The notes beneath the pieces are model-generated. The model was not told the origin of the DNA and ran no database searches. It saw nothing but the letters and a program-made list of their open reading frames with translations. A DNA stretch of 64,000 nt from Leptolyngbya sp. SIO1E4 (GTDB taxonomy: Bacteria > Cyanobacteriota > Cyanobacteriia > Phormidesmidales > Phormidesmidaceae): the NCBI GenBank assembly GCA_010672825.2, contig JAAHFU020000002.1, positions 1,190,001-1,254,000 on the forward strand. The letters are read 5' to 3'. The position numbers were made by a program, and so were the translations under genes. Positions 1 through 64,000 of this stretch are shown here, one piece after another. Position 1 is the stretch's first letter. Each line of letters starts with the position of its first letter.

Positions 1-1
1 G

Positions 2-343
2 ACGGCGGTGAGCATTGTGGCGGCTTATGGCAATCGCGCCCTTACCCCCCTGATTGTGCGCAAAGAAGCCAAGGGGCATGGCACCCAAGCCTACATTGAG
101 GGGCCAACGCTGTCACCAGGAGCCGCGATCGTCGTGTTAGAAGATGTGGTCACCACCGGGCAGTCAGCCTGGAAAGCCGTTGAGCGACTACGCCAGGCTG
201 GATACACCGTCGAAAAGATATTGGCCCTGGTAGATCGACAACAGGGCGGCAGCGAGTTTTATACAGACAAAGGGCTCCAATTTGAAGCTCTCTTTTCCAT
301 TGCAGACATTAAGGCTCGCTTTGCCAAAATGCAGGAAGCTTAG
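2..343 (+). CDS. pyrE: Orotate phosphoribosyltransferase, C-terminal part (cut by window start)
   Basis: This is the C-terminal part of orotate phosphoribosyltransferase, the cytosolic enzyme that joins orotate to PRPP to make orotidine 5'-phosphate in pyrimidine synthesis. The reading frame is open to the first bases of the window, so the start lies upstream and the internal GTG at 8 is not taken as the start. The PRPP-binding loop is clear (VVLEDVVTTGQSAWKA), followed by the family's usual tail with an LVDRQQGG segment. The stop is TAG at 341-343. The substrate assignment (orotate rather than another base) rests on overall resemblance of the tail. Confidence 0.9.
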   Translation, partial: TAVSIVAAYGNRALTPLIVRKEAKGHGTQAYIEGPTLSPGAAIVVLEDVVTTGQSAWKAVERLRQAGYTVEKILALVDRQQGGSEFYTDKGLQFEALFSIADIKARFAKMQEA

Positions 344-427
344 GCAGCACCCGTCTGCAGCTTAACGCTACCCAAGGGCTTCGTCAGGCTTGCGGATACG
401 CGGGCTGAGCTGAGCGCCAACCCAAAG

Positions 428-1021
428 TTAGAGGCGATCGCTATATCGCTCTTCTGCAAAGGGTTCGCCTCGGCGATGGTAGCCATTTCGCTCCCAAAAC
501 CCAAGCGCCTCTTCTGCCAAAAACTCAATGCCATTGATCCACTTCGCACTCTTCCAGGCATAGAGGTGAGGGACAACCAAACGCATCGGGCCACCGTGAG
601 GCGGGGGGAGCGGTTCCCCATGCAGGGTATACGCAAAGAAGTTTTCTGGGCGGTTAAAGTCTGCCAGGGTCAGGTTGGTGGTGTAGCCCCCATAGCAGTG
701 CAGCAACACATGGATCACAGTTGGTTCCACCGTGAGCGTTGCCATAAAGTCAGGCACCGCAATGCCCCTCCACTTTACATCCAGCTTTGACCAACGAGTC
801 ACGCAGTGAAAATCTGCCGTAAAGTCTTGCTTAGGCAGCGCCATCATGTCTGCCCAGCTAAAGGTTTTGGCCTCAGCCAGCCCCCAAGTTTTTAGCTCCC
901 AAGACGCCTGCGCAACTTGAGGCGTATCACCATAGGTCAAAACTGGAAACCCTTTTGCCAGGTGCTGGCTAGGCGGAATTCGGCCGTCGTAGTCTGAACC
1001 AGGCTTCTCAAAGTACTTCAT
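428..1021 (-). CDS. Sulfite-oxidase-family molybdopterin-dependent oxidoreductase (MsrP/YedY-like domain)
   Basis: A 197-residue protein made almost wholly of the oxidoreductase molybdopterin-binding domain. The expected molybdenum-ligand cysteine is Cys73 in the motif FHCVTRWSKLDVKW, and the conserved cofactor-binding tail is seen in HGGPMRLVVPHLYAWKSAKW. There is no twin-arginine or other signal peptide, so it is likely cytoplasmic, unlike periplasmic MsrP. The length fits the short soluble cyanobacterial members of the family. Substrate unknown. It lies tail to tail with pyrE, about 85 bp away, and begins with ATG at 1021. Confidence 0.88.
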   Translation of the reverse strand: MKYFEKPGSDYDGRIPPSQHLAKGFPVLTYGDTPQVAQASWELKTWGLAEAKTFSWADMMALPKQDFTADFHCVTRWSKLDVKWRGIAVPDFMATLTVEPTVIHVLLHCYGGYTTNLTLADFNRPENFFAYTLHGEPLPPPHGGPMRLVVPHLYAWKSAKWINGIEFLAEEALGFWERNGYHRRGEPFAEERYSDRL

Positions 1022-1284
1022 GGTGTCTCTATCGAAGGGGACGATATCAACAGTATCTCTAGGAATTGTAAGGGGTTAGGGGGAAGGGAGTAGGGAATAG
1101 AGTATAGAGGGGTGTTCAAGGGGTCGGGTTGGCGAGGGCTGAAACCTTTGATGTTTCGATGAAAAATTGATGTGCACACAAAAAGCTGACCGTCTGCAGA
1201 AGAACTTCTATCCCCTGTTGTTCCCTGTTTTTTGCGCTCTGTCCCCTGCTCCCTCCCCCTTTACCCATCCTCCCATCTCCCTTC
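1022..1284. other. Intergenic stretch with purine/pyrimidine-rich simple sequence
   Basis: No gene is supported here. Two low-complexity tracts are visible: a G/A-rich run near 1070-1115 and a C/T-rich run near 1205-1290. Both resemble the short irregular repeats common between cyanobacterial genes. Confidence 0.5.
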
Positions 1285-2643
1285 CTACCCATTCACAAAA
1301 GTCACCGAGGACTGAGACTTTCTCACTAAAAGGACTCGGAAACGCCAAATGTAGGCGGCAGCGGCCACTGCCAGCCCCACGTATGACCCGATCCAAATCC
1401 CAACTCCACCGAGGGGGGTGTGGAACCCTAGCCAATACCCCAAAAGCAGCCCTATGCACCAGTATGCAAAAATCCCCAAAAGCATGGGTACTCGGGTATC
1501 CTGCAACCCCTGGAGAACCCCATTGGCGGTTCGCTGAATGCCATCTACCACCTGCCCGAACCCAGCAACTGTCAGCAACGTTACGCCTATCTGCAACACA
1601 TCCTGGTTGATGGGGTCATTTACATCTAAATAGACGCTGATGATGGGCTCTGGCAAAGTGAGGAAGATAATTGCAGCCATAAACATGACGGCGATCGCAG
1701 AACTCACGCTCACCATGGCTGCTCGTCTGACCCCAACCCAGTTGCGCTGTCCATACCACTGCCCCACTCGAATCGTCGCCGCATAGGACATCGCCAGGGG
1801 CACCATAAATATCACTACAACGGTTTGCAATGCCAGCTGGTGAGCCGCTAAAACATGGGTGCCCAATGCGCCCATCATGAAGGTCATCACGGTAAAAAGA
1901 CCATGCTCCAAAATGGTTGAAATGCCGATAGGAAGCCCAATTTTGAGGAGCGATCGCAGCACTACAGGCTCCAGAGAATGCAGCTGATGAAAGAGACGAT
2001 AAGGCTTAAATACCCCTCGTCGATGCCAAAGAATGTACCCCAGCAATGACAGACACATCGTGGTGTGAGCCAGGGCACTCGCGAGTGCCAACCCTGCGAT
2101 TCCTAGGGCGGGAAAACCTAGATTGCCAAATGCCAACAAATAGTTACCCACGATGTTGAGCAGGTTGGCAGCAACAACAATCACCATGATGGGGCGAGCT
2201 TGAGACAAGGATGTGACCGTTCCCCGCAATACGGCAAACCCTAGCCCCGGTAACAGCCCCCATCGAGCTACGTCCAGATAGGTATCCGTCAGCGTAATGA
2301 CTGAGGGATCTTGTCCCAGAACTGCCATCAGCCCATCTAAGTTGGCAATCACAGGTAGGCTCGGAATTGCCATCAGCAACGCCAGCCACAGCCCTTGGCG
2401 GGTGACTCGCCCCACTCGAAGGGGTTGCTGAGCTCCATAGGCTTCTGCCACTAGCGGGCTAACGCTAGAGAGCACGCCTATGCCTGTCATCAAGAATGAC
2501 ATGAACACCATCACAGCCAGTCCCCCGGCTGCTAGAGATTCCTGACCCAGCCATCCCATCATGACCGTGTCCACAAAACCTGTCATCGCCTGGGCTACCT
2601 GAGCACTCGACAAGGGCAATGCCAGTTTCAGAAATTCCCGCAT
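1285..2643 (-). CDS. MATE-family multidrug/toxin efflux transporter
   Basis: An inner-membrane exporter of the MATE (NorM/DinF-type) family, which pumps organic cations or other toxic compounds out in exchange for H+ or Na+. About twelve hydrophobic helices are readable. The N-terminal family signature PLSSAQVAQAMTGFVDTVMMG lies in the first helix and is followed by the usual acidic/aromatic loops. In-frame ATGs also exist at 2682 and 2721. I prefer 2643 because it puts about eight residues before the first helix, but no strong ribosome-binding site decides it. The gene is monocistronic and is read toward the molybdopterin gene. Substrate cannot be read from sequence. Confidence 0.88.
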   Translation of the reverse strand: MREFLKLALPLSSAQVAQAMTGFVDTVMMGWLGQESLAAGGLAVMVFMSFLMTGIGVLSSVSPLVAEAYGAQQPLRVGRVTRQGLWLALLMAIPSLPVIANLDGLMAVLGQDPSVITLTDTYLDVARWGLLPGLGFAVLRGTVTSLSQARPIMVIVVAANLLNIVGNYLLAFGNLGFPALGIAGLALASALAHTTMCLSLLGYILWHRRGVFKPYRLFHQLHSLEPVVLRSLLKIGLPIGISTILEHGLFTVMTFMMGALGTHVLAAHQLALQTVVVIFMVPLAMSYAATIRVGQWYGQRNWVGVRRAAMVSVSSAIAVMFMAAIIFLTLPEPIISVYLDVNDPINQDVLQIGVTLLTVAGFGQVVDGIQRTANGVLQGLQDTRVPMLLGIFAYWCIGLLLGYWLGFHTPLGGVGIWIGSYVGLAVAAAAYIWRFRVLLVRKSQSSVTFVNG

Positions 2644-2825
2644 TTCGGTTTTCAGGGCAGGATGCACGACAAAGAATTTCATGGAACACAGATAAGGCAA
2701 CCTCTCCATTGTCATCATCAATGGAGAAGAATGCGGGAGTTCTGACCAGACTGTGGCAAGACAGCAGCTTTAAGCAATAGATCTGACGTATCTTCTAGAT
2801 ACCCTGCTAAAATTAAAAGCTGCGT

Positions 2826-2897
2826 GCCGATGTGGCTCAGTGGTAGAGCACTCGATTCGTAATCGAGCGGTCGCGGGTTCAAATCCCGCCATCGGCT
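2826..2897 (+). tRNA. tRNA-Thr (anticodon CGT)
   Basis: A complete cloverleaf. The acceptor arm pairs GCCGATG (2826-2832) with CATCGGC (2890-2896), with T as discriminator base. The D arm is GCTCAGTGGTAGAGC. The anticodon arm is CTCGA-TTCGTAA-TCGAG with anticodon CGT, reading ACG threonine codons. The T arm holds GGTTCAAATCC. CCA is not encoded. The 3' part (from 2848) is the integration target of the island that follows, which restored an intact tRNA gene here and left a copy of the 3' part at the far end. Confidence 0.97.
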
Positions 2898-2898
2898 T
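2848..2898 (+). repeat. Left attachment-site repeat (attL)
   Basis: A 51-bp direct repeat identical to 22873-22923. It covers the anticodon arm, variable loop, T arm and 3' acceptor strand of tRNA-Thr plus the next base, which is the usual core for integrases that use tRNA 3' ends. Confidence 0.9.
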
Positions 2899-3017
2899 CC
2901 AATTAAATCAAGGCTTCTGCCTTATATATCAAGGGTTTCAGTGACCGTCCTTTCTAGAGATGGTCTAGTTGTGTTTGGTATTTTTGGACACAATTAGGCA
3001 GGTTTAGAAGGCGTTTT

Positions 3018-3037
3018 GAGATAAGGTTTGAGATAAA
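3018..3037 (+). repeat. Island-end motif, left copy (possible integrase arm site)
   Basis: The 20-bp sequence GAGATAAGGTTTGAGATAAA contains GAGATAA twice. The right end of the island carries the same sequence with one mismatch at 22790-22809, in the same orientation. Placement 120 bp inside attL fits an arm-type integrase or excisionase site, but this is inference. Confidence 0.4.
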
Positions 3038-3093
3038 CTTGAGGTAAGCTACTGAGGGTAAACCTACGCTTCAGAGCAGAGGTTGTGCCATGA

Positions 3094-3318
3094 AATCCGC
3101 CAGCTAGAACCCGGCGCAAGGCAAAGGTTGGGACGGTAACAGTTCGTAACTCGAATAATCGACTCCAGCTTGTCTTCACCCACTTGGGAAAACGGCATTT
3201 CGTCTCGCTCGGGCTGGCCCACAGTCCTCTCAATATGAGGAAGGCCCAAGAGATCGCCTTCGAGGTTCAGCGAGATATTGAGTACGGCGAATTTGATGCC
3301 ACTTACCAGAAATACTGA
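3094..3318 (+). pseudogene. Tyrosine recombinase (integrase) N-terminal remnant
   Basis: About 75 codons in one frame ending at TGA 3316-3318. The translation matches the N-terminal arm-type DNA-binding region of cyanobacterial/phage tyrosine integrases: a VGTVTVRNSNNRLQ strand, then HLGKRHFVSLGL, then a helix containing AQEIAFEVQRDIEYGEFDA. The catalytic domain is absent. The next thing downstream is the transposase remnant, so the gene was probably cut by that insertion. The natural start (an ATG at 3090) is one frame away, so the 5' end is also damaged. Position, about 190 bp after the tRNA and pointing into the island, is classic for an integrase. Confidence 0.6.
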
Positions 3319-3343
3319 CATCTTGCAGTATTTTAAAGCAGTC

Positions 3344-4465
3344 TCACGCTGCGACAGGGGTACGAGCAACTGTGATGGTAATCCCGAGCGCTGCCAACAC
3401 AGAGCGCATGTCCGCCAATTCATGCAGAAAGCAGGCCAAAGCTTCTTGGGAAAACAATTGCTGTCGAGCGTGGTGAGCCGCATGTTGCCAATCCAGGGTG
3501 GCCTGCTCAGAGGCGAGAAACTGCCAGTGGGCCAACAGATAGCTGATAAAGGCGAGAGTATCCACCAGCGGTACATGCCCAACCGCGTTCCTTGGCCAAA
3601 AGCATCCCAGCCAAACTGATGCTTGAGCACTTTGAAGCAGGCTTCAATCGCCCATCGCCGCTTGCCTAACCGTACGATGTAGGCGCCGCTCAAGGCTTCG
3701 GTGGCCACTACAAAATGCCGCTCACGCACGCCTGTGCTCTCATGCTTGCGCCAAAACCAGGAGAGCGTGACGGGGCTAACAAGGTCTTTGAGGGTGACGC
3801 GTTGGCCCCGTTGGACTACCGTTTTGACCGCTTGGCCCTTAGCTAACAGACGGTCACAACACAGACTCATCAGCACCTCAAAGCCCAGCTTTTGCACCCC
3901 CGGAATCAGGGCTGTCGTACTGAAGCCAGCATCGGCCAACACCCGAATCTTGAACCGTTCACGCCACGATGACGGGATTTGGCCCAACAGTTTCAGTGCC
4001 AGTTGGGGGGGGCGCGGTGCCTTTGCCACGATAGACCCGAAAGCTCCAGGGGAAGCGAAAAGGGCCAATGGCTAAATACAGCAGGGCCACATGGACGCCC
4101 CGTTTGCCGTTGTAGTGGCGCACTAGACCTTTAAGGTCCTTGTACTTCCCGGTCTTTTCTAAGCAAGTCAAATCCACCACGGCATAGACAATGGGCAACC
4201 GGCCCCGATGGGACTTCAAGTAACTGGCCATCAAACGTTTCAAGCTTTGTCGAGTAGCTCGAATCGCTTTGCCGGTGGGCCAACCATAGCGATTCAGAAA
4301 GCGACTCAATGCCGCTGCCGATTTCGTTTGACTTGGCTGAGGACGGGGACGTTGTGACGTCAGAAACAAGGCGAGTAAACACTGCAAAGTGGCCCGCATA
4401 TGAGCGCTCGGCATCAAGTTTAGGAGACGATAAACTAAGGTTTGGGCGTGAGTTGCAACCATCAT
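3344..4465 (-). pseudogene. Degenerate IS4-like DDE transposase
   Basis: Remains of an insertion-sequence transposase. The N-terminal part (3959-4465) carries VVDLTCLEKTGKYKDLKG and the middle YNGKRGVHVALLYL and PWSFRVYRGKG motifs. The next part continues in another frame (about 3600-4020), with VLADAGFSTT and a late region RRWAIEACFKVLKHQFGWDAFGQG. The last part (3344-3565) returns to the first frame. At least two frameshifts are needed, the first near a run of seven G at about 4004-4010. I could not define convincing terminal inverted repeats. No intact copy is in the window, so this element is dead unless helped in trans. Confidence 0.75.
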
Positions 4466-4637
4466 TAGACCGGTGGTGTACCACGCCTGTTTTCTCAGAT
4501 AACCGCGAATTTGAGAACTACTGTCTCACTTGAGACTGGTGCAAGATCTGAGTTACTCCTACTTTCAATTCAATAGATACTGATTGAGCACATAGGATGA
4601 GTATCGATGGCAGTCTATTTTGCTAACTCGATGGATG

Positions 4638-6890
4638 TTAGACACTAATAATCCGCTTCAGTGTTTCCCAAGCCCTATCAGTTGCTAGATAGCTAGAAGC
4701 GTAGTTCCAGCTCAGAAGCTCTTCATCCAGGAAACAGTCATGCTTTTCAGCAACCTTATCTTCGACAATGGCGGCTAACTCAATAGGATCTGCCGGTCCC
4801 ATTTTGACTAGGCCTTCTAGCTGTTTCATCAGTCTTTCGGGAGCAACATCGCGCACTAAGATAGCAATTCCGTCTATTCCTACATCTAGGCCTTGAGCGC
4901 GTAGTAACAGACACATGGTGTTCACGACCTGGCTTCCCATCCAACAAAACAGCAGTGTATGCTTGCCATCTCTTACTAAATAGTGGTTGTCTAAAGCCAG
5001 TCGCAAGAAGTTCTCTCGACCTTCTTGCAATAGGCCGAGAGCAGTCTTATCTAAAAATACTGGAACATCGTCGGAGCGGTAAATTCGAGACATCTCCTGG
5101 CGAATTTTGTCGTGGATGAATCCACTTTCGCCGCTGAACTTAGGTACCTTCCCTGCAACCGCCCGTGCGACATCCACCACTTTGCGTTCAGCATCCACCG
5201 ACAACACCTTCCAGCGGCGACCGGCAAAGATCATGAACATCCCCTCGAATAGAGGAAAGATAATTGGTAAGGTGCCTAGCGTCTTGCCTCGGGTGACAAT
5301 ACGGTATTCCTCCGGCGTATTAAAGGCTGTGTAGAAGCTGTAATGGTTCACTAGCCGTTCACCTTTTAGCCCCAGAATCAAGACCCCATCATGGGTCTGC
5401 TGAATCAAATCTTTGGCTCCTAGCTGACGCAGCAGCTTGACGAACATTTCCTGGGATACCTGCCGAAAAGCCCCGGTCTGACAAAACACCTGATAGAGCT
5501 GAAGCGCGTTCACGCCCCCATACTGGGCAATCAGCGACAATAGCTGCTGAATCAGGGTCGATAGGTGTAATTTAGTCACTATTGGCGGCTCACACCAGCG
5601 CTCGAACACCATTAAGTTGACGATCGCAATGGTTTGCACCAGAGCCGGGTGCAGGGTATCTGACATCGACGTCGTCGATGTCACCTCTGGCTCAGTAATG
5701 TAAAACCGGATAATTGCGGGATCTCCCCCTTTGCGACCCGATCGCCCCAATCGTTGTCGGGTACTGGAAACCGAAAATGGCGGTCCCACTTGGGCGATCG
5801 ACTTGACTGCACCCACATCAATTCCCATTTCTAAAGTCGTGGTGCAAATGACGTTTGTGGGGTTATTACCTTTCAGCGCCTGTTCTGCTTCCTCACGGAT
5901 ATCCTTAGACAGACTGCCATGGTGGGGCAAAAACTCATTAGGTACCCGTTGCTGCTCAGAAAGGCGACGCAGTCGATCCGTGTAAGATTCAACCGCAGCG
6001 CGACTATTAATGAAGATCAGGTTGGTATCGCCGCGCAGTACCCGAAACAAGTGGGCCGCAATGTCCATTTCATCCTGCGAGTCTCCTACTTCATCAGACT
6101 CCGCTTCCGGGTCTTCTAAATTCAAGTCTTTCTCCAAGTTGGGCTTGACTTGGCGGTATCCTCTTACCTGAATTTGGAGCTCCTGCCCTTCTTCTTCTGA
6201 AAGAATCAGATCTACCTGGTCTGCTTTGCCGGGGCGGAGGAATTCGGCTGCCAATTCCATATCGCCGATGGTGGCACTAAGACCAATGCGCGGGACTCTC
6301 CGTCGAATCACCTGTTCGACGCGGTGCATCAGCGACTGTAACTGTTTGCCCCGCTCAGAACCAATAAAAGCATGGAGCTCATCAATCACCAGATAATTTA
6401 ATCCCTGAAAAACGGCTGTCATATCTGGCCCATGACGCACAAATAGAGCCTCTAAAGATTCTGGAGTAATGATCAGAATGCCACTGGGTTGCTTGAGCAG
6501 ACGTTTTTTGCGGCCAGCATCAATATCTCCGTGCCAAGGCGTAACCGCAATTTCCAACAGTTCGCCAATTTCTGAGAGTCTCCGAAACTGATCGTTGATC
6601 AGCGCTTTCAGGGGACTCACGCAGAGGGCACCGACTCCGCCCCCTGTCTCCTCCATTAAGCGAGAAAAAATGGGTAGAAAAGCGGCTTCAGTTTTCCCGC
6701 CTGCCGTTGCCGCCGAGATGATGACATCCGTTTCCCCCGTCAAAATCGGCAGGATGGCTTGCTCTTGAATTGGACGCAGGGAAGGCCATTTCTGCTGCCA
6801 AATCCATTTTTGGACACCTGGATGCAGTCGTTGAAAACCGGAAGAGGTCTGCTCCTGGCCACTAGAGTTTGAAGGAGGCAAGGTTGTCAT
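4638..6890 (-). CDS. Lhr/BrxHI-like superfamily 2 DNA helicase
   Basis: A 750-residue DEAD/DEAH-box helicase of the Lhr-like group to which BREX BrxHI belongs. Motif I is ATAGGKTEAA (residues 61-70), motif II DELH (170-173), motif III SAT, and motif VI QRLGRSGRKGG; the C-terminal half is the accessory region of Lhr-like enzymes. It probably moves on or unwinds nucleic acid using ATP. The start overlaps the upstream ATPase gene by 29 bp, so the two are almost certainly co-translated. It is the last gene of a three-gene operon (10697 to 4638). BrxHI and BrxD occur together in type 2 BREX, but no pglX, pglZ or pglW homologue is present here. Confidence 0.85.
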   Translation of the reverse strand: MTTLPPSNSSGQEQTSSGFQRLHPGVQKWIWQQKWPSLRPIQEQAILPILTGETDVIISAATAGGKTEAAFLPIFSRLMEETGGGVGALCVSPLKALINDQFRRLSEIGELLEIAVTPWHGDIDAGRKKRLLKQPSGILIITPESLEALFVRHGPDMTAVFQGLNYLVIDELHAFIGSERGKQLQSLMHRVEQVIRRRVPRIGLSATIGDMELAAEFLRPGKADQVDLILSEEEGQELQIQVRGYRQVKPNLEKDLNLEDPEAESDEVGDSQDEMDIAAHLFRVLRGDTNLIFINSRAAVESYTDRLRRLSEQQRVPNEFLPHHGSLSKDIREEAEQALKGNNPTNVICTTTLEMGIDVGAVKSIAQVGPPFSVSSTRQRLGRSGRKGGDPAIIRFYITEPEVTSTTSMSDTLHPALVQTIAIVNLMVFERWCEPPIVTKLHLSTLIQQLLSLIAQYGGVNALQLYQVFCQTGAFRQVSQEMFVKLLRQLGAKDLIQQTHDGVLILGLKGERLVNHYSFYTAFNTPEEYRIVTRGKTLGTLPIIFPLFEGMFMIFAGRRWKVLSVDAERKVVDVARAVAGKVPKFSGESGFIHDKIRQEMSRIYRSDDVPVFLDKTALGLLQEGRENFLRLALDNHYLVRDGKHTLLFCWMGSQVVNTMCLLLRAQGLDVGIDGIAILVRDVAPERLMKQLEGLVKMGPADPIELAAIVEDKVAEKHDCFLDEELLSWNYASSYLATDRAWETLKRIISV

Positions 6891-8229
6891 CGGCGTCGGC
6901 TTCCTCCGTAGCAGTTACAGTTGCGCTCGATTCGGCAGGGGAATCGTCACCATCTGTTTCCTCAAGGGGAATTAGGTCAGGATTTTGCTCCGGTTCAATG
7001 GTGACCTTGCCAATTAATCCTTCGACTGATACCCCTGGATTCTGCTCAAGCACGGCCAGCAGGTTGATAAACGCCGTGATCGTATTTCTGGGGGTGCGGA
7101 AGTAAGCTTCACCGACTTTCTGGAAACAGTGCTGCATAAAGTCCTGAATCTCGGCATCTGAGAGTAAATAAGCTGCTGCATCACCCGTTGCAAAGACATG
7201 ACGAATCTTCGTCAACAAGACATAGAGATCTTCTTGGCTCAAACTGGCCAAGCGAATCACGGGGTGGCTGAAATCGACGATGCCGTTACCGGCAAAGGTA
7301 TTCTCCGCTAGCCGAGACTGCAAAGCCTCATAGCTATAGAGCCCCTTGCGGGTATCCATGAGAAATTCTGGCGTTCCCCCCAAAACAAAGCCCAGGTTGT
7401 CAGCGGTGCCCTGTAGGCTATCGTTGAGGATCCGCAGAATTTGTTCGTAGTTGCTTTTACGTGCCTGCGTATTGGCAAGTTTGTAGAGGTTCACCAACTC
7501 GTCTAGGCAGACGACGAAACCGCCGTAGCCTGCCAACTTCACAAATCGAGCAAAGAGCTTGAGTTGATCGTAGAAGTTGGCATCATCAATAATCATGCGA
7601 ACGCCCAAAGCCTTTTTCGCATCGGTTTTGGTACTAAATTCTCCACGTAACCACCGAACGGCATTGGATTTCAGGACATCATCGCCATTGTCATGTCCGC
7701 GCCAGTAGGCGGCAATCACTTCGGCAAAGTCGTAACCGCCCACCATTTCTGAAAGATGCTCTAAGCGCTCTCGAATCACCCCCTCAGGGGTTACGTCGCG
7801 CGATCGCGCCTCGGTCATGGCTGAACTAACGAACTTTTCTACCACACTAGAGAGAGCACCCCCATCCGGCTTCGCTCGAGTTGAGAGATTGCGCATCAAC
7901 TCGGCATAGAGAGACCGAGCCTGTCCTTTAGAGGCATGAAGGCGACGATCAGGGGTGAGATCGGCGTGAGCCGTCACTAATTTCTTCTGCAGGGCGATCG
8001 CCCTGACCAAAGACAGAAAAAAGGTTTTGCCGGAACCATATTCGCCGATGACAAACCGGATTCCAGAGCCGTCCTCGCTAATGCGATCAATGTCTTTGAT
8101 CAGGGCTTCGAGTTCTTGTACCCGTCCCACCTGAATCAGGTGCTGACCACTGCGAGGTACCACCCCTGCCCGCAAAGATTGGATGACGGCATCTCTGTCT
8201 TTGGCTTTGATTTTGGTCCCAGCAGTCAT
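6862..8229 (-). CDS. BrxD-like (DUF2791-type) P-loop ATPase
   Basis: A 455-residue AAA+/STAND-like ATPase resembling BREX BrxD. The Walker A motif is GEYGSGKT (residues 62-69), preceded by the family's GRVQELEALIKDI segment. The Walker B region is GFVVCLDELVNLYKL (around 235-250). A sensor-like VLGGTPEFL segment and a DPxR-like region follow. The last 40 residues are acidic and low-complexity. It starts within the final codons of the TerB gene (4-bp ATGA overlap) and its end overlaps the helicase start, so the three proteins are likely made in fixed ratio and act together. DNA loading or remodelling is inferred from the family; no target is known. Confidence 0.82.
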   Translation of the reverse strand: MTAGTKIKAKDRDAVIQSLRAGVVPRSGQHLIQVGRVQELEALIKDIDRISEDGSGIRFVIGEYGSGKTFFLSLVRAIALQKKLVTAHADLTPDRRLHASKGQARSLYAELMRNLSTRAKPDGGALSSVVEKFVSSAMTEARSRDVTPEGVIRERLEHLSEMVGGYDFAEVIAAYWRGHDNGDDVLKSNAVRWLRGEFSTKTDAKKALGVRMIIDDANFYDQLKLFARFVKLAGYGGFVVCLDELVNLYKLANTQARKSNYEQILRILNDSLQGTADNLGFVLGGTPEFLMDTRKGLYSYEALQSRLAENTFAGNGIVDFSHPVIRLASLSQEDLYVLLTKIRHVFATGDAAAYLLSDAEIQDFMQHCFQKVGEAYFRTPRNTITAFINLLAVLEQNPGVSVEGLIGKVTIEPEQNPDLIPLEETDGDDSPAESSATVTATEEADADDNLASFKL

Positions 8230-10697
8230 GACATTAGTTGCTCTAGAACGTCAGTGTCGATCGCGATCGGATCATATCCGTCAGTCAAAGGATCATCGCA
8301 AGCATCAAAAGCCACTTCATTGATTACCTCTAAAGCCCCATCCAGCATAAGTCCCAATTCATCGGCTTGGGCTTCCAGTGCCTCACGCTGCCAGGTGGTC
8401 TGTTGGGCGATCGCGAGCAGTAATTGAGAGTGCAACGAATCTAATCCTGCTATGGCAGCTTCAGATTCAACAACGGGTGCAGGCTCCAGTGCTTCAGGTT
8501 CATCCTCTTCAAAGAGGTTTCCCAATAAATCAGCGACTTTTGCGGATTCTGCCTGCTTATGTTGGATTGCAGTTAAATCCAAATTGAAGCCTGAGTCATC
8601 TTGAGAAATACTTTTTTCTGGACTCTCATCTTCAGCTTCAGGTGGAGGTGGAATGGTAAAGCCACTGGAAGTTTGAGCAGCCGGTCTCACTGTTACTGGG
8701 GCTGTGGCGGGTGCCATTGAAGATGCTGTACTGAATGTATGGATGTGGCTGTAAACCTCATCGGCCTCAAAACCCAGCAGCGGATAGATCTTGGTCAACA
8801 TCTTGATTTCTTGGGGATTAATATACCCATCGGCCCCAGCCACACTAATCAGGAAATCAGCGATCCCCGCTCTTTCATCCGTAGTCATTTGATTGAGCTT
8901 GGTCTTCAACCCTTTCAAACTGAGTTTTGCTTGCAGCAACCAGGTCAAATGAGCCCTCAACCGTTTCCGTTCAGTGGTTGATAGGTGTAAGGCCGATTCC
9001 AAATGGGCTTCTAAAACCTGCTGTTCGGCAGCATCAAAGACGGCATCAGAATTTGCTACAGTAGCCGCGAGGTGAAGCAATAGCATCGCGGCGGTATAGT
9101 CCTTCGATGGGGCGGCCACGATCTCGTCATGCAATTTGAAGAGCACAATGGAGTGATCATTCTTCAGCGGTTTACCCCCAAATCTGACATCCGGTTCGAT
9201 GCCATAGCCCAAATTTTCAAGTGCTTTGGCTAAGGTGGTGGATTCTTTCTTGGTCAGTTTCCCAGCGGCGGAGGCAGACCACTGTTCTAGAAGCTGCTGG
9301 CTGGGTACAACGACCTGCTCGTTGTTACTCAGGGTTTTAGTCAGCCACTGTTCCAGTTGTCGAACCTGCGGGTCTTCTAAATCGTCTATCAATTCAGGTG
9401 GCAGTAGGGCCAGTGCTGCTTTGGGATCAGGCTGCTCGCCATTGCGCCCAAGCCAGCGACTGTAAGGGTCAAGGGCATCGGTGCAATCGTCGATCAGGGT
9501 TTGTAGTTTATTCAGGGGAGCGGAAAGACCCGAAACATCCGGCAGGTCACCGATGCTCCCCTGCAAATGAGTGAGGGTTACGCCCGAGAATCCAGAGCTA
9601 GCAGGACGATACTCAAGTTTCAACTTCCGTTTGTTGGGCTTGATCACCATGCCTTCGCCATAGCGCTGTTGATACCGCGATCGCAGCAGTTTGCGAAACT
9701 CTTCGGCACATCGAGTGGCGGGTGTTCTCAATCGGGTCTGTTCAGAATGGAGATACCAAGACAACATCCAATCGGCTGGAATCGGTTGGCCCTCGGTAAT
9801 CATTCGCCCCAGTATTACCTTCAGGCTGAGGGGCATGTCCCAACCGGTTCGGGTTAGAGGCGGCTCCACGCCTGCCCAATTGCCGGAATTTTGCAGTAAT
9901 CGGCAGATCTCTAAAAATCTGGAGCCGTAGCCGCTAAAGGAGCCGTTACTTCCATAATTTTCTAACAACCTCTCGACTTCAGCGGTAATTTGAGCAAGTT
10001 CTTCAGAGATATCAATTTTTAGTGTCTGAAAATCCCTGAGCACCCGCCGTTCCAGGCCGTAAAAGAAGAGAAATACATACCCGATGTAAGCGTTTGGATC
10101 ACGGCGTTCGCCTGATAGCCATTCCAGATAAGCAGCCCGACAGTCAGGGGGGATATCGCTGTACGAAGGCCAGTAGCCCATCCCCTGGCCCTCATAGTCC
10201 GGTCTAGAGGCGGCAACCCGAAGTTGAGGGTTGATTAAACACGGATCGACCCGTGAATGGGAGCCCTCTGTGGGTAAACGGGTACCGACATAAACCATCC
10301 CGCCAGGAATCTCGTAGTCTTTAACTTTGACGCTTTTGCCTGGAGGGACCCAGAGAGCAGTTGGTGTAGGGGGCGGGGGAGGAACCCGAGTTTTAGATTT
10401 TGGGGTGACGGGCGCAATAGAGCGGGAAGGTGTTTTAGGCTGTTTGGGTGAGGAAGATGTGCGAATGAGATCGGTCTGTGGACAGGCATCGGTAGGAGGC
10501 TTGGCGCTGACCGAAGAATTCCTGGAGAGCGATTGTGAAGCATTTACGGAGCTTTCTCTAGCCAGAGTCTTTTTATGAGCAGGAGGCGTTTTGGGCTGTG
10601 GCGCTTTGACCTCGGATTGACGGGGCTTCTGAGACTGGCGAGAACCGGAAGACGGATTGCCTGTTCCTTGAAATAACCGCTTCAGCCAATCCAGCAT
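8226..10697 (-). CDS. TerB_N / TerB / TerB_C multidomain protein
   Basis: An 823-residue first gene of the operon. After a basic, proline-rich, disordered leader (about 1-120) comes a TerB_N-type domain recognisable by YWPSYSDIPPDCRAAYLEWL and IGYVFLFFYGLERRVL. A helical TerB (tellurite-resistance/DjlA-like) domain follows at about 535-665, with AMLLLHLAATVANSD and the acidic, possibly metal-binding VAGADGYINPQEIKML. The C-terminal region (about 700-823) is TerB_C-like with a long helical end. TerB-type domains are thought to bind divalent metal and act as scaffolds. An AAGGGA-like Shine-Dalgarno precedes the ATG at 10697. Coupled translation with an ATPase and a helicase points to DNA processing or defence rather than tellurite resistance, which is inference. 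Confidence 0.8.
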   Translation of the reverse strand: MLDWLKRLFQGTGNPSSGSRQSQKPRQSEVKAPQPKTPPAHKKTLARESSVNASQSLSRNSSVSAKPPTDACPQTDLIRTSSSPKQPKTPSRSIAPVTPKSKTRVPPPPPTPTALWVPPGKSVKVKDYEIPGGMVYVGTRLPTEGSHSRVDPCLINPQLRVAASRPDYEGQGMGYWPSYSDIPPDCRAAYLEWLSGERRDPNAYIGYVFLFFYGLERRVLRDFQTLKIDISEELAQITAEVERLLENYGSNGSFSGYGSRFLEICRLLQNSGNWAGVEPPLTRTGWDMPLSLKVILGRMITEGQPIPADWMLSWYLHSEQTRLRTPATRCAEEFRKLLRSRYQQRYGEGMVIKPNKRKLKLEYRPASSGFSGVTLTHLQGSIGDLPDVSGLSAPLNKLQTLIDDCTDALDPYSRWLGRNGEQPDPKAALALLPPELIDDLEDPQVRQLEQWLTKTLSNNEQVVVPSQQLLEQWSASAAGKLTKKESTTLAKALENLGYGIEPDVRFGGKPLKNDHSIVLFKLHDEIVAAPSKDYTAAMLLLHLAATVANSDAVFDAAEQQVLEAHLESALHLSTTERKRLRAHLTWLLQAKLSLKGLKTKLNQMTTDERAGIADFLISVAGADGYINPQEIKMLTKIYPLLGFEADEVYSHIHTFSTASSMAPATAPVTVRPAAQTSSGFTIPPPPEAEDESPEKSISQDDSGFNLDLTAIQHKQAESAKVADLLGNLFEEDEPEALEPAPVVESEAAIAGLDSLHSQLLLAIAQQTTWQREALEAQADELGLMLDGALEVINEVAFDACDDPLTDGYDPIAIDTDVLEQLMS

Positions 10698-10888
10698 GGT
10701 TGTCCCTTATCCCAGCGTTTGTGCTCGTCTCATTTTTCCCCGCCCTATTTTCTAAATACTGCGCCAAGATTCCAGTTCAGGTATCAATTATTCAGTTTTC
10801 ACGAATTTCTGGACAGGAACAAGATGGCTGAAATCGCCATCAGCCAATCATTTCATCAGTTTTCAACTTTCTCGTCAGGTGTCTGTAA

Positions 10889-11137
10889 CACTGCTGTATT
10901 GAAGGTGGGCAGGCGATCACACTGGCTCTAGAACTCAAGGCAGATTTGCTGCTGGTTGATGAACGTCGTGGCAGAGCTGAGGCTGATCGCTTAAGCGTCA
11001 GAATTACTAGATTGCTCGGTGTTTTGGTTGAAGCAAAGCAGAAGAGCTTCCAAGCTGGTGCCAAACCCCTGATGGATAGACCATCTCAAGCTCTAAGTTC
11101 AGAGTCTCTTCGAGGTTGCACGAATAGATACTGCTAA
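10889..11137 (+). pseudogene. DUF3368 (PIN-like) toxin remnant
   Basis: An open frame without a proper start. From about 10904 it translates to GGQAITLALELKADLLLVDE and then RRGRAEADRLSVRITRLLGV, the C-terminal half of DUF3368 PIN-family toxins, with the usual LLVDERRGR signature and an AKPLMDR end. The N-terminal half and the antitoxin are missing, and the frame closes upstream with TAA at 10886-10888. It lies between two divergent defence-type operons and is probably a dead toxin-antitoxin pair. It is not the same sequence as the intact DUF3368 gene at 14994. Confidence 0.6.
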
Positions 11138-11403
11138 TGCTTAACGAAGCTTGATTAGGCTAAGTTATTTCGCTTTATGTTGCGCGGCTGAGATCCACCC
11201 ACCAAAAGATTTCTTTACGAAGGAATACTGAATCCTTCCCGAATTTTAGGTAATGGATTGGGAATTATTACATAGGAATACCTGTATGAAGCAGCTGATT
11301 AGGGCAGGTGTACTGTTCCTGGCAAAGTCATCTAAAAGTTGGCTCTCGCACTCTATTGCAGATTGTTGAAGCTAAGAATATTCGTTTCTTCTAACTCAGT
11401 TTT
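11138..11403. promoter_or_regulatory. AT-rich upstream region of the nuclease-HerA pair
   Basis: The region has no supported gene. Base composition shifts to AT-rich here and stays so to about 14,400. It must hold the promoter for the plus-strand pair that starts at 11404, but I see no certain -35/-10 pair. Confidence 0.3.
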
Positions 11404-12618
11404 ATGTCTAGAACTGCTGACTACACAATTAAAGGCTTTCTATACCAATTTCATAAAACTATATTAGAGATTTTAGAGGCTGACGATGAAAGCATCATAA
11501 CAGTTGAAGGCGTAATCGAAGACATTGATATTGCAACGCCAACCGGCACTACGGCAATACAGTGTAAATATCATGAATCGAGTACCAAGTTTCAGCTGAG
11601 CAGCATTTACAAGCCTATACTGCAGATGATTCAGCATTTTGATGCTAATCGAAGTAGCAAAATCAAGTATGTTCTCTTTGCTCATTTTCCGACCATTTCC
11701 GATCCACCTCCCGAAGTTGGAAAAACTGAATGTGAAGCTGCTCTAAAATCAGAAAGTAAAAGTCTTCTAAAGTATATAAACAAAATTTCTAATACAGTTG
11801 ACCTAGATGAGTTCCTGGCTAGATTTGAGATGAGATTTGGCTCTAGCTATGATGACTTAACTCAAAAAGTCAATGATGCTCTTAAAGCTAGTGGAATGGC
11901 CGAGGATTCAATAGAAACAATTGCTTATCCACATGCAATAAATAGCATAGCTCAAATCAGTATTAGACATCATCAGACTGAACGAGAAATCACCAAAAAG
12001 CAATTCTTGGAAAATCTAAGAGAGATTCGAGAGATAGCCATCACTCGTTGGACAATGGCTCTGAAAACCAAAAGAAAATTGCTTTCTGAAAAGAGAAAAA
12101 AACTTAAGTCGAATCTAAATTTGAATAGCCGAATTCGCTACTTTGTTGCCGATCCAGACAGTATAGAAGATTTTGATGATGAAATCGTCAATTTTGCCAG
12201 GGAGTATATTGGCAAATATCATTTCAAACAGAGTCACATCTATACGCCACTATTATGCTTGAAGATCACTCGCGAAAAGCTTTTAGAACTCAAAGATCGA
12301 TTTTACAAGAAAGGCTTAAAGGCTGAAGATGGATACCCTGGAGTAGAATTTTCAGAACATAAATTCTTTGAAGATCCAATCACAAATAAGGGTACAAAAG
12401 GAGTTATTGAACGTGCATTCCATTTCCGCATTATTACTTGGGATGATCACATAGCGCATGGTGAAGTTTTAAATAAGCGGAAGTGTGATGATCTGTTCAT
12501 CATTGGCGAATTTGAATACGATTCACTTAAAGATCAAGATGTAAATATTGAACATCTTTCAGGAATTAAAATTCAAGAATTCAAGTACATTATAGGCTTA
12601 AGTAACTCATATGAATAA
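11404..12618 (+). CDS. Predicted DUF4297/Cap4-like nuclease, partner of HerA
   Basis: A 404-residue protein. Its first 60 residues fit the PD-(D/E)XK nuclease fold seen in DUF4297 and Cap4-type defence nucleases: GFLYQF (11-16), then Glu35 and GluAsp39-40 in TVEGVIEDIDIATPTG, then the QCK motif at 53-55 in AIQCKYH. The rest is helical and basic, then a poorly characterised C-terminal part. It overlaps the following ATPase gene by 8 bp. Nuclease plus HerA pairs, including DUF4297-HerA, are known antiphage systems that form large complexes. Assignment to that exact family is tentative because only the N-terminal domain is recognisable. The DNA is AT-rich and I saw no HIP1 octamer in it. Confidence 0.65.
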   Translation: MSRTADYTIKGFLYQFHKTILEILEADDESIITVEGVIEDIDIATPTGTTAIQCKYHESSTKFQLSSIYKPILQMIQHFDANRSSKIKYVLFAHFPTISDPPPEVGKTECEAALKSESKSLLKYINKISNTVDLDEFLARFEMRFGSSYDDLTQKVNDALKASGMAEDSIETIAYPHAINSIAQISIRHHQTEREITKKQFLENLREIREIAITRWTMALKTKRKLLSEKRKKLKSNLNLNSRIRYFVADPDSIEDFDDEIVNFAREYIGKYHFKQSHIYTPLLCLKITREKLLELKDRFYKKGLKAEDGYPGVEFSEHKFFEDPITNKGTKGVIERAFHFRIITWDDHIAHGEVLNKRKCDDLFIIGEFEYDSLKDQDVNIEHLSGIKIQEFKYIIGLSNSYE

Positions 12619-14398
12619 AATTGGTCAAGTATTGTCATGTACACCAGAGTCAGTCATCGTAACCATTGACAGTCTTAAGATATTTGAAGAGCATAAGGAG
12701 GCTCTTCAAATCGGAAGGTATATAAAGATGGCTCAGGGAAATAATGATTTCACCATCGCTACAGTACGTAGTATACGCGGAGTGATACTGCCAGGGAAAG
12801 AAGATGAAAGTATGTGGCAGTTTCAAATAGACTGCCAAGCAGTTGGAACACTAGTTGATGACGAAAAATTCGAGCGCTCAAGTATACTTTTACCAGTTCC
12901 GACAGAGCTAGCATACATTGCAGATAGGGATACTCTAGATAAGATATTTTCGCAAGACAATAGTTTTCAATTCCCCCTTGGTTGTCTATCTCTAAATCAA
13001 ACGATCCCTTTTAGAGTAGATGGGGATTGTTTTTTCAGTAAGCATATTGCTATTGTTGGATCTACTGGGTCTGGAAAATCTTGTACTGTCGCTAGAGTCT
13101 TGCATGATATAGTTGGCATTGACAAGAAAACAAATCGAAATCTTAACAAACAAAATAATTCACATATTGTGATTTTCGATATTCATGATGAATACACTTC
13201 AGCATTTCAGCTTTCTGAAGATCAATTATTCAATTTGAATCGGTTGGATGTTGATACTCTCAGCCTTCCATACTGGCTTATGAATTCTGAGGAACTTGAG
13301 AGTATCTTCATTGAAAGTAATGAACAAAACTCTCATAACCAAATCAGTCAATTTAAGCAAGCTGTTATCCTCAACAAAGAAAAGCATAATCCAGAAATAG
13401 AGGAAGTTACATATGATATGCCTGTCTATTTTTCCATGGTGGAGGTCTATTACTATATAAGCAATATGAATCGAGAGGTTATAGGTCGCTTGGTAAATGA
13501 AGAAAAGCCAAAACTTGCTGATGGCACACTAGTAGACTCTCGACAAAACTACTATTTTGAAAAAATATATGACTTTGTCTCTACTTCGACGGCTAAAGAC
13601 TCCAAGGCAAGTTCTGGCCCTTTCAACGGGGAGTTTAATCGATTCATCTCTCGCTTAGAAACTAAACTTTCAGACAGACGTCTCCGTTTCTTGCTAAAGT
13701 CCGTAAAAACTGATGGTCAGCCTTTTAAGACTGCTGATTTCGAAGAGATTGTAAAGCAATTTTTAGGATACTTAGACAAATCAAATGTGACCATTGTTGA
13801 TTTAAGCGGAATCCCGTTTGAAGTCCTAAGTATTACAGTGAGTCTTGTATCGCGTTTGATTTTTGATTTTTGCTTTCATTATTCTAAACTACGCCATAAC
13901 GAAGGAGGACTCAATGATATTCCTGTCATGATTGTTTGTGAAGAAGCACATAATTACATTCCTCAAAGAGAAACAGCAGCATACCGTTCATCTCGAAGAT
14001 CGCTAGAAAGGGTGGCAAAAGAGGGCAGGAAATATGGATTAAGTCTCATGGTTGTGAGTCAAAGGCCATCAGAAGTATCTGAGACGATTTTTGCTCAATG
14101 CAATAATTTTATTTCACTTAGGTTGACTAATAGTAATGATCAGAATTATGTGAAGCGCTTATTTCCTGATAACTCTAATGGTATTACCGATATTCTTCCT
14201 AATCTTGCTCCTGGTGAATGTATCGTTGTCGGAGATGCTGTTTTGCTTCCAGCAGTCATAAAGATGCCATTACCAGACCCGGAACCAAACTCACGTAGTA
14301 TTTGTGTACATCAAGAGTGGGAAAAGCCTTGGAGAGATGTCACATTTGCGGATGTAATCAATCGATGGAGGAAGGAGGATTGTAAAGATTCTTCTTGA
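12611..14398 (+). CDS. HerA/FtsK-like hexameric ATPase
   Basis: A 595-residue HerA-type motor ATPase. The N-terminal 130 residues resemble a HAS-barrel. Walker A is GSTGSGKS (150-157). The Walker B-like strand VIFDIHDEY follows an insert, a second conserved acidic strand MIVCEEAHNYIP lies near residue 440, and the family's RxxxEGRKYGLSLMVVSQRPSE region follows, with an arginine-finger candidate. HerA proteins assemble as hexameric rings and couple ATP hydrolysis to DNA translocation with a nuclease partner; here that partner is the gene 8 bp upstream in overlap. No NurA is present, so this is more likely an antiphage pair than the archaeal-type end-resection module. Confidence 0.85.
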   Translation: MNKIGQVLSCTPESVIVTIDSLKIFEEHKEALQIGRYIKMAQGNNDFTIATVRSIRGVILPGKEDESMWQFQIDCQAVGTLVDDEKFERSSILLPVPTELAYIADRDTLDKIFSQDNSFQFPLGCLSLNQTIPFRVDGDCFFSKHIAIVGSTGSGKSCTVARVLHDIVGIDKKTNRNLNKQNNSHIVIFDIHDEYTSAFQLSEDQLFNLNRLDVDTLSLPYWLMNSEELESIFIESNEQNSHNQISQFKQAVILNKEKHNPEIEEVTYDMPVYFSMVEVYYYISNMNREVIGRLVNEEKPKLADGTLVDSRQNYYFEKIYDFVSTSTAKDSKASSGPFNGEFNRFISRLETKLSDRRLRFLLKSVKTDGQPFKTADFEEIVKQFLGYLDKSNVTIVDLSGIPFEVLSITVSLVSRLIFDFCFHYSKLRHNEGGLNDIPVMIVCEEAHNYIPQRETAAYRSSRRSLERVAKEGRKYGLSLMVVSQRPSEVSETIFAQCNNFISLRLTNSNDQNYVKRLFPDNSNGITDILPNLAPGECIVVGDAVLLPAVIKMPLPDPEPNSRSICVHQEWEKPWRDVTFADVINRWRKEDCKDSS

Positions 14399-14429
14399 AG
14401 CTGTCGAAAACTAATATGTCCGTTCAAGG

Positions 14430-14697
14430 TCAATGATGATCGCACACTTCCGCATAAGGACAAATCCCGCAATTTGTCTCGGAAGGGTTTGGGATAAAGT
14501 CGCTTTTCATCAGTCCGTTGATCAGTTTTGAGGCTGAGGATTCCAACTCGCTCAACTGGGTAGAGGTGAAGGTATAGAGTAGATCGTGTCGCAGGTAGGC
14601 GATGTGGGCGTTGGGTTTTGCAGTCGCTTGGCTGTAGGCCCAGAGCTGGAACTGGTGATGCTCGGGGTGGAAGGTGCGATCGCTCCAAGACCAGGTT
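14430..14697 (-). pseudogene. Second, diverged copy of the 3' end of the AddA-like gene
   Basis: The minus strand encodes about 88 residues that closely match the last part of the AddA-like protein at 15508: PEHHQFQLWAYSQATAKPNA, then IAYLRHD, and the Fe-S cysteine cluster CGICPYAEVC. The DNA is alike but clearly diverged from 15520-15775, so it is not a fresh duplication. The copy is in the same orientation as the intact gene and lies on the other side of the toxin-antitoxin pair. It lacks the helicase part and a start. Confidence 0.75.
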
Positions 14698-14761
14698 TCG
14701 CCAGATATCCTCCATAATGGGCTTACCGCCGATTTCTTCGTCACCCTTAGAGCGTAAGCCG

Positions 14762-15010
14762 ATGCAACTGCCCATTCCTGAATCCATCGTTCAATCCATC
14801 CGCTTACCTGAAAACCGCATTGAATCCGAGCTATTGAAGGAACTTGCGGTGGCGCTCTATGGGCAAGATCTACTTTCTTTCGGCAAAGCGCGTGAACTTG
14901 CCAACCTGGATCATCGCCAGTTTAGCCAGCTATTAGGCGATCGCGGCTTACTGCGGCACTACTCAGAAACCGAACTGGCTGAAGATCTAGACTATGCCCG
15001 TCATCAGTAA
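14762..15010 (+). CDS. UPF0175-family antitoxin
   Basis: An 82-residue UPF0175 protein, the usual antitoxin partner of DUF3368 toxins. It has the typical start MQLPIPESIVQSIRLPE, a helix-rich middle with ELAVALYGQDLLSFGKAREL, and the ending YSETELAEDLDYAR. The start at 14762 is chosen because the recognisable family begins there; the frame is open upstream but shows no homology. It overlaps the toxin gene by 17 bp, which suggests translational coupling. It should bind and neutralise the toxin and probably represses its own promoter, as is typical for such pairs. Confidence 0.85.
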   Translation: MQLPIPESIVQSIRLPENRIESELLKELAVALYGQDLLSFGKARELANLDHRQFSQLLGDRGLLRHYSETELAEDLDYARHQ

Positions 15011-15506
15011 CACCTCACCGCTGCTCAACCTGGCAATTGTCGATCATCTATTTTTACTACCCCAGCTGTTTGGACAAATTATCATTCCCGAAGCTGTTTT
15101 GGCAGAACTCAAAATCAACGATGATTTGCCCGGTTCCCGTGCCCTAAAAACTGCAGCTGACGAAGGGTGGCTTGTGGTCAAAGCCGTGAAAAATCAAGCC
15201 CTCGTGAATCTCCTCCGACGGGAACTGCATCAAGGCGAATCCGAAGCGATCGCCCTTGCCGTGGAACTCTCTGCAGATAAAGTTTTGTTAGACGAAAAGG
15301 AAGCTCGACAAGTGGCAAGAGCCCTGAGTTTAAGCATTACAGGCATTGTGGGAATTTTGCTACGAGGTTGGCAAGAGGGCTCAATTCCATCCTTGAGAAA
15401 CGTATTCGATCGCTTACAGCAAGACGCTAATTTCTGGCTCTCGCCTGCCTTGCGAACCCAAATCTTGTGGGTCAGTGGCGAGCTTGAAGCTGACTCTGAA
15501 GATTAA
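14994..15506 (+). CDS. DUF3368 PIN-like toxin
   Basis: A 170-residue DUF3368 protein, a PIN-domain-like predicted ribonuclease toxin. PIN-type acidic residues are seen at the N-terminus (MPVISNTSPLLNLAIVDHL), in the middle (LHQGESEAIALAVEL) and in VLLDEKEARQVAR. It is encoded just after, and overlapping, its UPF0175 antitoxin. The pair sits exactly between two copies of the AddA 3' end, and its stop lies two bases from the stop of the intact AddA-like gene on the other strand. It may help keep the island or this locus in the population. Confidence 0.85.
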   Translation: MPVISNTSPLLNLAIVDHLFLLPQLFGQIIIPEAVLAELKINDDLPGSRALKTAADEGWLVVKAVKNQALVNLLRRELHQGESEAIALAVELSADKVLLDEKEARQVARALSLSITGIVGILLRGWQEGSIPSLRNVFDRLQQDANFWLSPALRTQILWVSGELEADSED

Positions 15507-15507
15507 G

Positions 15508-18500
15508 TCAATGCCAATGATGATCGCACACTTCCGTATAAGGACAAATCCTGCAACTCGCTTCAGACGGGGTGGGGGTGAAGTCGCCTTTCACCAGTCC
15601 GCTGACCAGTGTTGATGCTGAGGCTGCCAACCTGCTCAACTGGCTAGGGGTGAACGTATGGAGGCGATCGTGGCGCAGGTAGGCGATGTGGGCGTTGGGT
15701 TTAGCAGTGGCTTGGCTGTAGGCCCAGAGCTGAAACTGATGATGTTCCGGTTGGAGGGTGCGATCGGTTTTGAAATCCAGCACAAAATCCTTACCCACCA
15801 GATCCACAAAGCCGTTAAACGTGATGCCGCCCAGCATTAGCGAAACGGGCAGCTCCCACTGCAAGGCCCCTTCGCGATAGTCGGCAAAGTCAGGCGCGTG
15901 ATGGAAGCTTTCGGCACAGTCCAGGGCATCTTGCATCTGTTCATCGGTCAGGTCAGAAGCGTATTTTTTTAGCTCATCAAAATTGCGGATTTGGTGCTCC
16001 AGGGCTTTGTGGGCCAGCTTCCCGATTGCCATCGCCCCTTCCCCCGAGCCATCGCCCTCTCGATATCCCGGATGCCCTTGCACATAGCGAAACTCAAACC
16101 GCTTAGGACACAGCGCGTACTCACTCAACGCCGTTACCGGCAGTTCTGAAAATCCCGCTCCAGCAGCGTGGGCGAGAATTTGGGTTGGTCGTGGCGGCAA
16201 CGGCGGCGAGACGGGCGGCACGGGTTTTGCCAACTCTGGAATGAACGCCACGCCGTTCGGCTCAATCAAGCCTTCGAGCCCCGGTTGCAGCAGGTCGAGG
16301 CTGCCGCCATTGGGGGATGCCGAAGTGAGAATAAGGCGATCTCGCGCCCGCGTCAGCGCCACATACAGCACCCGCTTGGATTCTTCGCGATCGTCCGCTT
16401 TTTTGTGCTGCTCTAACAACGTGAAAAGAGCTGACTTTTGGCGATCGCCCGCCTCATCTTCCAGCTTGAGAGCCACCCCCAACTCTGGATCGAAGCGAAC
16501 TACCGAGCTATCGACGGACAGGGAACGAGATAAATCTGGCACAATCACTACCGGCCATTCCAGTCCCTTCGACGCATGAATCGTCATGAGGCTCACCGCA
16601 TCGCCCCCCGCCAGCGCCGGACGCGGAATCTTCACCTCGCCCGCTTGAATCTGTTTCAGTCGCCGAACCACCGCCAGCACGTCAAAGCTACTACCCTCCA
16701 GTGATCGCACCAACTCCACAAAGCCTGTCCAGTCCGCCATCCGCCGATCCGCACCGGGAAGATTGGCAATCACGGCAGTGTAGCCTGTAAGGCGATCGCT
16801 CAATTGCAGTAACCGAGTCGGTGCTTCCGTACGACGCGCTACCAGCAGTTCATTGAAAACGGCGTAGGCCCGAACCAGCATGGGATCTTCAGCCGTTTGC
16901 AGGTGCTTCCACCAACTGGTCTTTTCAGGAAGCGACTGAGCAAAGGTGTAAAGGATGCGATCGCTGATCGCAAAGAAGGGACTCCGTAGCACCGCTGCCA
17001 GCGCCAGGCTATCAGTGGGGTCGGCCAACCAGCGCAGCATGGCCCAGGCGTCTTTGGGCTCACGGGTTTCCAGCAGGTTGCCACCACCGGCCTGCAGGAT
17101 GGGAATGTCGCGGGCAGTGATCGCGTTGCCATACAGCTCCAGTGGTCCCCAGGTACGCGACAGGATCGCAATGTCACCGGGACGAATATTACGCAGTTTA
17201 CCGCTGGGCTTGTCATGCACCTGAATCGGTGCGTTCAGCATCTCTTCCACCAGTGCTGCGATCTTCTGCGCTTCCATCCGCCGACAGGATTCGGTATTGG
17301 TGTCGATGGTTTTGTCGTCTTTGTGTTCCTCGTCGACCGTGACCGTGTAGAGCTGAATTTCGGGCGTTGGCTCCAGCAATTCATCGCGGTGGGCTTCCAG
17401 GGGTTGGTGTAAATCAGCCAGAACGGGAGCGAAGACCTGGTTGATTTGGCCGATGAGCGATCGGTGCGTGCGGAAGCTGAGACTGAGTTCCACCGGCTTG
17501 TCATCAATATGGATACGGGCTTGCCAGTCTTGGAACACCCGCACATCCGCTCGCCGGAAGCCATAAATCGACTGCTTCACATCACCCACGATGGTGAGGG
17601 TGGCGTTAGCCGTCAGCTTTTCCAGCAGTTGTCCTTGAATGGGGTTAGTATCTTGAAATTCATCAATCAAAAAGACCTGCCAGCGCTGAGCGTAGTAGTC
17701 CTGCACGGCTGGATCGTCTAAGGCTTGTAAGGCGTAGATTTCCAGGTCATTAAAGTCGAGAAAGCGCTGTTCGTATTTCGCCTGTTGCAAATAGTTCCAA
17801 GTCAAACCAAACGCCTCGCGGATGGTGGGAAGCATGGCTTCAGTTTCGTCGTCGAACTCGTTGGGGATGAGGGTGATGAGTCCGGCTTTGATAGCGTCTC
17901 TTGCCAAGTCTCGAAGCGCCCTGATGGCCTCTTTCACTTCCGTCAAAAGCTCTTTGCCGCCCCAACTCTTTTGACTGCCCACGTTGATTTTGAGATCCGA
18001 TAAAACCTCTAAAGCGTCAGCTAAATCACGACCTTGTTCGAGCGTGGCGATCGCCTCCAACGCCTCTAACCGATAGATATCCAGCTTGTCCCCAGGAGCG
18101 GCATGGGTATTCAAAATTGCTTGTCCGGTATGCCAGTCCTCATTTGTCAATAGATTATCCAGAGCTTGCTTACGCATCTTTTCCAGCGTTGGCAGCCAGG
18201 CAGTGCGATCGCATTCCAAAGCCTCCTTCGCCGTCAGCGGATCGGCCAGCAACGCCAGCAACACATCCCGCATCACCGAAAACGGAATCGTCTCATAGAG
18301 ATGACCGGGCAGTTGCTCCAATGCCACGGCAAAGGTTTCGGCTAGCCAGATGGGACTGTCAATTTCATCCTGAACGGTAAAGTCAGGTGGCACATTGGCC
18401 GGATCGGGATGCTCACGGCAGATACGGGCAGCCAGCGCGTGGAAGGTGCTGATTTGAGCCGCTTCGAGTTCGGCGAGCAGGTCGAAACGGTCGTTCATCT

Positions 18501-18735
18501 GCTGGGCAATGGTTTGGCGAATTCGCGATCGCAACTCGGTCGCAGCCTTCTCTGTAAACGTCACGGCAACCATTTGCAGCGGCGAGTAGCTGGGCTTGGG
18601 TTTCCCGTCGTGCTCAGTCAAAAAGTAGAGATACCGCTCTGAAAGCATGTGGGTTTTGCCTGTGCCTGCCCCAGCAGTGACGGCAACGCTGCTGGAAGTG
18701 TAGGCCGCTTGCGATTGTTGTTCAGTCAGTCCCAT
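15508..18735 (-). CDS. AddA-like UvrD/RecB-family helicase with C-terminal Fe-S nuclease
   Basis: About 1075 residues. The start is placed at 18735 because the helicase begins there (MGLTEQQSQAAY); a longer frame reaching 18816 lies inside the upstream gene. Walker A is AGAGTGKT (21-28), the UvrD motif II is VFLIDEFQDTNPIQ, and helicase motifs up to VLYVALTRARDRLIL are present. The C-terminus is a PD-(D/E)XK nuclease (GFVDLVGKDFVLDFKTDR), framed by the single Cys of LCPKRFEFRY and the cluster CRICPYTEVC, so an iron-staple is expected. This is unlike Bacillus AddA, whose nuclease domain has no Fe-S cluster. It overlaps the AddB-like gene by 14 bp. Its likely role is double-strand-end resection for recombination or degradation of invading DNA. 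Confidence 0.85.
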   Translation of the reverse strand: MGLTEQQSQAAYTSSSVAVTAGAGTGKTHMLSERYLYFLTEHDGKPKPSYSPLQMVAVTFTEKAATELRSRIRQTIAQQMNDRFDLLAELEAAQISTFHALAARICREHPDPANVPPDFTVQDEIDSPIWLAETFAVALEQLPGHLYETIPFSVMRDVLLALLADPLTAKEALECDRTAWLPTLEKMRKQALDNLLTNEDWHTGQAILNTHAAPGDKLDIYRLEALEAIATLEQGRDLADALEVLSDLKINVGSQKSWGGKELLTEVKEAIRALRDLARDAIKAGLITLIPNEFDDETEAMLPTIREAFGLTWNYLQQAKYEQRFLDFNDLEIYALQALDDPAVQDYYAQRWQVFLIDEFQDTNPIQGQLLEKLTANATLTIVGDVKQSIYGFRRADVRVFQDWQARIHIDDKPVELSLSFRTHRSLIGQINQVFAPVLADLHQPLEAHRDELLEPTPEIQLYTVTVDEEHKDDKTIDTNTESCRRMEAQKIAALVEEMLNAPIQVHDKPSGKLRNIRPGDIAILSRTWGPLELYGNAITARDIPILQAGGGNLLETREPKDAWAMLRWLADPTDSLALAAVLRSPFFAISDRILYTFAQSLPEKTSWWKHLQTAEDPMLVRAYAVFNELLVARRTEAPTRLLQLSDRLTGYTAVIANLPGADRRMADWTGFVELVRSLEGSSFDVLAVVRRLKQIQAGEVKIPRPALAGGDAVSLMTIHASKGLEWPVVIVPDLSRSLSVDSSVVRFDPELGVALKLEDEAGDRQKSALFTLLEQHKKADDREESKRVLYVALTRARDRLILTSASPNGGSLDLLQPGLEGLIEPNGVAFIPELAKPVPPVSPPLPPRPTQILAHAAGAGFSELPVTALSEYALCPKRFEFRYVQGHPGYREGDGSGEGAMAIGKLAHKALEHQIRNFDELKKYASDLTDEQMQDALDCAESFHHAPDFADYREGALQWELPVSLMLGGITFNGFVDLVGKDFVLDFKTDRTLQPEHHQFQLWAYSQATAKPNAHIAYLRHDRLHTFTPSQLSRLAASASTLVSGLVKGDFTPTPSEASCRICPYTEVCDHHWH

Positions 18736-21409
18736 CGTGCTTCTCCTTGCGGCTGAGACGGTCGCCCTGGCGACACAGAGCATCAAAATCGCAGTAGGCA
18801 CAGGCCGATCGCCCATTGTCCGGCTGTACCGGATAGTGGCCTTGGTCTAGATGAGTTTTGCAGCGATCAATGGCATCAGGTAGCTCATGTTGTGACGCTC
18901 TGGATGATGTGGATATTTGCTTCCTGCCGCGAATGGAGTAGTAGTAAGCGTTAGCAACTGGCTTATCAGGACAGAGAGACGGCGCAGCCGCTTCTTGATA
19001 AAGCGGCAATTGGATGTCGATAGACGCTTTGCCGTTGCGGTCTTTAATGCCAGAGGGACGACTTTTACCCGTTTTGTAATCGATAAGCACCAAACCATTC
19101 TCGGTGCGATCGATACGATCTACCTGTCCCCGGACTTTGAGCCCATACCACTCACCGCTAAAGTTTGCTTCCAGTTGCAGTGGCTCAGCTCCCTCTGGCA
19201 AAAAGTTGAGATCAGCCAGGGCCAGTCTGAGACATCGTAAATGTTCACTACGACGCAGAGACCAGGAAGGAAGGTCGGTGGGAATGATTGCGGTTTCAGC
19301 GATCGCAAACTTCTCCTCCAATAACTGAGCATCAGTAATATCCAACTCAGGATTAAGCTGTTTTTCTGCCAACACTAGCTCTAAGGCTTTGTGATAGAGC
19401 TGGCCAATCTGGCTGGGGTTCAAATCCTCGTCTACTTCGTCAGGCGGTCCTAATTTCAGCAGCTTGTTGGCAAACCACTTGAACGGACACTGCCCCAAAT
19501 TGCGCAGTTGCGAGGCGCTAAACACCCAGTCGGCATAATCGAGGGCAATGCCCACGATGCCGTCGTACTCGTTGGGGGCGTCACGACTTTCTCGGTGCTG
19601 TTCGACGGTAAAGGCGTGATGCGCTTGAGGCAACACGGTGTCCTCGTATTCCTCCTGATGGCGTAGGCTGGCGCGTCGCAACTCTTCGGGACTGGCGATG
19701 GGCTGGATTGGGGGCACGATTGCATTCAAATCCAACTGCTTTAAATAAGGGCTAGGTAACTGCTCCTGACGGTCTTTGAGTTCGGCATAGGAGAAGGTGA
19801 GGTTGCCATTCGCCGTTTGCAGCAAAGCATAGAACGACAGGGCTTCCCGGCGCGCTTGCTCAGCGGCAGCGGGCAGAGCCAAACCATGCTGCTGGAGCTG
19901 TTGACGCTCAAAGAAATCCAACACCGGATCGTTGCTAACTGTTGCAGGCAGAACGCCTTCGGCCATGCCCAGCACAAAAAGGTGAGCGTACCGGGCACCC
20001 ACCACCGAGGTCGGCTTGTGCAGTTCCACTCCACCACGCCCTGGTTGAGCAGGCACCATGAGAACGTCGAGCAAATCAAGCAATTCTCGGCGAAACTCTG
20101 GCCAGGAGAGGGGCTCACTTCCCGATTTAGCCAATTCAACCAATCCTCGATACAAGGTGTTGAAGGCAATGCTTTCGCGAGACCAGCGGGCGCATCGTTT
20201 GCGTAAATCGAAGCTTTTGAAGCGGTCGTACCACCAGTTCACCCAGGTTTCAGGTTTGCGATCGCGATTGATGCTGGCGAACGCGGTGAGGTCAATGTCG
20301 AGATATTGTTGCGCGATCGCTTCCCACGCGGCAAACCCGACTGGATGTTTACCCCGCACGGTAGCCCAAAAATCCTTGTCGGGGTTGCTGCAGAGGGGAT
20401 GGCTCAACAGCTTTGCGGTCGCTTCAAAGGGCCAACCCGTATCAATTACCTCAATCAGCAAGCTGAGCCATGCGCCTAACCGGGCACTCAGCAGCGGCGT
20501 GTCATACAAAGCACGGAGCGGCACGCCATACTCCCAGGCGATGCCGATGAGCTGGGGGCCATAAGCGGCCTCATCGCGGGCAATGATGGCGATGTCTCTT
20601 GCCGGAGTCCCTGCATTGAGCAGTGCTTTCACCTGCGCTAAGGTGCCCCGCATCTCAGCGTCAAAAGTGCTGTAGCTGTGAGCTTTGATCGAGTGCGGAG
20701 AGCCTGCAACATTCCCAGCATCCCGGCTACTATGGCCGATAAAGACTTGGCTGAGGTGTACCCCGATCACTACTTGCTCGCTCTCTTCTGCCACCACCTC
20801 CCAGCCTTGCTCAACTAACCACTCGACCGACTGCTGTACATCTTGAAACAGGGGTGCAGCAGGAGCCGGAAGAAACAGGACGCTGTCAGGGGCCGCGATC
20901 TCATTCATCCATGCCAATTCATCTCGTCGAGGCTGGAAGTATCCGTAAGCCAAGATTTTTTGCGGTGCAGGCGAAAGTTCAATTGCCCGCCAATACAACT
21001 CACTTAAGTCAATTAGCCTTTCCTTATGCAGCGCTTGCTGAAACGCTTTTGCTACTTGCAAAAGGTGGCTCGTTCGGTTGGAAAAACTGCCGGAGATAGC
21101 GCTTAGGTCCGGGCTGCTTTGGAGCAGCGATCGCACCGTCGGCAACCAGGCATTGGCAGTGCCCAACAGATCATTCGGCTGCACTTTGTCTTGCAAAACC
21201 TGACGAAAGAGGGCCTGCGCTTTGAGTGGGGAGGCGATCGCCCAACCCTGTTGCGCTAAATGTTTAGACGCAAGACTGTTGAGCGATTGGTGGGGTACCC
21301 CTAGGGCACGTGCTGCCAACCGGGAGGCCGTGATGACAATGTGGTCATCGTTTAGCAGTCTTAATGCCTGGAGAGCAGGATAGGAACCTACTTGGATGAA
21401 GCGCACCAT
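18722..21409 (-). CDS. AddB-like Fe-S PD-(D/E)XK nuclease subunit
   Basis: About 895 residues, resembling AddB/RexB. The N-terminus (MVRFIQVGSYPALQAL) lacks a Walker A motif, so the helicase-like part is probably inactive. The C-terminal nuclease is complete: SQLRNLGQCPFKWFANKLL (first Cys), GQVDRIDRTENGLVLIDYKTG (catalytic Asp...Asp-x-Lys), and CAYCDFDALC as the three-cysteine half of the Fe-S site. It is encoded immediately upstream of the AddA-like gene with overlapping ends, so they form one complex. Both partners carrying an Fe-S nuclease is worth checking. HIP1 sites occur inside, so it has lived in cyanobacterial genomes for some time. Confidence 0.83.
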   Translation of the reverse strand: MVRFIQVGSYPALQALRLLNDDHIVITASRLAARALGVPHQSLNSLASKHLAQQGWAIASPLKAQALFRQVLQDKVQPNDLLGTANAWLPTVRSLLQSSPDLSAISGSFSNRTSHLLQVAKAFQQALHKERLIDLSELYWRAIELSPAPQKILAYGYFQPRRDELAWMNEIAAPDSVLFLPAPAAPLFQDVQQSVEWLVEQGWEVVAEESEQVVIGVHLSQVFIGHSSRDAGNVAGSPHSIKAHSYSTFDAEMRGTLAQVKALLNAGTPARDIAIIARDEAAYGPQLIGIAWEYGVPLRALYDTPLLSARLGAWLSLLIEVIDTGWPFEATAKLLSHPLCSNPDKDFWATVRGKHPVGFAAWEAIAQQYLDIDLTAFASINRDRKPETWVNWWYDRFKSFDLRKRCARWSRESIAFNTLYRGLVELAKSGSEPLSWPEFRRELLDLLDVLMVPAQPGRGGVELHKPTSVVGARYAHLFVLGMAEGVLPATVSNDPVLDFFERQQLQQHGLALPAAAEQARREALSFYALLQTANGNLTFSYAELKDRQEQLPSPYLKQLDLNAIVPPIQPIASPEELRRASLRHQEEYEDTVLPQAHHAFTVEQHRESRDAPNEYDGIVGIALDYADWVFSASQLRNLGQCPFKWFANKLLKLGPPDEVDEDLNPSQIGQLYHKALELVLAEKQLNPELDITDAQLLEEKFAIAETAIIPTDLPSWSLRRSEHLRCLRLALADLNFLPEGAEPLQLEANFSGEWYGLKVRGQVDRIDRTENGLVLIDYKTGKSRPSGIKDRNGKASIDIQLPLYQEAAAPSLCPDKPVANAYYYSIRGRKQISTSSRASQHELPDAIDRCKTHLDQGHYPVQPDNGRSACAYCDFDALCRQGDRLSRKEKHDGTD

Positions 21410-21647
21410 TGTTGCTTGGGTCCAAACTAGCCACGATTTGAGACAAAGCCGTCAATCTGGATAGGAATGCTCATTGTCCGTCAGGTTATCCCAGATTTCC
21501 CAACTTTTCAGTGATCTCACGGGGCACTCGGAGAATAAATGATAAAGCGCATCACACATTTATCTTGAAACCTATTTATTTCCTTTAGCCGGAACGACTT
21601 TAGGCATCGGGAGTACATCTATCAAGGTCTGCTCTTTATCTATAGCC

Positions 21648-22370
21648 ATGACACAGACACTCCTTATTATTGACACTGAAACTACGGGCACTGATCCGAC
21701 TCAAGACACTGTTATTGAGATTGGGGCAATTCTCTATTCCGTCTCTTGTCAAACGGCCCTGTCACATCTCTCGTTTCTGCTGTACGCTTCTCAAAATGCT
21801 GCTGAGCCCATCAACCGGATTCCGCCAACGGCGCTGACGGCTTTACCCCATGTTCTGCAACACAAATCCCTCAGCTTGCTTCAAGAAATGGCACTGGCCG
21901 CCGATTATGTCGTTGCCCATAATGCCGAATTTGACATTCAATGGTTTGATGACTGGCAGTTGCCGATTCTTAGAGGGCCGGGGCAACAATCGCTGCAATG
22001 GCTCTGTTCCATGGCGGATATGACTTGGCCCAAACAAACTCGCCCCGGTGAATCTCTCATCGCTTTGGCACTCAACCATGGTATTGGCGTCAGTAGTGCC
22101 CATCGGGCTTTGACTGACTGCCAACTCCTGGCCGAACTCTTCAACCGCCTGGCTCCCCATGAACTAACAGCTCTCATCAATCAAGCTCTTAGACCCAAAG
22201 CTTGGTTTAAAGCTGAAGTCAGCTATGATGATCGCCAACTTGCTAAAGACGCCGGGTTTCGTTGGCATGCCGTAGACAAAACATGGCGACGACGTATGGC
22301 CATTGAAGATGCCGCTCAACTCCCTTTTCGTGTCGTGCAACTCCAAGCCATCTTGGGAGTAAGCATTTAG
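21648..22370 (+). CDS. DnaQ-like 3'-5' exonuclease with C-terminal DUF5710-like domain
   Basis: A 240-residue exonuclease of the DEDDh type. The metal-binding motifs are IIDTETTGTDP (first Asp and Glu), VVAHNAEFDIQWF, and SSAHRALTDCQLL (His and last Asp). The last 60 residues (KAEVSYDDRQLAKDAGFRW and then HAVDKTWRR) match the small DUF5710-like fold often attached to nucleic-acid enzymes. It is the last complete gene in the island, divergent from the AddAB-like pair, and might trim DNA or RNA ends in the same pathway. It is too short and domain-poor to be the PolIII epsilon subunit of the replisome, but a repair role elsewhere cannot be excluded. Confidence 0.85.
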   Translation: MTQTLLIIDTETTGTDPTQDTVIEIGAILYSVSCQTALSHLSFLLYASQNAAEPINRIPPTALTALPHVLQHKSLSLLQEMALAADYVVAHNAEFDIQWFDDWQLPILRGPGQQSLQWLCSMADMTWPKQTRPGESLIALALNHGIGVSSAHRALTDCQLLAELFNRLAPHELTALINQALRPKAWFKAEVSYDDRQLAKDAGFRWHAVDKTWRRRMAIEDAAQLPFRVVQLQAILGVSI

Positions 22371-22504
22371 ATTGGTGACAATTCTTTGGGGGAATTCTGA
22401 ATTGAGACCTCTAAAACTCCAGAGAAAAAGCTTAAGCAAAGGCCTATTACTTCTTAAATGCGATGGCACGGCTGAAAAAGAAGAATCCCTTATGACTAGC
22501 TTAT

Positions 22505-22560
22505 CAACAGTAAAGTCTTAATATAGCGCCTGCAACAGTAAAGTCTTAATATAGCGCCTG
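22505..22560 (+). repeat. Perfect tandem duplication, 2 x 28 bp
   Basis: The unit starting CAACAGTAAAGTCTTAATAT and ending AGCGCCTG occurs twice in a row without mismatch (22505-22532 and 22533-22560). It is a recent event or slippage product near the right end of the island. Confidence 0.9.
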
Positions 22561-22789
22561 CAACCACTACCAGTAATACCAAACCACTCCCCTCGGCGTG
22601 ACTTGTGCCTATCAGAGCAACATGTTGTACGAACCCGACGCTGGCTTCATAAAGATAACTACATTTTGCGGTCTGTGGGTAATACAAATGTTCCATCAAT
22701 AGCTCGACCAGGACTCGAGTGGTCGATTGCTCCAAAGGTATCTAAAGGTGTCCAAAAAAGCCTGAAATCAGGAAGCACAGAGCTTTTTC

Positions 22790-22809
22790 GAGATAAGGAT
22801 TGAGATAAA
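22790..22809 (+). repeat. Island-end motif, right copy
   Basis: GAGATAAGGATTGAGATAAA, 19 of 20 bases equal to 3018-3037 and in the same orientation, 63 bp inside the right att repeat. Confidence 0.4.
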
Positions 22810-22872
22810 GCCTTTGAGAGAGCTATTTTTAATCCTTGAAATCCCTGTGGAAAGAGGATCTCAAAATTGAAG

Positions 22873-22923
22873 GCACTCGATTCGTAATCGAGCGGTCGCG
22901 GGTTCAAATCCCGCCATCGGCTT
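22873..22923 (+). repeat. Right attachment-site repeat (attR), truncated tRNA-Thr
   Basis: A 51-bp perfect copy of 2848-2898. It contains the anticodon stem-loop, T arm and 3' acceptor strand of tRNA-Thr but not the 5' acceptor strand or D arm, so it cannot fold as a functional tRNA. Confidence 0.92.
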
Positions 22924-23224
22924 ATTGCGCATAGTTCTGCATAGTCAGTTCCAGCGCTTGGATAAAGCGATCGCGCACCTCTGCTGGCCCTACCACCACA
23001 CAGTCAGGCCCATAGCGACGCACTTCCCGAAAGAACCAGAACGTATTGTGGATACGCCGGACGATACGCCGGATCTGCTGGTCTGGTAGCCATTCGTTCA
23101 CGAGGTCGGCTTTAGTTTTGGAGCGGTAGCCGAAGGCAAGTACGTGGAGTAAGTGGAATTCGATCTGGATGTGACTGAGTTCAGGTTGCCAATGCCCTTC
23201 AGCTGGAGAGATGGCAGCTTCATC
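22922..23224 (-). pseudogene. WYL-type regulator, C-terminal fragment
   Basis: About 100 codons in one frame, closed upstream by TGA at 23225-23227. It translates with IQIEFHLLHVLAFGYRSKTK, then the repeated IRRIVRRIHNTFWFFREVRR and the ending GPDCVVVGPAEVRDRF. This resembles the C-terminal ligand-binding end of cyanobacterial WYL-domain regulators, some of which are annotated as CRISPR-associated (TIGR03985), though I am not sure of that subfamily. The N-terminal DNA-binding part is missing. The stop codon lies inside the right att repeat, so the gene lost its 5' part but kept its original end next to the tRNA. Confidence 0.45.
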
Positions 23225-23263
23225 TCAGTACACTAAGTTGCGTAATCGCTTGAGCAAGCTGAT

Positions 23264-24850
23264 TCAGTATTTGCCACGGATCAACTGCCACAGTGAATGG
23301 CTTCCCCCTTTATAAATCAACTCAGATTGATAGTTTTCTACAGCCTTCAAAGAGGCATCCCATGCCTGAGAATCACCAAACAAAAATACATCCTCACTGC
23401 TATTCATGATTTCAGGAATCTCAGGTTCAGCTGCGAGCCTTAGTTGAACCTTTGGTTGCAATAAATAACTTAAAGAGAATATGTGGCCAAACTCTTCTTG
23501 ATGACTTATTAAAAGAGGGTGATCGCCTTGATTAACGATGTCAGCAACTGCTGGATTATGAATATCTCCATACTTGCTCCACCAAGTTTGAGGTTGCAAA
23601 AAGAGCGCGCACGATATCATTCCACCCAAGACCAGTAAAGCGCTCGCAAGCTGCCAGGCCCTAAGGCTGACGCCTTTTGTAACAGCAGAAGATGCCTTTG
23701 TGGCAATTAGATAGGCAACCGCTAACTGTATCCCCAAATAGCAAGGAATCAGATATCGAGGGATGCCTGAGCGCCATCCTCCAGAGACTAAATCAGGTAA
23801 AGCTAACGGTAATGCAGAGGCTCCTATTAGCGTAAAAACAAATAACCTGGCAGATTTAGACGCATGATTATATAAAAAGTACAGCGAATAAATCACTAAG
23901 GCTAGAATAGCTAGAATGACATAACTGAGAAGCTTGTTAAACCCAAAATCAGCATTATAATGAAACCCCCAATCAATAAAAATGTGAGTAATATTAACCA
24001 ACCACATTTTTAATAAGACAACTTTCCCCACGGGTGTGGCACTCCAGTCTGTTGCCTCATGAATATGCCGAGCGCTTGTCGCAACCACTAAAAACCACGG
24101 GACAAAAATAAAACTTCCCAAAATTGAAGCCAATATATAGGCTCCCAGCGTTTTCCTGAATCGTAAGCGCGCACGCATCACAACATAGAGCCCATGACCG
24201 ATGGCAACTAAGGCGGTGAATAAAAAGGAATATAGCCCTAATGCCAAAGCGATCGCATATAAACCCCAGCTCATTAGGGTTTTAAGCCTCATCGCACGCA
24301 GCAATGCTGCACTTGCAAATAAAACAGTGACCATCCACAAGCTATATTCCCGCGCTTCTTGGGCAAAGAGTAAATGAAACGGCGAAATACTAAAGAGTGC
24401 GATCGCGGCCCATCCTACCGCTGGTTGTTGAAACAGTTCTTGGCAAAGCCAGTAGACACAAGGCAATGCCAACACACTAATCAAAGCTGAAAGACTGCGA
24501 ATTGCGGTTACCGAGTTGCCAAACCACTGTACCCAAAATCGAGCTAGCACAAAGTAAAGAGGAGGGTGTTGAGGATCTTCCGTCGCTAAGGATCGGATTG
24601 TATCAATTAAATTTTTTTCAGCGTTGGTGCGCTGATACTTTTGAATATCCTCAATCCCTATAACATCTCCATCAAAAATCGTTTGCACCACCTCAGCAGC
24701 CGTATAGCCAGAAATCCTCAAAGAGGTAAATGTCTCATCGTGCCAATAAACTTTATAGCCGAGATTAGTAAACCGAAACAGAATGCCTAAAATCAAGAAC
24801 GTTAAAACGAATCCTCGAAGTATCCATGAATGGCGATGATGGCGCTTCAT
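23264..24850 (-). CDS. GT39-type (PMT-like) integral-membrane glycosyltransferase
   Basis: A 528-residue protein with about ten to twelve membrane helices. The first extracytoplasmic loop has the catalytic-type Asp-Glu of VYWHDETFTSLRISG, and the next region HPPLYFVLARFWVQWFG is typical of the dolichyl/polyprenyl-phosphate-sugar glycosyltransferases of the PMT/ArnT group (GT39/GT83). It probably transfers a sugar from a lipid carrier to a surface polymer or protein on the periplasmic side. It is the last gene of a minus-strand group, 14 bp after a GT4 glycosyltransferase. Donor and acceptor are unknown. Confidence 0.8.
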   Translation of the reverse strand: MKRHHRHSWILRGFVLTFLILGILFRFTNLGYKVYWHDETFTSLRISGYTAAEVVQTIFDGDVIGIEDIQKYQRTNAEKNLIDTIRSLATEDPQHPPLYFVLARFWVQWFGNSVTAIRSLSALISVLALPCVYWLCQELFQQPAVGWAAIALFSISPFHLLFAQEAREYSLWMVTVLFASAALLRAMRLKTLMSWGLYAIALALGLYSFLFTALVAIGHGLYVVMRARLRFRKTLGAYILASILGSFIFVPWFLVVATSARHIHEATDWSATPVGKVVLLKMWLVNITHIFIDWGFHYNADFGFNKLLSYVILAILALVIYSLYFLYNHASKSARLFVFTLIGASALPLALPDLVSGGWRSGIPRYLIPCYLGIQLAVAYLIATKASSAVTKGVSLRAWQLASALLVLGGMISCALFLQPQTWWSKYGDIHNPAVADIVNQGDHPLLISHQEEFGHIFSLSYLLQPKVQLRLAAEPEIPEIMNSSEDVFLFGDSQAWDASLKAVENYQSELIYKGGSHSLWQLIRGKY

Positions 24851-24864
24851 TTTTCGGTAAATAA

Positions 24865-26097
24865 CTAGACGTTGACGATTTTGGAGTAAAGATTATCAAG
24901 CACGCTATTGGCTGCCTGAGAGTTGTGGAAATCAAGTGCCTGCGCCAGGGCTCCCTCACTTAATGGGGTATATTTCTCTGGATGATTAACAATTTCAATA
25001 ATGAGTTCTAGAGTCTGATCTGCCAGTATTTCATAGGTCTCATCAAGTATTTCCCAGTATTTTTCACTGTTTCTACGCCTTTGAAAGACTTCCCCACAAT
25101 ATTCAAAATAAAACTTTCGAGAGATCCAATTCCTAGATTCATTCAGGGGTAGCTCTATCAAATATCCATTTCCCTCAGAATGAACAAACTCTGGGAGCGC
25201 ACATACATTTGTAGTAATTGCTGGAGTCCCGACTGAAAATCCTTCAACAATACTGAACCCATAGGTGTCATCAAGTGTTGCCATCATTTGAAAATGGCTT
25301 TTTGTCAGCAACTCAATGACGTTTGGATAGGTCAGCTTTCCGTGGAAGATGACATTTGGTAATTCTAGTAACTTTAAATCCTTTTCATACCTCTGTTTAT
25401 CTGGATGGTCGGTATAGATGATAGAGCCATAAAGCAATTTAGAGACCAGATGAAAGACGACAGGTAACCCTATCTTCCTGGCCTTATCTGCCACCCTCAA
25501 AGCAACAATGCCGCCCTTTCTGGCGAACGCGTGACCAATAAAGACTATTTGCAGAGGGTGATCGCTACTATAAGTTTTCCCTTTGGAGGCATATATTGGG
25601 ACATTGGGATGAATCACAAAGGCTTTTTTCAAAACATCCTTTAATGGATGCCAATCATGATTTATCTCGATAAACTTCTGTTTGGCATAATCTGACATCG
25701 CGATAATTCTTTTGCAGTTTTCTGAGGTCAGATTTCTTCTCGCTGCTTTAAAAAGAAAACTATCCCTTCTATCCCCTGCAGGTCGTGGCAGAAACTGCTC
25801 GAAAGTAACTATCCACGGCTTTCGTGTGGAGGGTATTCTGCAAAAGGCATGAAGTAGGTCATACTTATGCTCACTAGGTTTATCGAGTGTAAAGGCTGTG
25901 AGCCCGGGCAAAAAATTATTGATAAGCCTTTTCCAAGGTTGCTCAAACTGTTTGCGCAAGGGTCGCGCACGTATCAGCGTATGACGGGATGTCCGAGGCG
26001 AGTTAAAATTCGCTATCTTAAAATCGCCTGCTATCAAAACAGTGGCCCTTGTCCCCGCCCTAAAATCTGAAAATTGGGATGTGGATATACGACTCAT
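24865..26097 (-). CDS. GT4-family glycosyltransferase
   Basis: A 410-residue cytoplasmic glycosyltransferase of family 4 (GT-B fold). The C-terminal half has the conserved series QIVFIGHAFARKGGIVALRV, then YGFSIVEGFSVGTPAITTNV, where the Glu of the E-x7-E type site lies, and a downstream LPEFV. The N-terminal half is shorter than usual and starts abruptly with VLIAGDFKIANFNSP, which may mean that the gene was trimmed. Its ATG at 26097 is two bases from the edge of a dispersed repeat copy (26099-26192), so the repeat may supply or have replaced the promoter. It pairs with the GT39-like gene downstream. Confidence 0.82.
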   Translation of the reverse strand: MSRISTSQFSDFRAGTRATVLIAGDFKIANFNSPRTSRHTLIRARPLRKQFEQPWKRLINNFLPGLTAFTLDKPSEHKYDLLHAFCRIPSTRKPWIVTFEQFLPRPAGDRRDSFLFKAARRNLTSENCKRIIAMSDYAKQKFIEINHDWHPLKDVLKKAFVIHPNVPIYASKGKTYSSDHPLQIVFIGHAFARKGGIVALRVADKARKIGLPVVFHLVSKLLYGSIIYTDHPDKQRYEKDLKLLELPNVIFHGKLTYPNVIELLTKSHFQMMATLDDTYGFSIVEGFSVGTPAITTNVCALPEFVHSEGNGYLIELPLNESRNWISRKFYFEYCGEVFQRRRNSEKYWEILDETYEILADQTLELIIEIVNHPEKYTPLSEGALAQALDFHNSQAANSVLDNLYSKIVNV

Positions 26098-26098
26098 T

Positions 26099-26192
26099 TA
26101 TAGTGGTCTGCATTCGGATAAAGCATACCCTAAACCCCAAATCCTGGCTCTTTTTGACCAATAGGTATTGGGCCTCACTGAACAAGGCAACA
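26099..26192 (+). repeat. Dispersed TATAGC repeat, degenerate copy
   Basis: A TATAG start, then a C-rich core (CCCTAAACCCCAAATCC), then a CACTGAACAAGGC end. This is the same order as the better copies at 54039 and 54216, with point differences. Confidence 0.65.
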
Positions 26193-26319
26193 GCTTGAAG
26201 CGCTTCCAGTTTCCATTGGATGCCCGAGTCTATCTCAGAAGTTCCAGCTGAGTCCCATAACGAATATTGCACCTGAAGTGCTGGTTAGGACAGTCGGATT
26301 TCCTGAAATCCTTATGCAG

Positions 26320-26366
26320 CAAGGTTTTGATTTCTGCCTTCTGATTTCTGATTTCTGCCTTTTGCT
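26320..26366 (+). repeat. Short tandem TGATTTCTGCCTT-type repeat
   Basis: An imperfect tandem of TTGATTTCTGCCTTC-like units. It is simple-sequence intergenic repeat DNA with no gene. Confidence 0.55.
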
Positions 26367-26383
26367 ACAGTAAGCAGGCTAAA

Positions 26384-26411
26384 CGCTGGCTTCAGGGCCT
26401 GAAAGCCAGCG
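26384..26411. terminator. Strong hairpin at the end of the O-acetylation genes
   Basis: CGCTGGCTT...AAGCCAGCG forms a stem of nine pairs, extended by CAGG/CCTG, about 45 bp past the stop of the minus-strand SGNH gene. There is no clear U-run, so it is a terminator-like structure rather than a textbook intrinsic terminator. Confidence 0.4.
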
Positions 26412-26457
26412 ATCGCCCCTCAATGGGCACGGTTACTCTAATCGACCCATGCAATCT

Positions 26458-27606
26458 CTACTCGGGCGACTGACACGCGTCTTTAATAATTTTGCAGCGT
26501 TGTTCAACATTAGAGTCGTCAGAGAGCCAGGTTTCTCGATCTTCCTGCACCTGAGTCAACCAATTATTCACCGTCTCAGATGTAATTTTCTGACCGAAAT
26601 CCTCTGGGATACTGGCATTGGACTGCTCAAAAATCCGATCTAATATCCAGTCACCAACTTCCTTTCGGTAGTGAGAGCTATCCCAGTAGTTGACCATCTC
26701 ATCTGCAATGGGTTCAGTTGTGACTGTGTTGTAGCCAGAGAAGTCCCAAACGGGTGCGATCTCAACCACAGCTTGCTTCCAGGCTTCCCAATCATCCCAA
26801 AGTCCTGCTTCATACAGCCCCTCCCATTGGGCCGCATGGGAAGGGGAAATAAAAATTTCTAGCTCAATCCCTCGCTGCTGAGACAATTCAACAACTCCGC
26901 GTAGAGCGTCTAAGGCATCCTCGGATAACTCATAATCGCCATAATATTGCTGGTTAGCAATGAAGCCCGCAATCATGTCTTCAAATTTTCGTACCAGTGA
27001 GCCATCTGGGCGATCGCCATATACATAGCGCATCCCATCTTCCCGATACAGGTAGTAAGCATCATCCTGCAAGCTTGCCTGAGCTGTATCGAGACTCCCT
27101 TCTAGGGCATCAAAAGATAAGCTTGCATTTAGCCAATCACTCGGGGTGATACTCTTTCGTCCTAATCGTTCTTCTTTGAAATCGACTTCATTGACCTTGT
27201 ACTCATTAAACATAAAAAAGTCAATGCCCAATACGACCCGCTTCAAGTCAGGTTGGTTGGCTGCGGCATGCTCTAAATATCGAAAAACTTCGTACATATT
27301 GGGGCCGACCAGACCCAAATTATAAACAGGGCCATACTCAGAAACAGCTTGGTGGGCTGGATCTAAACCCAAATCGGTGCGTGATGAGCCCAACAGTACT
27401 GTTCTGGGCTGCACTCGAGTGATATCTGCTGCCTTGAACAACTTAGTATGGAAAAATTTCTCTGTTTTGAGACGATTGAGCCCAAAGAAATTATCGTTAC
27501 CTAGAATGCCAAATGCATCTATCACTGCGTTGACACTACCAACGGCAAGCAAGCCAAATGCGGTGCAGGTCAAAATAGCTAAATTAAATCGCGAATAGCT
27601 TTTCAT
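26458..27606 (-). CDS. SGNH/AlgJ-like protein of polysaccharide O-acetylation
   Basis: A 382-residue protein with one N-terminal membrane anchor or signal (residues about 8-30). It has a GDS-like nucleophile in VLLGSSRTDLGLDP and a late Asp-x-x-His pair in NYWDSSHYRKEVGDW. These fit the SGNH hydrolase fold of proteins that move acetyl groups to exported polysaccharide together with an MBOAT partner. The MBOAT gene is 77 bp upstream on the same strand. The active face is expected in the periplasm. No known substrate. Confidence 0.75.
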   Translation of the reverse strand: MKSYSRFNLAILTCTAFGLLAVGSVNAVIDAFGILGNDNFFGLNRLKTEKFFHTKLFKAADITRVQPRTVLLGSSRTDLGLDPAHQAVSEYGPVYNLGLVGPNMYEVFRYLEHAAANQPDLKRVVLGIDFFMFNEYKVNEVDFKEERLGRKSITPSDWLNASLSFDALEGSLDTAQASLQDDAYYLYREDGMRYVYGDRPDGSLVRKFEDMIAGFIANQQYYGDYELSEDALDALRGVVELSQQRGIELEIFISPSHAAQWEGLYEAGLWDDWEAWKQAVVEIAPVWDFSGYNTVTTEPIADEMVNYWDSSHYRKEVGDWILDRIFEQSNASIPEDFGQKITSETVNNWLTQVQEDRETWLSDDSNVEQRCKIIKDACQSPE

Positions 27607-27683
27607 GATTTTCAGAACAGCTCCACTGATGGTTGCTCGCGCTATAGATGAAGGCTTCGAGTATCAAAAAGCTCACTTTAAAT

Positions 27684-29156
27684 TTAAAATTGGAAGTATA
27701 AAAACTCAGACACACGATTGAGGGACAATAGCGATGCAGTGGTGAGCAAAGAGATCAAAATTGTCCACCAGATTGAAGGTCGAAATGCCTTCATCAACTC
27801 GGTTGTATTGGGCAATCGAGTGACCACTATTGTCAGCATCAATAACGTCATCACGCCTACTCTATAGTTGGGCGGTAAATAGGGCAATTCAGCAGAGTTG
27901 CGAAATTCAATGAGTCCTGTTTCTGTCAGCCAAGGAAGGACGGTTTGAAATGATGTGGATAGAACGACCCCATTAAACCCAGCCATTGCCTTGAGAATTG
28001 CAACGGCATCGCGAAGGGTTGCCGCTCGAAAGACAACCCAGCTAGCAACAACCGCCAAAAAAGTTAATAGCCAACCTACTATTGACGGTAGCCTTAGGTT
28101 CAATTTGCGCCAGGCATGATTGATGCACAGATAGGTGCCATGCATCCCGCCCCAAATGACAAAGGTCCAACCTGCCCCATGCCACAATCCACCCAGCAGC
28201 ATGGTTATTAGCAAGTTGCCATAGCGGCGTAGCTCACCTTTGCGACTACCCCCTAAAGGAATATACAAATAATCGCGCAGGAAGTGGGAGAGGGTAATGT
28301 GCCAGCGCCGCCAGAAATCAATAATAGAGACCGCTTTGTAAGGAGAATTAAAGTTCCAAGGCAGATTGATATTGAATATCCACCCTAGGCCAATCGCCAT
28401 ATCTGAGTAACCAGAAAAGTCAAAGTAGAGCTGAAACGTATAGCTCAAAGACGCAACCCAGGCTTCCATAAAACTCAGTTGATGGGCATTGTCGAATGTT
28501 AATGCGACCCACGGCGATAGGGAGTCGGCGATCAAAACTTTTTTTGATAAACCTAAAATAAAAAGAACAAGCCCCCTGGCCAGATTCTCATGGAGAAATC
28601 GGAATGTTTTCTTATCCTGTAATTCAGGGATCAGCTCATTATGACGTAGAATTGGCCCAGCGATTAGCTGAGGGAAAAATGTTACAAAAAGGGAGTATGA
28701 CACCCAATCGTATTGGGTTTTAACTTCTCCTTTATAAGCATCGACCAAGTAAGCAATTTGCGTAAAACTATAAAATGAAATCCCTAGAGGTAAAAGGATC
28801 TCAGGGGTAGGAAGATTCGCACCGATTATTCCATTAAGAGAACTGATAAAGAACGAAGCATATTTGTAGTATCCGAGAATCCCCAGGTTAAAAATAATGC
28901 CTGACCAGAGCAAGAAGGATGCTGTGCGATCGCGAATGTCTGATTTCAATAAAAATCGGCCAAAAATGAAATTGCCGAGGGTTGAAACCAGCAATAACAG
29001 TAAATAAGGTGGATTCCAATATCCATAGAAGAACAGCGAAACCACAAGCAGCCAGATAACCGCCTGACGTGTCTTACCCGTTGCAGCTATTCTGAAAAAC
29101 CCCAGGGCACAAATCGGCAGGAAAAATACAATAAATTCGTATGAGTTAAATAGCAT
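27684..29156 (-). CDS. MBOAT-family O-acyltransferase (AlgI-like)
   Basis: A 490-residue polytopic membrane protein matching alginate O-acetylase AlgI and related MBOATs. The conserved FWRRWHITLSHFLRDYLYIP motif and the catalytic-type histidine in GGLWHGAGWTFVIWGGMHG are present. It is expected to bring acetyl groups across the membrane for transfer by the SGNH protein encoded 77 bp downstream. With the two glycosyltransferases further on, this suggests an exopolysaccharide or capsule locus. Confidence 0.92.
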   Translation of the reverse strand: MLFNSYEFIVFFLPICALGFFRIAATGKTRQAVIWLLVVSLFFYGYWNPPYLLLLLVSTLGNFIFGRFLLKSDIRDRTASFLLWSGIIFNLGILGYYKYASFFISSLNGIIGANLPTPEILLPLGISFYSFTQIAYLVDAYKGEVKTQYDWVSYSLFVTFFPQLIAGPILRHNELIPELQDKKTFRFLHENLARGLVLFILGLSKKVLIADSLSPWVALTFDNAHQLSFMEAWVASLSYTFQLYFDFSGYSDMAIGLGWIFNINLPWNFNSPYKAVSIIDFWRRWHITLSHFLRDYLYIPLGGSRKGELRRYGNLLITMLLGGLWHGAGWTFVIWGGMHGTYLCINHAWRKLNLRLPSIVGWLLTFLAVVASWVVFRAATLRDAVAILKAMAGFNGVVLSTSFQTVLPWLTETGLIEFRNSAELPYLPPNYRVGVMTLLMLTIVVTRLPNTTELMKAFRPSIWWTILISLLTTASLLSLNRVSEFLYFQF

Positions 29157-29376
29157 GGCACCGGATCAGGTTCAAAATGTATAAACTGCTTGCCCTTACT
29201 GATTCAAAGTCAATGCTTTTAAGGAAGTAAGAAACCGTAGAGCCGTCATAATTGCATGGACGCTTGAGCTGAATGGTGCTGACTTAAGCCTTTATGAATT
29301 GCTGAAAGCCTTGATATTAGTAGAGTGGGCACTGCCCATCGCCCCTAAGAATACCATTCAGCTTGAGCCTATTCAT

Positions 29377-29616
29377 TCAGCTAGTCGGATAGATTTTGAA
29401 GAAATGAGTTCCTGAAATAAAAATGTCGCGAACCTCTCTCACGACATAAATCAAGTGCTTTTTCTGGATGTCTTGGAAACCTGGTACAGCGTTTCTGAAG
29501 CTAGTGATGTACCTCACCAGGCAAGGACATGCTGTAAGAGGCTCGATACTCTTTGAATAGTCCGTAGTTTGATTGTCTATCAGTTCCTTCAATTGATACT
29601 TCAAAAGTGTCAAGCT
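29377..29616 (-). pseudogene. Sulfotransferase fragment
   Basis: About 79 codons. The end of the peptide, KKHLIYVVREVRDIFISGTH, matches the 3'-phosphate-binding signature of PAPS-dependent sulfotransferases (YVVRxPRDxxxSxxHF). The P-loop near the N-terminus and the rest of the C-terminus are missing, and stop codons close the frame on both sides. It is upstream of the O-acetylation genes on the same strand and may be the remains of a polysaccharide- or lipid-sulfating enzyme. Confidence 0.5.
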
Positions 29617-29899
29617 GCTCCACTAAACCCCTAGCAGGGCGGAAAATAAAGTCAACGTCTATGGTGAGATTTTAGGAAGATTGCTACCAATTCTGGGTTA
29701 TCAGGCTCCGGTTCGGCATCAGGCATCAGGCTTGAGCCCTTACCTTTGCCGATTGGTTTGCCGAAACAACTTCGTGAATTGGTAGCATTTTCCAGCCGCT
29801 ATCTTTTATGTGTTGCTTCAGAGCCGTTTAAGAACGTCACTAGATTTTGCACTCAACCTCCTCCTAAATTGACTATCTGGCTTTGATTCTCTGTTGCTA
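29617..29899. other. Gene-free flank of the sulfotransferase fragment
   Basis: Nothing supported. Part of the stretch may be further decayed sulfotransferase sequence, but I cannot align it. The 220 bp between 29157 and 29376 also hold nothing I recognise. Confidence 0.4.
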
Positions 29900-31552
29900 T
29901 CAAGTCACGGGAACCGATGCCTTAACCAAGGGCTTGCCGTCGAAGTATTCAGGAATTGGCGCGCCCATCAACTCTAAAATCGTGGGTGCTAAGTCAACGC
30001 CATGACTTTCCGCTAGCTGAGACCCAGCTTCAATGCCTGGCCCACATACGGTTAAGAACCCCCGAGGCCGATGGCTGCCTGTGCGGCGATAAGGTACAGG
30101 CCCCATGCGCCCTAACTCAGAATCTTCAATCACATCCGTGGGTTGATCTTTCCAAATCACCACCAGGTCTGCATCAGGAAGTTTAGGATCGCGATCGCTT
30201 GCAGATTGGCGAGTGCGGACTACTTTCTTAACGACCGTTTCTCCCGTGCGAGGGTTTTTGAGCTGATAGAGTTTTTCCGTCAGTTCTTCACACAGGGCAT
30301 TGTATTCAGCGGGTTCAACAATGCCTTGAGGTTCGCGCCCCTTGAGATTAATGCGAATATAGCCTTCCGAAAAGCTTGGTAGCGCAAAGGCTTTCATCTG
30401 GGACCACATTTGCTGATACCAGATGACGGGCATCCAAACTAAATCTCCCTTAGGACGGCTAATTTGAGAGAGTAGCGGCAGCTTAACGCCTTTATTGAGT
30501 TTACGGAAAACCCGGTCTAGCTGAGTGTTGAACTCATCAGAAGCTTTCTGTCTCAGTAACCGAACAAGCGGATTGGGATGATGAACTTGCCGCCAGACTT
30601 CCTCTTGCCAGTTCAGACGCTGGGGGGTATTCATGGGCGGAGGAACTGGCGTGCCAGGTTTGCCATAAGGCAACATAAATTTCCCTGGGAAGCTAAAGCG
30701 ATAGAGAAACTCTGCTAACAGCAGCATGCTAGTCACATCAGTGGTGTTATCGTCACTGCCGTGAGCTGCAAATACCACTAAGTAAGTGTCTTCTGAGGCC
30801 TCATCCAGAATTTCTCCGACAGCTTGGTCAACTTTTTCAAACACTTCTAGCATCGGGTCACCCACCTCTCCCCTGAGAGAGTAGAGAGGATGCCCCGGTT
30901 GACTCAAGAACCAAAAGTCATGACCTGCGGAATGAGTTTCGCCAAATATGGTCAAGAACAGATCCCAGGGCTCTTGCTTGAGCATGTCTCGACAGATGGC
31001 AACGCGCCGATCAACCCCGACTTTTAAGGCTTGCCGCAGGCGACTGATGTAGGACTTATCCCACCAATCTCCGTGGTCTTTGTGGAGTGCAGGGTGTTCT
31101 CCATATTTTTGAGTGATTTCCTTCAGCAGTGAGGCGGGCTGAGAGTGGGAAGGGGTTTGTGGAGAATGAGCGCCCCAGGCTAACACTTGTAGGCCATTCA
31201 CCTGATCTGAAAGCGTAGATTGGGGTAAATCAAAGGCTGCTACCCGATAGTCGTCTCCCAGGGCATAGAAGGGTGAATATTCTTCAAAGCCATAGGCCCC
31301 AACGACTTCAGCTTGATAAGTTCCTTCGTGGAACTTGATCGGTGCCCAGTACCCAGTTTTTGCAGGCAAGCAGCCGGTCAAAAAAGTCGTCCATGGCGTC
31401 TCAGCCTTATAGTATTCGAGGTTAGTCAGGCGACCATAAGCCCCCTGCTCCCGTAAGCGTTGAAGATTTTTCAGATGTCCTTGAGACATCCACTGCTCTA
31501 ACAGAACGGGGTCGGCAGCATCTAACCCAATCGCAATGACAGGATTTTTCAT
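29900..31552 (-). CDS. Alkaline-phosphatase-superfamily phosphodiesterase (type I PDE/NPP-like)
   Basis: A 550-residue enzyme with the metal-dependent alkaline phosphatase superfamily core. The first metal ligand lies in IAIGLDAADPVLLEQW, and the nucleophile Thr is expected in KAETPWTTFLTGCLPAKTG. Later ligands are in FGETHSAGHDF, VFAAHGSDDN and the C-terminal HGVDLAPTILELMG. It probably hydrolyses a phosphodiester or phosphomonoester. No signal peptide is evident, so it may be cytoplasmic, unlike eukaryotic NPPs. It is monocistronic. Substrate unknown. Confidence 0.85.
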   Translation of the reverse strand: MKNPVIAIGLDAADPVLLEQWMSQGHLKNLQRLREQGAYGRLTNLEYYKAETPWTTFLTGCLPAKTGYWAPIKFHEGTYQAEVVGAYGFEEYSPFYALGDDYRVAAFDLPQSTLSDQVNGLQVLAWGAHSPQTPSHSQPASLLKEITQKYGEHPALHKDHGDWWDKSYISRLRQALKVGVDRRVAICRDMLKQEPWDLFLTIFGETHSAGHDFWFLSQPGHPLYSLRGEVGDPMLEVFEKVDQAVGEILDEASEDTYLVVFAAHGSDDNTTDVTSMLLLAEFLYRFSFPGKFMLPYGKPGTPVPPPMNTPQRLNWQEEVWRQVHHPNPLVRLLRQKASDEFNTQLDRVFRKLNKGVKLPLLSQISRPKGDLVWMPVIWYQQMWSQMKAFALPSFSEGYIRINLKGREPQGIVEPAEYNALCEELTEKLYQLKNPRTGETVVKKVVRTRQSASDRDPKLPDADLVVIWKDQPTDVIEDSELGRMGPVPYRRTGSHRPRGFLTVCGPGIEAGSQLAESHGVDLAPTILELMGAPIPEYFDGKPLVKASVPVT

Positions 31553-31928
31553 GGACTACTCTCAGTAACTTAGGAATCAGGTAAATTGGCTCAGGCTAAG
31601 TTCGATAAGACAGATAGCACTCTTGCCGTTGCCGAGCAGGATTACCTACTGTTATTGACAGCTTAGAAAATTTGGCTGTGAGCGTCAGTGAAGAATCAGG
31701 AAAAAAGCGCACCATTGTGTGAAGTTTGAGACAAGCTCTCTGGGGAAGAAAAATTTGCAGGTTAAACGCTCTGGACACCAGGCTTTTTTGAAGGGCTATC
31801 CGGCTGTAGCAGTTGCCGGTCATTCGGACAAATCTGAAAGCCGGTTTGATTCTGTGCTATCCATCAGGGCGACACTCGGTGCCTTAATCAAACTGGCCAG
31901 TGCTATAGCAATCCGCGGATAGATCTGG
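31553..31928. other. Gene-free stretch beside the IS630 remnant
   Basis: No gene is supported. It should contain the promoter of the phosphodiesterase gene (read leftward). Nothing else stands out. Confidence 0.4.
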
Positions 31929-32247
31929 TCAGGTAATGAAGGCTTGGTCAACGACTTGGCGAAACGGTTGACCAGACTGAATCTGTTTTCGCATGTGGTT
32001 CTTCAGAACAAACCATTGATGCTCAATCGGGTTCAAATCTGGGGAGTAAGGCGGGAGATACAAGAGATGACAGCCCGCCTGTTGAATCAGCGCTTCAATG
32101 CGCCCGCCTTTGTGAAATGAGGCATTGTCACAAATGATGACACTCCCGTAGGGCAGCGCCGGCAAGAGCTGTTCTTCTAGCCAGGTTTCGAAGACTGCGC
32201 GGTTACAGTACCCCTCATAGGTGAGTGGGGCCACCAGTTGATGCTGA
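31929..32247 (-). pseudogene. IS630-family transposase, C-terminal remnant
   Basis: About 105 codons of an IS630/Tc1-type DDE transposase. The second catalytic Asp lies in YGSVIICDNASFHKGGRIE and the last Glu in LPPYSPDLNPIEHQWFVLK. The N-terminal helix-turn-helix and first Asp are missing. The homology stops exactly where the dispersed repeat begins (TATAGC at 32248), so the repeat interrupted the gene or marks a deletion joint. Confidence 0.85.
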
Positions 32248-32380
32248 TATAGCGGTATGCAGACTAATCAAATACGCCCTAGACCCCAAACCCTAGACCC
32301 CAGACCCTAGACCCCAAACCCTAGACCCTGCCTTGCCCCTACCTAGCTCCAGCTGTGCCGAACTCAACTAAACACGGCTC
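32248..32380 (+). repeat. Dispersed TATAGC repeat, copy with expanded heptad tract
   Basis: It begins TATAGCGGTATGCA and ends near ACACGGCTCA. The central tract has about seven CCCTAGA/CCCCAAA/CCCCAGA heptads, against about three in the 96-bp copies, so this copy is longer by about 35 bp. Confidence 0.85.
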
Positions 32381-32426
32381 AGTCGTCCATCCAAAATCGC
32401 CAATCCAAAATCCAAAATCGATCTCA

Positions 32427-34715
32427 TTACTCCCAGTCATGCTCACGCATCTCGTTGACCCGCTGCTCAGCGTCTTCTGGGCTCAGGCCATATTGTTCCA
32501 TCAACACCTGGGGCAGCTGATCGCAATCACGATGGGGGTCGAGGGTTGTGATGTGAATTGGCAGCGCCACATTGCAGAGATAGGGCGAGTTTTCTTCAGT
32601 TAGCTGTGCCAATGTGAGATTTGGGGTATTCCGTAAGTCTGTTTTACCGAGTATGGCGTCGCTGAGGATGGCGAATCTGAGGTCGATGGGTCTGAGGTCG
32701 GCGGAGCTGAGGTCGGCGGCGCTGAGGTCGGCGAAACTGAGGATGGCGAAACTGAGGTCGGCGGATCTGAGGCTGGCGAAACTGAGGTTGGCGGATCTGA
32801 GATTAGCGAAACTGAGGTCGGCGGATCTGAGGTTGGCGGCGCTGAGGTCGGCGGATCTGAGGTCGGCGAAACTGAGGTCGGCGGCGCTGAGGTTGGCGGC
32901 GCTGAGGTCGGCGGCGCTGAGGGAGACGCTTCTTAACGATCGCTGGGCAAGATTGATCTCCTGAAGGGCTCTAACCAAGGGGGCACGGGCAATTTTATTG
33001 CTGTCGGCATTGTAGGAATTAATGACATCCCAGTGGGGCTGCAGTCGATAGTAGGTGGCAACCTGTACCCCGGCGTAGCTGGCGAGTCCGAGAGGAATCA
33101 CCATGCCAAACCCTGCTAACTTGAAGCGATTGTTGCGTCTGTGGGCCAGGCTGCGATTGAGATAATCCTCTACCCGCTTTGACAACGGCAACTCTCCCCC
33201 ATGCTTTTTTCTAAAAGCTTTGGCATCGGTCAGCTGTCGCCCCTGCAGCAGATAGCCGTTCTGTTTCTTTTGGGGTTGCTGGCTCCATTCCTCTGCAGCT
33301 AGCTCAATCTTACGCTGCTGCCGTAGCAGATCGCGATTCTCCTCTAGCCAATTGCGGAGTTGAGGCCAATTGCGGATCAGGGCTTCGTGGGCAATATCCA
33401 CCACCGCGATGCGGGTTCCCTCGGCTTCATCCCCTTGCTCATCCACATCGGTGACTACTAAATTGGCATCGGCCATTCGCTTAAGCACGTCGGCTACTTG
33501 TGACGCGGAGTGCTTGGCGGAAATTAAGGTGTCTTGGGTGACGCGCCGTCGGGTGTCTTCGGTACCTTCGCCTAGTTGCGTCAGGCTGAGAAAAATATGC
33601 TTGGCCGTTTCCTGCTGCGCTGGCGTGAGGGCGGCGTACACTTCATCGGCCCGTTGCTTCAGCGTGCCGGTTACGCCGCCAAATTGGGCGTAGGTGGAGA
33701 GCTTGAGCTGGTTGTCTTGGCGGCGTTGCCACAGTTCTGTCAGGGTGTACTGCAGCAGGGGTAATGTGCCGGGGGACTGCTCCACATCTCTCAGCAGCGT
33801 CTCGACCAGACCGGGTTCTAGGGCGATGCCGGTTTGTCGGGCGGGTTGGGTGATGGCCTGGGTCAGTTCCTCCGGGGTCATGGGCAGAATGGCGGTGAGG
33901 TGCTGCTCGACCTTTTGGGCCAATCCGCCATAGTGCTGTTCAAAGCATTTGCCGACAAAGTCCGATCGCATCGCCAAAATCAGGCACAGCTGTGAGGTCG
34001 CTGCTAGCCCACCGAGCAGGGTGGCAAAAAAGGTTTGTTGCTCGGTGGGGTCTTGGCAGAGGGTAAAGGCTTCCTCAAACTGGTCGATTACCAGCACGAC
34101 CCGCTGGGCTGCGGAGGTTTGCACCAGGCACCGCAGCCCCTCTGCTCCATCTTGAATCAATGCTTCGGAGTCCCGTTGTTGCTTGGCCCGTTCGACTCGC
34201 GGCAACGCTTCATCTACAAACGCTAGGGCCAGATTTTGTAGGGGGTGTTCGCCGGGTACCAGAATGCGAATTTCATCGTTGCCGCCGTCTTTGAGGCGTT
34301 GCAGCAGCCCGGCTCGCAGCACCGAGGATTTGCCGCTGCCAGAGGCCCCGACGATCGCTAAAAAATTGTCTTGAGCCACTTTCTGCAGCAGTGTCTGAGT
34401 CAGCGCTTCTCGACCATAGAAGTAGCGGGAGTCTTCATCATTGCAGTCGAAATAAGACAGCCCTTTGTAGGGGCAGACCGCCGTTTGCGAGGGCGGTTGA
34501 ACGCCTAAAACCTCGTTGAGAATGGCTTGGAGCTTGTGGGTTCCTGGCCCGGCACCTTCCACCCAGTTCAGCAGCTGGGCGGCGCGTTCCCCTTGGGGCG
34601 CAGATGGGGCAGGCAAACTGCCGTCAGGGGGGCTGAGGGCAAACACCAGTTGCTCAAACAGGGCTGGGGGCAGGCTGCTCAGGGTTTTGATGAGAGACAG
34701 GCGATCTGAACTCAT
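32427..34715 (-). CDS. EAD-nSTAND ATPase with C-terminal pentapeptide repeats
   Basis: A 762-residue STAND protein. Residues 1-72 form an effector-associated-domain-like helical module (LFEQLVFAL ... LLNWVEGAGPGTHKLQAIL). The nSTAND1 NTPase follows, with CPYKGLSYFD and SRYFYGRE, Walker A GASGSGKS (123-130), and Walker B VVLVIDQFEEAF. A membrane helix lies near 545-565, then about 100 residues of pentapeptide repeats (A-D/N-L-S/R-x) and a short C-terminal region. STAND proteins switch on by oligomerising when the C-terminal sensor meets a trigger, and the EAD recruits an effector. No effector gene with a matching EAD is adjacent. The repeat part is a 15-bp tandem at DNA level, so repeat number may vary. 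Confidence 0.85.
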   Translation of the reverse strand: MSSDRLSLIKTLSSLPPALFEQLVFALSPPDGSLPAPSAPQGERAAQLLNWVEGAGPGTHKLQAILNEVLGVQPPSQTAVCPYKGLSYFDCNDEDSRYFYGREALTQTLLQKVAQDNFLAIVGASGSGKSSVLRAGLLQRLKDGGNDEIRILVPGEHPLQNLALAFVDEALPRVERAKQQRDSEALIQDGAEGLRCLVQTSAAQRVVLVIDQFEEAFTLCQDPTEQQTFFATLLGGLAATSQLCLILAMRSDFVGKCFEQHYGGLAQKVEQHLTAILPMTPEELTQAITQPARQTGIALEPGLVETLLRDVEQSPGTLPLLQYTLTELWQRRQDNQLKLSTYAQFGGVTGTLKQRADEVYAALTPAQQETAKHIFLSLTQLGEGTEDTRRRVTQDTLISAKHSASQVADVLKRMADANLVVTDVDEQGDEAEGTRIAVVDIAHEALIRNWPQLRNWLEENRDLLRQQRKIELAAEEWSQQPQKKQNGYLLQGRQLTDAKAFRKKHGGELPLSKRVEDYLNRSLAHRRNNRFKLAGFGMVIPLGLASYAGVQVATYYRLQPHWDVINSYNADSNKIARAPLVRALQEINLAQRSLRSVSLSAADLSAANLSAADLSFADLRSADLSAANLRSADLSFANLRSANLSFASLRSADLSFAILSFADLSAADLSSADLRPIDLRFAILSDAILGKTDLRNTPNLTLAQLTEENSPYLCNVALPIHITTLDPHRDCDQLPQVLMEQYGLSPEDAEQRVNEMREHDWE
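32640..32930. repeat. 15-bp tandem repeat coding the pentapeptide region
   Basis: About 18-19 units resembling CTGAGGTCGGCGGAT/CTGAGGTTGGCGAAA in tandem. Read on the minus strand they give A-D-L-S/R-x pentapeptides of the STAND protein. Read on the plus strand, an open frame (32614-32964) gives A-x-L-R-S/L pentapeptides. I treat the plus frame as a by-product of repeat composition, not as a gene. Confidence 0.85.
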
Positions 34716-34962
34716 AGGTGACGGGGCTGAGACTCGCTGAACATAGGCCGCACTCTGGGATACCGGAATTTTAGCCTCAGCGGTGGTGAATGGTCAGCAT
34801 CAACAGATAATTGTGCCTGGGTATCATGGGGGCGATCGCGATCTCCCTATTTTGCTTTTTTTGGCAGCAGGGCTGGTTCCAAAACTCCGCTGCATTGCCT
34901 TCAGAAAGCGATTCTTAAGACGGTTTGTCTGGGAATCTCGGTGATAGGATCACGGTGCATTT

Positions 34963-35077
34963 ATGTATACCTGCCGCCGGTCTTGGCAGCGGTTCCCCGT
35001 CGGCTAGGGCACCCTAGCCCCCCAACCCCATACCCTGTCTTGACCCAGGTGTACTGCACTCAACTGAGAAGGGCTAT
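34963..35077 (+). repeat. Dispersed TATAGC repeat, degenerate copy before apt
   Basis: The right half (CCCTGTCTTGACCCAGGTGT, then the ACTGCACTCAACTGAGAAGG end) matches the family well and ends with GGCTAT 11 bp before the apt start codon. The left half is diverged. Confidence 0.6.
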
Positions 35078-35087
35078 CAAACAACCT

Positions 35088-35600
35088 ATGGATCTCAAGC
35101 GCCTGATTCGTGAAATCCCTGATTTTCCTAAACCTGGCATCCAGTTTCGAGACATCACTACCTTACTCGCCAATCCCCAAGCCCTGCGCCACTCCATAGA
35201 GCTGTTGGAGGCTAAATGCGCTGACCTCAAGCCCGACTACATCGCTGGGATTGAGTCGCGGGGGTTTATGTTTGGCATGCCGTTGGCCTATCGCATGAAC
35301 CTGGGGTTTGCCCCCGTGCGTAAACCCGGCAAGCTGCCTGCCGCTATCCATGCCGCTGAATATGAGTTGGAATATGGCAGCGATCGCCTAGAGCTGCATC
35401 AAGACGCCTTTAGCCCCGGCAGTCGCGTACTCGTGATTGACGATTTAATCGCGACGGGGGGCACAGCGGCCGCCACGGCAGAGCTGATCCAAAAAACAGG
35501 GTGTGACCTGGTGGGCTTCGGCTTTGTGGTGGAGCTGTCTGACCTGGCTGGGCGTCAAAAGTTACCCGATGTCCCGATTGTTAGCCTGGTGCAGTATTAA
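35088..35600 (+). CDS. apt: Adenine phosphoribosyltransferase
   Basis: A 170-residue purine-salvage enzyme converting adenine and PRPP to AMP in the cytosol. The family start is [20 protein letters not shown], so the start is set at 35088; the open frame reaching back to 34941 is dispersed-repeat sequence. The PRPP loop is [20 protein letters not shown], and the [11 protein letters not shown] loop is intact. The leader is almost wholly a degenerate repeat copy, so transcription or translation signals may come from that element. Confidence 0.96.
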
Positions 35601-35704
35601 AATTAGCTAAACTACGCTCATCTTGGTAGCTAGGTGAGGTTCTTCCAAACGGTAGGGCTGCAACTCTCAATCTGGATATTTGAATCCGCCCGTAATTGTG
35701 CGCC

Positions 35705-36766
35705 ATGACCCCAACTCAACCGTCTAAGTCCAAGCGATCGCCCGTAGAAATTTGGTTCCTCGCCAGTGCTGTGCTCACCAGCGAGACCAGTCTGTACATT
35801 GTGAAGCGAGTTCTCCAGGCGCTTTTGACGCTGTTTTTGGCGTCTATCTTTAGCTTCATGGTGATTCAGCTATCACCGGGGGACTTTTTAGACCTCTACC
35901 GGCAAAATCCTCAAGTTTCTCCGGAAACGATTCAGCAGCTGGAGGAGCAGTTTGGGCTCAACCGTCCGGTTTGGGAGCAGTACTGGCGATGGCTAGCTCA
36001 GGTCATCACCCGGTTTAACTTCGGCATGAGCTTTGCCTACAATCGCCCGGCAGTTGAAATTTTGTGGGAGCGGATTCCCAACACCTTAATGCTGTCGATC
36101 ACCTCCATTGTGGTAACTTGGGCGATCGCGATTCCATTAGGGATTGTGGGGGCCATCAAGCAAAACAAGTTTGCCGATCAGTTCTTGCGGGTGATTAGCT
36201 ATCTTGGCCAGGGGCTACCTACGCTAATCACTGGGCTGCTGCTGTTATTTTTCGCCCAGATGACTGCACCGCTGTTTCCGATTGGGGGGCGCACCAGCAT
36301 CAACCACGAAGAGCTGACCTGGTTTGGCAAGCTGCTCGATATTGCCTGGCACCTGGTGCTGCCGACCCTGGCGTTGAGCATTACCAGCTATGCGGGGCTG
36401 CAGCGCATTATGCGGGGGCAGCTGCTGGATGTACTGCGGCAAGACTATATTCAAACCGCCCGTGCCAAGGGCTTACCGGAAGATCGGGTGATTTACGTCC
36501 ATGCCCTGCGCAATGCCATCAACCCGATGATTACGCTGTTAGGGTTTGAATTTGCCAACATTTTGGCCGGGGCCTTTATCACAGAAAACTATTTCAACTG
36601 GCCAGGGCTAGGGCGGCTGATTTTGCAGGCTGTGCAGGCCCAGGATCTGTACCTGGTGATGGCTAGTTTGATGATGGGGGCGGTGATTCTGATTGTGGGG
36701 AATTTGCTGGCTGACCTGGCGTTGACCATTGCCGATCCTCGCATCAAGATATCAGAACTGAATTAG
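35705..36766 (+). CDS. Dipeptide/oligopeptide ABC transporter permease (DppB/OppB-like)
   Basis: A 353-residue inner-membrane permease with six helices. The binding-protein-dependent transport (BPD_transp_1) domain is clear, including the coupling EAA-type loop ARAKGLPEDRVIYVHALRNA and the early SPGDFLDLYRQNPQVSPETI segment typical of DppB. ATGs at 35696 and 35705 are both possible; the second was chosen on position only. It should import peptides, nickel or a related solute, but no partner permease, ATPase or binding protein lies in the window, so these must be elsewhere, as often happens in cyanobacteria. Confidence 0.9.
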   Translation: MTPTQPSKSKRSPVEIWFLASAVLTSETSLYIVKRVLQALLTLFLASIFSFMVIQLSPGDFLDLYRQNPQVSPETIQQLEEQFGLNRPVWEQYWRWLAQVITRFNFGMSFAYNRPAVEILWERIPNTLMLSITSIVVTWAIAIPLGIVGAIKQNKFADQFLRVISYLGQGLPTLITGLLLLFFAQMTAPLFPIGGRTSINHEELTWFGKLLDIAWHLVLPTLALSITSYAGLQRIMRGQLLDVLRQDYIQTARAKGLPEDRVIYVHALRNAINPMITLLGFEFANILAGAFITENYFNWPGLGRLILQAVQAQDLYLVMASLMMGAVILIVGNLLADLALTIADPRIKISELN

Positions 36767-36829
36767 CCCTGAATGAACGGAGATGCGGACGATCCGTGTT
36801 TCCCCTTCGCGATCGCATGACCCAGGTTT

Positions 36830-37129
36830 ATGTATTCTCAGGTTTATTATTTGCTGCGCTCAAAGCAAGACGGTCGCCACTTGGCTGCCCGCCCCGATGC
36901 TGAGCACCACCCGGACAGGACGTTTTTGCTCGTGTTTCCAGCCGATCATGAAGCGCTGACCTATCTCAGTACCCATGCCCCAGAAGTGCGCGATCGCTTC
37001 ACGGTAGAATCGCTGCCTGCTTATCAAATTAAAGGGGTGATCAGCCGCTGGGGGTTTGCTGGCATCGGGGTGGTGAATGATCCTATCGCCCCTAATGTGC
37101 AGTTTTTAGAGGGCAATCGCCTGCCGTAG
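36830..37129 (+). CDS. Conserved-looking hypothetical protein
   Basis: A 99-residue protein that I do not recognise. It has a regular alternation of charged and hydrophobic residues (YYLLRSKQDGRHLAARPD, FLLVFPADHEALTYL, RWGFAGIGVVNDP), no membrane helix and no cysteine, and looks like a small folded cytosolic protein. It starts about 60 bp after the permease gene on the same strand and may be co-transcribed with it. An ATG at 36817 opens another frame. Confidence 0.6.
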   Translation: MYSQVYYLLRSKQDGRHLAARPDAEHHPDRTFLLVFPADHEALTYLSTHAPEVRDRFTVESLPAYQIKGVISRWGFAGIGVVNDPIAPNVQFLEGNRLP

Positions 37130-37155
37130 GGAGGCTCTGGCTGCCGCGACGAGTC

Positions 37156-37869
37156 CTAATTCACCAGACCGGCCCGTAAGGCTCGCACGGCGGCTTTGGT
37201 GCGATCGTCCACCCCGAGCTTGTTCAAAATGTTGCGCACGTGGGTTTTGACGGTACCCACCGTGATGTAAGAGCGTTCTGCAATTTCAGCATTGCTGCAG
37301 CCGTCTACAATCAGCTCTAAAATTTCCAACTCCCGTTCTGTGAGCGGATAAGATTCCAGCACTTGCTCATAGTCTGACTCGATCGCGTTGATGGCAACGG
37401 TACGGCTGCTATCGCCAGCTGCAACTGGGGCCTGGCGCACCTGACGCAAAACGATACTGGCGATCGCCGGGTCAATCCAAGAATTACCATCGTGGGTTTC
37501 TCGCACCGCGACCATTAAGTCGTCAAGCTCGGTTTGCTTCATGCAGTAAGAATCAGCCCCAGCGGCAAAGGCTGCCATGACAGCTTCTTCACTGTCGTGC
37601 ATCGTCAGCATTAAAACCTTGGTGTTAACGCCCTCGCAGCCAGCCTGAAAATCTCGGAAGCGGCGCACAATTTCAATGCCGTCGATATCCGGCAGGCCAA
37701 TGTCTACCAGGGCCACATCTGGCTGATGGGTTTCCAGCAGCTTCAGCCCCCCTTGCCCATTGCTTGCCTCTCCCACAAATTCCATATCGGGCTGTTGCCT
37801 AAAAGCGACCTTCAGCCCCATCCGGGTCAAGTCGTGGTCTTCAATGAGTGCAATTCGAATGCTGGACAT
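37156..37869 (-). CDS. NarL/FixJ-type response regulator (REC-LuxR HTH)
   Basis: A 237-residue two-component regulator. The receiver domain starts IRIALIEDHDLTRMGLKVAF with the phospho-acceptor Asp in VALVDIGLPDIDG. The LuxR-type helix-turn-helix is LTERELEILELIVDG and EIAERSYITVGTVKTHVRNI. The start at 37869 is chosen because the REC domain begins there; the frame upstream to 38004 has no homology. It is divergent from the sensor-kinase operon and could be its output or be paired with an unlinked kinase. Confidence 0.92.
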   Translation of the reverse strand: MSSIRIALIEDHDLTRMGLKVAFRQQPDMEFVGEASNGQGGLKLLETHQPDVALVDIGLPDIDGIEIVRRFRDFQAGCEGVNTKVLMLTMHDSEEAVMAAFAAGADSYCMKQTELDDLMVAVRETHDGNSWIDPAIASIVLRQVRQAPVAAGDSSRTVAINAIESDYEQVLESYPLTERELEILELIVDGCSNAEIAERSYITVGTVKTHVRNILNKLGVDDRTKAAVRALRAGLVN

Positions 37870-38199
37870 CGTTAGCAGTCTCTCAAACTTTATTAATCTA
37901 TCTAGGCAGGGTTTTGAGCGATTCCTGCAGAGGCAAGTCGCCCTCAGGCGCATATCTGTAATAGGTACTATCTCGGAAAACCAGCAGCAACGCATATTCC
38001 TCAAGATAGAGGTTTATTGCCTGTCCGTATCTATCCCAGGGTATAGCTGTTTAACGTTGCCAGTGCTCTACTGTTTGTAGTAGCCCACTAGCCATGACCG
38101 CTTACGCAGGGGTCGTCGCTACCTCAACTGGATGAATCTCTTGGATACTCCCAAGGCTGCATCACCGCCCATACCCCCTCCTTTGAAACCCTCTAGCAG

Positions 38200-38300
38200 C
38201 ACCTGCGGATAAAACACACCCCAAACCCCAAACCCTAAACCCTAGACCCCAAACCCAAACCCCCACCTTGACCCAGGTGTCCTGCCCTCAACATTCTAAA
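38200..38300 (+). repeat. Dispersed TATAGC repeat, degenerate copy before the hybrid sensor
   Basis: The core CCCCAAACCCTAAACCCTAG and the right half CTTGACCCAGGTGTCCTGCC are recognisable. The ends are worn. It occupies the leader of the sensor kinase operon and would be translated only if an upstream ATG at 38268 were used. Confidence 0.6.
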
Positions 38301-38309
38301 GACGAAGCC

Positions 38310-40385
38310 ATGACATCACTTCAGAACGTGCTTTCAGCGGGAGTATTGATTCCCCCCAGTCACGGTTATCCCTGGCAGCTAGGGTTAGTTGGGCTACAGG
38401 TCGCTTCAGAGGCTGTACTTACCCTGGCTTATTACCTGATGGCTGCGGCGTTGCTGTATGGTGTGCAGCGGCAGGATGTGCCCTTCAGGGGGCTGCTGTG
38501 GTTATTCATCGCCTTCACAGCCGCCTCGGGCACGACCCATGGGCTGGCGATCTGGGCGCTGTGGTTCCCAACCTACGGGCTTTGGGGGGGCATCAAAGCT
38601 TTCACGGCTTTACTTTCGCTGGGAGTGGCTGTGGCCGTGATTCGCCGGATGCCTAACCTGTTGTCGATGCCTGGCCCCCCGCAGCTGGTGGGGCCTCATG
38701 AGTCGTTATCGCAGGAGATCGCCGCGGGAAAAGTTGTCAAAGTCAACGAGCAGGTGCTGAACCAGGAACTAGAGCAGCGTGTTGCCAGGCGCACCCAGGC
38801 ATTGACACAGTCTCAGGCCGCTCGTGAACAACAGCTGCAGAAAGCGCAAGTCGTCCGTTCTGAACTTGAAATTGCCCTGGAAAATTTACAGGACACGACT
38901 GAACGGTTGGATATTGCCCTCAGTGCCGCTCGAATGGGGTCATGGGATTGGAACATGCAGCAGCAGCAGCTGTATTGGTCGCCCAAGACGGAGGAAATTT
39001 TGGGGTTTGCTCCTGGGACTGCCAATCCTAGCTACTCTGCCTGGGCCGAGCGGGTTCATCCAGAGGATTTGCCTCGGGTAGAAGCGGCGATCGCCCAGGC
39101 TCAGCAAACCCAGCAAATTCTCTCGGAGGATTATCGAGTTGTCTGGCCAGATCAGAGTGTGCATTGGGTATTGTCACAGGGGAACGTCATATCTTCTCCC
39201 GAGGGCACGCCCTACAGAATGATTGGGGTAATTCAGGAGATCACAGAATCTAAACAGGCAGAACTGGCGTTGAAGACCAGCGAATCCCGATTTCGAGCCG
39301 TGTTTGAACAGGCTGCTGTGGGGATGGCGCGGCTGTCTGCCGCCGGGCATTGGCTGCAGGTCAACCAAACCTTGTGTGATCTCCTTGGCTGTACCGCCAG
39401 TGAGCTAATAGGGCAATCGTTTCAGGCCGTGACTGACCCCGCTGATTTGGCCCAGGATGCCCATTACTATCAGCAGCTTGTTCAGGGCAAGTTGGATGCT
39501 TGCCGCTTTGAAAAGCGCTATCTCCATAAGGACGGCACACCCATCTGGACCATGCTCACGGTTTCTACAGAACGCGATGAAGGTGGCGAGGTGCTCGCCT
39601 TCATTGCGGTGATTGAAGATATTCGTACGCTGAAGCAGGCGCTGACTGATCTGCAGATACGGGCAGCTGAACTTGAAAGCGTCAATAGCATGTTGGCCAT
39701 CACAACTGCCAGCCTCAAAGATCGCAACGCAGAGCTAGATCAGTTTGCCTACGTGACTTCCCATGACCTTAAAGCCCCTCTCAGGGCCATTGCCAACCTC
39801 TCAGAATGGATTGAAGAAGACCTGGGCAACCAACTTCCAGCGGAAAACCAGCATCAGTTTTCGCTACTCAGACAACGGGTGCACCGCATGGAAGACTTGA
39901 TTAACGGCCTGTTGGAATATTCCCGCGTGGGTCGTCAAGAACAGCCCGTCGAAGCCGTTGCCGTTGACCAACTGTTGGCCGAGACGATTGACCTCCTCTC
40001 CCCACCGGAGGCGTTTACCATTACCGTAGCTGCGGAGATGCCTACCCTCACAACCCATCGGATAGCGCTGAGTCAGGTGTTTGCCAATTTGATTAGCAAT
40101 GCCATTAAGCATCGCGATCGCGACGATGGCCAGATTCAAATTACGGCTCAAGACCAAGGCAGCCTGATTGAGTTTGCCGTTATGGATGATGGGCCAGGCA
40201 TTGATCCGAAATACCATGACAAGGTTTTTACTATCTTCCAGACCCTTAAAGCCCGCGATGAATTTGAAAGTACGGGCATTGGCTTATCAGTGGTCAAAAA
40301 GATTGTTGAGTCCGAAGGGGGCACAATTTGGCTCAAGTCATCCGTGGGGCAAGGGGCTGCATTTCATTTCACCTGGCCGAAGTAA
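38310..40385 (+). CDS. Ethylene-receptor-like membrane sensor histidine kinase
   Basis: A 691-residue kinase. Residues 24-125 form three membrane helices with the ethylene-binding-domain pattern (LTLAYYL, GTTHGLAIWALW, then KAFTALLSL and a MPNLLSMP end). The Cu-ligand cysteine of plant ETR1 is Ser73 here; the histidine is kept as His77, and the ETR1 Asp25 position is Glu34. Two PAS/PAC modules follow (about 195-450), then HisKA with His485 in SHDLKAPLRAIANL and a full HATPase domain (GPGIDPK, GIGLSVVKKIVE). It lacks a receiver. It is followed by two regulator genes on the same strand. The start at 38310 excludes the repeat-derived leader. Ethylene or copper binding is doubtful given Ser73. 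Confidence 0.85.
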   Translation: MTSLQNVLSAGVLIPPSHGYPWQLGLVGLQVASEAVLTLAYYLMAAALLYGVQRQDVPFRGLLWLFIAFTAASGTTHGLAIWALWFPTYGLWGGIKAFTALLSLGVAVAVIRRMPNLLSMPGPPQLVGPHESLSQEIAAGKVVKVNEQVLNQELEQRVARRTQALTQSQAAREQQLQKAQVVRSELEIALENLQDTTERLDIALSAARMGSWDWNMQQQQLYWSPKTEEILGFAPGTANPSYSAWAERVHPEDLPRVEAAIAQAQQTQQILSEDYRVVWPDQSVHWVLSQGNVISSPEGTPYRMIGVIQEITESKQAELALKTSESRFRAVFEQAAVGMARLSAAGHWLQVNQTLCDLLGCTASELIGQSFQAVTDPADLAQDAHYYQQLVQGKLDACRFEKRYLHKDGTPIWTMLTVSTERDEGGEVLAFIAVIEDIRTLKQALTDLQIRAAELESVNSMLAITTASLKDRNAELDQFAYVTSHDLKAPLRAIANLSEWIEEDLGNQLPAENQHQFSLLRQRVHRMEDLINGLLEYSRVGRQEQPVEAVAVDQLLAETIDLLSPPEAFTITVAAEMPTLTTHRIALSQVFANLISNAIKHRDRDDGQIQITAQDQGSLIEFAVMDDGPGIDPKYHDKVFTIFQTLKARDEFESTGIGLSVVKKIVESEGGTIWLKSSVGQGAAFHFTWPK

Positions 40386-40544
40386 AAAACTTCCACCGGT
40401 CACCGCAGACTCCTCCCTAAGGGGGACGGTTTATCTTGCGGTTGCCGCATAAAATGGTCTACAGCCAAGCGCAAAAAGTTCTTTTTTGAGGATCCGCCTC
40501 GGCCCTGAAGAATGCCCGAATTAGTCATAGAGAGGAACGCACCT

Positions 40545-40976
40545 ATGGAGGAACGCGTCGTTAATATTTTGCTCGTTGAAGACGACGAAGTCGATGTCAT
40601 GAACGTTAAGCGGGCATTTCAGCGCAATAAGATCACGAATCCTCTCTACGTCGCAGGCAATGGGCTAGAAGCGCTCGATATGCTCCGAGGTAACCATGAA
40701 ACTGACACTGAGGTGCCCAACAGTCGGCGCATCATTCTTTTAGACATCAACATGCCCAAGATGAACGGGATTGAATTTCTCCATGAGCTTAGGAAAGATC
40801 CTGACCTTGCCCCCACGCCCGTCATTGTATTAACCACTTCAGATGAAGACCAAGATCGCGTCGAAGCCTATAAATTAAATGTGGCTGGCTATATTTTAAA
40901 GCCCGTGACCTTTTCTAGTTTTGCTGAGGTCATGGCTGCCCTAAATCGATATTGGACCCTCTGTGAAATGCCCTAA
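40545..40976 (+). CDS. Rcp1-like single-domain response regulator
   Basis: A 143-residue CheY-type receiver of the Rcp1 class that usually serves PAS/phytochrome-type kinases. The acidic pocket VEDDEVDVMNVKRAF, phospho-acceptor Asp in IILLDINMPKMNG, the Thr of VIVLTTSD and the Lys of YILKPVTF are intact. An AGAGGAACG stretch lies ahead of ATG 40545; an in-frame ATG at 40512 is also possible. It sits between the sensor kinase and the REC-kinase gene, so phosphate probably flows through it. Confidence 0.93.
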   Translation: MEERVVNILLVEDDEVDVMNVKRAFQRNKITNPLYVAGNGLEALDMLRGNHETDTEVPNSRRIILLDINMPKMNGIEFLHELRKDPDLAPTPVIVLTTSDEDQDRVEAYKLNVAGYILKPVTFSSFAEVMAALNRYWTLCEMP

Positions 40977-41047
40977 GGAGCGTCCTAAGAAATGGCCCAC
41001 GAAATACCCTGGGGTGCTCTCGTTTTACCCTTAACGACCTGCCAGAA

Positions 41048-42292
41048 ATGACAGAAGTCCTGCGTATTTTAATTGTTGATGATGACGAAGTTGACCGGAT
41101 GGCCATTCGGCGCCATCTGGCCAAAACCCATTTCACAACCGAGATTACAGAAGCTGGGGATGCCGATACGGCACTTGAATACCTCACCCAAGAGCAATAC
41201 AGCTGCGTGTTTCTAGACTATCGCTTACCCGATACTGACGGTATTTCTCTGGTCAAGCAGCTCAGGTTAGAAGGCTTTTTAGTCCCGATTATTGTGCTCA
41301 CCGGTCAGGGAGACGAACAAATTGCAGTTGACCTGATGAAGGCGGGGGCCTCAGACTACCTGACCAAAGCCCGCCTCTCGCATGACACCTTAGCGAGCCT
41401 GATACGCAGTGCGATAAAAGTGTATCGAGCCGAGCAGCGTATTCGTGCGGCTCAAGAACAGCTCAGGCAAACCAACGCCCTACTGAAGCAGCAAAACCAC
41501 GAACTCGAAGATCAGCGTCGTCAGATTGAACAGCAAAACCTAAAGTTGCAAGAAGCGAATCAGCTCAAGTCTGAGTTTTTGGCGACCGTCACCCATGAGT
41601 TAAGAACCCCCCTCAACGCCATTATGGGGTTCTCGCAAATTCTCAAGAGCCAATCCAAAGGGCCCCTGACCCCCTACCAGATAGAAATGGTCAGTCGCAT
41701 TTTTACCAATGGGGAAAGTCTGCTTAATTTGGTCAATGACATTTTGGATATGTCTGTCATTGAGGCCCATCGACTAGAGTTGCTGCCGAACCATTTTGAT
41801 CTGAGTCATCTGGTGCGCATCACCCTGGCGGAGCTAAAGCCTTTAGCCGAGAAAAAAGGGTTGGATATTCAGGTCTCCATAAATGTTGAGAATACAGAAG
41901 TTTATAACGATGAATATCGGCTGAAGCAGATATTGGTGAATTTGATTTCTAACGCCATTAAGTTTACCGATCGCGGTCGCGTTGTGATTTGTGTGACTGC
42001 TCCGGCATCTAACGGTATTGAGATCCGGATTGAAGATACTGGCATTGGGATTGAGGCCAATCAGCTTGATCATATTTTCAAGCCCTTTCGTCAGGGTGAT
42101 CAAACGACAACCCGTCGGCATTCTGGAACGGGGCTCGGCCTGGCCATTACCCATTCCCTCGTCAGCATGATGGCAGGCATCATTACCGTCGAAAGCCAAG
42201 TGGGTGAGGGAACAACATTTCAGGTGCAAATTCCCAGATCGATTCTGAAGGTTAACCCTGAACCCCGCCAAGAATTACACGCCTCGCCATAG
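41048..42292 (+). CDS. REC-coiled-coil-histidine kinase
   Basis: A 414-residue protein with the receiver first. REC runs over residues 1-125 with Asp in CVFLDYRLPDTDG; a coiled coil rich in Gln and Glu follows (about 135-180). HisKA has THELRTPLNAIMGFSQ, and the HATPase domain has DTGIGIEANQLDHIFKPFRQ and TGLGLAITHSLVS. It is soluble. With the upstream sensor and the Rcp1-like regulator it forms a likely phosphorelay operon with spacings of about 160 and 70 bp. Output unknown. Confidence 0.93.
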   Translation: MTEVLRILIVDDDEVDRMAIRRHLAKTHFTTEITEAGDADTALEYLTQEQYSCVFLDYRLPDTDGISLVKQLRLEGFLVPIIVLTGQGDEQIAVDLMKAGASDYLTKARLSHDTLASLIRSAIKVYRAEQRIRAAQEQLRQTNALLKQQNHELEDQRRQIEQQNLKLQEANQLKSEFLATVTHELRTPLNAIMGFSQILKSQSKGPLTPYQIEMVSRIFTNGESLLNLVNDILDMSVIEAHRLELLPNHFDLSHLVRITLAELKPLAEKKGLDIQVSINVENTEVYNDEYRLKQILVNLISNAIKFTDRGRVVICVTAPASNGIEIRIEDTGIGIEANQLDHIFKPFRQGDQTTTRRHSGTGLGLAITHSLVSMMAGIITVESQVGEGTTFQVQIPRSILKVNPEPRQELHASP

Positions 42293-42341
42293 GCTTGAAA
42301 TCCCTGACATTGATATCAAAAAATCAAGCGTGTGACAGACA

Positions 42342-43145
42342 TCAAGACGTCACAAACGAGGCAAAGTTGACCTGGCTAACTTGCGGGGGGGCGTTGAGCC
42401 AGCGCGCGGCAACATGGGAGAACTGGTCAGGGCAGCCGCTTACGAAAAACCGGGTGGGGTGACCGCTGGTGCTGTTTCTAAGATTGAGCAGTTCCAACTC
42501 TTTGGCCGCTGCTTTTACTAAGGAATGGGCCGGGTCGATACGTTGAATTGACGAGGGTAAAAACGTTTGGAAGATGGGTTCTAAGTGAGGATAGTGGGTG
42601 CACCCATAGACCAACGTGTCGATGTTGGCCTCCAGGAGTGGCCGCAGGTAAGTTTTGGCAACGCTCAGGGTGGCTGGGTCTTGCAGGCGATCTTCTTCGA
42701 TGAGGGGCACGAACTGGGGGCACCCGATTTGCCACACCTGCGTGGTGGGATCAACTTCTAGAATGGCCTGACGGTAGGCATTGCTGGCAACGGTAGCGGG
42801 CGTGGCGATGACCCCTACCCGCTGTCCGGCTTTGGCCGCTGCCCTGGCCCCTGGCCAGATGAGACCCAAAATTGGTACCGGGAATTCTGGCTGCACTTGC
42901 TCTAGCGCCAGGGCAGAGCTGGTGTTGCAGGCCATCATCACCATCTTGACCCCTTGGGCCATCATCCAGGCCATAATTTCATGAACGAACTGCACAATTT
43001 CTTCGGGCGTGCGATCGCCATAGGGCAAGCGGGCCGTATCCCCCACATATAAGATGGACTCGTTAGGCAGGTGACGATTAAGCTCACGTAAAACGGTGAG
43101 ACCACCCACACCACTATCAAAAATGCCGATAGGGGCAGAACTCAT
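42342..43145 (-). CDS. murI: Glutamate racemase
   Basis: A 267-residue enzyme that makes D-glutamate for peptidoglycan. Both catalytic cysteines are visible, in MMACNTSSALAL and in LVYGCTHYPHLEP, with the N-terminal IGIFDSGVGGLTVLREL. The start is set at 43145 (MSSAPIGIF), since the frame upstream to 43178 has no homology. It is read convergently toward the phosphorelay operon. Confidence 0.95.
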   Translation of the reverse strand: MSSAPIGIFDSGVGGLTVLRELNRHLPNESILYVGDTARLPYGDRTPEEIVQFVHEIMAWMMAQGVKMVMMACNTSSALALEQVQPEFPVPILGLIWPGARAAAKAGQRVGVIATPATVASNAYRQAILEVDPTTQVWQIGCPQFVPLIEEDRLQDPATLSVAKTYLRPLLEANIDTLVYGCTHYPHLEPIFQTFLPSSIQRIDPAHSLVKAAAKELELLNLRNSTSGHPTRFFVSGCPDQFSHVAARWLNAPPQVSQVNFASFVTS

Positions 43146-43339
43146 TTGAGCAGAAGCAGATCCGCGCTGGAAAACCATAGGAGTTTTGGAGTCCCTCTTA
43201 AATGTTTCTAAGAGTTTAGATGGGTTTCTAAGTTTTTCAGCAGTGATTGCACCCGATCATCAAAATTTCATCACTCAGCCGATGAACTGAGGTTTACTGA
43301 ATGCCCGTAATAATGAGTGAATTTGATGCTGGATATCGC

Positions 43340-43428
43340 CTCGTTCCGTTGAATCCAGGACATTTGGGGCGAGACAGGGCATGGGGGTTAGGGGCTAGGA
43401 TCGGTTTGATCTGAATACAAACCGCGAT
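43340..43428 (-). repeat. Dispersed TATAGC repeat, degenerate inverted copy
   Basis: On the plus strand GTTGAATCCAGGACATTTGG, then CGAGACAGGG and a G-rich core, follow the same order as the inverted copies at 49815 and 63528. Confidence 0.5.
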
Positions 43429-43510
43429 GTAGCCCTGTGTATTTTGGTTTGGGATATCTCGTTTGCTTGAGAGGAACCGAGAATAGAGCCGCGTGCCCCT
43501 GGTTAGCAGG

Positions 43511-44959
43511 TTATGAAATGGTGGGCTGCTCTTCGGCAGGGGGAGAGGAAGATACGTCTGTTTCTTCGTTGGGGGGCAATGGATCTGACCCTTTGAAGAC
43601 CACTCTCAAGAGGGGCGGAGCCAAGAAGGTCGTCAAAATGACCATCACAATGATGGCGGCCTCTAAAGATTCTGACAGAACTCCGCTGGCTGAACCCACC
43701 CCAGCAAACACAAGCCCCACCTCGCCCCGGGGGATCATGCCAACCCCGATCGCTAAGCGATTGATGCCTGGCTGCCCAAAGACGGCAAAGCCAGTGACCA
43801 CCTTACCGAAAATGGCCACAATCACGAGAAAAGAAGCGATGATTAAGCCCTCCCGGTTGCTGGGCTCAAGGGGGTTCAGCACGCTGATATCTGTGCGGGC
43901 ACCGACTGTGACAAAGAAAACCGGTACGAGCATGTCTGCGATCGGCCCAATTTGCTCCTCCAATTCCTTTCGTTTGGAGGTTTCGGCCAAAATCAACCCG
44001 GCCGCAAACGCCCCTAAAATCGCTTCTAGCTGAATGGCTGCTGCGATGTAAGAGAGCACAAAGGCAAACACCAGAGAGCTAATGATGACCTGCCCCCGCG
44101 TCTGCATCTGGTCCACCAGCCCCACAAATAAGGGGCTCAGCAAACGCCCCAGGAAGATGGCCCCCACCAGAAACACGGCTGCCCCGGCAATCAAATACAC
44201 CACATTGAGGATTTCGATTTCCCCGGTTTTAGCCAGGCTGGCGACGACAGCCAGCACAATGATGCCTAAGACGTCATCCAAAACGGCAGCCCCAATAATG
44301 ATCTGCCCTTCTTTGGAACTCAGCTTTTGCAGCTCGGCTAAGACCTTGGCGGTAATACCGATGCTGGTGGCGGTTAACGCAGCCCCAGCAAAAACCGCCG
44401 GTATCGTAGCAATGTTGAATAGGGCAATTAGTCCCGCCGTGCCTAGGGCAAAGGGAACCACCACCCCAACAATGGCCACGATCGCGGCCTGTGGCCCAAC
44501 GCGAATCAGCTCCTTCAGATCTGATTCCAGGCCAATTTCAAAGAGCAAGATGATCACCCCCAGCTCAGCCAAAATGGAGACGACCTCGCTCTCCCCGCGA
44601 AAGACTGTGAGAACCGCGTCGGGCTCAAGGCTGGTGGTCATCTGTACGAGGTTGATCAAGACGGAGCCACTTTCACCTGCCCCTTCTGGAAACACAATCA
44701 GATGCAGGGCCGATACCCCGACAATGACCCCACCGACTAATTCGCCTAAGACTGAAGGTAGGTTAAGGCGGGCGCAGAGTTCTCCGCCTATTTTGGCTGC
44801 CAGATACACCGTAATCAGACTGAGTAAAACCCCTGCTAGAACCAAAGGCTCAATTTCAGCCTCGGAGGTTTCTGCCAGTAATGACCACCAGCTTTCTCCT
44901 AAAGGCAATGCCGTCGCGAAACTGCTAGCAGAACTCAGCCAGGAAAGTGTGTCTACCAT
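43511..44959 (-). CDS. Kef-type/CPA2-family cation:proton antiporter
   Basis: A 482-residue, roughly twelve-helix transporter of the CPA2 family. The conserved helix with VLDDVLGIIVLAVVASL carries the Asp-Asp pair of the ion-binding site, and the earlier ELGVIILLFEIGLESDL and LGELVGGVIVG segments are typical. No C-terminal RCK/TrkA-N domain is present. It should exchange K+ or Na+ for H+ across the plasma or thylakoid membrane. The gene stands alone. Confidence 0.9.
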   Translation of the reverse strand: MVDTLSWLSSASSFATALPLGESWWSLLAETSEAEIEPLVLAGVLLSLITVYLAAKIGGELCARLNLPSVLGELVGGVIVGVSALHLIVFPEGAGESGSVLINLVQMTTSLEPDAVLTVFRGESEVVSILAELGVIILLFEIGLESDLKELIRVGPQAAIVAIVGVVVPFALGTAGLIALFNIATIPAVFAGAALTATSIGITAKVLAELQKLSSKEGQIIIGAAVLDDVLGIIVLAVVASLAKTGEIEILNVVYLIAGAAVFLVGAIFLGRLLSPLFVGLVDQMQTRGQVIISSLVFAFVLSYIAAAIQLEAILGAFAAGLILAETSKRKELEEQIGPIADMLVPVFFVTVGARTDISVLNPLEPSNREGLIIASFLVIVAIFGKVVTGFAVFGQPGINRLAIGVGMIPRGEVGLVFAGVGSASGVLSESLEAAIIVMVILTTFLAPPLLRVVFKGSDPLPPNEETDVSSSPPAEEQPTIS

Positions 44960-45142
44960 TCAGTCTGAAAAAACGCATCCTATCTACATTACCTGAGTTC
45001 AGGATTTAGCCAGTGTTCAAACTGATAGGTTTAGTGGCGAAACCCCGCAAGAGACAGCGATTGAGGCCGTCAAATTTCTTCGCCAGATTGTTTTGATCGG
45101 CTGCTTGTGGCTGGCCGCTGGTAACTGGCTGTTACTGGCGGG

Positions 45143-45955
45143 CTAAATGAACACGCGATGCTGTAACGAGGGCATTTGCTGGCGCACCTGGGTCAGACGC
45201 GCGGGGGCAATTTCGGCGATCGCAACCCCAACTTCCGTCCCCGCATCGGCTAACACCATGCCCCAGGGGTCAATCACCATGGCGTGCCCGTGGGATTGAC
45301 GACGGTTGTTATGAAACCCGGTTTGGGCAGGGGCAATGACGTAGCAGGTATTCTCAATGGCGCGGGCCTGGAGCAAGACCTGCCAGTGTTCTTTGCCCGT
45401 AAAAGCAGTAAACGCAGCGGGAATCATCAAAACCTCTGCCCCCATCTGGGACAGATGACGATACAGCTCTGGGAAGCGAACGTCGTAGCAGACTGAAATG
45501 CCGACATTGCCCAGGGTTTTAGACGGATGCACCATTGGCAACTGCTGACCCGACACAACAGTGCTGGATTCTCGGTAGGTGTTGCCGTCAGGGACGTTGA
45601 CATCAAAGAGATGCACTTTTTCGTAGCGCAACAATTCACTACCGTCGGGGGCTACGAGCAGGGCGGTGTTATAAAATTTGCCGTCTTGGCCAGGAACCGG
45701 GTAGCCCCCGCCCAACAGGGTGATCTGATAACGCTGGGCCATTTTCTTGAGAAACTGCTCGCTGGCCTCACAAATGGTTTGAGCCTGGGCTTGCTTAGCT
45801 GCCTCATCCCCCAAGAATGAAAAGTTTTCAGGCAGCGTCACGAGTTCGGCGCCCCGTCGCACCGCCAGGTCAATTAAATCCTCAGCTTGAGCCAGATTCT
45901 TTTCCAAATCCGGCACGCTAGTCATTTGTAACGCTGCTGCCAGGTAAGCCTTCAT
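45143..45955 (-). CDS. Nitrilase-superfamily carbon-nitrogen hydrolase (Nit1/2-like)
   Basis: A 270-residue amidase-type hydrolase. The catalytic triad Glu-Lys-Cys is clear: Glu in LVTLPENFSFLG, Lys in RYEKVHLFDVN, and Cys in GISVCYDVRFPELYR. The sequence resembles the Nit1/Nit2 omega-amidase and deaminated-glutathione amidase branch rather than true nitrilases. Cytosolic. The intergenic region upstream contains a repeat remnant and a heptad tract. Confidence 0.92.
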   Translation of the reverse strand: MKAYLAAALQMTSVPDLEKNLAQAEDLIDLAVRRGAELVTLPENFSFLGDEAAKQAQAQTICEASEQFLKKMAQRYQITLLGGGYPVPGQDGKFYNTALLVAPDGSELLRYEKVHLFDVNVPDGNTYRESSTVVSGQQLPMVHPSKTLGNVGISVCYDVRFPELYRHLSQMGAEVLMIPAAFTAFTGKEHWQVLLQARAIENTCYVIAPAQTGFHNNRRQSHGHAMVIDPWGMVLADAGTEVGVAIAEIAPARLTQVRQQMPSLQHRVFI

Positions 45956-46049
45956 TCGTAATCGCAGTAGTAGAGTTTGAGCTTTAATTCTACGCGGATC
46001 TGGCGTCCCTCTGGCATGTGCCGTCGCTGTTTACTGGTTTTTAAGCGGT

Positions 46050-46120
46050 TTACAGCGGGATCAGGCATGCTCTATCCTCCAAACTCTAATTCCTACCTTG
46101 ACTCAGGCGCGTCGGACTGA
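46050..46120 (+). repeat. Dispersed TATAGC repeat, weak copy
   Basis: AGCGG near 46055, a worn core TCCTCCAAACTCTAATTCCT and the tail ACCTTGACTCAGGCGCGTCG follow the family order, but many positions differ. Confidence 0.4.
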
Positions 46121-46200
46121 TTCGATGCATGCAATCGATAGTCAGTATGGGAGCTTTCAGTGCCGCTTTGAAGGCCGGTGGCGGCATACTGACGTTGAAA

Positions 46201-46230
46201 GGCAGAGGGCAGAGGGCAGAGGGCAGAAGG
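46201..46230 (+). repeat. Tandem heptamer GCAGAGG
   Basis: Four units of GCAGAGG/GCAGAAG in a row. This is a typical short tandemly repeated repetitive (STRR) element of cyanobacteria. Confidence 0.8.
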
Positions 46231-46317
46231 AAACGCTTGATGAGGGGGCAGTTGAGTTCTCTGGACTGTCTCGACACAAGTGCGGACTGCTGAGGTGAGT
46301 GATTGGGTGACGGGGAG

Positions 46318-47682
46318 ATGGATATTGCGATCGCGCTAGTCGTTTCGTTTGGGGCCTTACTGGCTGCCGTTCAACAGGGGATTCCCATTGTCTATCCTCT
46401 GCTGGGGACATTAGCTTTGATGGCGGGTGTCTATCGACGGCGGGGGGTTTCTAGACATGTGCTCTGGAAGTTCATGGGGCAGGGCATCCAGCAGTCAGCT
46501 GGGGTGATCAGCATTTTGCTGTTGATTGGGGTTGTGGTGGCGAGCTGGCTACTAGCAGGAACGGTGCCCGCGTTGGTGTATTACGGTCTGCAGTTGATTC
46601 ATCCCCGCTGGTTTTTGGTTTCGGCCTTTGTGCTTACAGGGGTGGTGTCAGTGCTGCTAGGCACCTCCTTTGGGAGTGCCGGTACCATTGGCCTGGCCTT
46701 GATGATTATGGCCCGTGGGGCAGGCGTGCATGAACATTGGGCAGCGGGAGCTATCATTGCTGGGGCTTATATTGGCGATCGCTGCTCACCCATGTCTTCT
46801 AGTGCTCACCTGGTGGCGACCGTTACGGGCACCGATATTTATCGCAACCTGCGGCACATGCTGGTAACTGGGTGGGCGGCCTTGGCGCTGTCCCTGGTGA
46901 TTTACGCGGTTGCCTCGCTGCAGCATCCGTTATCAGGGGTCGAGAGCGGTCTGGTTGAGAGTATTCCAGCCAGCTTTTCGGTGCATCCGATGACGTTACT
47001 CCCGGCAGGGTTGCTGGTGGCGCTGACCCTGCTGCGCGTGCCTGTGCGGCGAACGCTGATCGTGAGCTTGGCCAGTGCGATCGCCCTGGCCCTCAGTGTG
47101 CAAGCTCGCTCTGTCTGGGGGGTGCTGCAAACTTTGCTGATGGGGCTACACCTGCCCAGTAGCGATCCCTTAAGTGAAATTTTTCAGGGGGGCGGGTTGG
47201 TCGCGATGGGGAAAGTCTGTACCGTGGTGCTGGTTTCTACTGGGTTGGCTGGGCTGCTCTCAGGCATGGGCACCTTCAATCAACTCGGGCGCTGGCTGTC
47301 TCGGTGGGCTGGAGGGCGCGGGCTGTTTGGCGGCACCTTGGTTGCAGGCACCTTAACCAGTGCCTTTGGCTGTACGCAAACCATCGCCATTCTGTTAACC
47401 CAGCAAATTGTCCAGCCACTTTATGTCTCTTCCCAGGCCAGTCAAGAGCAGCTAGCCGTGGATATTGAGAATTCTGCGGTGGTGCTGGCTCCCCTGGTGC
47501 CCTGGAATATTGCTGGGTTGGTCCCAGCTACGGTGCTGTTGACCGATGCAGGGTTTGTGCCCTATGCCGTCTATCTTTACCTGCTGCCGCTGTTGAACTG
47601 GCTGTTTCGCGCCCCAACGCTACGGCGGGCGGCGGTGTCTTCACCGCCCGTTACCGCGACGCCTGCCCGTGACACTGCTTGA
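46318..47682 (+). CDS. NhaC-family Na+/H+ antiporter
   Basis: A 454-residue polytopic transporter. NhaC-type motifs include [19 protein letters not shown], then [20 protein letters not shown] and a late [20 protein letters not shown], the usual ion-pathway helices. It extrudes Na+ in exchange for H+ in the cytoplasmic membrane, in line with a brackish or saline or alkaline habitat. ATG 46318 is chosen over 46303 as the first hydrophobic helix starts there. The 3' end overlaps the convergent YchJ-like gene by 32 bp. Confidence 0.9.
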
Positions 47683-48133
47683 ACTTTTTGCCGCTGCCAC
47701 ACCAGCAGGGTTCATTGCGCTTGGGTGCCACAGGCGGTAAATGTTCGCCCTCCAGGTAAAACCAGCGGCCCTTTTGTTTCTGGAAGCGCGATCGCTCGTG
47801 CAGTTGCCCCACGTTACCCGTGCGGTAAATTGCCACAAACTCCACCATCCCTGTTTCATCCTGGGGCTGGCCCCGGGCGGTGCTGACAATGGTGAGCCCC
47901 AGCCAGGTGGTGTTTTTAACGCTTTTGCTCAGGGTGATGCGATCGCTAAAGGTGCGCTTGGAGGGATGATGGGTGGCCACTAAATAATCAACATTGCCCT
48001 GACAGTAAGCGGTGTAGCGCGATCGCATCAGCGCTTCCGCTGTGGGGGCGATCGCCTGGCCCAGCAAATAGGGTTCGCAGCACGCCGAAAATGCGCGTTG
48101 GCTACCGCAGGGACACACAGAGAGATTTTTCAT
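47651..48133 (-). CDS. YchJ-family protein with SEC-C motifs
   Basis: A 160-residue protein with a zinc-binding SEC-C-like motif at each end: [15 protein letters not shown] (N-terminal) and [16 protein letters not shown] (C-terminal). Between them is the YchJ NTF2-like middle part ([20 protein letters not shown]). It is widespread, and its function is not established beyond zinc binding. Convergent with the NhaC gene. Confidence 0.92.
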
Positions 48134-48165
48134 TGCGATGGGGGTGGCAACCGATGACCGGTTCC

Positions 48166-48465
48166 CTACAAAAGGGCCACTTCAATATCCGTTGACCCTG
48201 GCAGGCTAGCCTGGGCCTCACCTCTTTGGCTCCCACACAGGATATTGAGGGTCAGATCACTCATACCCCAGACATCAAAGAACTGCTCAGCCAAGATCTC
48301 ACTTGCCTCGGTCATATCCCCCTCTTCGCTCAGGAGCCCGCCCTGCAGCACCCTGCCGCGATCGGTTTCTAGATCAAGACGGAGCCCGCCGTCTTCTTGC
48401 TGGCGAATAAATAACTGCCCATAGGCAAGAACCTGCCCGGCTCGGCTGATGATGGTGCAACGCAT
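48166..48465 (-). CDS. Small hypothetical protein, unrecognised
   Basis: A 99-residue protein with beta-rich patterning ([40 protein letters not shown]) and no membrane segment. I do not recognise it. It lies 32 bp upstream of the YchJ-like gene on the same strand, so the two may be co-transcribed. Confidence 0.6.
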
Positions 48466-48571
48466 GAAAATCGATCCCCGAGAACTAACTGCTGAATAAC
48501 ACCATACCGAACCGCGTTCCGCAAAGCGGCCAAGGGGCCATTAATTGTCATCGGTTATCAGCACCTTGTGA

Positions 48572-49462
48572 CTATTCTCCGGGTGGAATCACGACCCGCA
48601 CACCTGGCCCGACCACGATGCCCACTGAATCATCAAACGCATCACGGGAAAGTGCAGCCAGAATTCTGCTGTAAACATTCTCCCCAGAATAGCTCTCTTC
48701 AGAAGGGGAACCCTCAGGCTTCTTTTCCACAAACACCATGCCGCTATCGACCTGGACATTTGTGGTGCCATCGGGCTCAACTGCGATTAAAAAGTTGGGA
48801 ATGTTTTTGCTTTCACTAATGCCGTCTAGGGCCTGGTTGGCACTCACCGTATCTGTGTCAAATAAAACGGTCACCTCGGGTTCCCAATCATTAAAATTCT
48901 CGATTTCAAAGATATCTACTGGGTCACTGCAAAAGGCTTCGCGGTTATCACTTTTAACAGCGCTCAGAAGATAAGAAGGAACCTCTTGATAAGTTACCGG
49001 GGTTTCGGGCGGCAAAAAGTTACCAATGACCGTCACGGTTGCCGTAGGGGTTTGAATGGTGAAAACAGACTCAGGATCCACATGCGATCGGTAAAATGAG
49101 ACATGAACGGAACCTTCCTCTAGGGACAATCTTGTCAGATTACTAGAGACGTCTCTGACCATACCCGCTATCCCCACCGTGGTGTTTGCTAAAACATCCA
49201 CTCGACCTAAGAAATCATCAATTCCAACTCTCACCGATGCATCGCTGCTGGTTGTCAGCGTATCAGCCACATTATTTAGGAAGATATTCTTTTCAACACT
49301 GGTTGCAGCGGTCGTGTCCCCATTGGGTGAAAGGCTAGCCGTCCCCTCCACATTGCAAACCATGAGCCCTCGGGTGGCCTGGGCCGCCTCTTGGACAAGG
49401 AATAGCTGACCGCAAGCAATCAAAACCCCTAAGGGATGCAGAAAAGATTTCCTAAAGTGCAT
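48572..49462 (-). CDS. Exported FecR-domain-like protein
   Basis: A protein of about 296 residues that opens with a signal peptide (MHFRKSFLHPLGVLIACGQ), which decides the start at 49462 rather than 49495. The middle is beta-rich with the features of a FecR domain: SDASVRVGIDDFLGRVDVL and RLSLEEGSVHVSFY, FTIQTPTATVTVIG. FecR-like proteins in cyanobacteria are often exported and bind ligands or nucleate surface assemblies. The C-terminal half is acidic. No transport partner is adjacent. Confidence 0.6.
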   Translation of the reverse strand: MHFRKSFLHPLGVLIACGQLFLVQEAAQATRGLMVCNVEGTASLSPNGDTTAATSVEKNIFLNNVADTLTTSSDASVRVGIDDFLGRVDVLANTTVGIAGMVRDVSSNLTRLSLEEGSVHVSFYRSHVDPESVFTIQTPTATVTVIGNFLPPETPVTYQEVPSYLLSAVKSDNREAFCSDPVDIFEIENFNDWEPEVTVLFDTDTVSANQALDGISESKNIPNFLIAVEPDGTTNVQVDSGMVFVEKKPEGSPSEESYSGENVYSRILAALSRDAFDDSVGIVVGPGVRVVIPPGE

Positions 49463-49495
49463 AACATGTCCTAAACAAGCATTTTCGGGCATCAT

Positions 49496-49814
49496 AATGA
49501 CCAGGCGATACAGAATTCAGTCAGCACTGAACTGTAATGAATCCTTAAATCGCGTACAATGGTGTGCTTAGGATAAATATGCAAATCCTTTAAGGGTAAA
49601 AGGGATAACTCTTGCCAGGCATTAACGCTTATTCAAAGAATTTGAAACTGATATCAGCTATATTTATTTGCTCAATATTATTTACTCAATCGTTGATAGC
49701 TTAGTAAGGATTCCATCGGCACCCCAACTGCCCATAAATGCAGTCTCAGTAGCTGAGGATAAACGCTAAAATCTTTACCTATCACGTAGGCGATATTTCA
49801 CCTGAAATGCTGGT
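49496..49814. other. AT-rich intergenic region
   Basis: No gene seen. It is more AT-rich than the surroundings and likely holds the promoter of the FecR-like gene. Confidence 0.4.
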
Positions 49815-49920
49815 TATAGCTTTGTTCAGTTAAGTCCAATACATCTCGATCAAGACCGGGTCTAGGGTATGGGGGTTAGGGTTTGGCGGCTAGGGTGTGC
49901 GCTTTCAAACCAGGCGCTAC
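49815..49920 (-). repeat. Dispersed TATAGC repeat, inverted copy
   Basis: It reads TATAGCTTTGTTCAGTTAAG on the plus strand (the complement of the GCTATA end), then a G-rich core GGGTCTAGGGTATGGGGGTT and TTAGGGTTTGG. The other end is diverged. Confidence 0.75.
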
Positions 49921-49941
49921 CGACACGCTTGAAAATCGCCT

Positions 49942-50583
49942 TTAAAGATCAACCAAGCCACTACCTGCTAAATAAACCTCATTCCAGGATGGGGTTCTGT
50001 AATCTTGATTCAAGCTGCGATCTACATGTCCTACCACGCGGGGCAGTTCTTCCCCTCTCATTTCCCCCGTCAAGAACTGTCTGAGTTTGGTTTCCCAGTC
50101 TGACGGATAATCTCGAATGATGGGATGTTTAACCACCAGGGGTTGATATTCTCCTTGGTTCAGATCGACGATGACATCTAGGCTGAGAATCCCTAACGAT
50201 CGCACAAAAATCCCTGTTGCCGCGATCTCAAAGTCTCCATTGACCTGGCTTTGTCTGAGAACAGCGACAAAGTGCCCCCCTGAAGGAATGGTGTAAATTA
50301 ATTCACTGCGGTCTTTAATGGGTTCAACTTCAACGTTATAGCCCCTGGTTAACCCTTCCCCTAACGTGATTCCTTCATAGGCTTGATCAGGATGGGGCAG
50401 ATAAATCGTAAATTGATGGAGATCAAGCCAGGGATTATGTACCACCTCGTCGGTTAGCTGTTTCCAAGCATTATAGTGTCGGCGCATCTCTTGGCCCACA
50501 TAGCTCTCGCTATCGCAGATATTAATCAGAGCCATATTAAGGACGCACTGCTCGAACCTGCTCAATATGCCTAAAACTTGCAT
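49942..50583 (-). CDS. Hypothetical protein, downstream of the NafY-like gene
   Basis: A 213-residue protein that I do not recognise. Its ATG at 50583 is preceded by a strong AAAGGAG ribosome-binding site 6 bases away (reading the minus strand), which decides the start against the longer frame from 50649. It looks globular and soluble, with an LHQFTIYLPHPDQAYEGITL stretch and a beta-rich middle (GHFVAVLRQSQVNGDFEIAA). It is the third of three minus-strand genes that begin with the NafY-like gene at 51969. Confidence 0.7.
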   Translation of the reverse strand: MQVLGILSRFEQCVLNMALINICDSESYVGQEMRRHYNAWKQLTDEVVHNPWLDLHQFTIYLPHPDQAYEGITLGEGLTRGYNVEVEPIKDRSELIYTIPSGGHFVAVLRQSQVNGDFEIAATGIFVRSLGILSLDVIVDLNQGEYQPLVVKHPIIRDYPSDWETKLRQFLTGEMRGEELPRVVGHVDRSLNQDYRTPSWNEVYLAGSGLVDL

Positions 50584-50660
50584 GATTTTCTCCTTTGCTA
50601 TTGACCAGGGTGTGCTGGCGAGCCCGACCCTCAAATTACGACGACTCACTAATCTTTAAT

Positions 50661-51005
50661 TCAATCTTCATCCAAAGCCGGAAAAGACTCTTCAATCTCC
50701 CAGAGACTACTTTTGTTGGCGATAAACCAGCTACGAGTTTCTGGCGTCAATGCATCCCAGATCAGCTCAAGATCAACATGGGGAGATTCATACTGATATT
50801 TTTTGCCGATCGCCCGCAAATTTTCAGCGACTGTTCCAGGAATTCCAAAGTCGAGCCAATTAACCCTGACAATTTTGCTCGATACCCCGCCACTGGGGTC
50901 GTAAATGAGCTGCGCTACTCGAACTAAATCAGCGAAATGGGTGGGTTTTAACCCGGTTATCTGCTGAATCTCCAGAGCCCGTTCTTGATTTTGGTTGATG
51001 CCCAT
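50661..51005 (-). CDS. Hypothetical protein, between NafY-like gene and 49942 gene
   Basis: A 114-residue, probably soluble helical protein (ALEIQQITGLKPTHFADLVR, NWLDFGIPGTVAENLRAIG). Not recognised. It is on the same strand as the NafY-like gene, 230 bp after it. The intervening DNA holds a heptad repeat tract, which weakens the case for one operon. Confidence 0.6.
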   Translation of the reverse strand: MGINQNQERALEIQQITGLKPTHFADLVRVAQLIYDPSGGVSSKIVRVNWLDFGIPGTVAENLRAIGKKYQYESPHVDLELIWDALTPETRSWFIANKSSLWEIEESFPALDED

Positions 51006-51115
51006 GGTTAACTGCTTCGTTGTTCGTCGTTCGTTGCTCGCCTTTTGTGTGGATTAATAACCGCTAATTATCAGCTCAAGTGATTGCAAGGAACTTTCTA
51101 GATAGCAGCAGCCAG

Positions 51116-51157
51116 AATTCAGAGTTCAAAGTTCAAAGTTAAAAATTCAAAGTTCAG
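51116..51157 (+). repeat. Tandem heptamer AGTTCAA-type repeat
   Basis: About five or six heptads resembling AGTTCAA/AGTTAAA. STRR-like, intergenic. Confidence 0.75.
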
Positions 51158-51234
51158 AAATGACTTGAGCAAAACCTAGAAGCTGGCTGCTGGTTGCTGT
51201 TTCTGCTAAGGTTTCCTGGCTTGGGCAAGACCCC

Positions 51235-51969
51235 TTAGCCGACGGCTGTATAGTTTTTCACGCGTTGATCTTGCTTGATGCCTAAGATCTTGGCTAACCA
51301 GGGCGGTGGAGCCGTGGCGATCGCTTTTTGCAAGTCTGGGAGAATTTCTCTGATGGAACCGCCGGTTTCTATTTTCATAGGATAGATGTTGGCTTGAATG
51401 ACTTTTGCTGCCGCTGGTCCCCCAATGGAAACAACATAGAGAACGGGGCAATCTCTAATTAAGTCAACGCGAAACTTATTTTTATTGTCGCTCAGGTCAG
51501 CGTCTATGGCGGAGCGAACATCAATAAGCCTGATTTCATCCACAGAGAGTTGATAAATTAAGTAGCGATGGCAAGAGCCAAAATGTCCGTCTAATTGCTC
51601 TGCAGTGTTGGAAGCGACGGCAATTCTAATTGAATTAGGCATGTCGCCTTCTTGATACGGTTCGATAGGTAAGGGGTGTTCGCACTGTTCGGTTTCGCCC
51701 CATAGAATTCGAACGGCTTCTTTAAAGGCTGAAATATCTTGATTGTCAGCATCTTCCCCTTCCCATTCACCCTCATCTACGGCGTAAATGTTGCCAAAGG
51801 ATCTCTTTAATTGGGTGACCGTAAGTTGGCTCAACGATTCTTCCGTAACCTCATCGTTGAGATTGATTTGCAAAGCGCCGATCAAATCTCTAACAGAGAC
51901 ATCAGGTAACACCCTAGCTGCTAAGGCAATTCTCAGGGCGACTTCATCGGAAATCGGTTGACTGGTCAT
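51235..51969 (-). CDS. NafY/NifX-like FeMo-cofactor carrier protein
   Basis: A 244-residue protein with the domain order of Azotobacter NafY. A helical N-terminal domain (about 1-105) is followed by a C-terminal FeMo-co-binding domain of the NifX/NafY/NifB-C superfamily: IRIAVASNTAEQLDGHFGSC, where the HFGSCHRYL His is the family's cofactor-contact position, then YVVSIGGPAAAKVIQANI and PPPWLAKILG. It should hold FeMo cofactor or apo-dinitrogenase during nitrogenase maturation. No other nif gene lies in the window, so either the nif cluster is elsewhere or this is a leftover. Confidence 0.85.
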   Translation of the reverse strand: MTSQPISDEVALRIALAARVLPDVSVRDLIGALQINLNDEVTEESLSQLTVTQLKRSFGNIYAVDEGEWEGEDADNQDISAFKEAVRILWGETEQCEHPLPIEPYQEGDMPNSIRIAVASNTAEQLDGHFGSCHRYLIYQLSVDEIRLIDVRSAIDADLSDNKNKFRVDLIRDCPVLYVVSIGGPAAAKVIQANIYPMKIETGGSIREILPDLQKAIATAPPPWLAKILGIKQDQRVKNYTAVG

Positions 51970-52243
51970 GATTTACTCCTGAATGTGATCTTGGGGGGTG
52001 ATCTGCAAGTCGCTTGTTTTTTAACCTTAAGCCTCAACATTCTCCCAAATTAATTACCAAAGATTTGGAAGGAATATTCTGTATGATTTGATTCTAAAAT
52101 TACTTTGATCACATTCTCTTAAAGAACTGATCGGTTGCACTCCTTCTAATCGCTTATCAAAACAGCAAAGAAGGTTAAAAATCAACAAAATTTGTGTTTT
52201 GAAAAACGTGATTTAAGCCACAAAAAAATAGATAAAATGGTTC
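51970..52243. promoter_or_regulatory. AT-rich upstream region of the NafY-like gene
   Basis: The stretch is strikingly AT-rich with runs such as GATTTGATTCTAAAATTACT. I could not find an unambiguous NtcA (GTA-N8-TAC) site. It must hold the leftward promoter. Confidence 0.35.
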
Positions 52244-52411
52244 ATGTTGGACGCTTTTTGTCGATCGCAGCCACAACTCTTGCGGATTGCTCAGGCGATT
52301 GAATCAGCTATCGCAGCCAGATTCACTGCCTCAAAGTTTGACTATGCCGCCAAGATCGGTGCTGTCGTCATGAATAATGAACGGGAAGGTGACGACTCGC
52401 CCATAGCCTGA
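52244..52411 (+). CDS. Small ORF before the MSMEG_0565-like gene, possibly a gene fragment
   Basis: A 55-residue frame (starts MLDAFCRSQPQLLRIAQAIE, ends NNEREGDDSPIA). It has no clear family and may be the C-terminal fragment of a lost member of the same cluster. Only its position, just upstream and on the same strand, supports that. Confidence 0.3.
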   Translation: MLDAFCRSQPQLLRIAQAIESAIAARFTASKFDYAAKIGAVVMNNEREGDDSPIA

Positions 52412-52459
52412 GACTCATCCCTCAACTTTATTGATCGATTGACCTCGCACCGATTGCCG

Positions 52460-53626
52460 ATGAAAATCGCCCTGCTGACCTACTCCACCAAACCGCGCGG
52501 CAGTGTTGTTCACACTTGGGAACTGACCGCAGCCCTGACTGAGTTGGGACATGCTGTCTGCATCTACGCTTTAGATAAAGATGGCAGTGGCTGCGATCGC
52601 TCCCTGCCCTGCTCGATCCGTCTCATTGCGGCCCAACCTGCGCCTGCTGAGATCGATGGCCTGATTCGGCAGCGCATCCAAGAATTTGTCAGTGTTCTCT
52701 CAGCAGAAACCGACACCTTCGATATTTATCACGCGCAAGACTGCATCGGGGCCAATGCCTTGTTGCAACTCCGGCAAGCGGGCAACATTCCCCATGTGGT
52801 GCGCACCGTGCACCATGTCGAAGATTACCAAAGCCCTTACCTGCAGCAGTGTCAGGACAAGTCTATCCGTCTGCCTGATCTCTGCCTGTGTGTGAGCGAT
52901 CGCTGGCAGCAAACCCTCAAAGCGGAGTACGGCATTGTGGCCCCCCGCGTGGTCAATGGCGTTAACCAGCAGCGCTTTTCTCCCGCACCCACGGGGCAAG
53001 AAGCCACTTTGAAAGCTGCCTATGGCCTGACTGGGGCACCGATTTATCTCACCGTTGGCGGCATTGAACCCCGCAAGAACTCGATTCGCCTTCTAGAAGC
53101 GTTTGCTCAGGTGCTGCAGACCCAGCCCGCTGCGCAACTGGTGATTGCCGGGGGGGCCACCTTGTTCGACTATGCGCCCTACCGAGAAGCCTTTTTTCAG
53201 AGGGCTGCCGCTTTAGGCATTGAGACGGGGGCTGCCCTCGTGTTGCCAGGTGTCGTTCCTGATCAGGATTTACCCGTGCTGTACCGCTGCGCCGATGTAT
53301 TCTGCTTTCCCTCGGTTAAAGAGGGGTGGGGGTTAGTGGTGCTAGAGGCGATCGCGGCTGGGCTGCCCGCCATTGTTGCTAACGAACCGCCCTTCACAGA
53401 ATTTTTGTCTGCCGAGCAAGCCCTTTTCGTGTCCCCAGATTCGGTCACAGCTATCGCCCAGGCCATGGTGACTGCAGCCCAGCCAAGGAGATCACATGCC
53501 CTGGTGCAAAATAGTCGGGCGGTTTTGGCACAATACACCTGGTCGCGATCGGCTCACCTGCATATCCAGGCATATCAACAGGTGTTGGCCAATCCGGTCA
53601 GTGTCGGAAAGGGCCGGGCTTGTTAA
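52460..53626 (+). CDS. MSMEG_0565-family GT4 glycosyltransferase
   Basis: A 388-residue GT-B glycosyltransferase. It starts MKIALLTYSTKPRGSVVHTW, the typical beginning of the MSMEG_0565 branch, and shows TVGGIEPRKNSIRLLEAF, then VFCFPSVKEGWGLVVLEAIA, where the catalytic Glu lies, and GLPAIVANEPPFTEFL. In other bacteria this gene is part of the Nit1C cluster (nitrilase, radical SAM, acetyltransferase, flavoprotein and MSMEG_0570/0572 genes), linked to nitrogen starvation. Start chosen at 52460, as the fold begins there. Confidence 0.85.
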   Translation: MKIALLTYSTKPRGSVVHTWELTAALTELGHAVCIYALDKDGSGCDRSLPCSIRLIAAQPAPAEIDGLIRQRIQEFVSVLSAETDTFDIYHAQDCIGANALLQLRQAGNIPHVVRTVHHVEDYQSPYLQQCQDKSIRLPDLCLCVSDRWQQTLKAEYGIVAPRVVNGVNQQRFSPAPTGQEATLKAAYGLTGAPIYLTVGGIEPRKNSIRLLEAFAQVLQTQPAAQLVIAGGATLFDYAPYREAFFQRAAALGIETGAALVLPGVVPDQDLPVLYRCADVFCFPSVKEGWGLVVLEAIAAGLPAIVANEPPFTEFLSAEQALFVSPDSVTAIAQAMVTAAQPRRSHALVQNSRAVLAQYTWSRSAHLHIQAYQQVLANPVSVGKGRAC

Positions 53627-53703
53627 ACCCGATGAGGTCCGCCCCGATTACCGATAAACCTGCCCCGCCTGTGCCCACGGTTCTCAATTCGAATGGTGAT
53701 GTT

Positions 53704-53991
53704 ATGCCCGAAATGCGATTCCAAATCCAATGGCCCGATGGTTCCCAAGAAACCTGCTACTCGCCGTCGCTGGTGATCAAAGACTACTTTGCCCCGGGTG
53801 AAACCTATTCCCTCGCAGATTTTGTGGCCAGATCTCGCACTGCCTTGCAAATTGCCAGCGATCGCGTCCAGGCCAAATATGGCTTTCCCTGCGGGCGGGC
53901 AATGGGGCAACTTCAGCAAATTGAAAGTGCCTCAGCCCAATATCAATCGTTAGATGAACCCACCGTTCGCATTCTCCAGTTCATGGAGTGA
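53704..53991 (+). CDS. MSMEG_0570-family nitrogen-starvation-cluster protein
   Basis: A 95-residue protein that matches MSMEG_0570 in length and in the sequence MPEMRFQIQWPDGSQETCYS, SLVIKDYFAPGETY, SRTALQIASDRVQAKYGFPC. The start at 53704 is set by this signature. Function unknown; it is always part of Nit1C-type clusters. It is 77 bp after the glycosyltransferase on the same strand. The other Nit1C genes (nitrilase, radical SAM, flavoprotein) are absent here. Confidence 0.85.
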   Translation: MPEMRFQIQWPDGSQETCYSPSLVIKDYFAPGETYSLADFVARSRTALQIASDRVQAKYGFPCGRAMGQLQQIESASAQYQSLDEPTVRILQFME

Positions 53992-54038
53992 GGCAACCGA
54001 CAGGCTCATCCCGTGGTTAAGCGAGTTTGCCCCTGTTA

Positions 54039-54134
54039 TATAGCGGTATACAGGCTGTTCAAGCACAGCCTAGACCCCAAACCCTAGCCCCTGTCTTGAC
54101 CCAGATGTATTGGATTCAACTGAACAAGGCTATA
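54039..54134 (+). repeat. Dispersed TATAGC repeat, full 96-bp copy
   Basis: It starts TATAGCGGTATACAGG and ends CTGAACAAGGCTATA. The ends TATAGC/GCTATA are inverted repeats. The core is CCTAGACCCCAAACCCTAGC, and the second half is CTTGACCCAGATGTATTGGA. This is the reference copy of the family. Confidence 0.9.
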
Positions 54135-54215
54135 GACGTCCGTGCTCAGCAGCTGCCTTTTCGGTCACCTTTTGCCATGGCATCAGGTCGTGATTTCTTC
54201 CCATCCAGCCAAACT

Positions 54216-54311
54216 TATAGCGGTATGCATGCTAATCAAGCACACCCTAGACCCCAAACCCTAGACCCTGTCTCGACCCGGATGTACTGGACTCACCTGA
54301 ACAAGGCTACA
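54216..54311 (+). repeat. Dispersed TATAGC repeat, second full 96-bp copy
   Basis: Same length and order as the copy at 54039, 81 bp downstream in direct orientation. The right end is GCTACA instead of GCTATA. The two copies flank about 80 bp of unique DNA. Confidence 0.9.
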
Positions 54312-54500
54312 TAGCGGATCGCGCGGCGCAATTAATCCGCTAAAAACGGCTGTAACTTAGGAAAAAAGGTTTTCATCTAGAAAATTGACATAAAATTACG
54401 ACCGTATACGTGGATTTTCCTGGCAAGAGATTGAAGTCCGTCATCTTTGCATTCAGGAATTTTGCCATCATTTTGCTACTCGATAAACAGGCGGTCACGC

Positions 54501-55598
54501 ATGAACAGCAGAACATCTCAAACCCCAGTTGTGTCTTTAAGCAAAGTCGCTTCAAGGGTAACCTTGGCAACCGCTTTCTTGCTGGCGTCTTCGGTGGGGT
54601 TGACCCCGTCTTTCGCTGCTGATGAGAAGCCGATTTCCCTGGAGACTGAGTTGGCGGATGCCGTTGAATCTCCGGTGCTACTCTCCCAGGCAACTGCAGA
54701 GAATACGATCCTCCTATTCACCACAAATCGGTATACCGTACGGGTTTATCAAGATGGCAATCAAACCCTGATGAACGTGTACGATGCGACCTTTGATATC
54801 AATCGTCAGTTTGAAGCGCCCACTCAATTCACCATCCTAAATAATCAAGGAACCTACATCAGCACGGGCAGTTTTGCTGGTTTACAGGCTCGCTATGAAG
54901 TCTCGGTGATTAATGCTCAACAAGCACGACTCCTGATTCGGGATGGCTCTGGAAATTCCATCTCCAATGAGCTGTCTACCAGCGTTTCAATTTCTAGGGT
55001 AGATACCCAAGAACAGGACGATCAAAATACCATTTTGAGATTTAACACCGCCAGCTATGCCGTTCATGTCTTTGAACGGGAAGGCAACCGGTTTATGAAC
55101 GTGCACAATCGGTTCACTGCCATGACTGAAGTGAATGGTCAGGCTGCAAATCTTGCTCCCAATGAGGCGCCCTATGAAAATGCAGTCAGCTACGTCAGTT
55201 CAGGGACTCGTAACGGGCAACCGGTTGAATATTTTGCCCGTATCGATGCCGCCGGATCAACCATCCTAGAAATTTTCAATATCAATCGGCAGCGTTTATT
55301 CCAAGAACCGGGTGAAGGGCCAATTACCCTCAATATCCCCAGCGCAGATTTACCCGTAGGGGTAGAAACCATTGGAGGGGCAGAGAGTGCCTACGTCGCT
55401 GCCGTGTTTGGGGGGCAGGAGACGCTGAACGAACTCCAGCGGTTTTACCCCGACGCCTTCATGGATGGAGCCCGTCAGGGTAGCTTTATCAATGTCGGAT
55501 TTTTCCCTAATCGCGACTCCGCAGAAGCCCGAGTCTTTGAACTCAGGGGGCGTGGGTTTAATGCTCGCGTCATCTTTCGAGATATTGACTTTCGCTAG
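54501..55598 (+). CDS. Exported protein with SPOR-like C-terminal domain
   Basis: A 365-residue protein beginning with a basic signal peptide (KVASRVTLATAFLLASSVGL ending near SFAADE), so the start at 54501 is preferred to 54447. The middle holds two similar beta-rich blocks (NTILLFTTNRYTVRVYQDGN and NTILRFNTASYAVHVFEREG), suggesting an internal duplication. The end (FINVGFFPNRDSAEARVFEL, RGFNARVIF) looks like a SPOR domain that binds denuded peptidoglycan. Periplasm or cell-wall location is expected. Confidence 0.8.
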   Translation: MNSRTSQTPVVSLSKVASRVTLATAFLLASSVGLTPSFAADEKPISLETELADAVESPVLLSQATAENTILLFTTNRYTVRVYQDGNQTLMNVYDATFDINRQFEAPTQFTILNNQGTYISTGSFAGLQARYEVSVINAQQARLLIRDGSGNSISNELSTSVSISRVDTQEQDDQNTILRFNTASYAVHVFEREGNRFMNVHNRFTAMTEVNGQAANLAPNEAPYENAVSYVSSGTRNGQPVEYFARIDAAGSTILEIFNINRQRLFQEPGEGPITLNIPSADLPVGVETIGGAESAYVAAVFGGQETLNELQRFYPDAFMDGARQGSFINVGFFPNRDSAEARVFELRGRGFNARVIFRDIDFR

Positions 55599-55639
55599 AG
55601 CATTAATCTAGACCCCGGGTTCCTTGGCTTACCTGCCTA

Positions 55640-55757
55640 ATACCAGTTCTAGTTTCTAAAGCGACAGATCAGACCTCGCCCAGCCTCCCCTTGCCAAGGG
55701 GAGGTGCCGCAGGCGGTGGGGTGGCGATGTATAGCGCTGATTTGGAGAAATTGGTAT
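55640..55757. mobile_element. MITE-like element with ATACCA inverted ends and central hairpin
   Basis: The left end ATACCAGTTCT and right end AGAAATTGGTAT are inverted repeats. Inside lies a near-perfect hairpin CCTCCCCTTGCCAAGGGGAGG (55684-55704, but not continued). 118 bp, no coding capacity. It resembles miniature inverted-repeat elements common between cyanobacterial genes. Confidence 0.6.
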
Positions 55758-55799
55758 AGATCTTGTGGTTGATTTCTACCAGGAACCCGAGTTCTCCTA

Positions 55800-55900
55800 A
55801 CACTGGGCGCTACGGATCTTGGGGATGAAGCCCACCCAAACCCCAAACCCCAAACCCTGTCTTGACCCAGATATTCTGGATTCAACGACAAAGAGTATCT
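55800..55900 (+). repeat. Dispersed TATAGC repeat, degenerate copy
   Basis: The C-rich core CCCCAAACCCCAAACCCTGT and right half CTTGACCCAGATATTCTGGA are clear; both ends are worn. Confidence 0.65.
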
Positions 55901-55912
55901 CACGATCGCCTG

Positions 55913-56812
55913 CTAACGGGCACCGGTATTGTCCGTGGGCAAGGTGTTGCGCCAGATAGCATCGGCAACCCGGCAGACATCCATCATCTCTTTGCCATCG
56001 TGAACCCTGAGGATGTCTGCGCCGCCTGCGATCGCCGCACAGCAGGCGGCTGCCGTTCCCCAAACGCGCGCTTTTGCCTCGGGCTGCTGCAAAATCCAGC
56101 CGATGAAGCTTTTACGAGAAGGGCCGATGAGGATAGGGCAGTGCAACGGCCGGAAGGCGGAAATCTGGCGTAGAATCTCTAGGTTTTGAGGGTAGCTTTT
56201 GGCAAACCCAATTCCAGGGTCAATGGCAATTTGACTATGGCTGACCCCTGCTGCAACTGCGGTTTGAACCTGTCGCTCTAAGACCTGATAAATTTCACCG
56301 ATCAAATCTTCGTAGTGGGTATGCTGCTGCATGGTTTCCGGCACCCCGCGAATGTGCATCAAAATGACGGGGACGCCCAGGTCGGCCACGGTCGACAGCA
56401 TGGCAGCGTCGAAAGTGCCCCCAGAAATGTCATTCACAATATCCGCTCCGGCTCGCACAGCGGCCCGCGCCACCCCTGCCTGTGTGGTATCGACGGAGAG
56501 AACCATAGACGCAAGTTTTTCATTGTCATGGGTCCGAATGGCCTCAATGACCGGAACCACCCGGCGAATTTCGTCTTCTAATGAAATTTGCCCTGCCCCA
56601 GGCCGGGTGGATTGTCCCCCAATATCCAAAATGTCTACCCCGGCGGCGGTGAGATTTTTCGCTTGCAGCACGGCGGTTTCCACCGTGTTGAATTGACCAC
56701 CATCGCTAAAGCTATCAGGGGTAACGTTCAGAACCCCCATCACATAGGTGCGATCGCCCCAATGAAAGGCGCGATCGCGCAGGATCCAAGAAGGTATCGT
56801 CGCAGCAGCCAT
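55913..56812 (-). CDS. folP: Dihydropteroate synthase
   Basis: A 299-residue folate-pathway enzyme that joins p-aminobenzoate to dihydropterin pyrophosphate. Signature strands are MGVLNVTPDSFSDGG, DIGGQSTRPGA, VNDISGGTF and DPGIGFAKSYPQN, with the C-terminal LRVHDGKEMMDVCRVADAI. The start is set at 56812 (MAAATIPSW); the longer frame back to 56977 has no homology. Monocistronic. Confidence 0.95.
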   Translation of the reverse strand: MAAATIPSWILRDRAFHWGDRTYVMGVLNVTPDSFSDGGQFNTVETAVLQAKNLTAAGVDILDIGGQSTRPGAGQISLEDEIRRVVPVIEAIRTHDNEKLASMVLSVDTTQAGVARAAVRAGADIVNDISGGTFDAAMLSTVADLGVPVILMHIRGVPETMQQHTHYEDLIGEIYQVLERQVQTAVAAGVSHSQIAIDPGIGFAKSYPQNLEILRQISAFRPLHCPILIGPSRKSFIGWILQQPEAKARVWGTAAACCAAIAGGADILRVHDGKEMMDVCRVADAIWRNTLPTDNTGAR

Positions 56813-56858
56813 AGCAGAGTGTGAAAAGCACCATGAGCTAGCTTGCCATATGGGGATG

Positions 56859-56897
56859 GGGAGTGGATGGGATGAGGAGTGGATGGGATAGGGGAGT
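56859..56897 (+). repeat. Tandem GAGTGGATGGGAT repeat
   Basis: Two direct units of GGAGTGGATGGGAT-type sequence upstream of folP. No known role. Confidence 0.6.
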
Positions 56898-57030
56898 GAC
56901 TCTCCGCCGAATAGCAGCCTGTTATAGAACCTGGCCTGCAATGAGGTGTGCAAGCTACCCGGAGCAGCTATAAACATCGATTTTTATGCTAGAAGAATGA
57001 GGTGAGCACTTTCTGTAGGAACCTTTAGTA

Positions 57031-57222
57031 ATGCTTTTTCCTGGTGCAGCGGTTCGTGTTGTCAACGTCGATGATATTTACTACGGATTTCAAGGGCAGG
57101 TGCAACGGATCGCGGATGGCAAAATAGCGGTGCTGTTTGAAGGCGGTAACTGGGATAAGCTTGTTACCTTCAATGCCTCCGAATTAGAACCCCTGGATGC
57201 CCGCCGAGGGAAGAAAAAGTAA
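57031..57222 (+). CDS. ndhS: NAD(P)H-plastoquinone oxidoreductase subunit S
   Basis: A 63-residue NdhS, the small SH3-like subunit of cyanobacterial NDH-1 that forms part of the ferredoxin-docking site on the thylakoid-side arm. The whole protein matches: [20 protein letters not shown], then [24 protein letters not shown] and a basic tail. It lies upstream of the HAS-barrel gene on the same strand and supports the cyanobacterial origin. Confidence 0.93.
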
Positions 57223-57254
57223 GCTCCTAACTGTGCTGTAAGGCGAGGACGACA

Positions 57255-57896
57255 ATGCGACTGCCGCTGCCTCAGTTTGCGCCTCAATCTCGTCAGCCCC
57301 ATCACATTGCTGAAGTGGTTGAGACGGCGACAACTGAATTTTTAGCCCAATGTTTAGAGCCAGAATCCCTGAGTTTTGCGCAAATGCCGCCCTTTGGCAG
57401 CTGGGTGCGCGCGACAGATGAGGATTCTGGCAACTGTATCTACGGGGTGGTTTACCATGCGACGACTAGCCCGCTAGATTCAGTTCATCGAGCCACCGCT
57501 CTTGGCCTGTCTCTGGCAGAACTGCGGGAGCAGCAGCCACAGATTTTCACCATGCTCAAGACAGAATTTCGGGTGGCGATCGTTGGGTTTCAACCTGCAG
57601 AAGGTGACATCCTATATCGGCACTTGCCGCCGCGTCCGCCGCAGGTACACCAGGCGGTTTACCGCTGTACGACTGAAGAGATCATCGCCTTCACCGAAGA
57701 ACTGGATTTTTTAAGAACGTTGATGGATATGAAGGGTGCTCCGACGGATGGGCTCATTGCGGCGGTGATCCGAACGGTATATCAACTGAGGCAGCTTGAT
57801 CGTGACTGGCTGGTGCAAGCAGGCCGTACGCTTAATGTTTTGCTAAAAGACGATTACGATCGCCTCCGCGTCATTCTTTCCCAAATTCACCCATAG
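57255..57896 (+). CDS. Cyanobacterial HAS-barrel-domain protein
   Basis: A 213-residue soluble protein. The N-terminal half resembles the HAS-barrel fold found at the start of HerA-type ATPases (FLAQCLEPESLSFAQMPPFG, SWVRATDEDSGNCIYGVVYH). It ends with a helical part (GLIAAVIRTVYQLRQLDRDW). Widely conserved in cyanobacteria, function unknown. The stop is 3 bp before the next ATG, so the two genes are likely co-transcribed. Confidence 0.85.
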   Translation: MRLPLPQFAPQSRQPHHIAEVVETATTEFLAQCLEPESLSFAQMPPFGSWVRATDEDSGNCIYGVVYHATTSPLDSVHRATALGLSLAELREQQPQIFTMLKTEFRVAIVGFQPAEGDILYRHLPPRPPQVHQAVYRCTTEEIIAFTEELDFLRTLMDMKGAPTDGLIAAVIRTVYQLRQLDRDWLVQAGRTLNVLLKDDYDRLRVILSQIHP

Positions 57897-57899
57897 CCT

Positions 57900-59090
57900 A
57901 TGCAAACCTTTGACTGGATCGTCATTGGCAATGGCCTGACAGGGGCTGCGCTGAGTTACGAACTGTCCCGACAAGGGTGCTCGGTTCTACTGCTAGACAA
58001 GGCCCTAGACCCTGCCAGTGCCACTCGCTATAGCTATGGAGGCATTCCCTACTGGTCGGGGAGTACAGACCTGCTGCGGCAACTCTGTCAGCAAGGATGG
58101 AGCCGCCATCAATCCCTTTTTGAAGAAACCGGTGTTTCAACTCAGCTACGAGAACTCGATCTGCTACTCACGATCGCACCCGATCAAGATGCAAAAGCGC
58201 TGGCGGAACGTTATGCTGCCGTCGAAATTCCCCCAGTGTTGATTTCTGCCCAAGAAGTCGCCGAGCGAGAACCGCAGCTCAATGCTGCTGCCATCTCAGG
58301 GGCGCTTACAGTGCGTCATGGCCATGTTGAACCGATGGCCCTGGTCAAGGCTTACAACCATGGGCTGCAAAATGCGGGTGGACGGGTGGTGATTGCACCC
58401 GTAACCGGGCTAGTGCGCATGGGCGATCGCATCACAGGGGTTACGACCCCGACTCAGGCTTACGCGGCGAGCAACGTGGCGATCGCGGCAGGTGGCCACA
58501 CTCGCGACCTCTTAAAAACCGCTGGCATCCAGGTTCCTGTTTACTTCACCCATGCAGAGATTATCGAAACGCCGCCTCTAGAGACCTCCTTTCGTGCACT
58601 CGTGATGCCTGCTGACCTCAGCCGCTCTGGTCTGGAGTCAGAGGCTAGTCAGGCAGAGGTTGATGCCCTTTGGGATGCAGCTAGCCACGAAATTGTTCCC
58701 CCAATCTTGGATGCGGGCTTTATTCAGTTTCTTGACAACACTGTACGAATTGGGCAAATTAGCCGCATCGAAACTTCATTGCATCCTCAAATTGATGCTC
58801 AAGCCAGTGAACGCCAGTTGCGACAGGGCATTGCCCCTCTGATCCCGGCCTTAGCGGATGCTCCGGGGCAGTGGCGTGCCTGTCAGGTTGCCTTCAGTCG
58901 AGATGGTCTCCCCTTAGCCGGGCCGATTCCCGGCCTGACAGGGGTCGCAGTTTTTTCTGGGTTCAACAGCCCCTTTGCGCTGGTGCCCGGAGCGGCAGTA
59001 GAGTTTGCGCGCTGGGCAACGGGGCAAGCCTCTTCAATCATGGAGTCACTACGGCCTGAGCGATTTGTCATCAGCGGTCAAAAATCTTAG
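57900..59090 (+). CDS. FAD-dependent DAO-family oxidoreductase
   Basis: A 396-residue flavoprotein. The N-terminal dinucleotide-binding strand is DWIVIGNGLTGAALSYELSR, with the DAO-type second motif GHTRDLLKTAGIQVPVYFTH. The C-terminal GLTGVAVFSGFNSPFALVPG end is typical of D-amino-acid/glycine-oxidase-like enzymes. It probably oxidises an amine or amino acid. Downstream of and close to the HAS-barrel gene. Substrate unknown. Confidence 0.87.
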   Translation: MQTFDWIVIGNGLTGAALSYELSRQGCSVLLLDKALDPASATRYSYGGIPYWSGSTDLLRQLCQQGWSRHQSLFEETGVSTQLRELDLLLTIAPDQDAKALAERYAAVEIPPVLISAQEVAEREPQLNAAAISGALTVRHGHVEPMALVKAYNHGLQNAGGRVVIAPVTGLVRMGDRITGVTTPTQAYAASNVAIAAGGHTRDLLKTAGIQVPVYFTHAEIIETPPLETSFRALVMPADLSRSGLESEASQAEVDALWDAASHEIVPPILDAGFIQFLDNTVRIGQISRIETSLHPQIDAQASERQLRQGIAPLIPALADAPGQWRACQVAFSRDGLPLAGPIPGLTGVAVFSGFNSPFALVPGAAVEFARWATGQASSIMESLRPERFVISGQKS

Positions 59091-59132
59091 TTCCCGACTG
59101 TCAGTTCCCGACCGTCAGTTCCCGACCGTTCG
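59091..59132 (+). repeat. Tandem 14-bp repeat TTCCCGACCGTCAG
   Basis: Three near-identical units of TTCCCGACYGTCAG in tandem. The stop codon of the next minus-strand gene lies within the second unit. Confidence 0.8.
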
Positions 59133-59567
59133 CTCTAATACGTCTACGGCGGGTTCTACCATAGCCCAGGTGCCATCTGGTTGGCGGCGCATGGCGGCAA
59201 ACTGCAACACCTCTCCCCGTCCAATCACCTGCCCGGCCGTTACAGCCCCCAATCGGGGCCGCTTGACCCCGCAGAGACGGAACAGGTAAGCAGGGACTTC
59301 TGGGCTACTAAAGGCAACGCACTCATGCTCTGTCGGCTGTACCTGGCCATCAAATGGGGCGGTAATGGCGCTGCCATCTAACTCGATGGAGACATCCCCT
59401 AAACTGCCTACAACGCGATAGTTGCCGACCGTGCTGCCTGGCTGCAATGCCCAAGTTTGGTGAATTGGAATGTTGCGGGGTGGCACTTTCGCTGCTGAAA
59501 ATCCACAGGCCCCAAGGCCCATGACAACAAGCGGGCAGAACATCGTGAGGGGTAGACGCGATCGCAT
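59115..59567 (-). CDS. Predicted exported lipoprotein
   Basis: A 150-residue protein with a signal peptide and a lipobox LGAC (residues about 17-20: VMGLGACGFS), so lipidation at Cys is expected. The mature part is beta-rich (GNYRVVGSLGDVSIELDGSA) with no recognised domain. It is probably an envelope-associated protein. It is downstream of the SHQQ-repeat membrane protein on the same strand. Confidence 0.65.
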   Translation of the reverse strand: MRSRLPLTMFCPLVVMGLGACGFSAAKVPPRNIPIHQTWALQPGSTVGNYRVVGSLGDVSIELDGSAITAPFDGQVQPTEHECVAFSSPEVPAYLFRLCGVKRPRLGAVTAGQVIGRGEVLQFAAMRRQPDGTWAMVEPAVDVLERTVGN

Positions 59568-59617
59568 GGCTCATCCTGGCAAAGTTGAGGGTTAAAAACT
59601 GGGGAAAGCGTTGAACG

Positions 59618-60253
59618 CTACTCCCGGCGGAAGCTAAAGTCATACCCGGCATATTCCCCCTCTTCATAGAGCACGATGAGCCAGGTCTGAGGATCGAACG
59701 CTAGCGGGTAGGCTTCGCGCTCTGCGATCGCGCCCTCGCGCACTTCAACGGAGTTGAGGGTGCAATAGGGCGCTTCAATGACTTGCTGAACGGCGTCTTT
59801 GGAAGACCGCTCTGGCACCGCGAGCAGCTCTGATAACTCGGCGCGAGAAAGAACCGACTGAGACTGAATTGTTTCCTGGCACACCACGCTGGCTGTTGTC
59901 GGATTTTCTGAGGCTGATTTGGGTACGACCACCAGGGCCGCCAAGGCCAACATGCCGCCACTGGCTAACAACGCCCCCCGCGATCGCGGCTTCCGTCGCA
60001 CCTTTTTTCGGTGTTGAGGTTGTTCAGTCTCCCTTTGGGGTGATCGACGACGGGTCGAGGCTGGTGAAGGTCGTCTGCCGTGGGGCGGCAGAACAGAACC
60101 GCTCTGGGCAGCCATATCTCCCTGACGGGACAGTGCCTGTTGATGGCTGATCTGTTGATGGCTCACCTGTTGGTGACTGGCCTGTTGATGGCTGACCTGG
60201 CGCTGACGGGGGTAGTGATGACTGTAGTGGGAATGAGGATCTGGATAGCTCAT
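59618..60253 (-). CDS. Single-pass membrane protein with SHQQ repeats
   Basis: A 211-residue protein beginning MSYPDPHSHY, with the start set at 60253 on that account. The N-terminal 80 residues are His/Gln/Ser-rich with SHQQ(A/V/I) in tandem and then Arg-rich; the single membrane helix is ALLASGGMLALAALVVVPKS. The C-terminal 90 residues look globular and periplasmic. Not recognised; low-complexity N-terminus may bind metal. Confidence 0.6.
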   Translation of the reverse strand: MSYPDPHSHYSHHYPRQRQVSHQQASHQQVSHQQISHQQALSRQGDMAAQSGSVLPPHGRRPSPASTRRRSPQRETEQPQHRKKVRRKPRSRGALLASGGMLALAALVVVPKSASENPTTASVVCQETIQSQSVLSRAELSELLAVPERSSKDAVQQVIEAPYCTLNSVEVREGAIAEREAYPLAFDPQTWLIVLYEEGEYAGYDFSFRRE

Positions 60254-60469
60254 GGTTTGCCCTCCCCAATAACAAAAACGAGGATGTTCGCCCAATCACT
60301 GACGATTCCCTCAAAACAGGGGCGAAAGGTGCTCGGGCTAATGACTTTTCAATAATAGTACAATTGTATTAAATCCGTAAAGCTGCTAGCAATTTTAAGA
60401 TTTGCTAAGGTGTCCTTGTTGAGAGGTGATTAATTCGCCTCAACGGGGATTAAGCCAGCAAATTGCAGG

Positions 60470-62113
60470 ATGAATCGTACGGTCGTTTGGTTTCGCCGAG
60501 ATTTACGCATCTTTGACCACGAACCCTTGTTTCGCGCAGCGCGGCGGGGTGCCGTCATTCCTGTTTTTGTGTTCGACAAGGCCCTGCTGCACCACCCCGA
60601 GACGGGGGCTGCGCGAGTGGCCTTCATGCTTGACTGCCTGGCATCTCTGGATGCTGATTTACAGCGCCAGGGTGGCCGCTTGATTCTGCGATCGGGGGAT
60701 CCGGTGATGGTGCTACCGGATCTCGTACAAGCAACCCAGGCAGAGGGGATCTATGCCTATACCGATTGCGAGCGTATCTATGGCCGTGTGCGAGATGCTC
60801 AGCTTAATCAGGCTTTGGCAGAACGCAGCATGAAGATTCGCTGGTTCGAACCCGCTGCCAGCATTCCTGAGCTGATTCCCTATCCCCAGTATCGGCGACG
60901 TTGGTTTCGAGATATGGCGGCTCCGCTGGTGCCAGCGCCCACTCAAATAACAGTTCCGGCTGAGGTGGCGAGTGACCCTTTGCCAACCCTGGTAGCGCTT
61001 CGCCACAGGGCTGATGGCAAACCCATTCCCCAGGGGGGCACGGCAGCCGCGCGGCAGCTATTAGCCGACTTTCTGAGCGAAAAGAGCGATCGCTACTATT
61101 GGCAACTGTCTTACCCCAGTGCTGAAGCCACCACTGGGCTTAGCCCTCATATTAAATTTGGGGCCATCTCCGTGCGGGAATGTGTGCAAACTATCCAGCG
61201 CACCCCCCACGGGGGCGATTTTCGCGTCAAACGTAGCCAGCAGCAGCTCATTGCTCGGCTGCGCTGGGGCAACGGCTTTACCCAACGGTTTCGCTATCTG
61301 CCCCAGCTAGAGTTGCGATCGCTCTACACCATCTTTGATGACGACGGCTGGGATTTTGATGAAACCCTCTATCAAGCCTGGCAAACTGGACAAACCGGCT
61401 TTCCGATTGTGGATGCCGCCGCCCGGTGTTTGCAGGCAACGGGGGGGTGGCAAGCGTTAAATTTTCGCTCCCGTGCCATTTATGCCAGTTTTTTGAGCAA
61501 CCTCCTGGGTATGGACTGGCGCTATGGAGCCCTACACTTCATGCGTCATCTGATCGACGGCGATTGCCCGATTGATCATTATCAGTGGGCCATGCAGTCT
61601 GGGGTGACCCACTGCCTCGACAAATCCTGGACTCGTATCTACAACCCTGGTCAGGTGGCCGTAGATCGCTGTGACCCAGAGGGAGCCTTCATTAAACAGT
61701 GGGTGCCAGAACTCGCCCACCTATCTCCGGAGCAGTTAGGAACTCCACCGCCAGTCAAGGGGTATCCAACCCCGATTGTGGACTATCGTCAGGCCCGCCA
61801 GCGACGGGTGCAGCAGCTTGAAAAGCAACGGGGTCGATTCTTGAGCCGGGATAATGTTGTGCCTTATTTGGCAGATCTGCCCGCAGACCTGACCCCCTTT
61901 GGTGCCGATCGCTACCCGAGTGAAATCGCCTGGGCCAAATCGCCTGGGGACACCATGTTCCCTGCGCCTCTAAACTTGGCCGATCTGGATGCTATGCAGG
62001 CTAAAGCCCTGCGAACCTGGTTTGTGGCCCATGTCAATATTCCACCGCCCAAACTTCAAAAGCGATCGCGGCGATCTCCGGTTGACCAACTCGCCCTCAA
62101 CCTTGGTGTATAG
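60470..62113 (+). CDS. Photolyase/cryptochrome-family flavoprotein
   Basis: A 547-residue member of the DNA photolyase/cryptochrome family. The N-terminal antenna domain (TVVWFRRDLRIFDHEPLFRA) and the FAD-binding domain (GGWQALNFRSRAIYASFLSN, MDWRYGALHFMRHLIDGD) are complete, ending with a Lys/Arg-rich C-terminal tail. The position that faces flavin N5 (Asn in E. coli photolyase) appears to be Asp in GDCPIDHYQW, as in plant cryptochromes, by my alignment. It could repair UV lesions in DNA or signal blue light. I leave the symbol blank for that reason. Confidence 0.85.
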   Translation: MNRTVVWFRRDLRIFDHEPLFRAARRGAVIPVFVFDKALLHHPETGAARVAFMLDCLASLDADLQRQGGRLILRSGDPVMVLPDLVQATQAEGIYAYTDCERIYGRVRDAQLNQALAERSMKIRWFEPAASIPELIPYPQYRRRWFRDMAAPLVPAPTQITVPAEVASDPLPTLVALRHRADGKPIPQGGTAAARQLLADFLSEKSDRYYWQLSYPSAEATTGLSPHIKFGAISVRECVQTIQRTPHGGDFRVKRSQQQLIARLRWGNGFTQRFRYLPQLELRSLYTIFDDDGWDFDETLYQAWQTGQTGFPIVDAAARCLQATGGWQALNFRSRAIYASFLSNLLGMDWRYGALHFMRHLIDGDCPIDHYQWAMQSGVTHCLDKSWTRIYNPGQVAVDRCDPEGAFIKQWVPELAHLSPEQLGTPPPVKGYPTPIVDYRQARQRRVQQLEKQRGRFLSRDNVVPYLADLPADLTPFGADRYPSEIAWAKSPGDTMFPAPLNLADLDAMQAKALRTWFVAHVNIPPPKLQKRSRRSPVDQLALNLGV

Positions 62114-62155
62114 GCTTGGTGTATAGAGTCGGCATATCACTTTAGCCCAATGCCG

Positions 62156-63406
62156 CTACGGCAGGGTATACACCTCAATTCGCTCATCTCGTCCACGAAT
62201 GGGCATTTCTCCCAGGGACACCAGCGCCCCATTTCTCAGCTTGCGCTGGGTGGTTTGGCTAATCAGCAGAGAATGGTTGACCTCCTTGGTGAGTGCTTCT
62301 AGCCGAGAGGCGACATTGACCGTATCCCCAATCACGGTAAATTCTAGGTGTCCATCTGTTCCCAGACAGCCCGCCACAATTGATCCAGAGTGCAGGCTAA
62401 TCCCAATAGGCAGGGGGCTCCAGTGTCTGACGTCCCTCAAAATTGTTTGGGCTGCTTGTAAGGCCTGCTCGGCGTGGTTTTCTAGGGTTCTCGGTGCCCC
62501 GAAGACTGCCAACATGCCATCCCCCATAAACTTATCGACCCATCCCCCCTGCTGTTCTACGCTGCTAGAGAGAAACCCCTGTAGCTGGTTCAAAAAATCC
62601 ATGACCGCCAGGGGGTCTAGTTTTTCAGAATAGTGCGTAAAGTTGCGTAAGTCGGTCACCATGATCGTGACCTCACATTCCCTGGGTTCTTCAAGCAGGC
62701 GAATGGGGCTTTCAAAAGCCGCTTCCACAATATTTTCAGGGAGGAACTGCCGCATGAGTAGACGACCCGCTTCATTTTTGCCCTGGCGTCTCACAATGCC
62801 AGTGGTTAACATCCCAATCATGCCTGTCCCAAAAATTGTGAATAGGACGAACAGGCTAACCGCTGTATCAAGCTGAAACAAAATGGCGGCGTAGACAAAA
62901 TTAGCTAAGGCTAAAACAGTGGTGAGTACAGAGGCACGCCGTCGAATTCGAATGCCTCCGGAAACGGCCAAGAGACAACAAAAAGCCGCAATGTTTGTGA
63001 TGATTTCAGGGTTGCTCTCTCCTAAGACGCGCCAAATGTTAGTAATGAACAGTGCCAACAGGACAGAATCAAAGAGGGGAATAAACGTCTGTAATCCGGT
63101 TAGCCATCGCCAAGCAGAAGGCTGTAGCAAGATAATGAGAATGCCTGCTGCCACTAAAGAGGCACTTGTGGAAAGGAGCGCAATGGTGGGTGAAACAGAC
63201 GCTTGGCCAAGCAGCGTTTGGGGGAAGAAAAAAATGAGACTGTCTAAGAGGCTGGAAATAATTAAGACGATCGCTCGAACGTAGGCAAAGTTACGCTCGT
63301 TTTTCAGCGAGGCTTGGGCAATCACCTGACCAACGGTGGCCTTAAGGGCATTACCCGCAGCTGACTTGCGAGGATCCCGAAATGGAGGGGTGCGTTGCTC
63401 AACCAT
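62156..63406 (-). CDS. Membrane-bound class III adenylate/guanylate cyclase
   Basis: A 416-residue cyclase. The first half has about six membrane helices of no named sensor type. The C-terminal cyclase homology domain starts near residue 235 with IMVTDLRNFTHYSEKLDP (first metal Asp), then WVDKFMGDGMLAVFGA (second Asp region) and FTVIGDTVNVASRLEALTK. The substrate-choosing Lys is visible in WVDKFMGDG. It probably makes cAMP in response to a membrane signal. Monocistronic, convergent with the photolyase gene. Confidence 0.9.
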   Translation of the reverse strand: MVEQRTPPFRDPRKSAAGNALKATVGQVIAQASLKNERNFAYVRAIVLIISSLLDSLIFFFPQTLLGQASVSPTIALLSTSASLVAAGILIILLQPSAWRWLTGLQTFIPLFDSVLLALFITNIWRVLGESNPEIITNIAAFCCLLAVSGGIRIRRRASVLTTVLALANFVYAAILFQLDTAVSLFVLFTIFGTGMIGMLTTGIVRRQGKNEAGRLLMRQFLPENIVEAAFESPIRLLEEPRECEVTIMVTDLRNFTHYSEKLDPLAVMDFLNQLQGFLSSSVEQQGGWVDKFMGDGMLAVFGAPRTLENHAEQALQAAQTILRDVRHWSPLPIGISLHSGSIVAGCLGTDGHLEFTVIGDTVNVASRLEALTKEVNHSLLISQTTQRKLRNGALVSLGEMPIRGRDERIEVYTLP

Positions 63407-63527
63407 AGTTCACTTACCACAAGGTTAAGGAATCAACCTGTGACTACTGCTGTATTGTTTTCGACTAACGGGAGATATGAAGGGATAGAGCACCTATGGC
63501 TAGTGTAAGCGGGAAAAAGCCAGAGTC

Positions 63528-63636
63528 TATGGCTTGTTCAGTTGAGTCCAGCACATCTTGGCCAAGACAGGGTCTAGGGTTTGGGGTCTAGGGTTTGAGG
63601 TCTAGGATCTACTTGATCAGCCTGCATACCGCTATC
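63528..63636 (-). repeat. Dispersed TATAGC repeat, inverted copy
   Basis: On the plus strand it reads TATGGCTTGTTCAGTTGAGT, with a core GGGTCTAGGGTTTGGGGTCT and TAGGGTTTGAGG, and ends CTGCATACCGCTAT. All family parts are present in reverse order. Confidence 0.85.
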
Positions 63637-63671
63637 GTGGCAAATCTAGTTGCACCCGTTTGCTCTTCGTC

Positions 63672-64000
63672 TCAGATTCTGATTTGAAAAACGGCATCAA
63701 AGCCCTCGTCACAATGGGGAGGTGCTCCGGCTAATTGCCGCGACATGGTGTGAATCACCTCCAAAGGAACCTGGCGTGATCGCAGATGATTGCGCTGCAC
63801 ACAACAGGCTAAGGGAATATCAAACCAAAGTGCCAGAACCCTGTTATAACCAATTTCTCGAGCTGTTTGAATAATTTCTCGGCGCCAGCGACGGCGGGTG
63901 TTGGTGGCATCATAGAGGACGCCACCGACTTTACCCTGTTGGGTTTCGATGGCCCCATACCGAAATCTTTGCTGCACTCGCTGCCAAATCTGTGGCCACG
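63672..64000 (-). CDS. P-loop kinase (Pnk-like), C-terminal part (cut by window end)
   Basis: The frame is open from the window end down to a stop at 63672-63674. GGVLYDATNTRRRWRREII is typical of P-loop kinases of the polynucleotide-kinase/zeta-like type (the DATN strand), followed by VLALWFDIPLACCVQRNHLR and a VIHTMSRQL end. The Walker A region must lie beyond the window. It probably phosphorylates a small molecule or nucleic-acid end. Confidence 0.65.
   Translation of the reverse strand, partial: WPQIWQRVQQRFRYGAIETQQGKVGGVLYDATNTRRRWRREIIQTAREIGYNRVLALWFDIPLACCVQRNHLRSRQVPLEVIHTMSRQLAGAPPHCDEGFDAVFQIRI

What the first reader, a model, noticed from the sequence alone, without database searches (positions are those of the whole stretch)
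54039..54311. Dispersed ~96-bp repeat family with inverted ends and telomere-like heptads
Eleven copies of varied decay: 26099, 32248, 34963, 38200, 43340(-), 46050, 49815(-), 54039, 54216, 55800 and 63528(-). Best copies are 96 bp with TATAGC/GCTATA ends, a tract of CCCTAGA/CCCCAAA heptads, and a conserved right half (CTTGACCCAGATGTATTGGA-like). The heptad tract varies in length (about three units in the 96-bp copies, about seven at 32248). Copies lie in both orientations, only between genes, and often just before start codons. None lies in the island. This combines MITE-like ends with a variable C-rich tract that could form i-motif or G-quadruplex structures.
Basis: seen in the sequence. Interest (0 to 1): 0.75.

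Follow-up and report, generated by a model that had tools for sequence, protein, structure and literature searches.

The report
IS630-type MITE with a heptad core
The repeat is a tiny transposon without genes of its own (a MITE), about 96 bp, that inserts at TA sites, sits hundreds of times between genes of this cyanobacterium, and carries inside it the 7-bp C-rich repeats that account for about half of the predicted G-quadruplex motifs in the 2 Mb sampled.

Summary
All eleven copies are found by a profile HMM, and the window lies in an 8.22-Mb cyanobacterial genome with about 106 copies per Mb (213 in 2.0 Mb read; 0 in the reversed control). The boundaries are fixed. The element is TA-[TAGC...GCTA]-TA. 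Nine copies match the 96-bp consensus perfectly, about ten paralogous empty sites show one TA where filled sites have two, and the target consensus is ANNTANNT. Its ends are those of an IS630/Tc1-mariner IS: 25-26 of 29 bases agree with IS copies in this and a related genome, and the close IS clade occurs in the three genomes with clear full-length MITE copies. So this is a MITE moved in trans by an IS630-family transposase. Both close IS copies here are broken. The core is (CCCTAGA/CCCCAAA)n, three units in 110 of 137 end-paired copies, otherwise mostly changing in steps of seven, with one array of 19. A sister MITE in Oscillatoria sp. CS-180 keeps the ends but has other heptads, mostly with too few C-runs for a G-quadruplex. 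"Often just before start codons" is wrong: copies concentrate at gene 3' ends and convergent spacers (95 against about 36 expected). G-quadruplex or i-motif function is untested.

The parts
54039..54134 (+). Full-length MITE copy, 96 bp including both flanking TA; 3 heptads; both TATAGC/GCTATA ends intact
   Evidence: 97.6 bits; 121-bit blastn match to the 54216 copy
54216..54311 (+). Full-length MITE copy, 96 bp; right TA mutated (GCTACA); 3 heptads
   Evidence: 102.4 bits
54245..54268 (+). Heptad core of the 54216 copy: CCCTAGA CCCCAAA CCCTAGA CCC (G-quadruplex motif on the opposite strand)
26099..26192 (+). Diverged MITE copy with both ends recognisable
32248..32382 (+). MITE copy with expanded heptad tract (about 7 units)
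   Evidence: two HMM segments, 32248-32300 and 32302-32379
34983..35078 (+). Old MITE copy, left end decayed
38190..38305 (+). Old MITE copy with expanded tract and decayed ends (boundaries approximate)
43334..43429 (-). Diverged full-length MITE copy
46041..46136 (+). Strongly diverged MITE copy
49815..49910 (-). MITE copy with intact right end (TATAGC) and decayed left end
55806..55900 (+). Diverged MITE copy in a convergent spacer, 12 bp from the stop codon of the dihydropteroate synthase-like gene (Pterin_bind) 55913-56812(-)
63527..63636 (-). MITE copy with 5 heptads (110 bp)

Best explanation
The repeat is a non-autonomous IS630/Tc1-mariner type transposon (a MITE). Two ~29-bp imperfect inverted ends, descended from the ends of an IS630-family insertion sequence, enclose a ~38-bp cargo region made of C-rich heptads and a short spacer. 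An IS630 transposase supplied in trans binds the two ends, excises the element and joins it to a TA, preferably ANNTANNT, which is duplicated (TSD and target shown; transposase action inferred from the family). The core is probably not needed for movement, because an IS630 relative (ISY100) needs only ~30 bp of each end, so the core can carry a 7-bp minisatellite. A three-unit master (CCCTAGA CCCCAAA CCCTAGA CCC) was amplified by transposition, and individual copies then gain or lose whole heptads, most likely by slippage (1 to 19 units seen). Copies persist almost only in intergenic DNA, chiefly between convergent genes. The dispersal of heptads and of predicted G-quadruplex motifs in this genome is thus largely a by-product of MITE transposition.
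For: Fixed boundaries and recent spread: 9 perfect 96-bp copies and 80 perfect left ends among 182. TA duplication: about ten independent insertions into other repeats have paralogous empty sites with a single TA, e.g. GGGTTC-TA-GGTAGA with 5 of 5 ungapped empty copies and GATTGTCC-TA-ACTAG with 24 of 25; another copy sits in a heptad tract like that of other MITE copies. Target palindrome: A at -3 and T at +3 together in 23 of 61 copies against 6.7% of intergenic TA sites, p=3e-12. Ends: left against right end 19/29, MITE left end against own-genome IS 25/29 and against the G032 IS 26/29; none of 100,000 shuffles as good for the pairs tested by shuffling. The parent ORFs match DDE_3 and HTH_32. 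Co-distribution: the >=80%-identical transposase clade is in G000, G022 and G032, the genomes with clear full-length MITE copies. ISY100 works with 30 bp of each end, a 24-bp IR and a TA target (PMC2170065). Tract lengths cluster at 10, 17, 24, 31, 38 and 52, and one array has 19 units. 210 of 213 copies are intergenic.
Against: No intact close transposase was found in the genome. Both IS copies share a TGA in the HTH region, one is split by another IS, the other has lost its 3' end, so the mobilising enzyme is either gone, missed, or another IS630. The inverted repeats are imperfect. The penultimate element base (position 4) is A in only 77% of young copies, which is odd for a transposon terminus.
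Confidence: 0.93

Rival explanations
1. The heptad core is functional cargo: a G-quadruplex/i-motif or C-rich RNA element that acts at gene 3' ends (transcription roadblock or insulator between convergent genes) and is kept by selection.
For: About half of the G3+N1-7 motifs in 2.0 Mb (145 of 294) lie in these copies, which cover 1.5% of the DNA. Four subfamily consensuses share an identical 24-nt core although the ends of A and B differ at 15 of 72 positions (hand count). Post-insertion divergence of the core is about half that of the ends (0.019 against 0.034, p=7e-4). Convergent spacers are enriched about 3.5-fold in the youngest copies.
Against: No strand bias relative to the transcribed gene (89 against 79, p=0.49). 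In CS-180 most copies have only three C-runs and different heptads. A second MITE family with a different, not C-rich, core shows the same convergent bias (20 of 35), so placement does not depend on the C-rich core. Part of the slow core divergence may come from hidden subfamilies and from scoring only 24-nt tracts. No promoter-like site and no excess RNA structure at the two copies tested.
Confidence: 0.1
2. The copies are stand-alone heptameric STRR arrays that share flanks by chance or through gene conversion, not a transposon.
For: Heptameric simple repeats are known in cyanobacteria (PMC4692102), and stand-alone heptad arrays occur in relatives such as G048.
Against: 125 of 140 heptad tracts in 2.0 Mb lie inside element hits. 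TA duplication, fixed ends and IS-matching termini are those of a transposon.
Confidence: 0.02
3. REP/BIME-type palindromic element moved by a TnpA-REP (IS200/IS605-like) transposase.
For: Intergenic, high copy number, species-specific.
Against: There is a TA target duplication, which IS200/IS605 enzymes do not make (general knowledge); no stable hairpin beyond shuffled sequence (z from 0.48 to -1.61); the ends match IS630.
Confidence: 0.01

Closest known systems
MITEs of the IS630/Tc1-mariner family, with ISY100 (Synechocystis) as biochemical model (PMC2170065)
   Same: TA target duplication, inverted ends of about 24-29 bp, DDE_3 transposase parent, tolerance of any cargo between ~30-bp ends
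   Different: 96 bp with a heptad minisatellite as core; no intact close parent found in the same genome
BrickBuilt, a P. gingivalis MITE that contains a minisatellite (PMC4596501)
   Same: Intergenic MITE with inverted ends around a tandem repeat
   Different: 23-nt units and 19 copies in BrickBuilt; here 7-nt C/G-rich units, an extrapolated ~880 copies and an IS630 origin
Heptameric G-quadruplex repeats GGGGA(T/C)T of Nostoc sp. PCC7120 and GGGAATC of Xanthomonas (PMC4692102)
   Same: 7-bp G-rich, intergenic, variable-number tandem repeats; oligos of those repeats form G4 in vitro
   Different: Those are described as simple sequence repeats, with MITEs named only as a separate repeat class in the passages read; here the heptads ride inside a mobile element
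MITEs of Anabaena sp. 90 (PMC3542288) and Nezha (cited in PMC10969869)
   Same: Cyanobacterial MITEs; those of Anabaena sp. 90 are mostly intergenic

Membership tests
MITE of the IS630/Tc1-mariner family | Short, non-coding, many near-identical copies with fixed ends | tested here: met
   96 bp, 9 perfect copies, 182 left ends with <=3 mismatches
MITE of the IS630/Tc1-mariner family | Terminal inverted repeats | tested here: met
   19/29 in G000 and 20/29 in CS-180, shuffle mean 7.2, none of 100,000 shuffles reached; imperfect
MITE of the IS630/Tc1-mariner family | TA target site duplication | tested here: met
   About ten paralogous empty sites with a single TA; ANNTANNT target
MITE of the IS630/Tc1-mariner family | Ends match an autonomous IS630-family element | tested here: met
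   25/29 own genome, 26/29 G032, 25/29 CS-180; DDE_3 and HTH_32 ORFs
MITE of the IS630/Tc1-mariner family | Intact mobilising transposase in the same genome | tested here: not met
   Only two close copies in the genome search, both broken. Not a required feature: MITEs often outlive their parent (general knowledge)
MITE of the IS630/Tc1-mariner family | Transposition in trans demonstrated | not testable with these tools
   Needs an experiment or strain series
Cyanobacterial heptameric STRR | Tandem 7-bp units of variable number | tested here: met
   Tract lengths in steps of 7, 1 to 19 units
G-quadruplex forming repeat | Four G3+ runs with short loops | tested here: met
   142 of 213 copies; only 2 of 9 CS-180 copies have >=4 C-runs
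G-quadruplex forming repeat | Structure formed in vitro or in vivo | not testable with these tools
   Needs CD/NMR or in-cell probing
REP/BIME palindrome | Stable palindromic hairpin | tested here: not met
   RNA fold z-scores 0.48 to -1.61

The most novel reading that the evidence does not exclude
IS630-type MITEs are a general vehicle that captures, spreads and renews heptameric G-quadruplex minisatellites in cyanobacteria, and the core, identical across four subfamilies whose ends have diverged, is kept because the structure has a role, for example at 3' ends of convergent genes.
Probability: 0.12. Interest if true: 0.65.

Novelty: new variant of a known kind. Interest (0 to 1): 0.42.

Why it matters
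It links two things reported separately, the intergenic heptameric repeats of cyanobacteria and MITEs, by showing here that a TA-inserting MITE carries the heptads and supplies about half of the predicted quadruplex motifs. It gives a concrete, testable origin for G4-motif dispersal in a bacterial genome and a large set of near-identical natural insertions in which heptad number varies.

Tried and rejected
An early fuzzy-regex scan missed copies because of a best-match flag and was replaced. Higher conservation of the core in 'old' copies looked like strong selection, but the end mismatches fall at subfamily-diagnostic sites; within subfamilies the excess shrinks to about two-fold. A 4-bp TATA duplication was considered because of one IS copy abutting a MITE end (L061), but paralogous empty sites show TA. 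A strand bias of the G-rich strand relative to transcription: none. Matches in plasmid and phage collections: none. Rfam: only a tRNA in the window. No same-genus genome was available, so heptad number between strains could not be compared. Of the other IS630-like elements in the genome (L063-L074), none showed inverted ends like those of the MITE; L063 and L064 share only TATAGC.

Full report
What is there. The two copies named in the finding (54039-54134 and 54216-54311) are 96-bp elements with TATAGC left ends and GCTATA or GCTACA right ends. A profile HMM trained on copies elsewhere in the genome finds all eleven listed copies in the window. The window lies in contig 2 of an 8.22-Mb, 12-contig genome. 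A same-family relative that carries the sister element is Oscillatoria sp. CS-180, so the host is a cyanobacterium. The 29-bp left end occurs 182 times with up to three mismatches, 80 of them perfect, against 0 for the control pattern. Nine listed copies match the full 96-bp consensus perfectly. In 2.0 Mb of contig 1, read contiguously, there are 213 copies and none in the reversed sequence. By extrapolation the genome holds roughly 880.

Anatomy. Consensus: TATAGCGGTATGCAGGCTAATCAAGCACA - CCCTAGACCCCAAACCCTAGACCC - TGTCTTGACCCAGATGTACTGGACTCAACTGAACAAGGCTATA. Left and right ends are imperfect inverted repeats (19 of 29, shuffle mean 7.2, none of 100,000 shuffles as good). At least four subfamilies differ in the ends but share an identical 24-nt core.

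Insertion mechanism, shown by sequence. Copies that landed in other repeats allow comparison with empty paralogues. About ten independent insertions show one TA in the empty site and two in the filled site; one of them sits in a heptad tract like that of other copies. The flanks form a palindromic target, ANNTANNT: both A and T are present in 23 of 61 young copies against 6.7% of intergenic TA sites, p=3e-12. The mobile unit is therefore TAGC...GCTA between duplicated TA.

Parent. The left end is 26/29 identical to the end of a 1-kb IS in a related genome (L053/L184). Its ORFs match DDE_3 (2.5e-33) and an HTH domain, i.e. IS630/Tc1-mariner. The own genome has two copies of this IS at 85% protein identity. 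The end of one matches the MITE at 25/29, but both are broken: a shared TGA in the HTH region, one split by another IS, one truncated. CS-180 has a copy with both ends and two ORFs in different frames (L185). Within the relatives searched, the close transposase clade (>=80% identity) is found in G000, G022 (CS-180) and G032, the three with clear full-length MITE copies; the next best is 68%. ISY100, a cyanobacterial IS630 element, transposes with only 30 bp of each end (PMC2170065). That explains how 29-bp ends suffice and why the core is free to vary. Movement in trans is inferred, not shown.

The heptad core. Among 137 copies with both ends found independently of the core, the tract is 24 nt (three heptads plus CCC) in 110; most others differ by multiples of seven (10, 17, 31, 38, 52). 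One array has 19 heptads next to a recognisable right end. Changes occur in otherwise near-perfect copies (for example C1:1605503, one heptad, 1 end mismatch in total), so the number changes after amplification, most simply by slippage (inference). Of 140 C-rich heptad tracts in 2.0 Mb, 125 lie inside element hits. Sister elements in CS-180 have conserved ends but variable heptads of other sequence (CCCTATT, CCCCACT, CCCTAAT), usually with three C-runs. A G-quadruplex is therefore not a requirement for spread. In this genome, however, 142 of 213 copies carry a quadruplex motif, and they hold 145 of 294 such motifs in 1.5% of the DNA.

Genomic placement. 210 of 213 copies are intergenic; a random 96-mer would be mostly coding 79% of the time (genes from a simple hexamer caller, so absolute numbers are approximate). 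Convergent spacers hold 95 against 36 expected and divergent spacers 21 against 66. The bias does not differ between the youngest and oldest copies (p=0.34), and a second MITE family with a different core shows it too. It therefore reflects where insertions survive or are aimed in general, not a property of the C-rich core. Only 6 copies lie within 30 bp of a start, 72 within 30 bp of a stop.

Is the core selected? For: identical in four subfamilies; decays at about half the rate of the ends within subfamilies. Against: no strand bias relative to transcription, no conservation in CS-180, and possible residual subfamily structure. I treat function as unproven, probability about 0.1.

Comparison with the known. 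The element works like an IS630-type MITE and passes the defining features tested; the one feature not met, an intact transposase in the same genome, is not a requirement. MITEs containing minisatellites (BrickBuilt, PMC4596501) and quadruplex-forming heptamers in Nostoc (PMC4692102) were known separately. Their combination in one IS630 MITE that disperses the heptads was not found in the papers searched, a search limited to open-access text. I rate it a new variant of a known kind.

Noticed in passing
window 26266-26368 (-): Copy of a second TA-flanked MITE-like family (TATAGCAAAAGGCAGAA...GGTGCAATA) whose core is another heptad tract, (GGCAGAA)n; 35 hits in 2.0 Mb of contig 1, 20 of them in convergent spacers.
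   Followed up: partly
L059 and contig 1, e.g. 281374-281470: A third repeat family with TACAGC...GCTGTA ends (13 hits in 2.0 Mb); it serves as the empty-site target for the MITE at C1:1297095.
   Followed up: partly
   Followed up: no
window 31932-32228 (-): Fragment of a distant IS630-family transposase (38% identity, 112-aa frame) directly beside the MITE copy at 32248.
   Followed up: no
element position 4 and its mirror (all copies): The penultimate base of both element ends is variable (77% in young copies) while its neighbours are mostly 94-98%; some copies vary symmetrically (TATC...GATA).
   Followed up: partly
window 32616-32960 and 60120-60224: 15-bp in-phase repeats inside ORFs (32427-34715 and 59618-60295), i.e. 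pentapeptide-type protein repeats.
   Followed up: no
window 14424-14682 and 15508-15766: 259-bp direct repeat, 85% identical, one copy at the 3' end of the 15508-18816(-) ORF.
   Followed up: no
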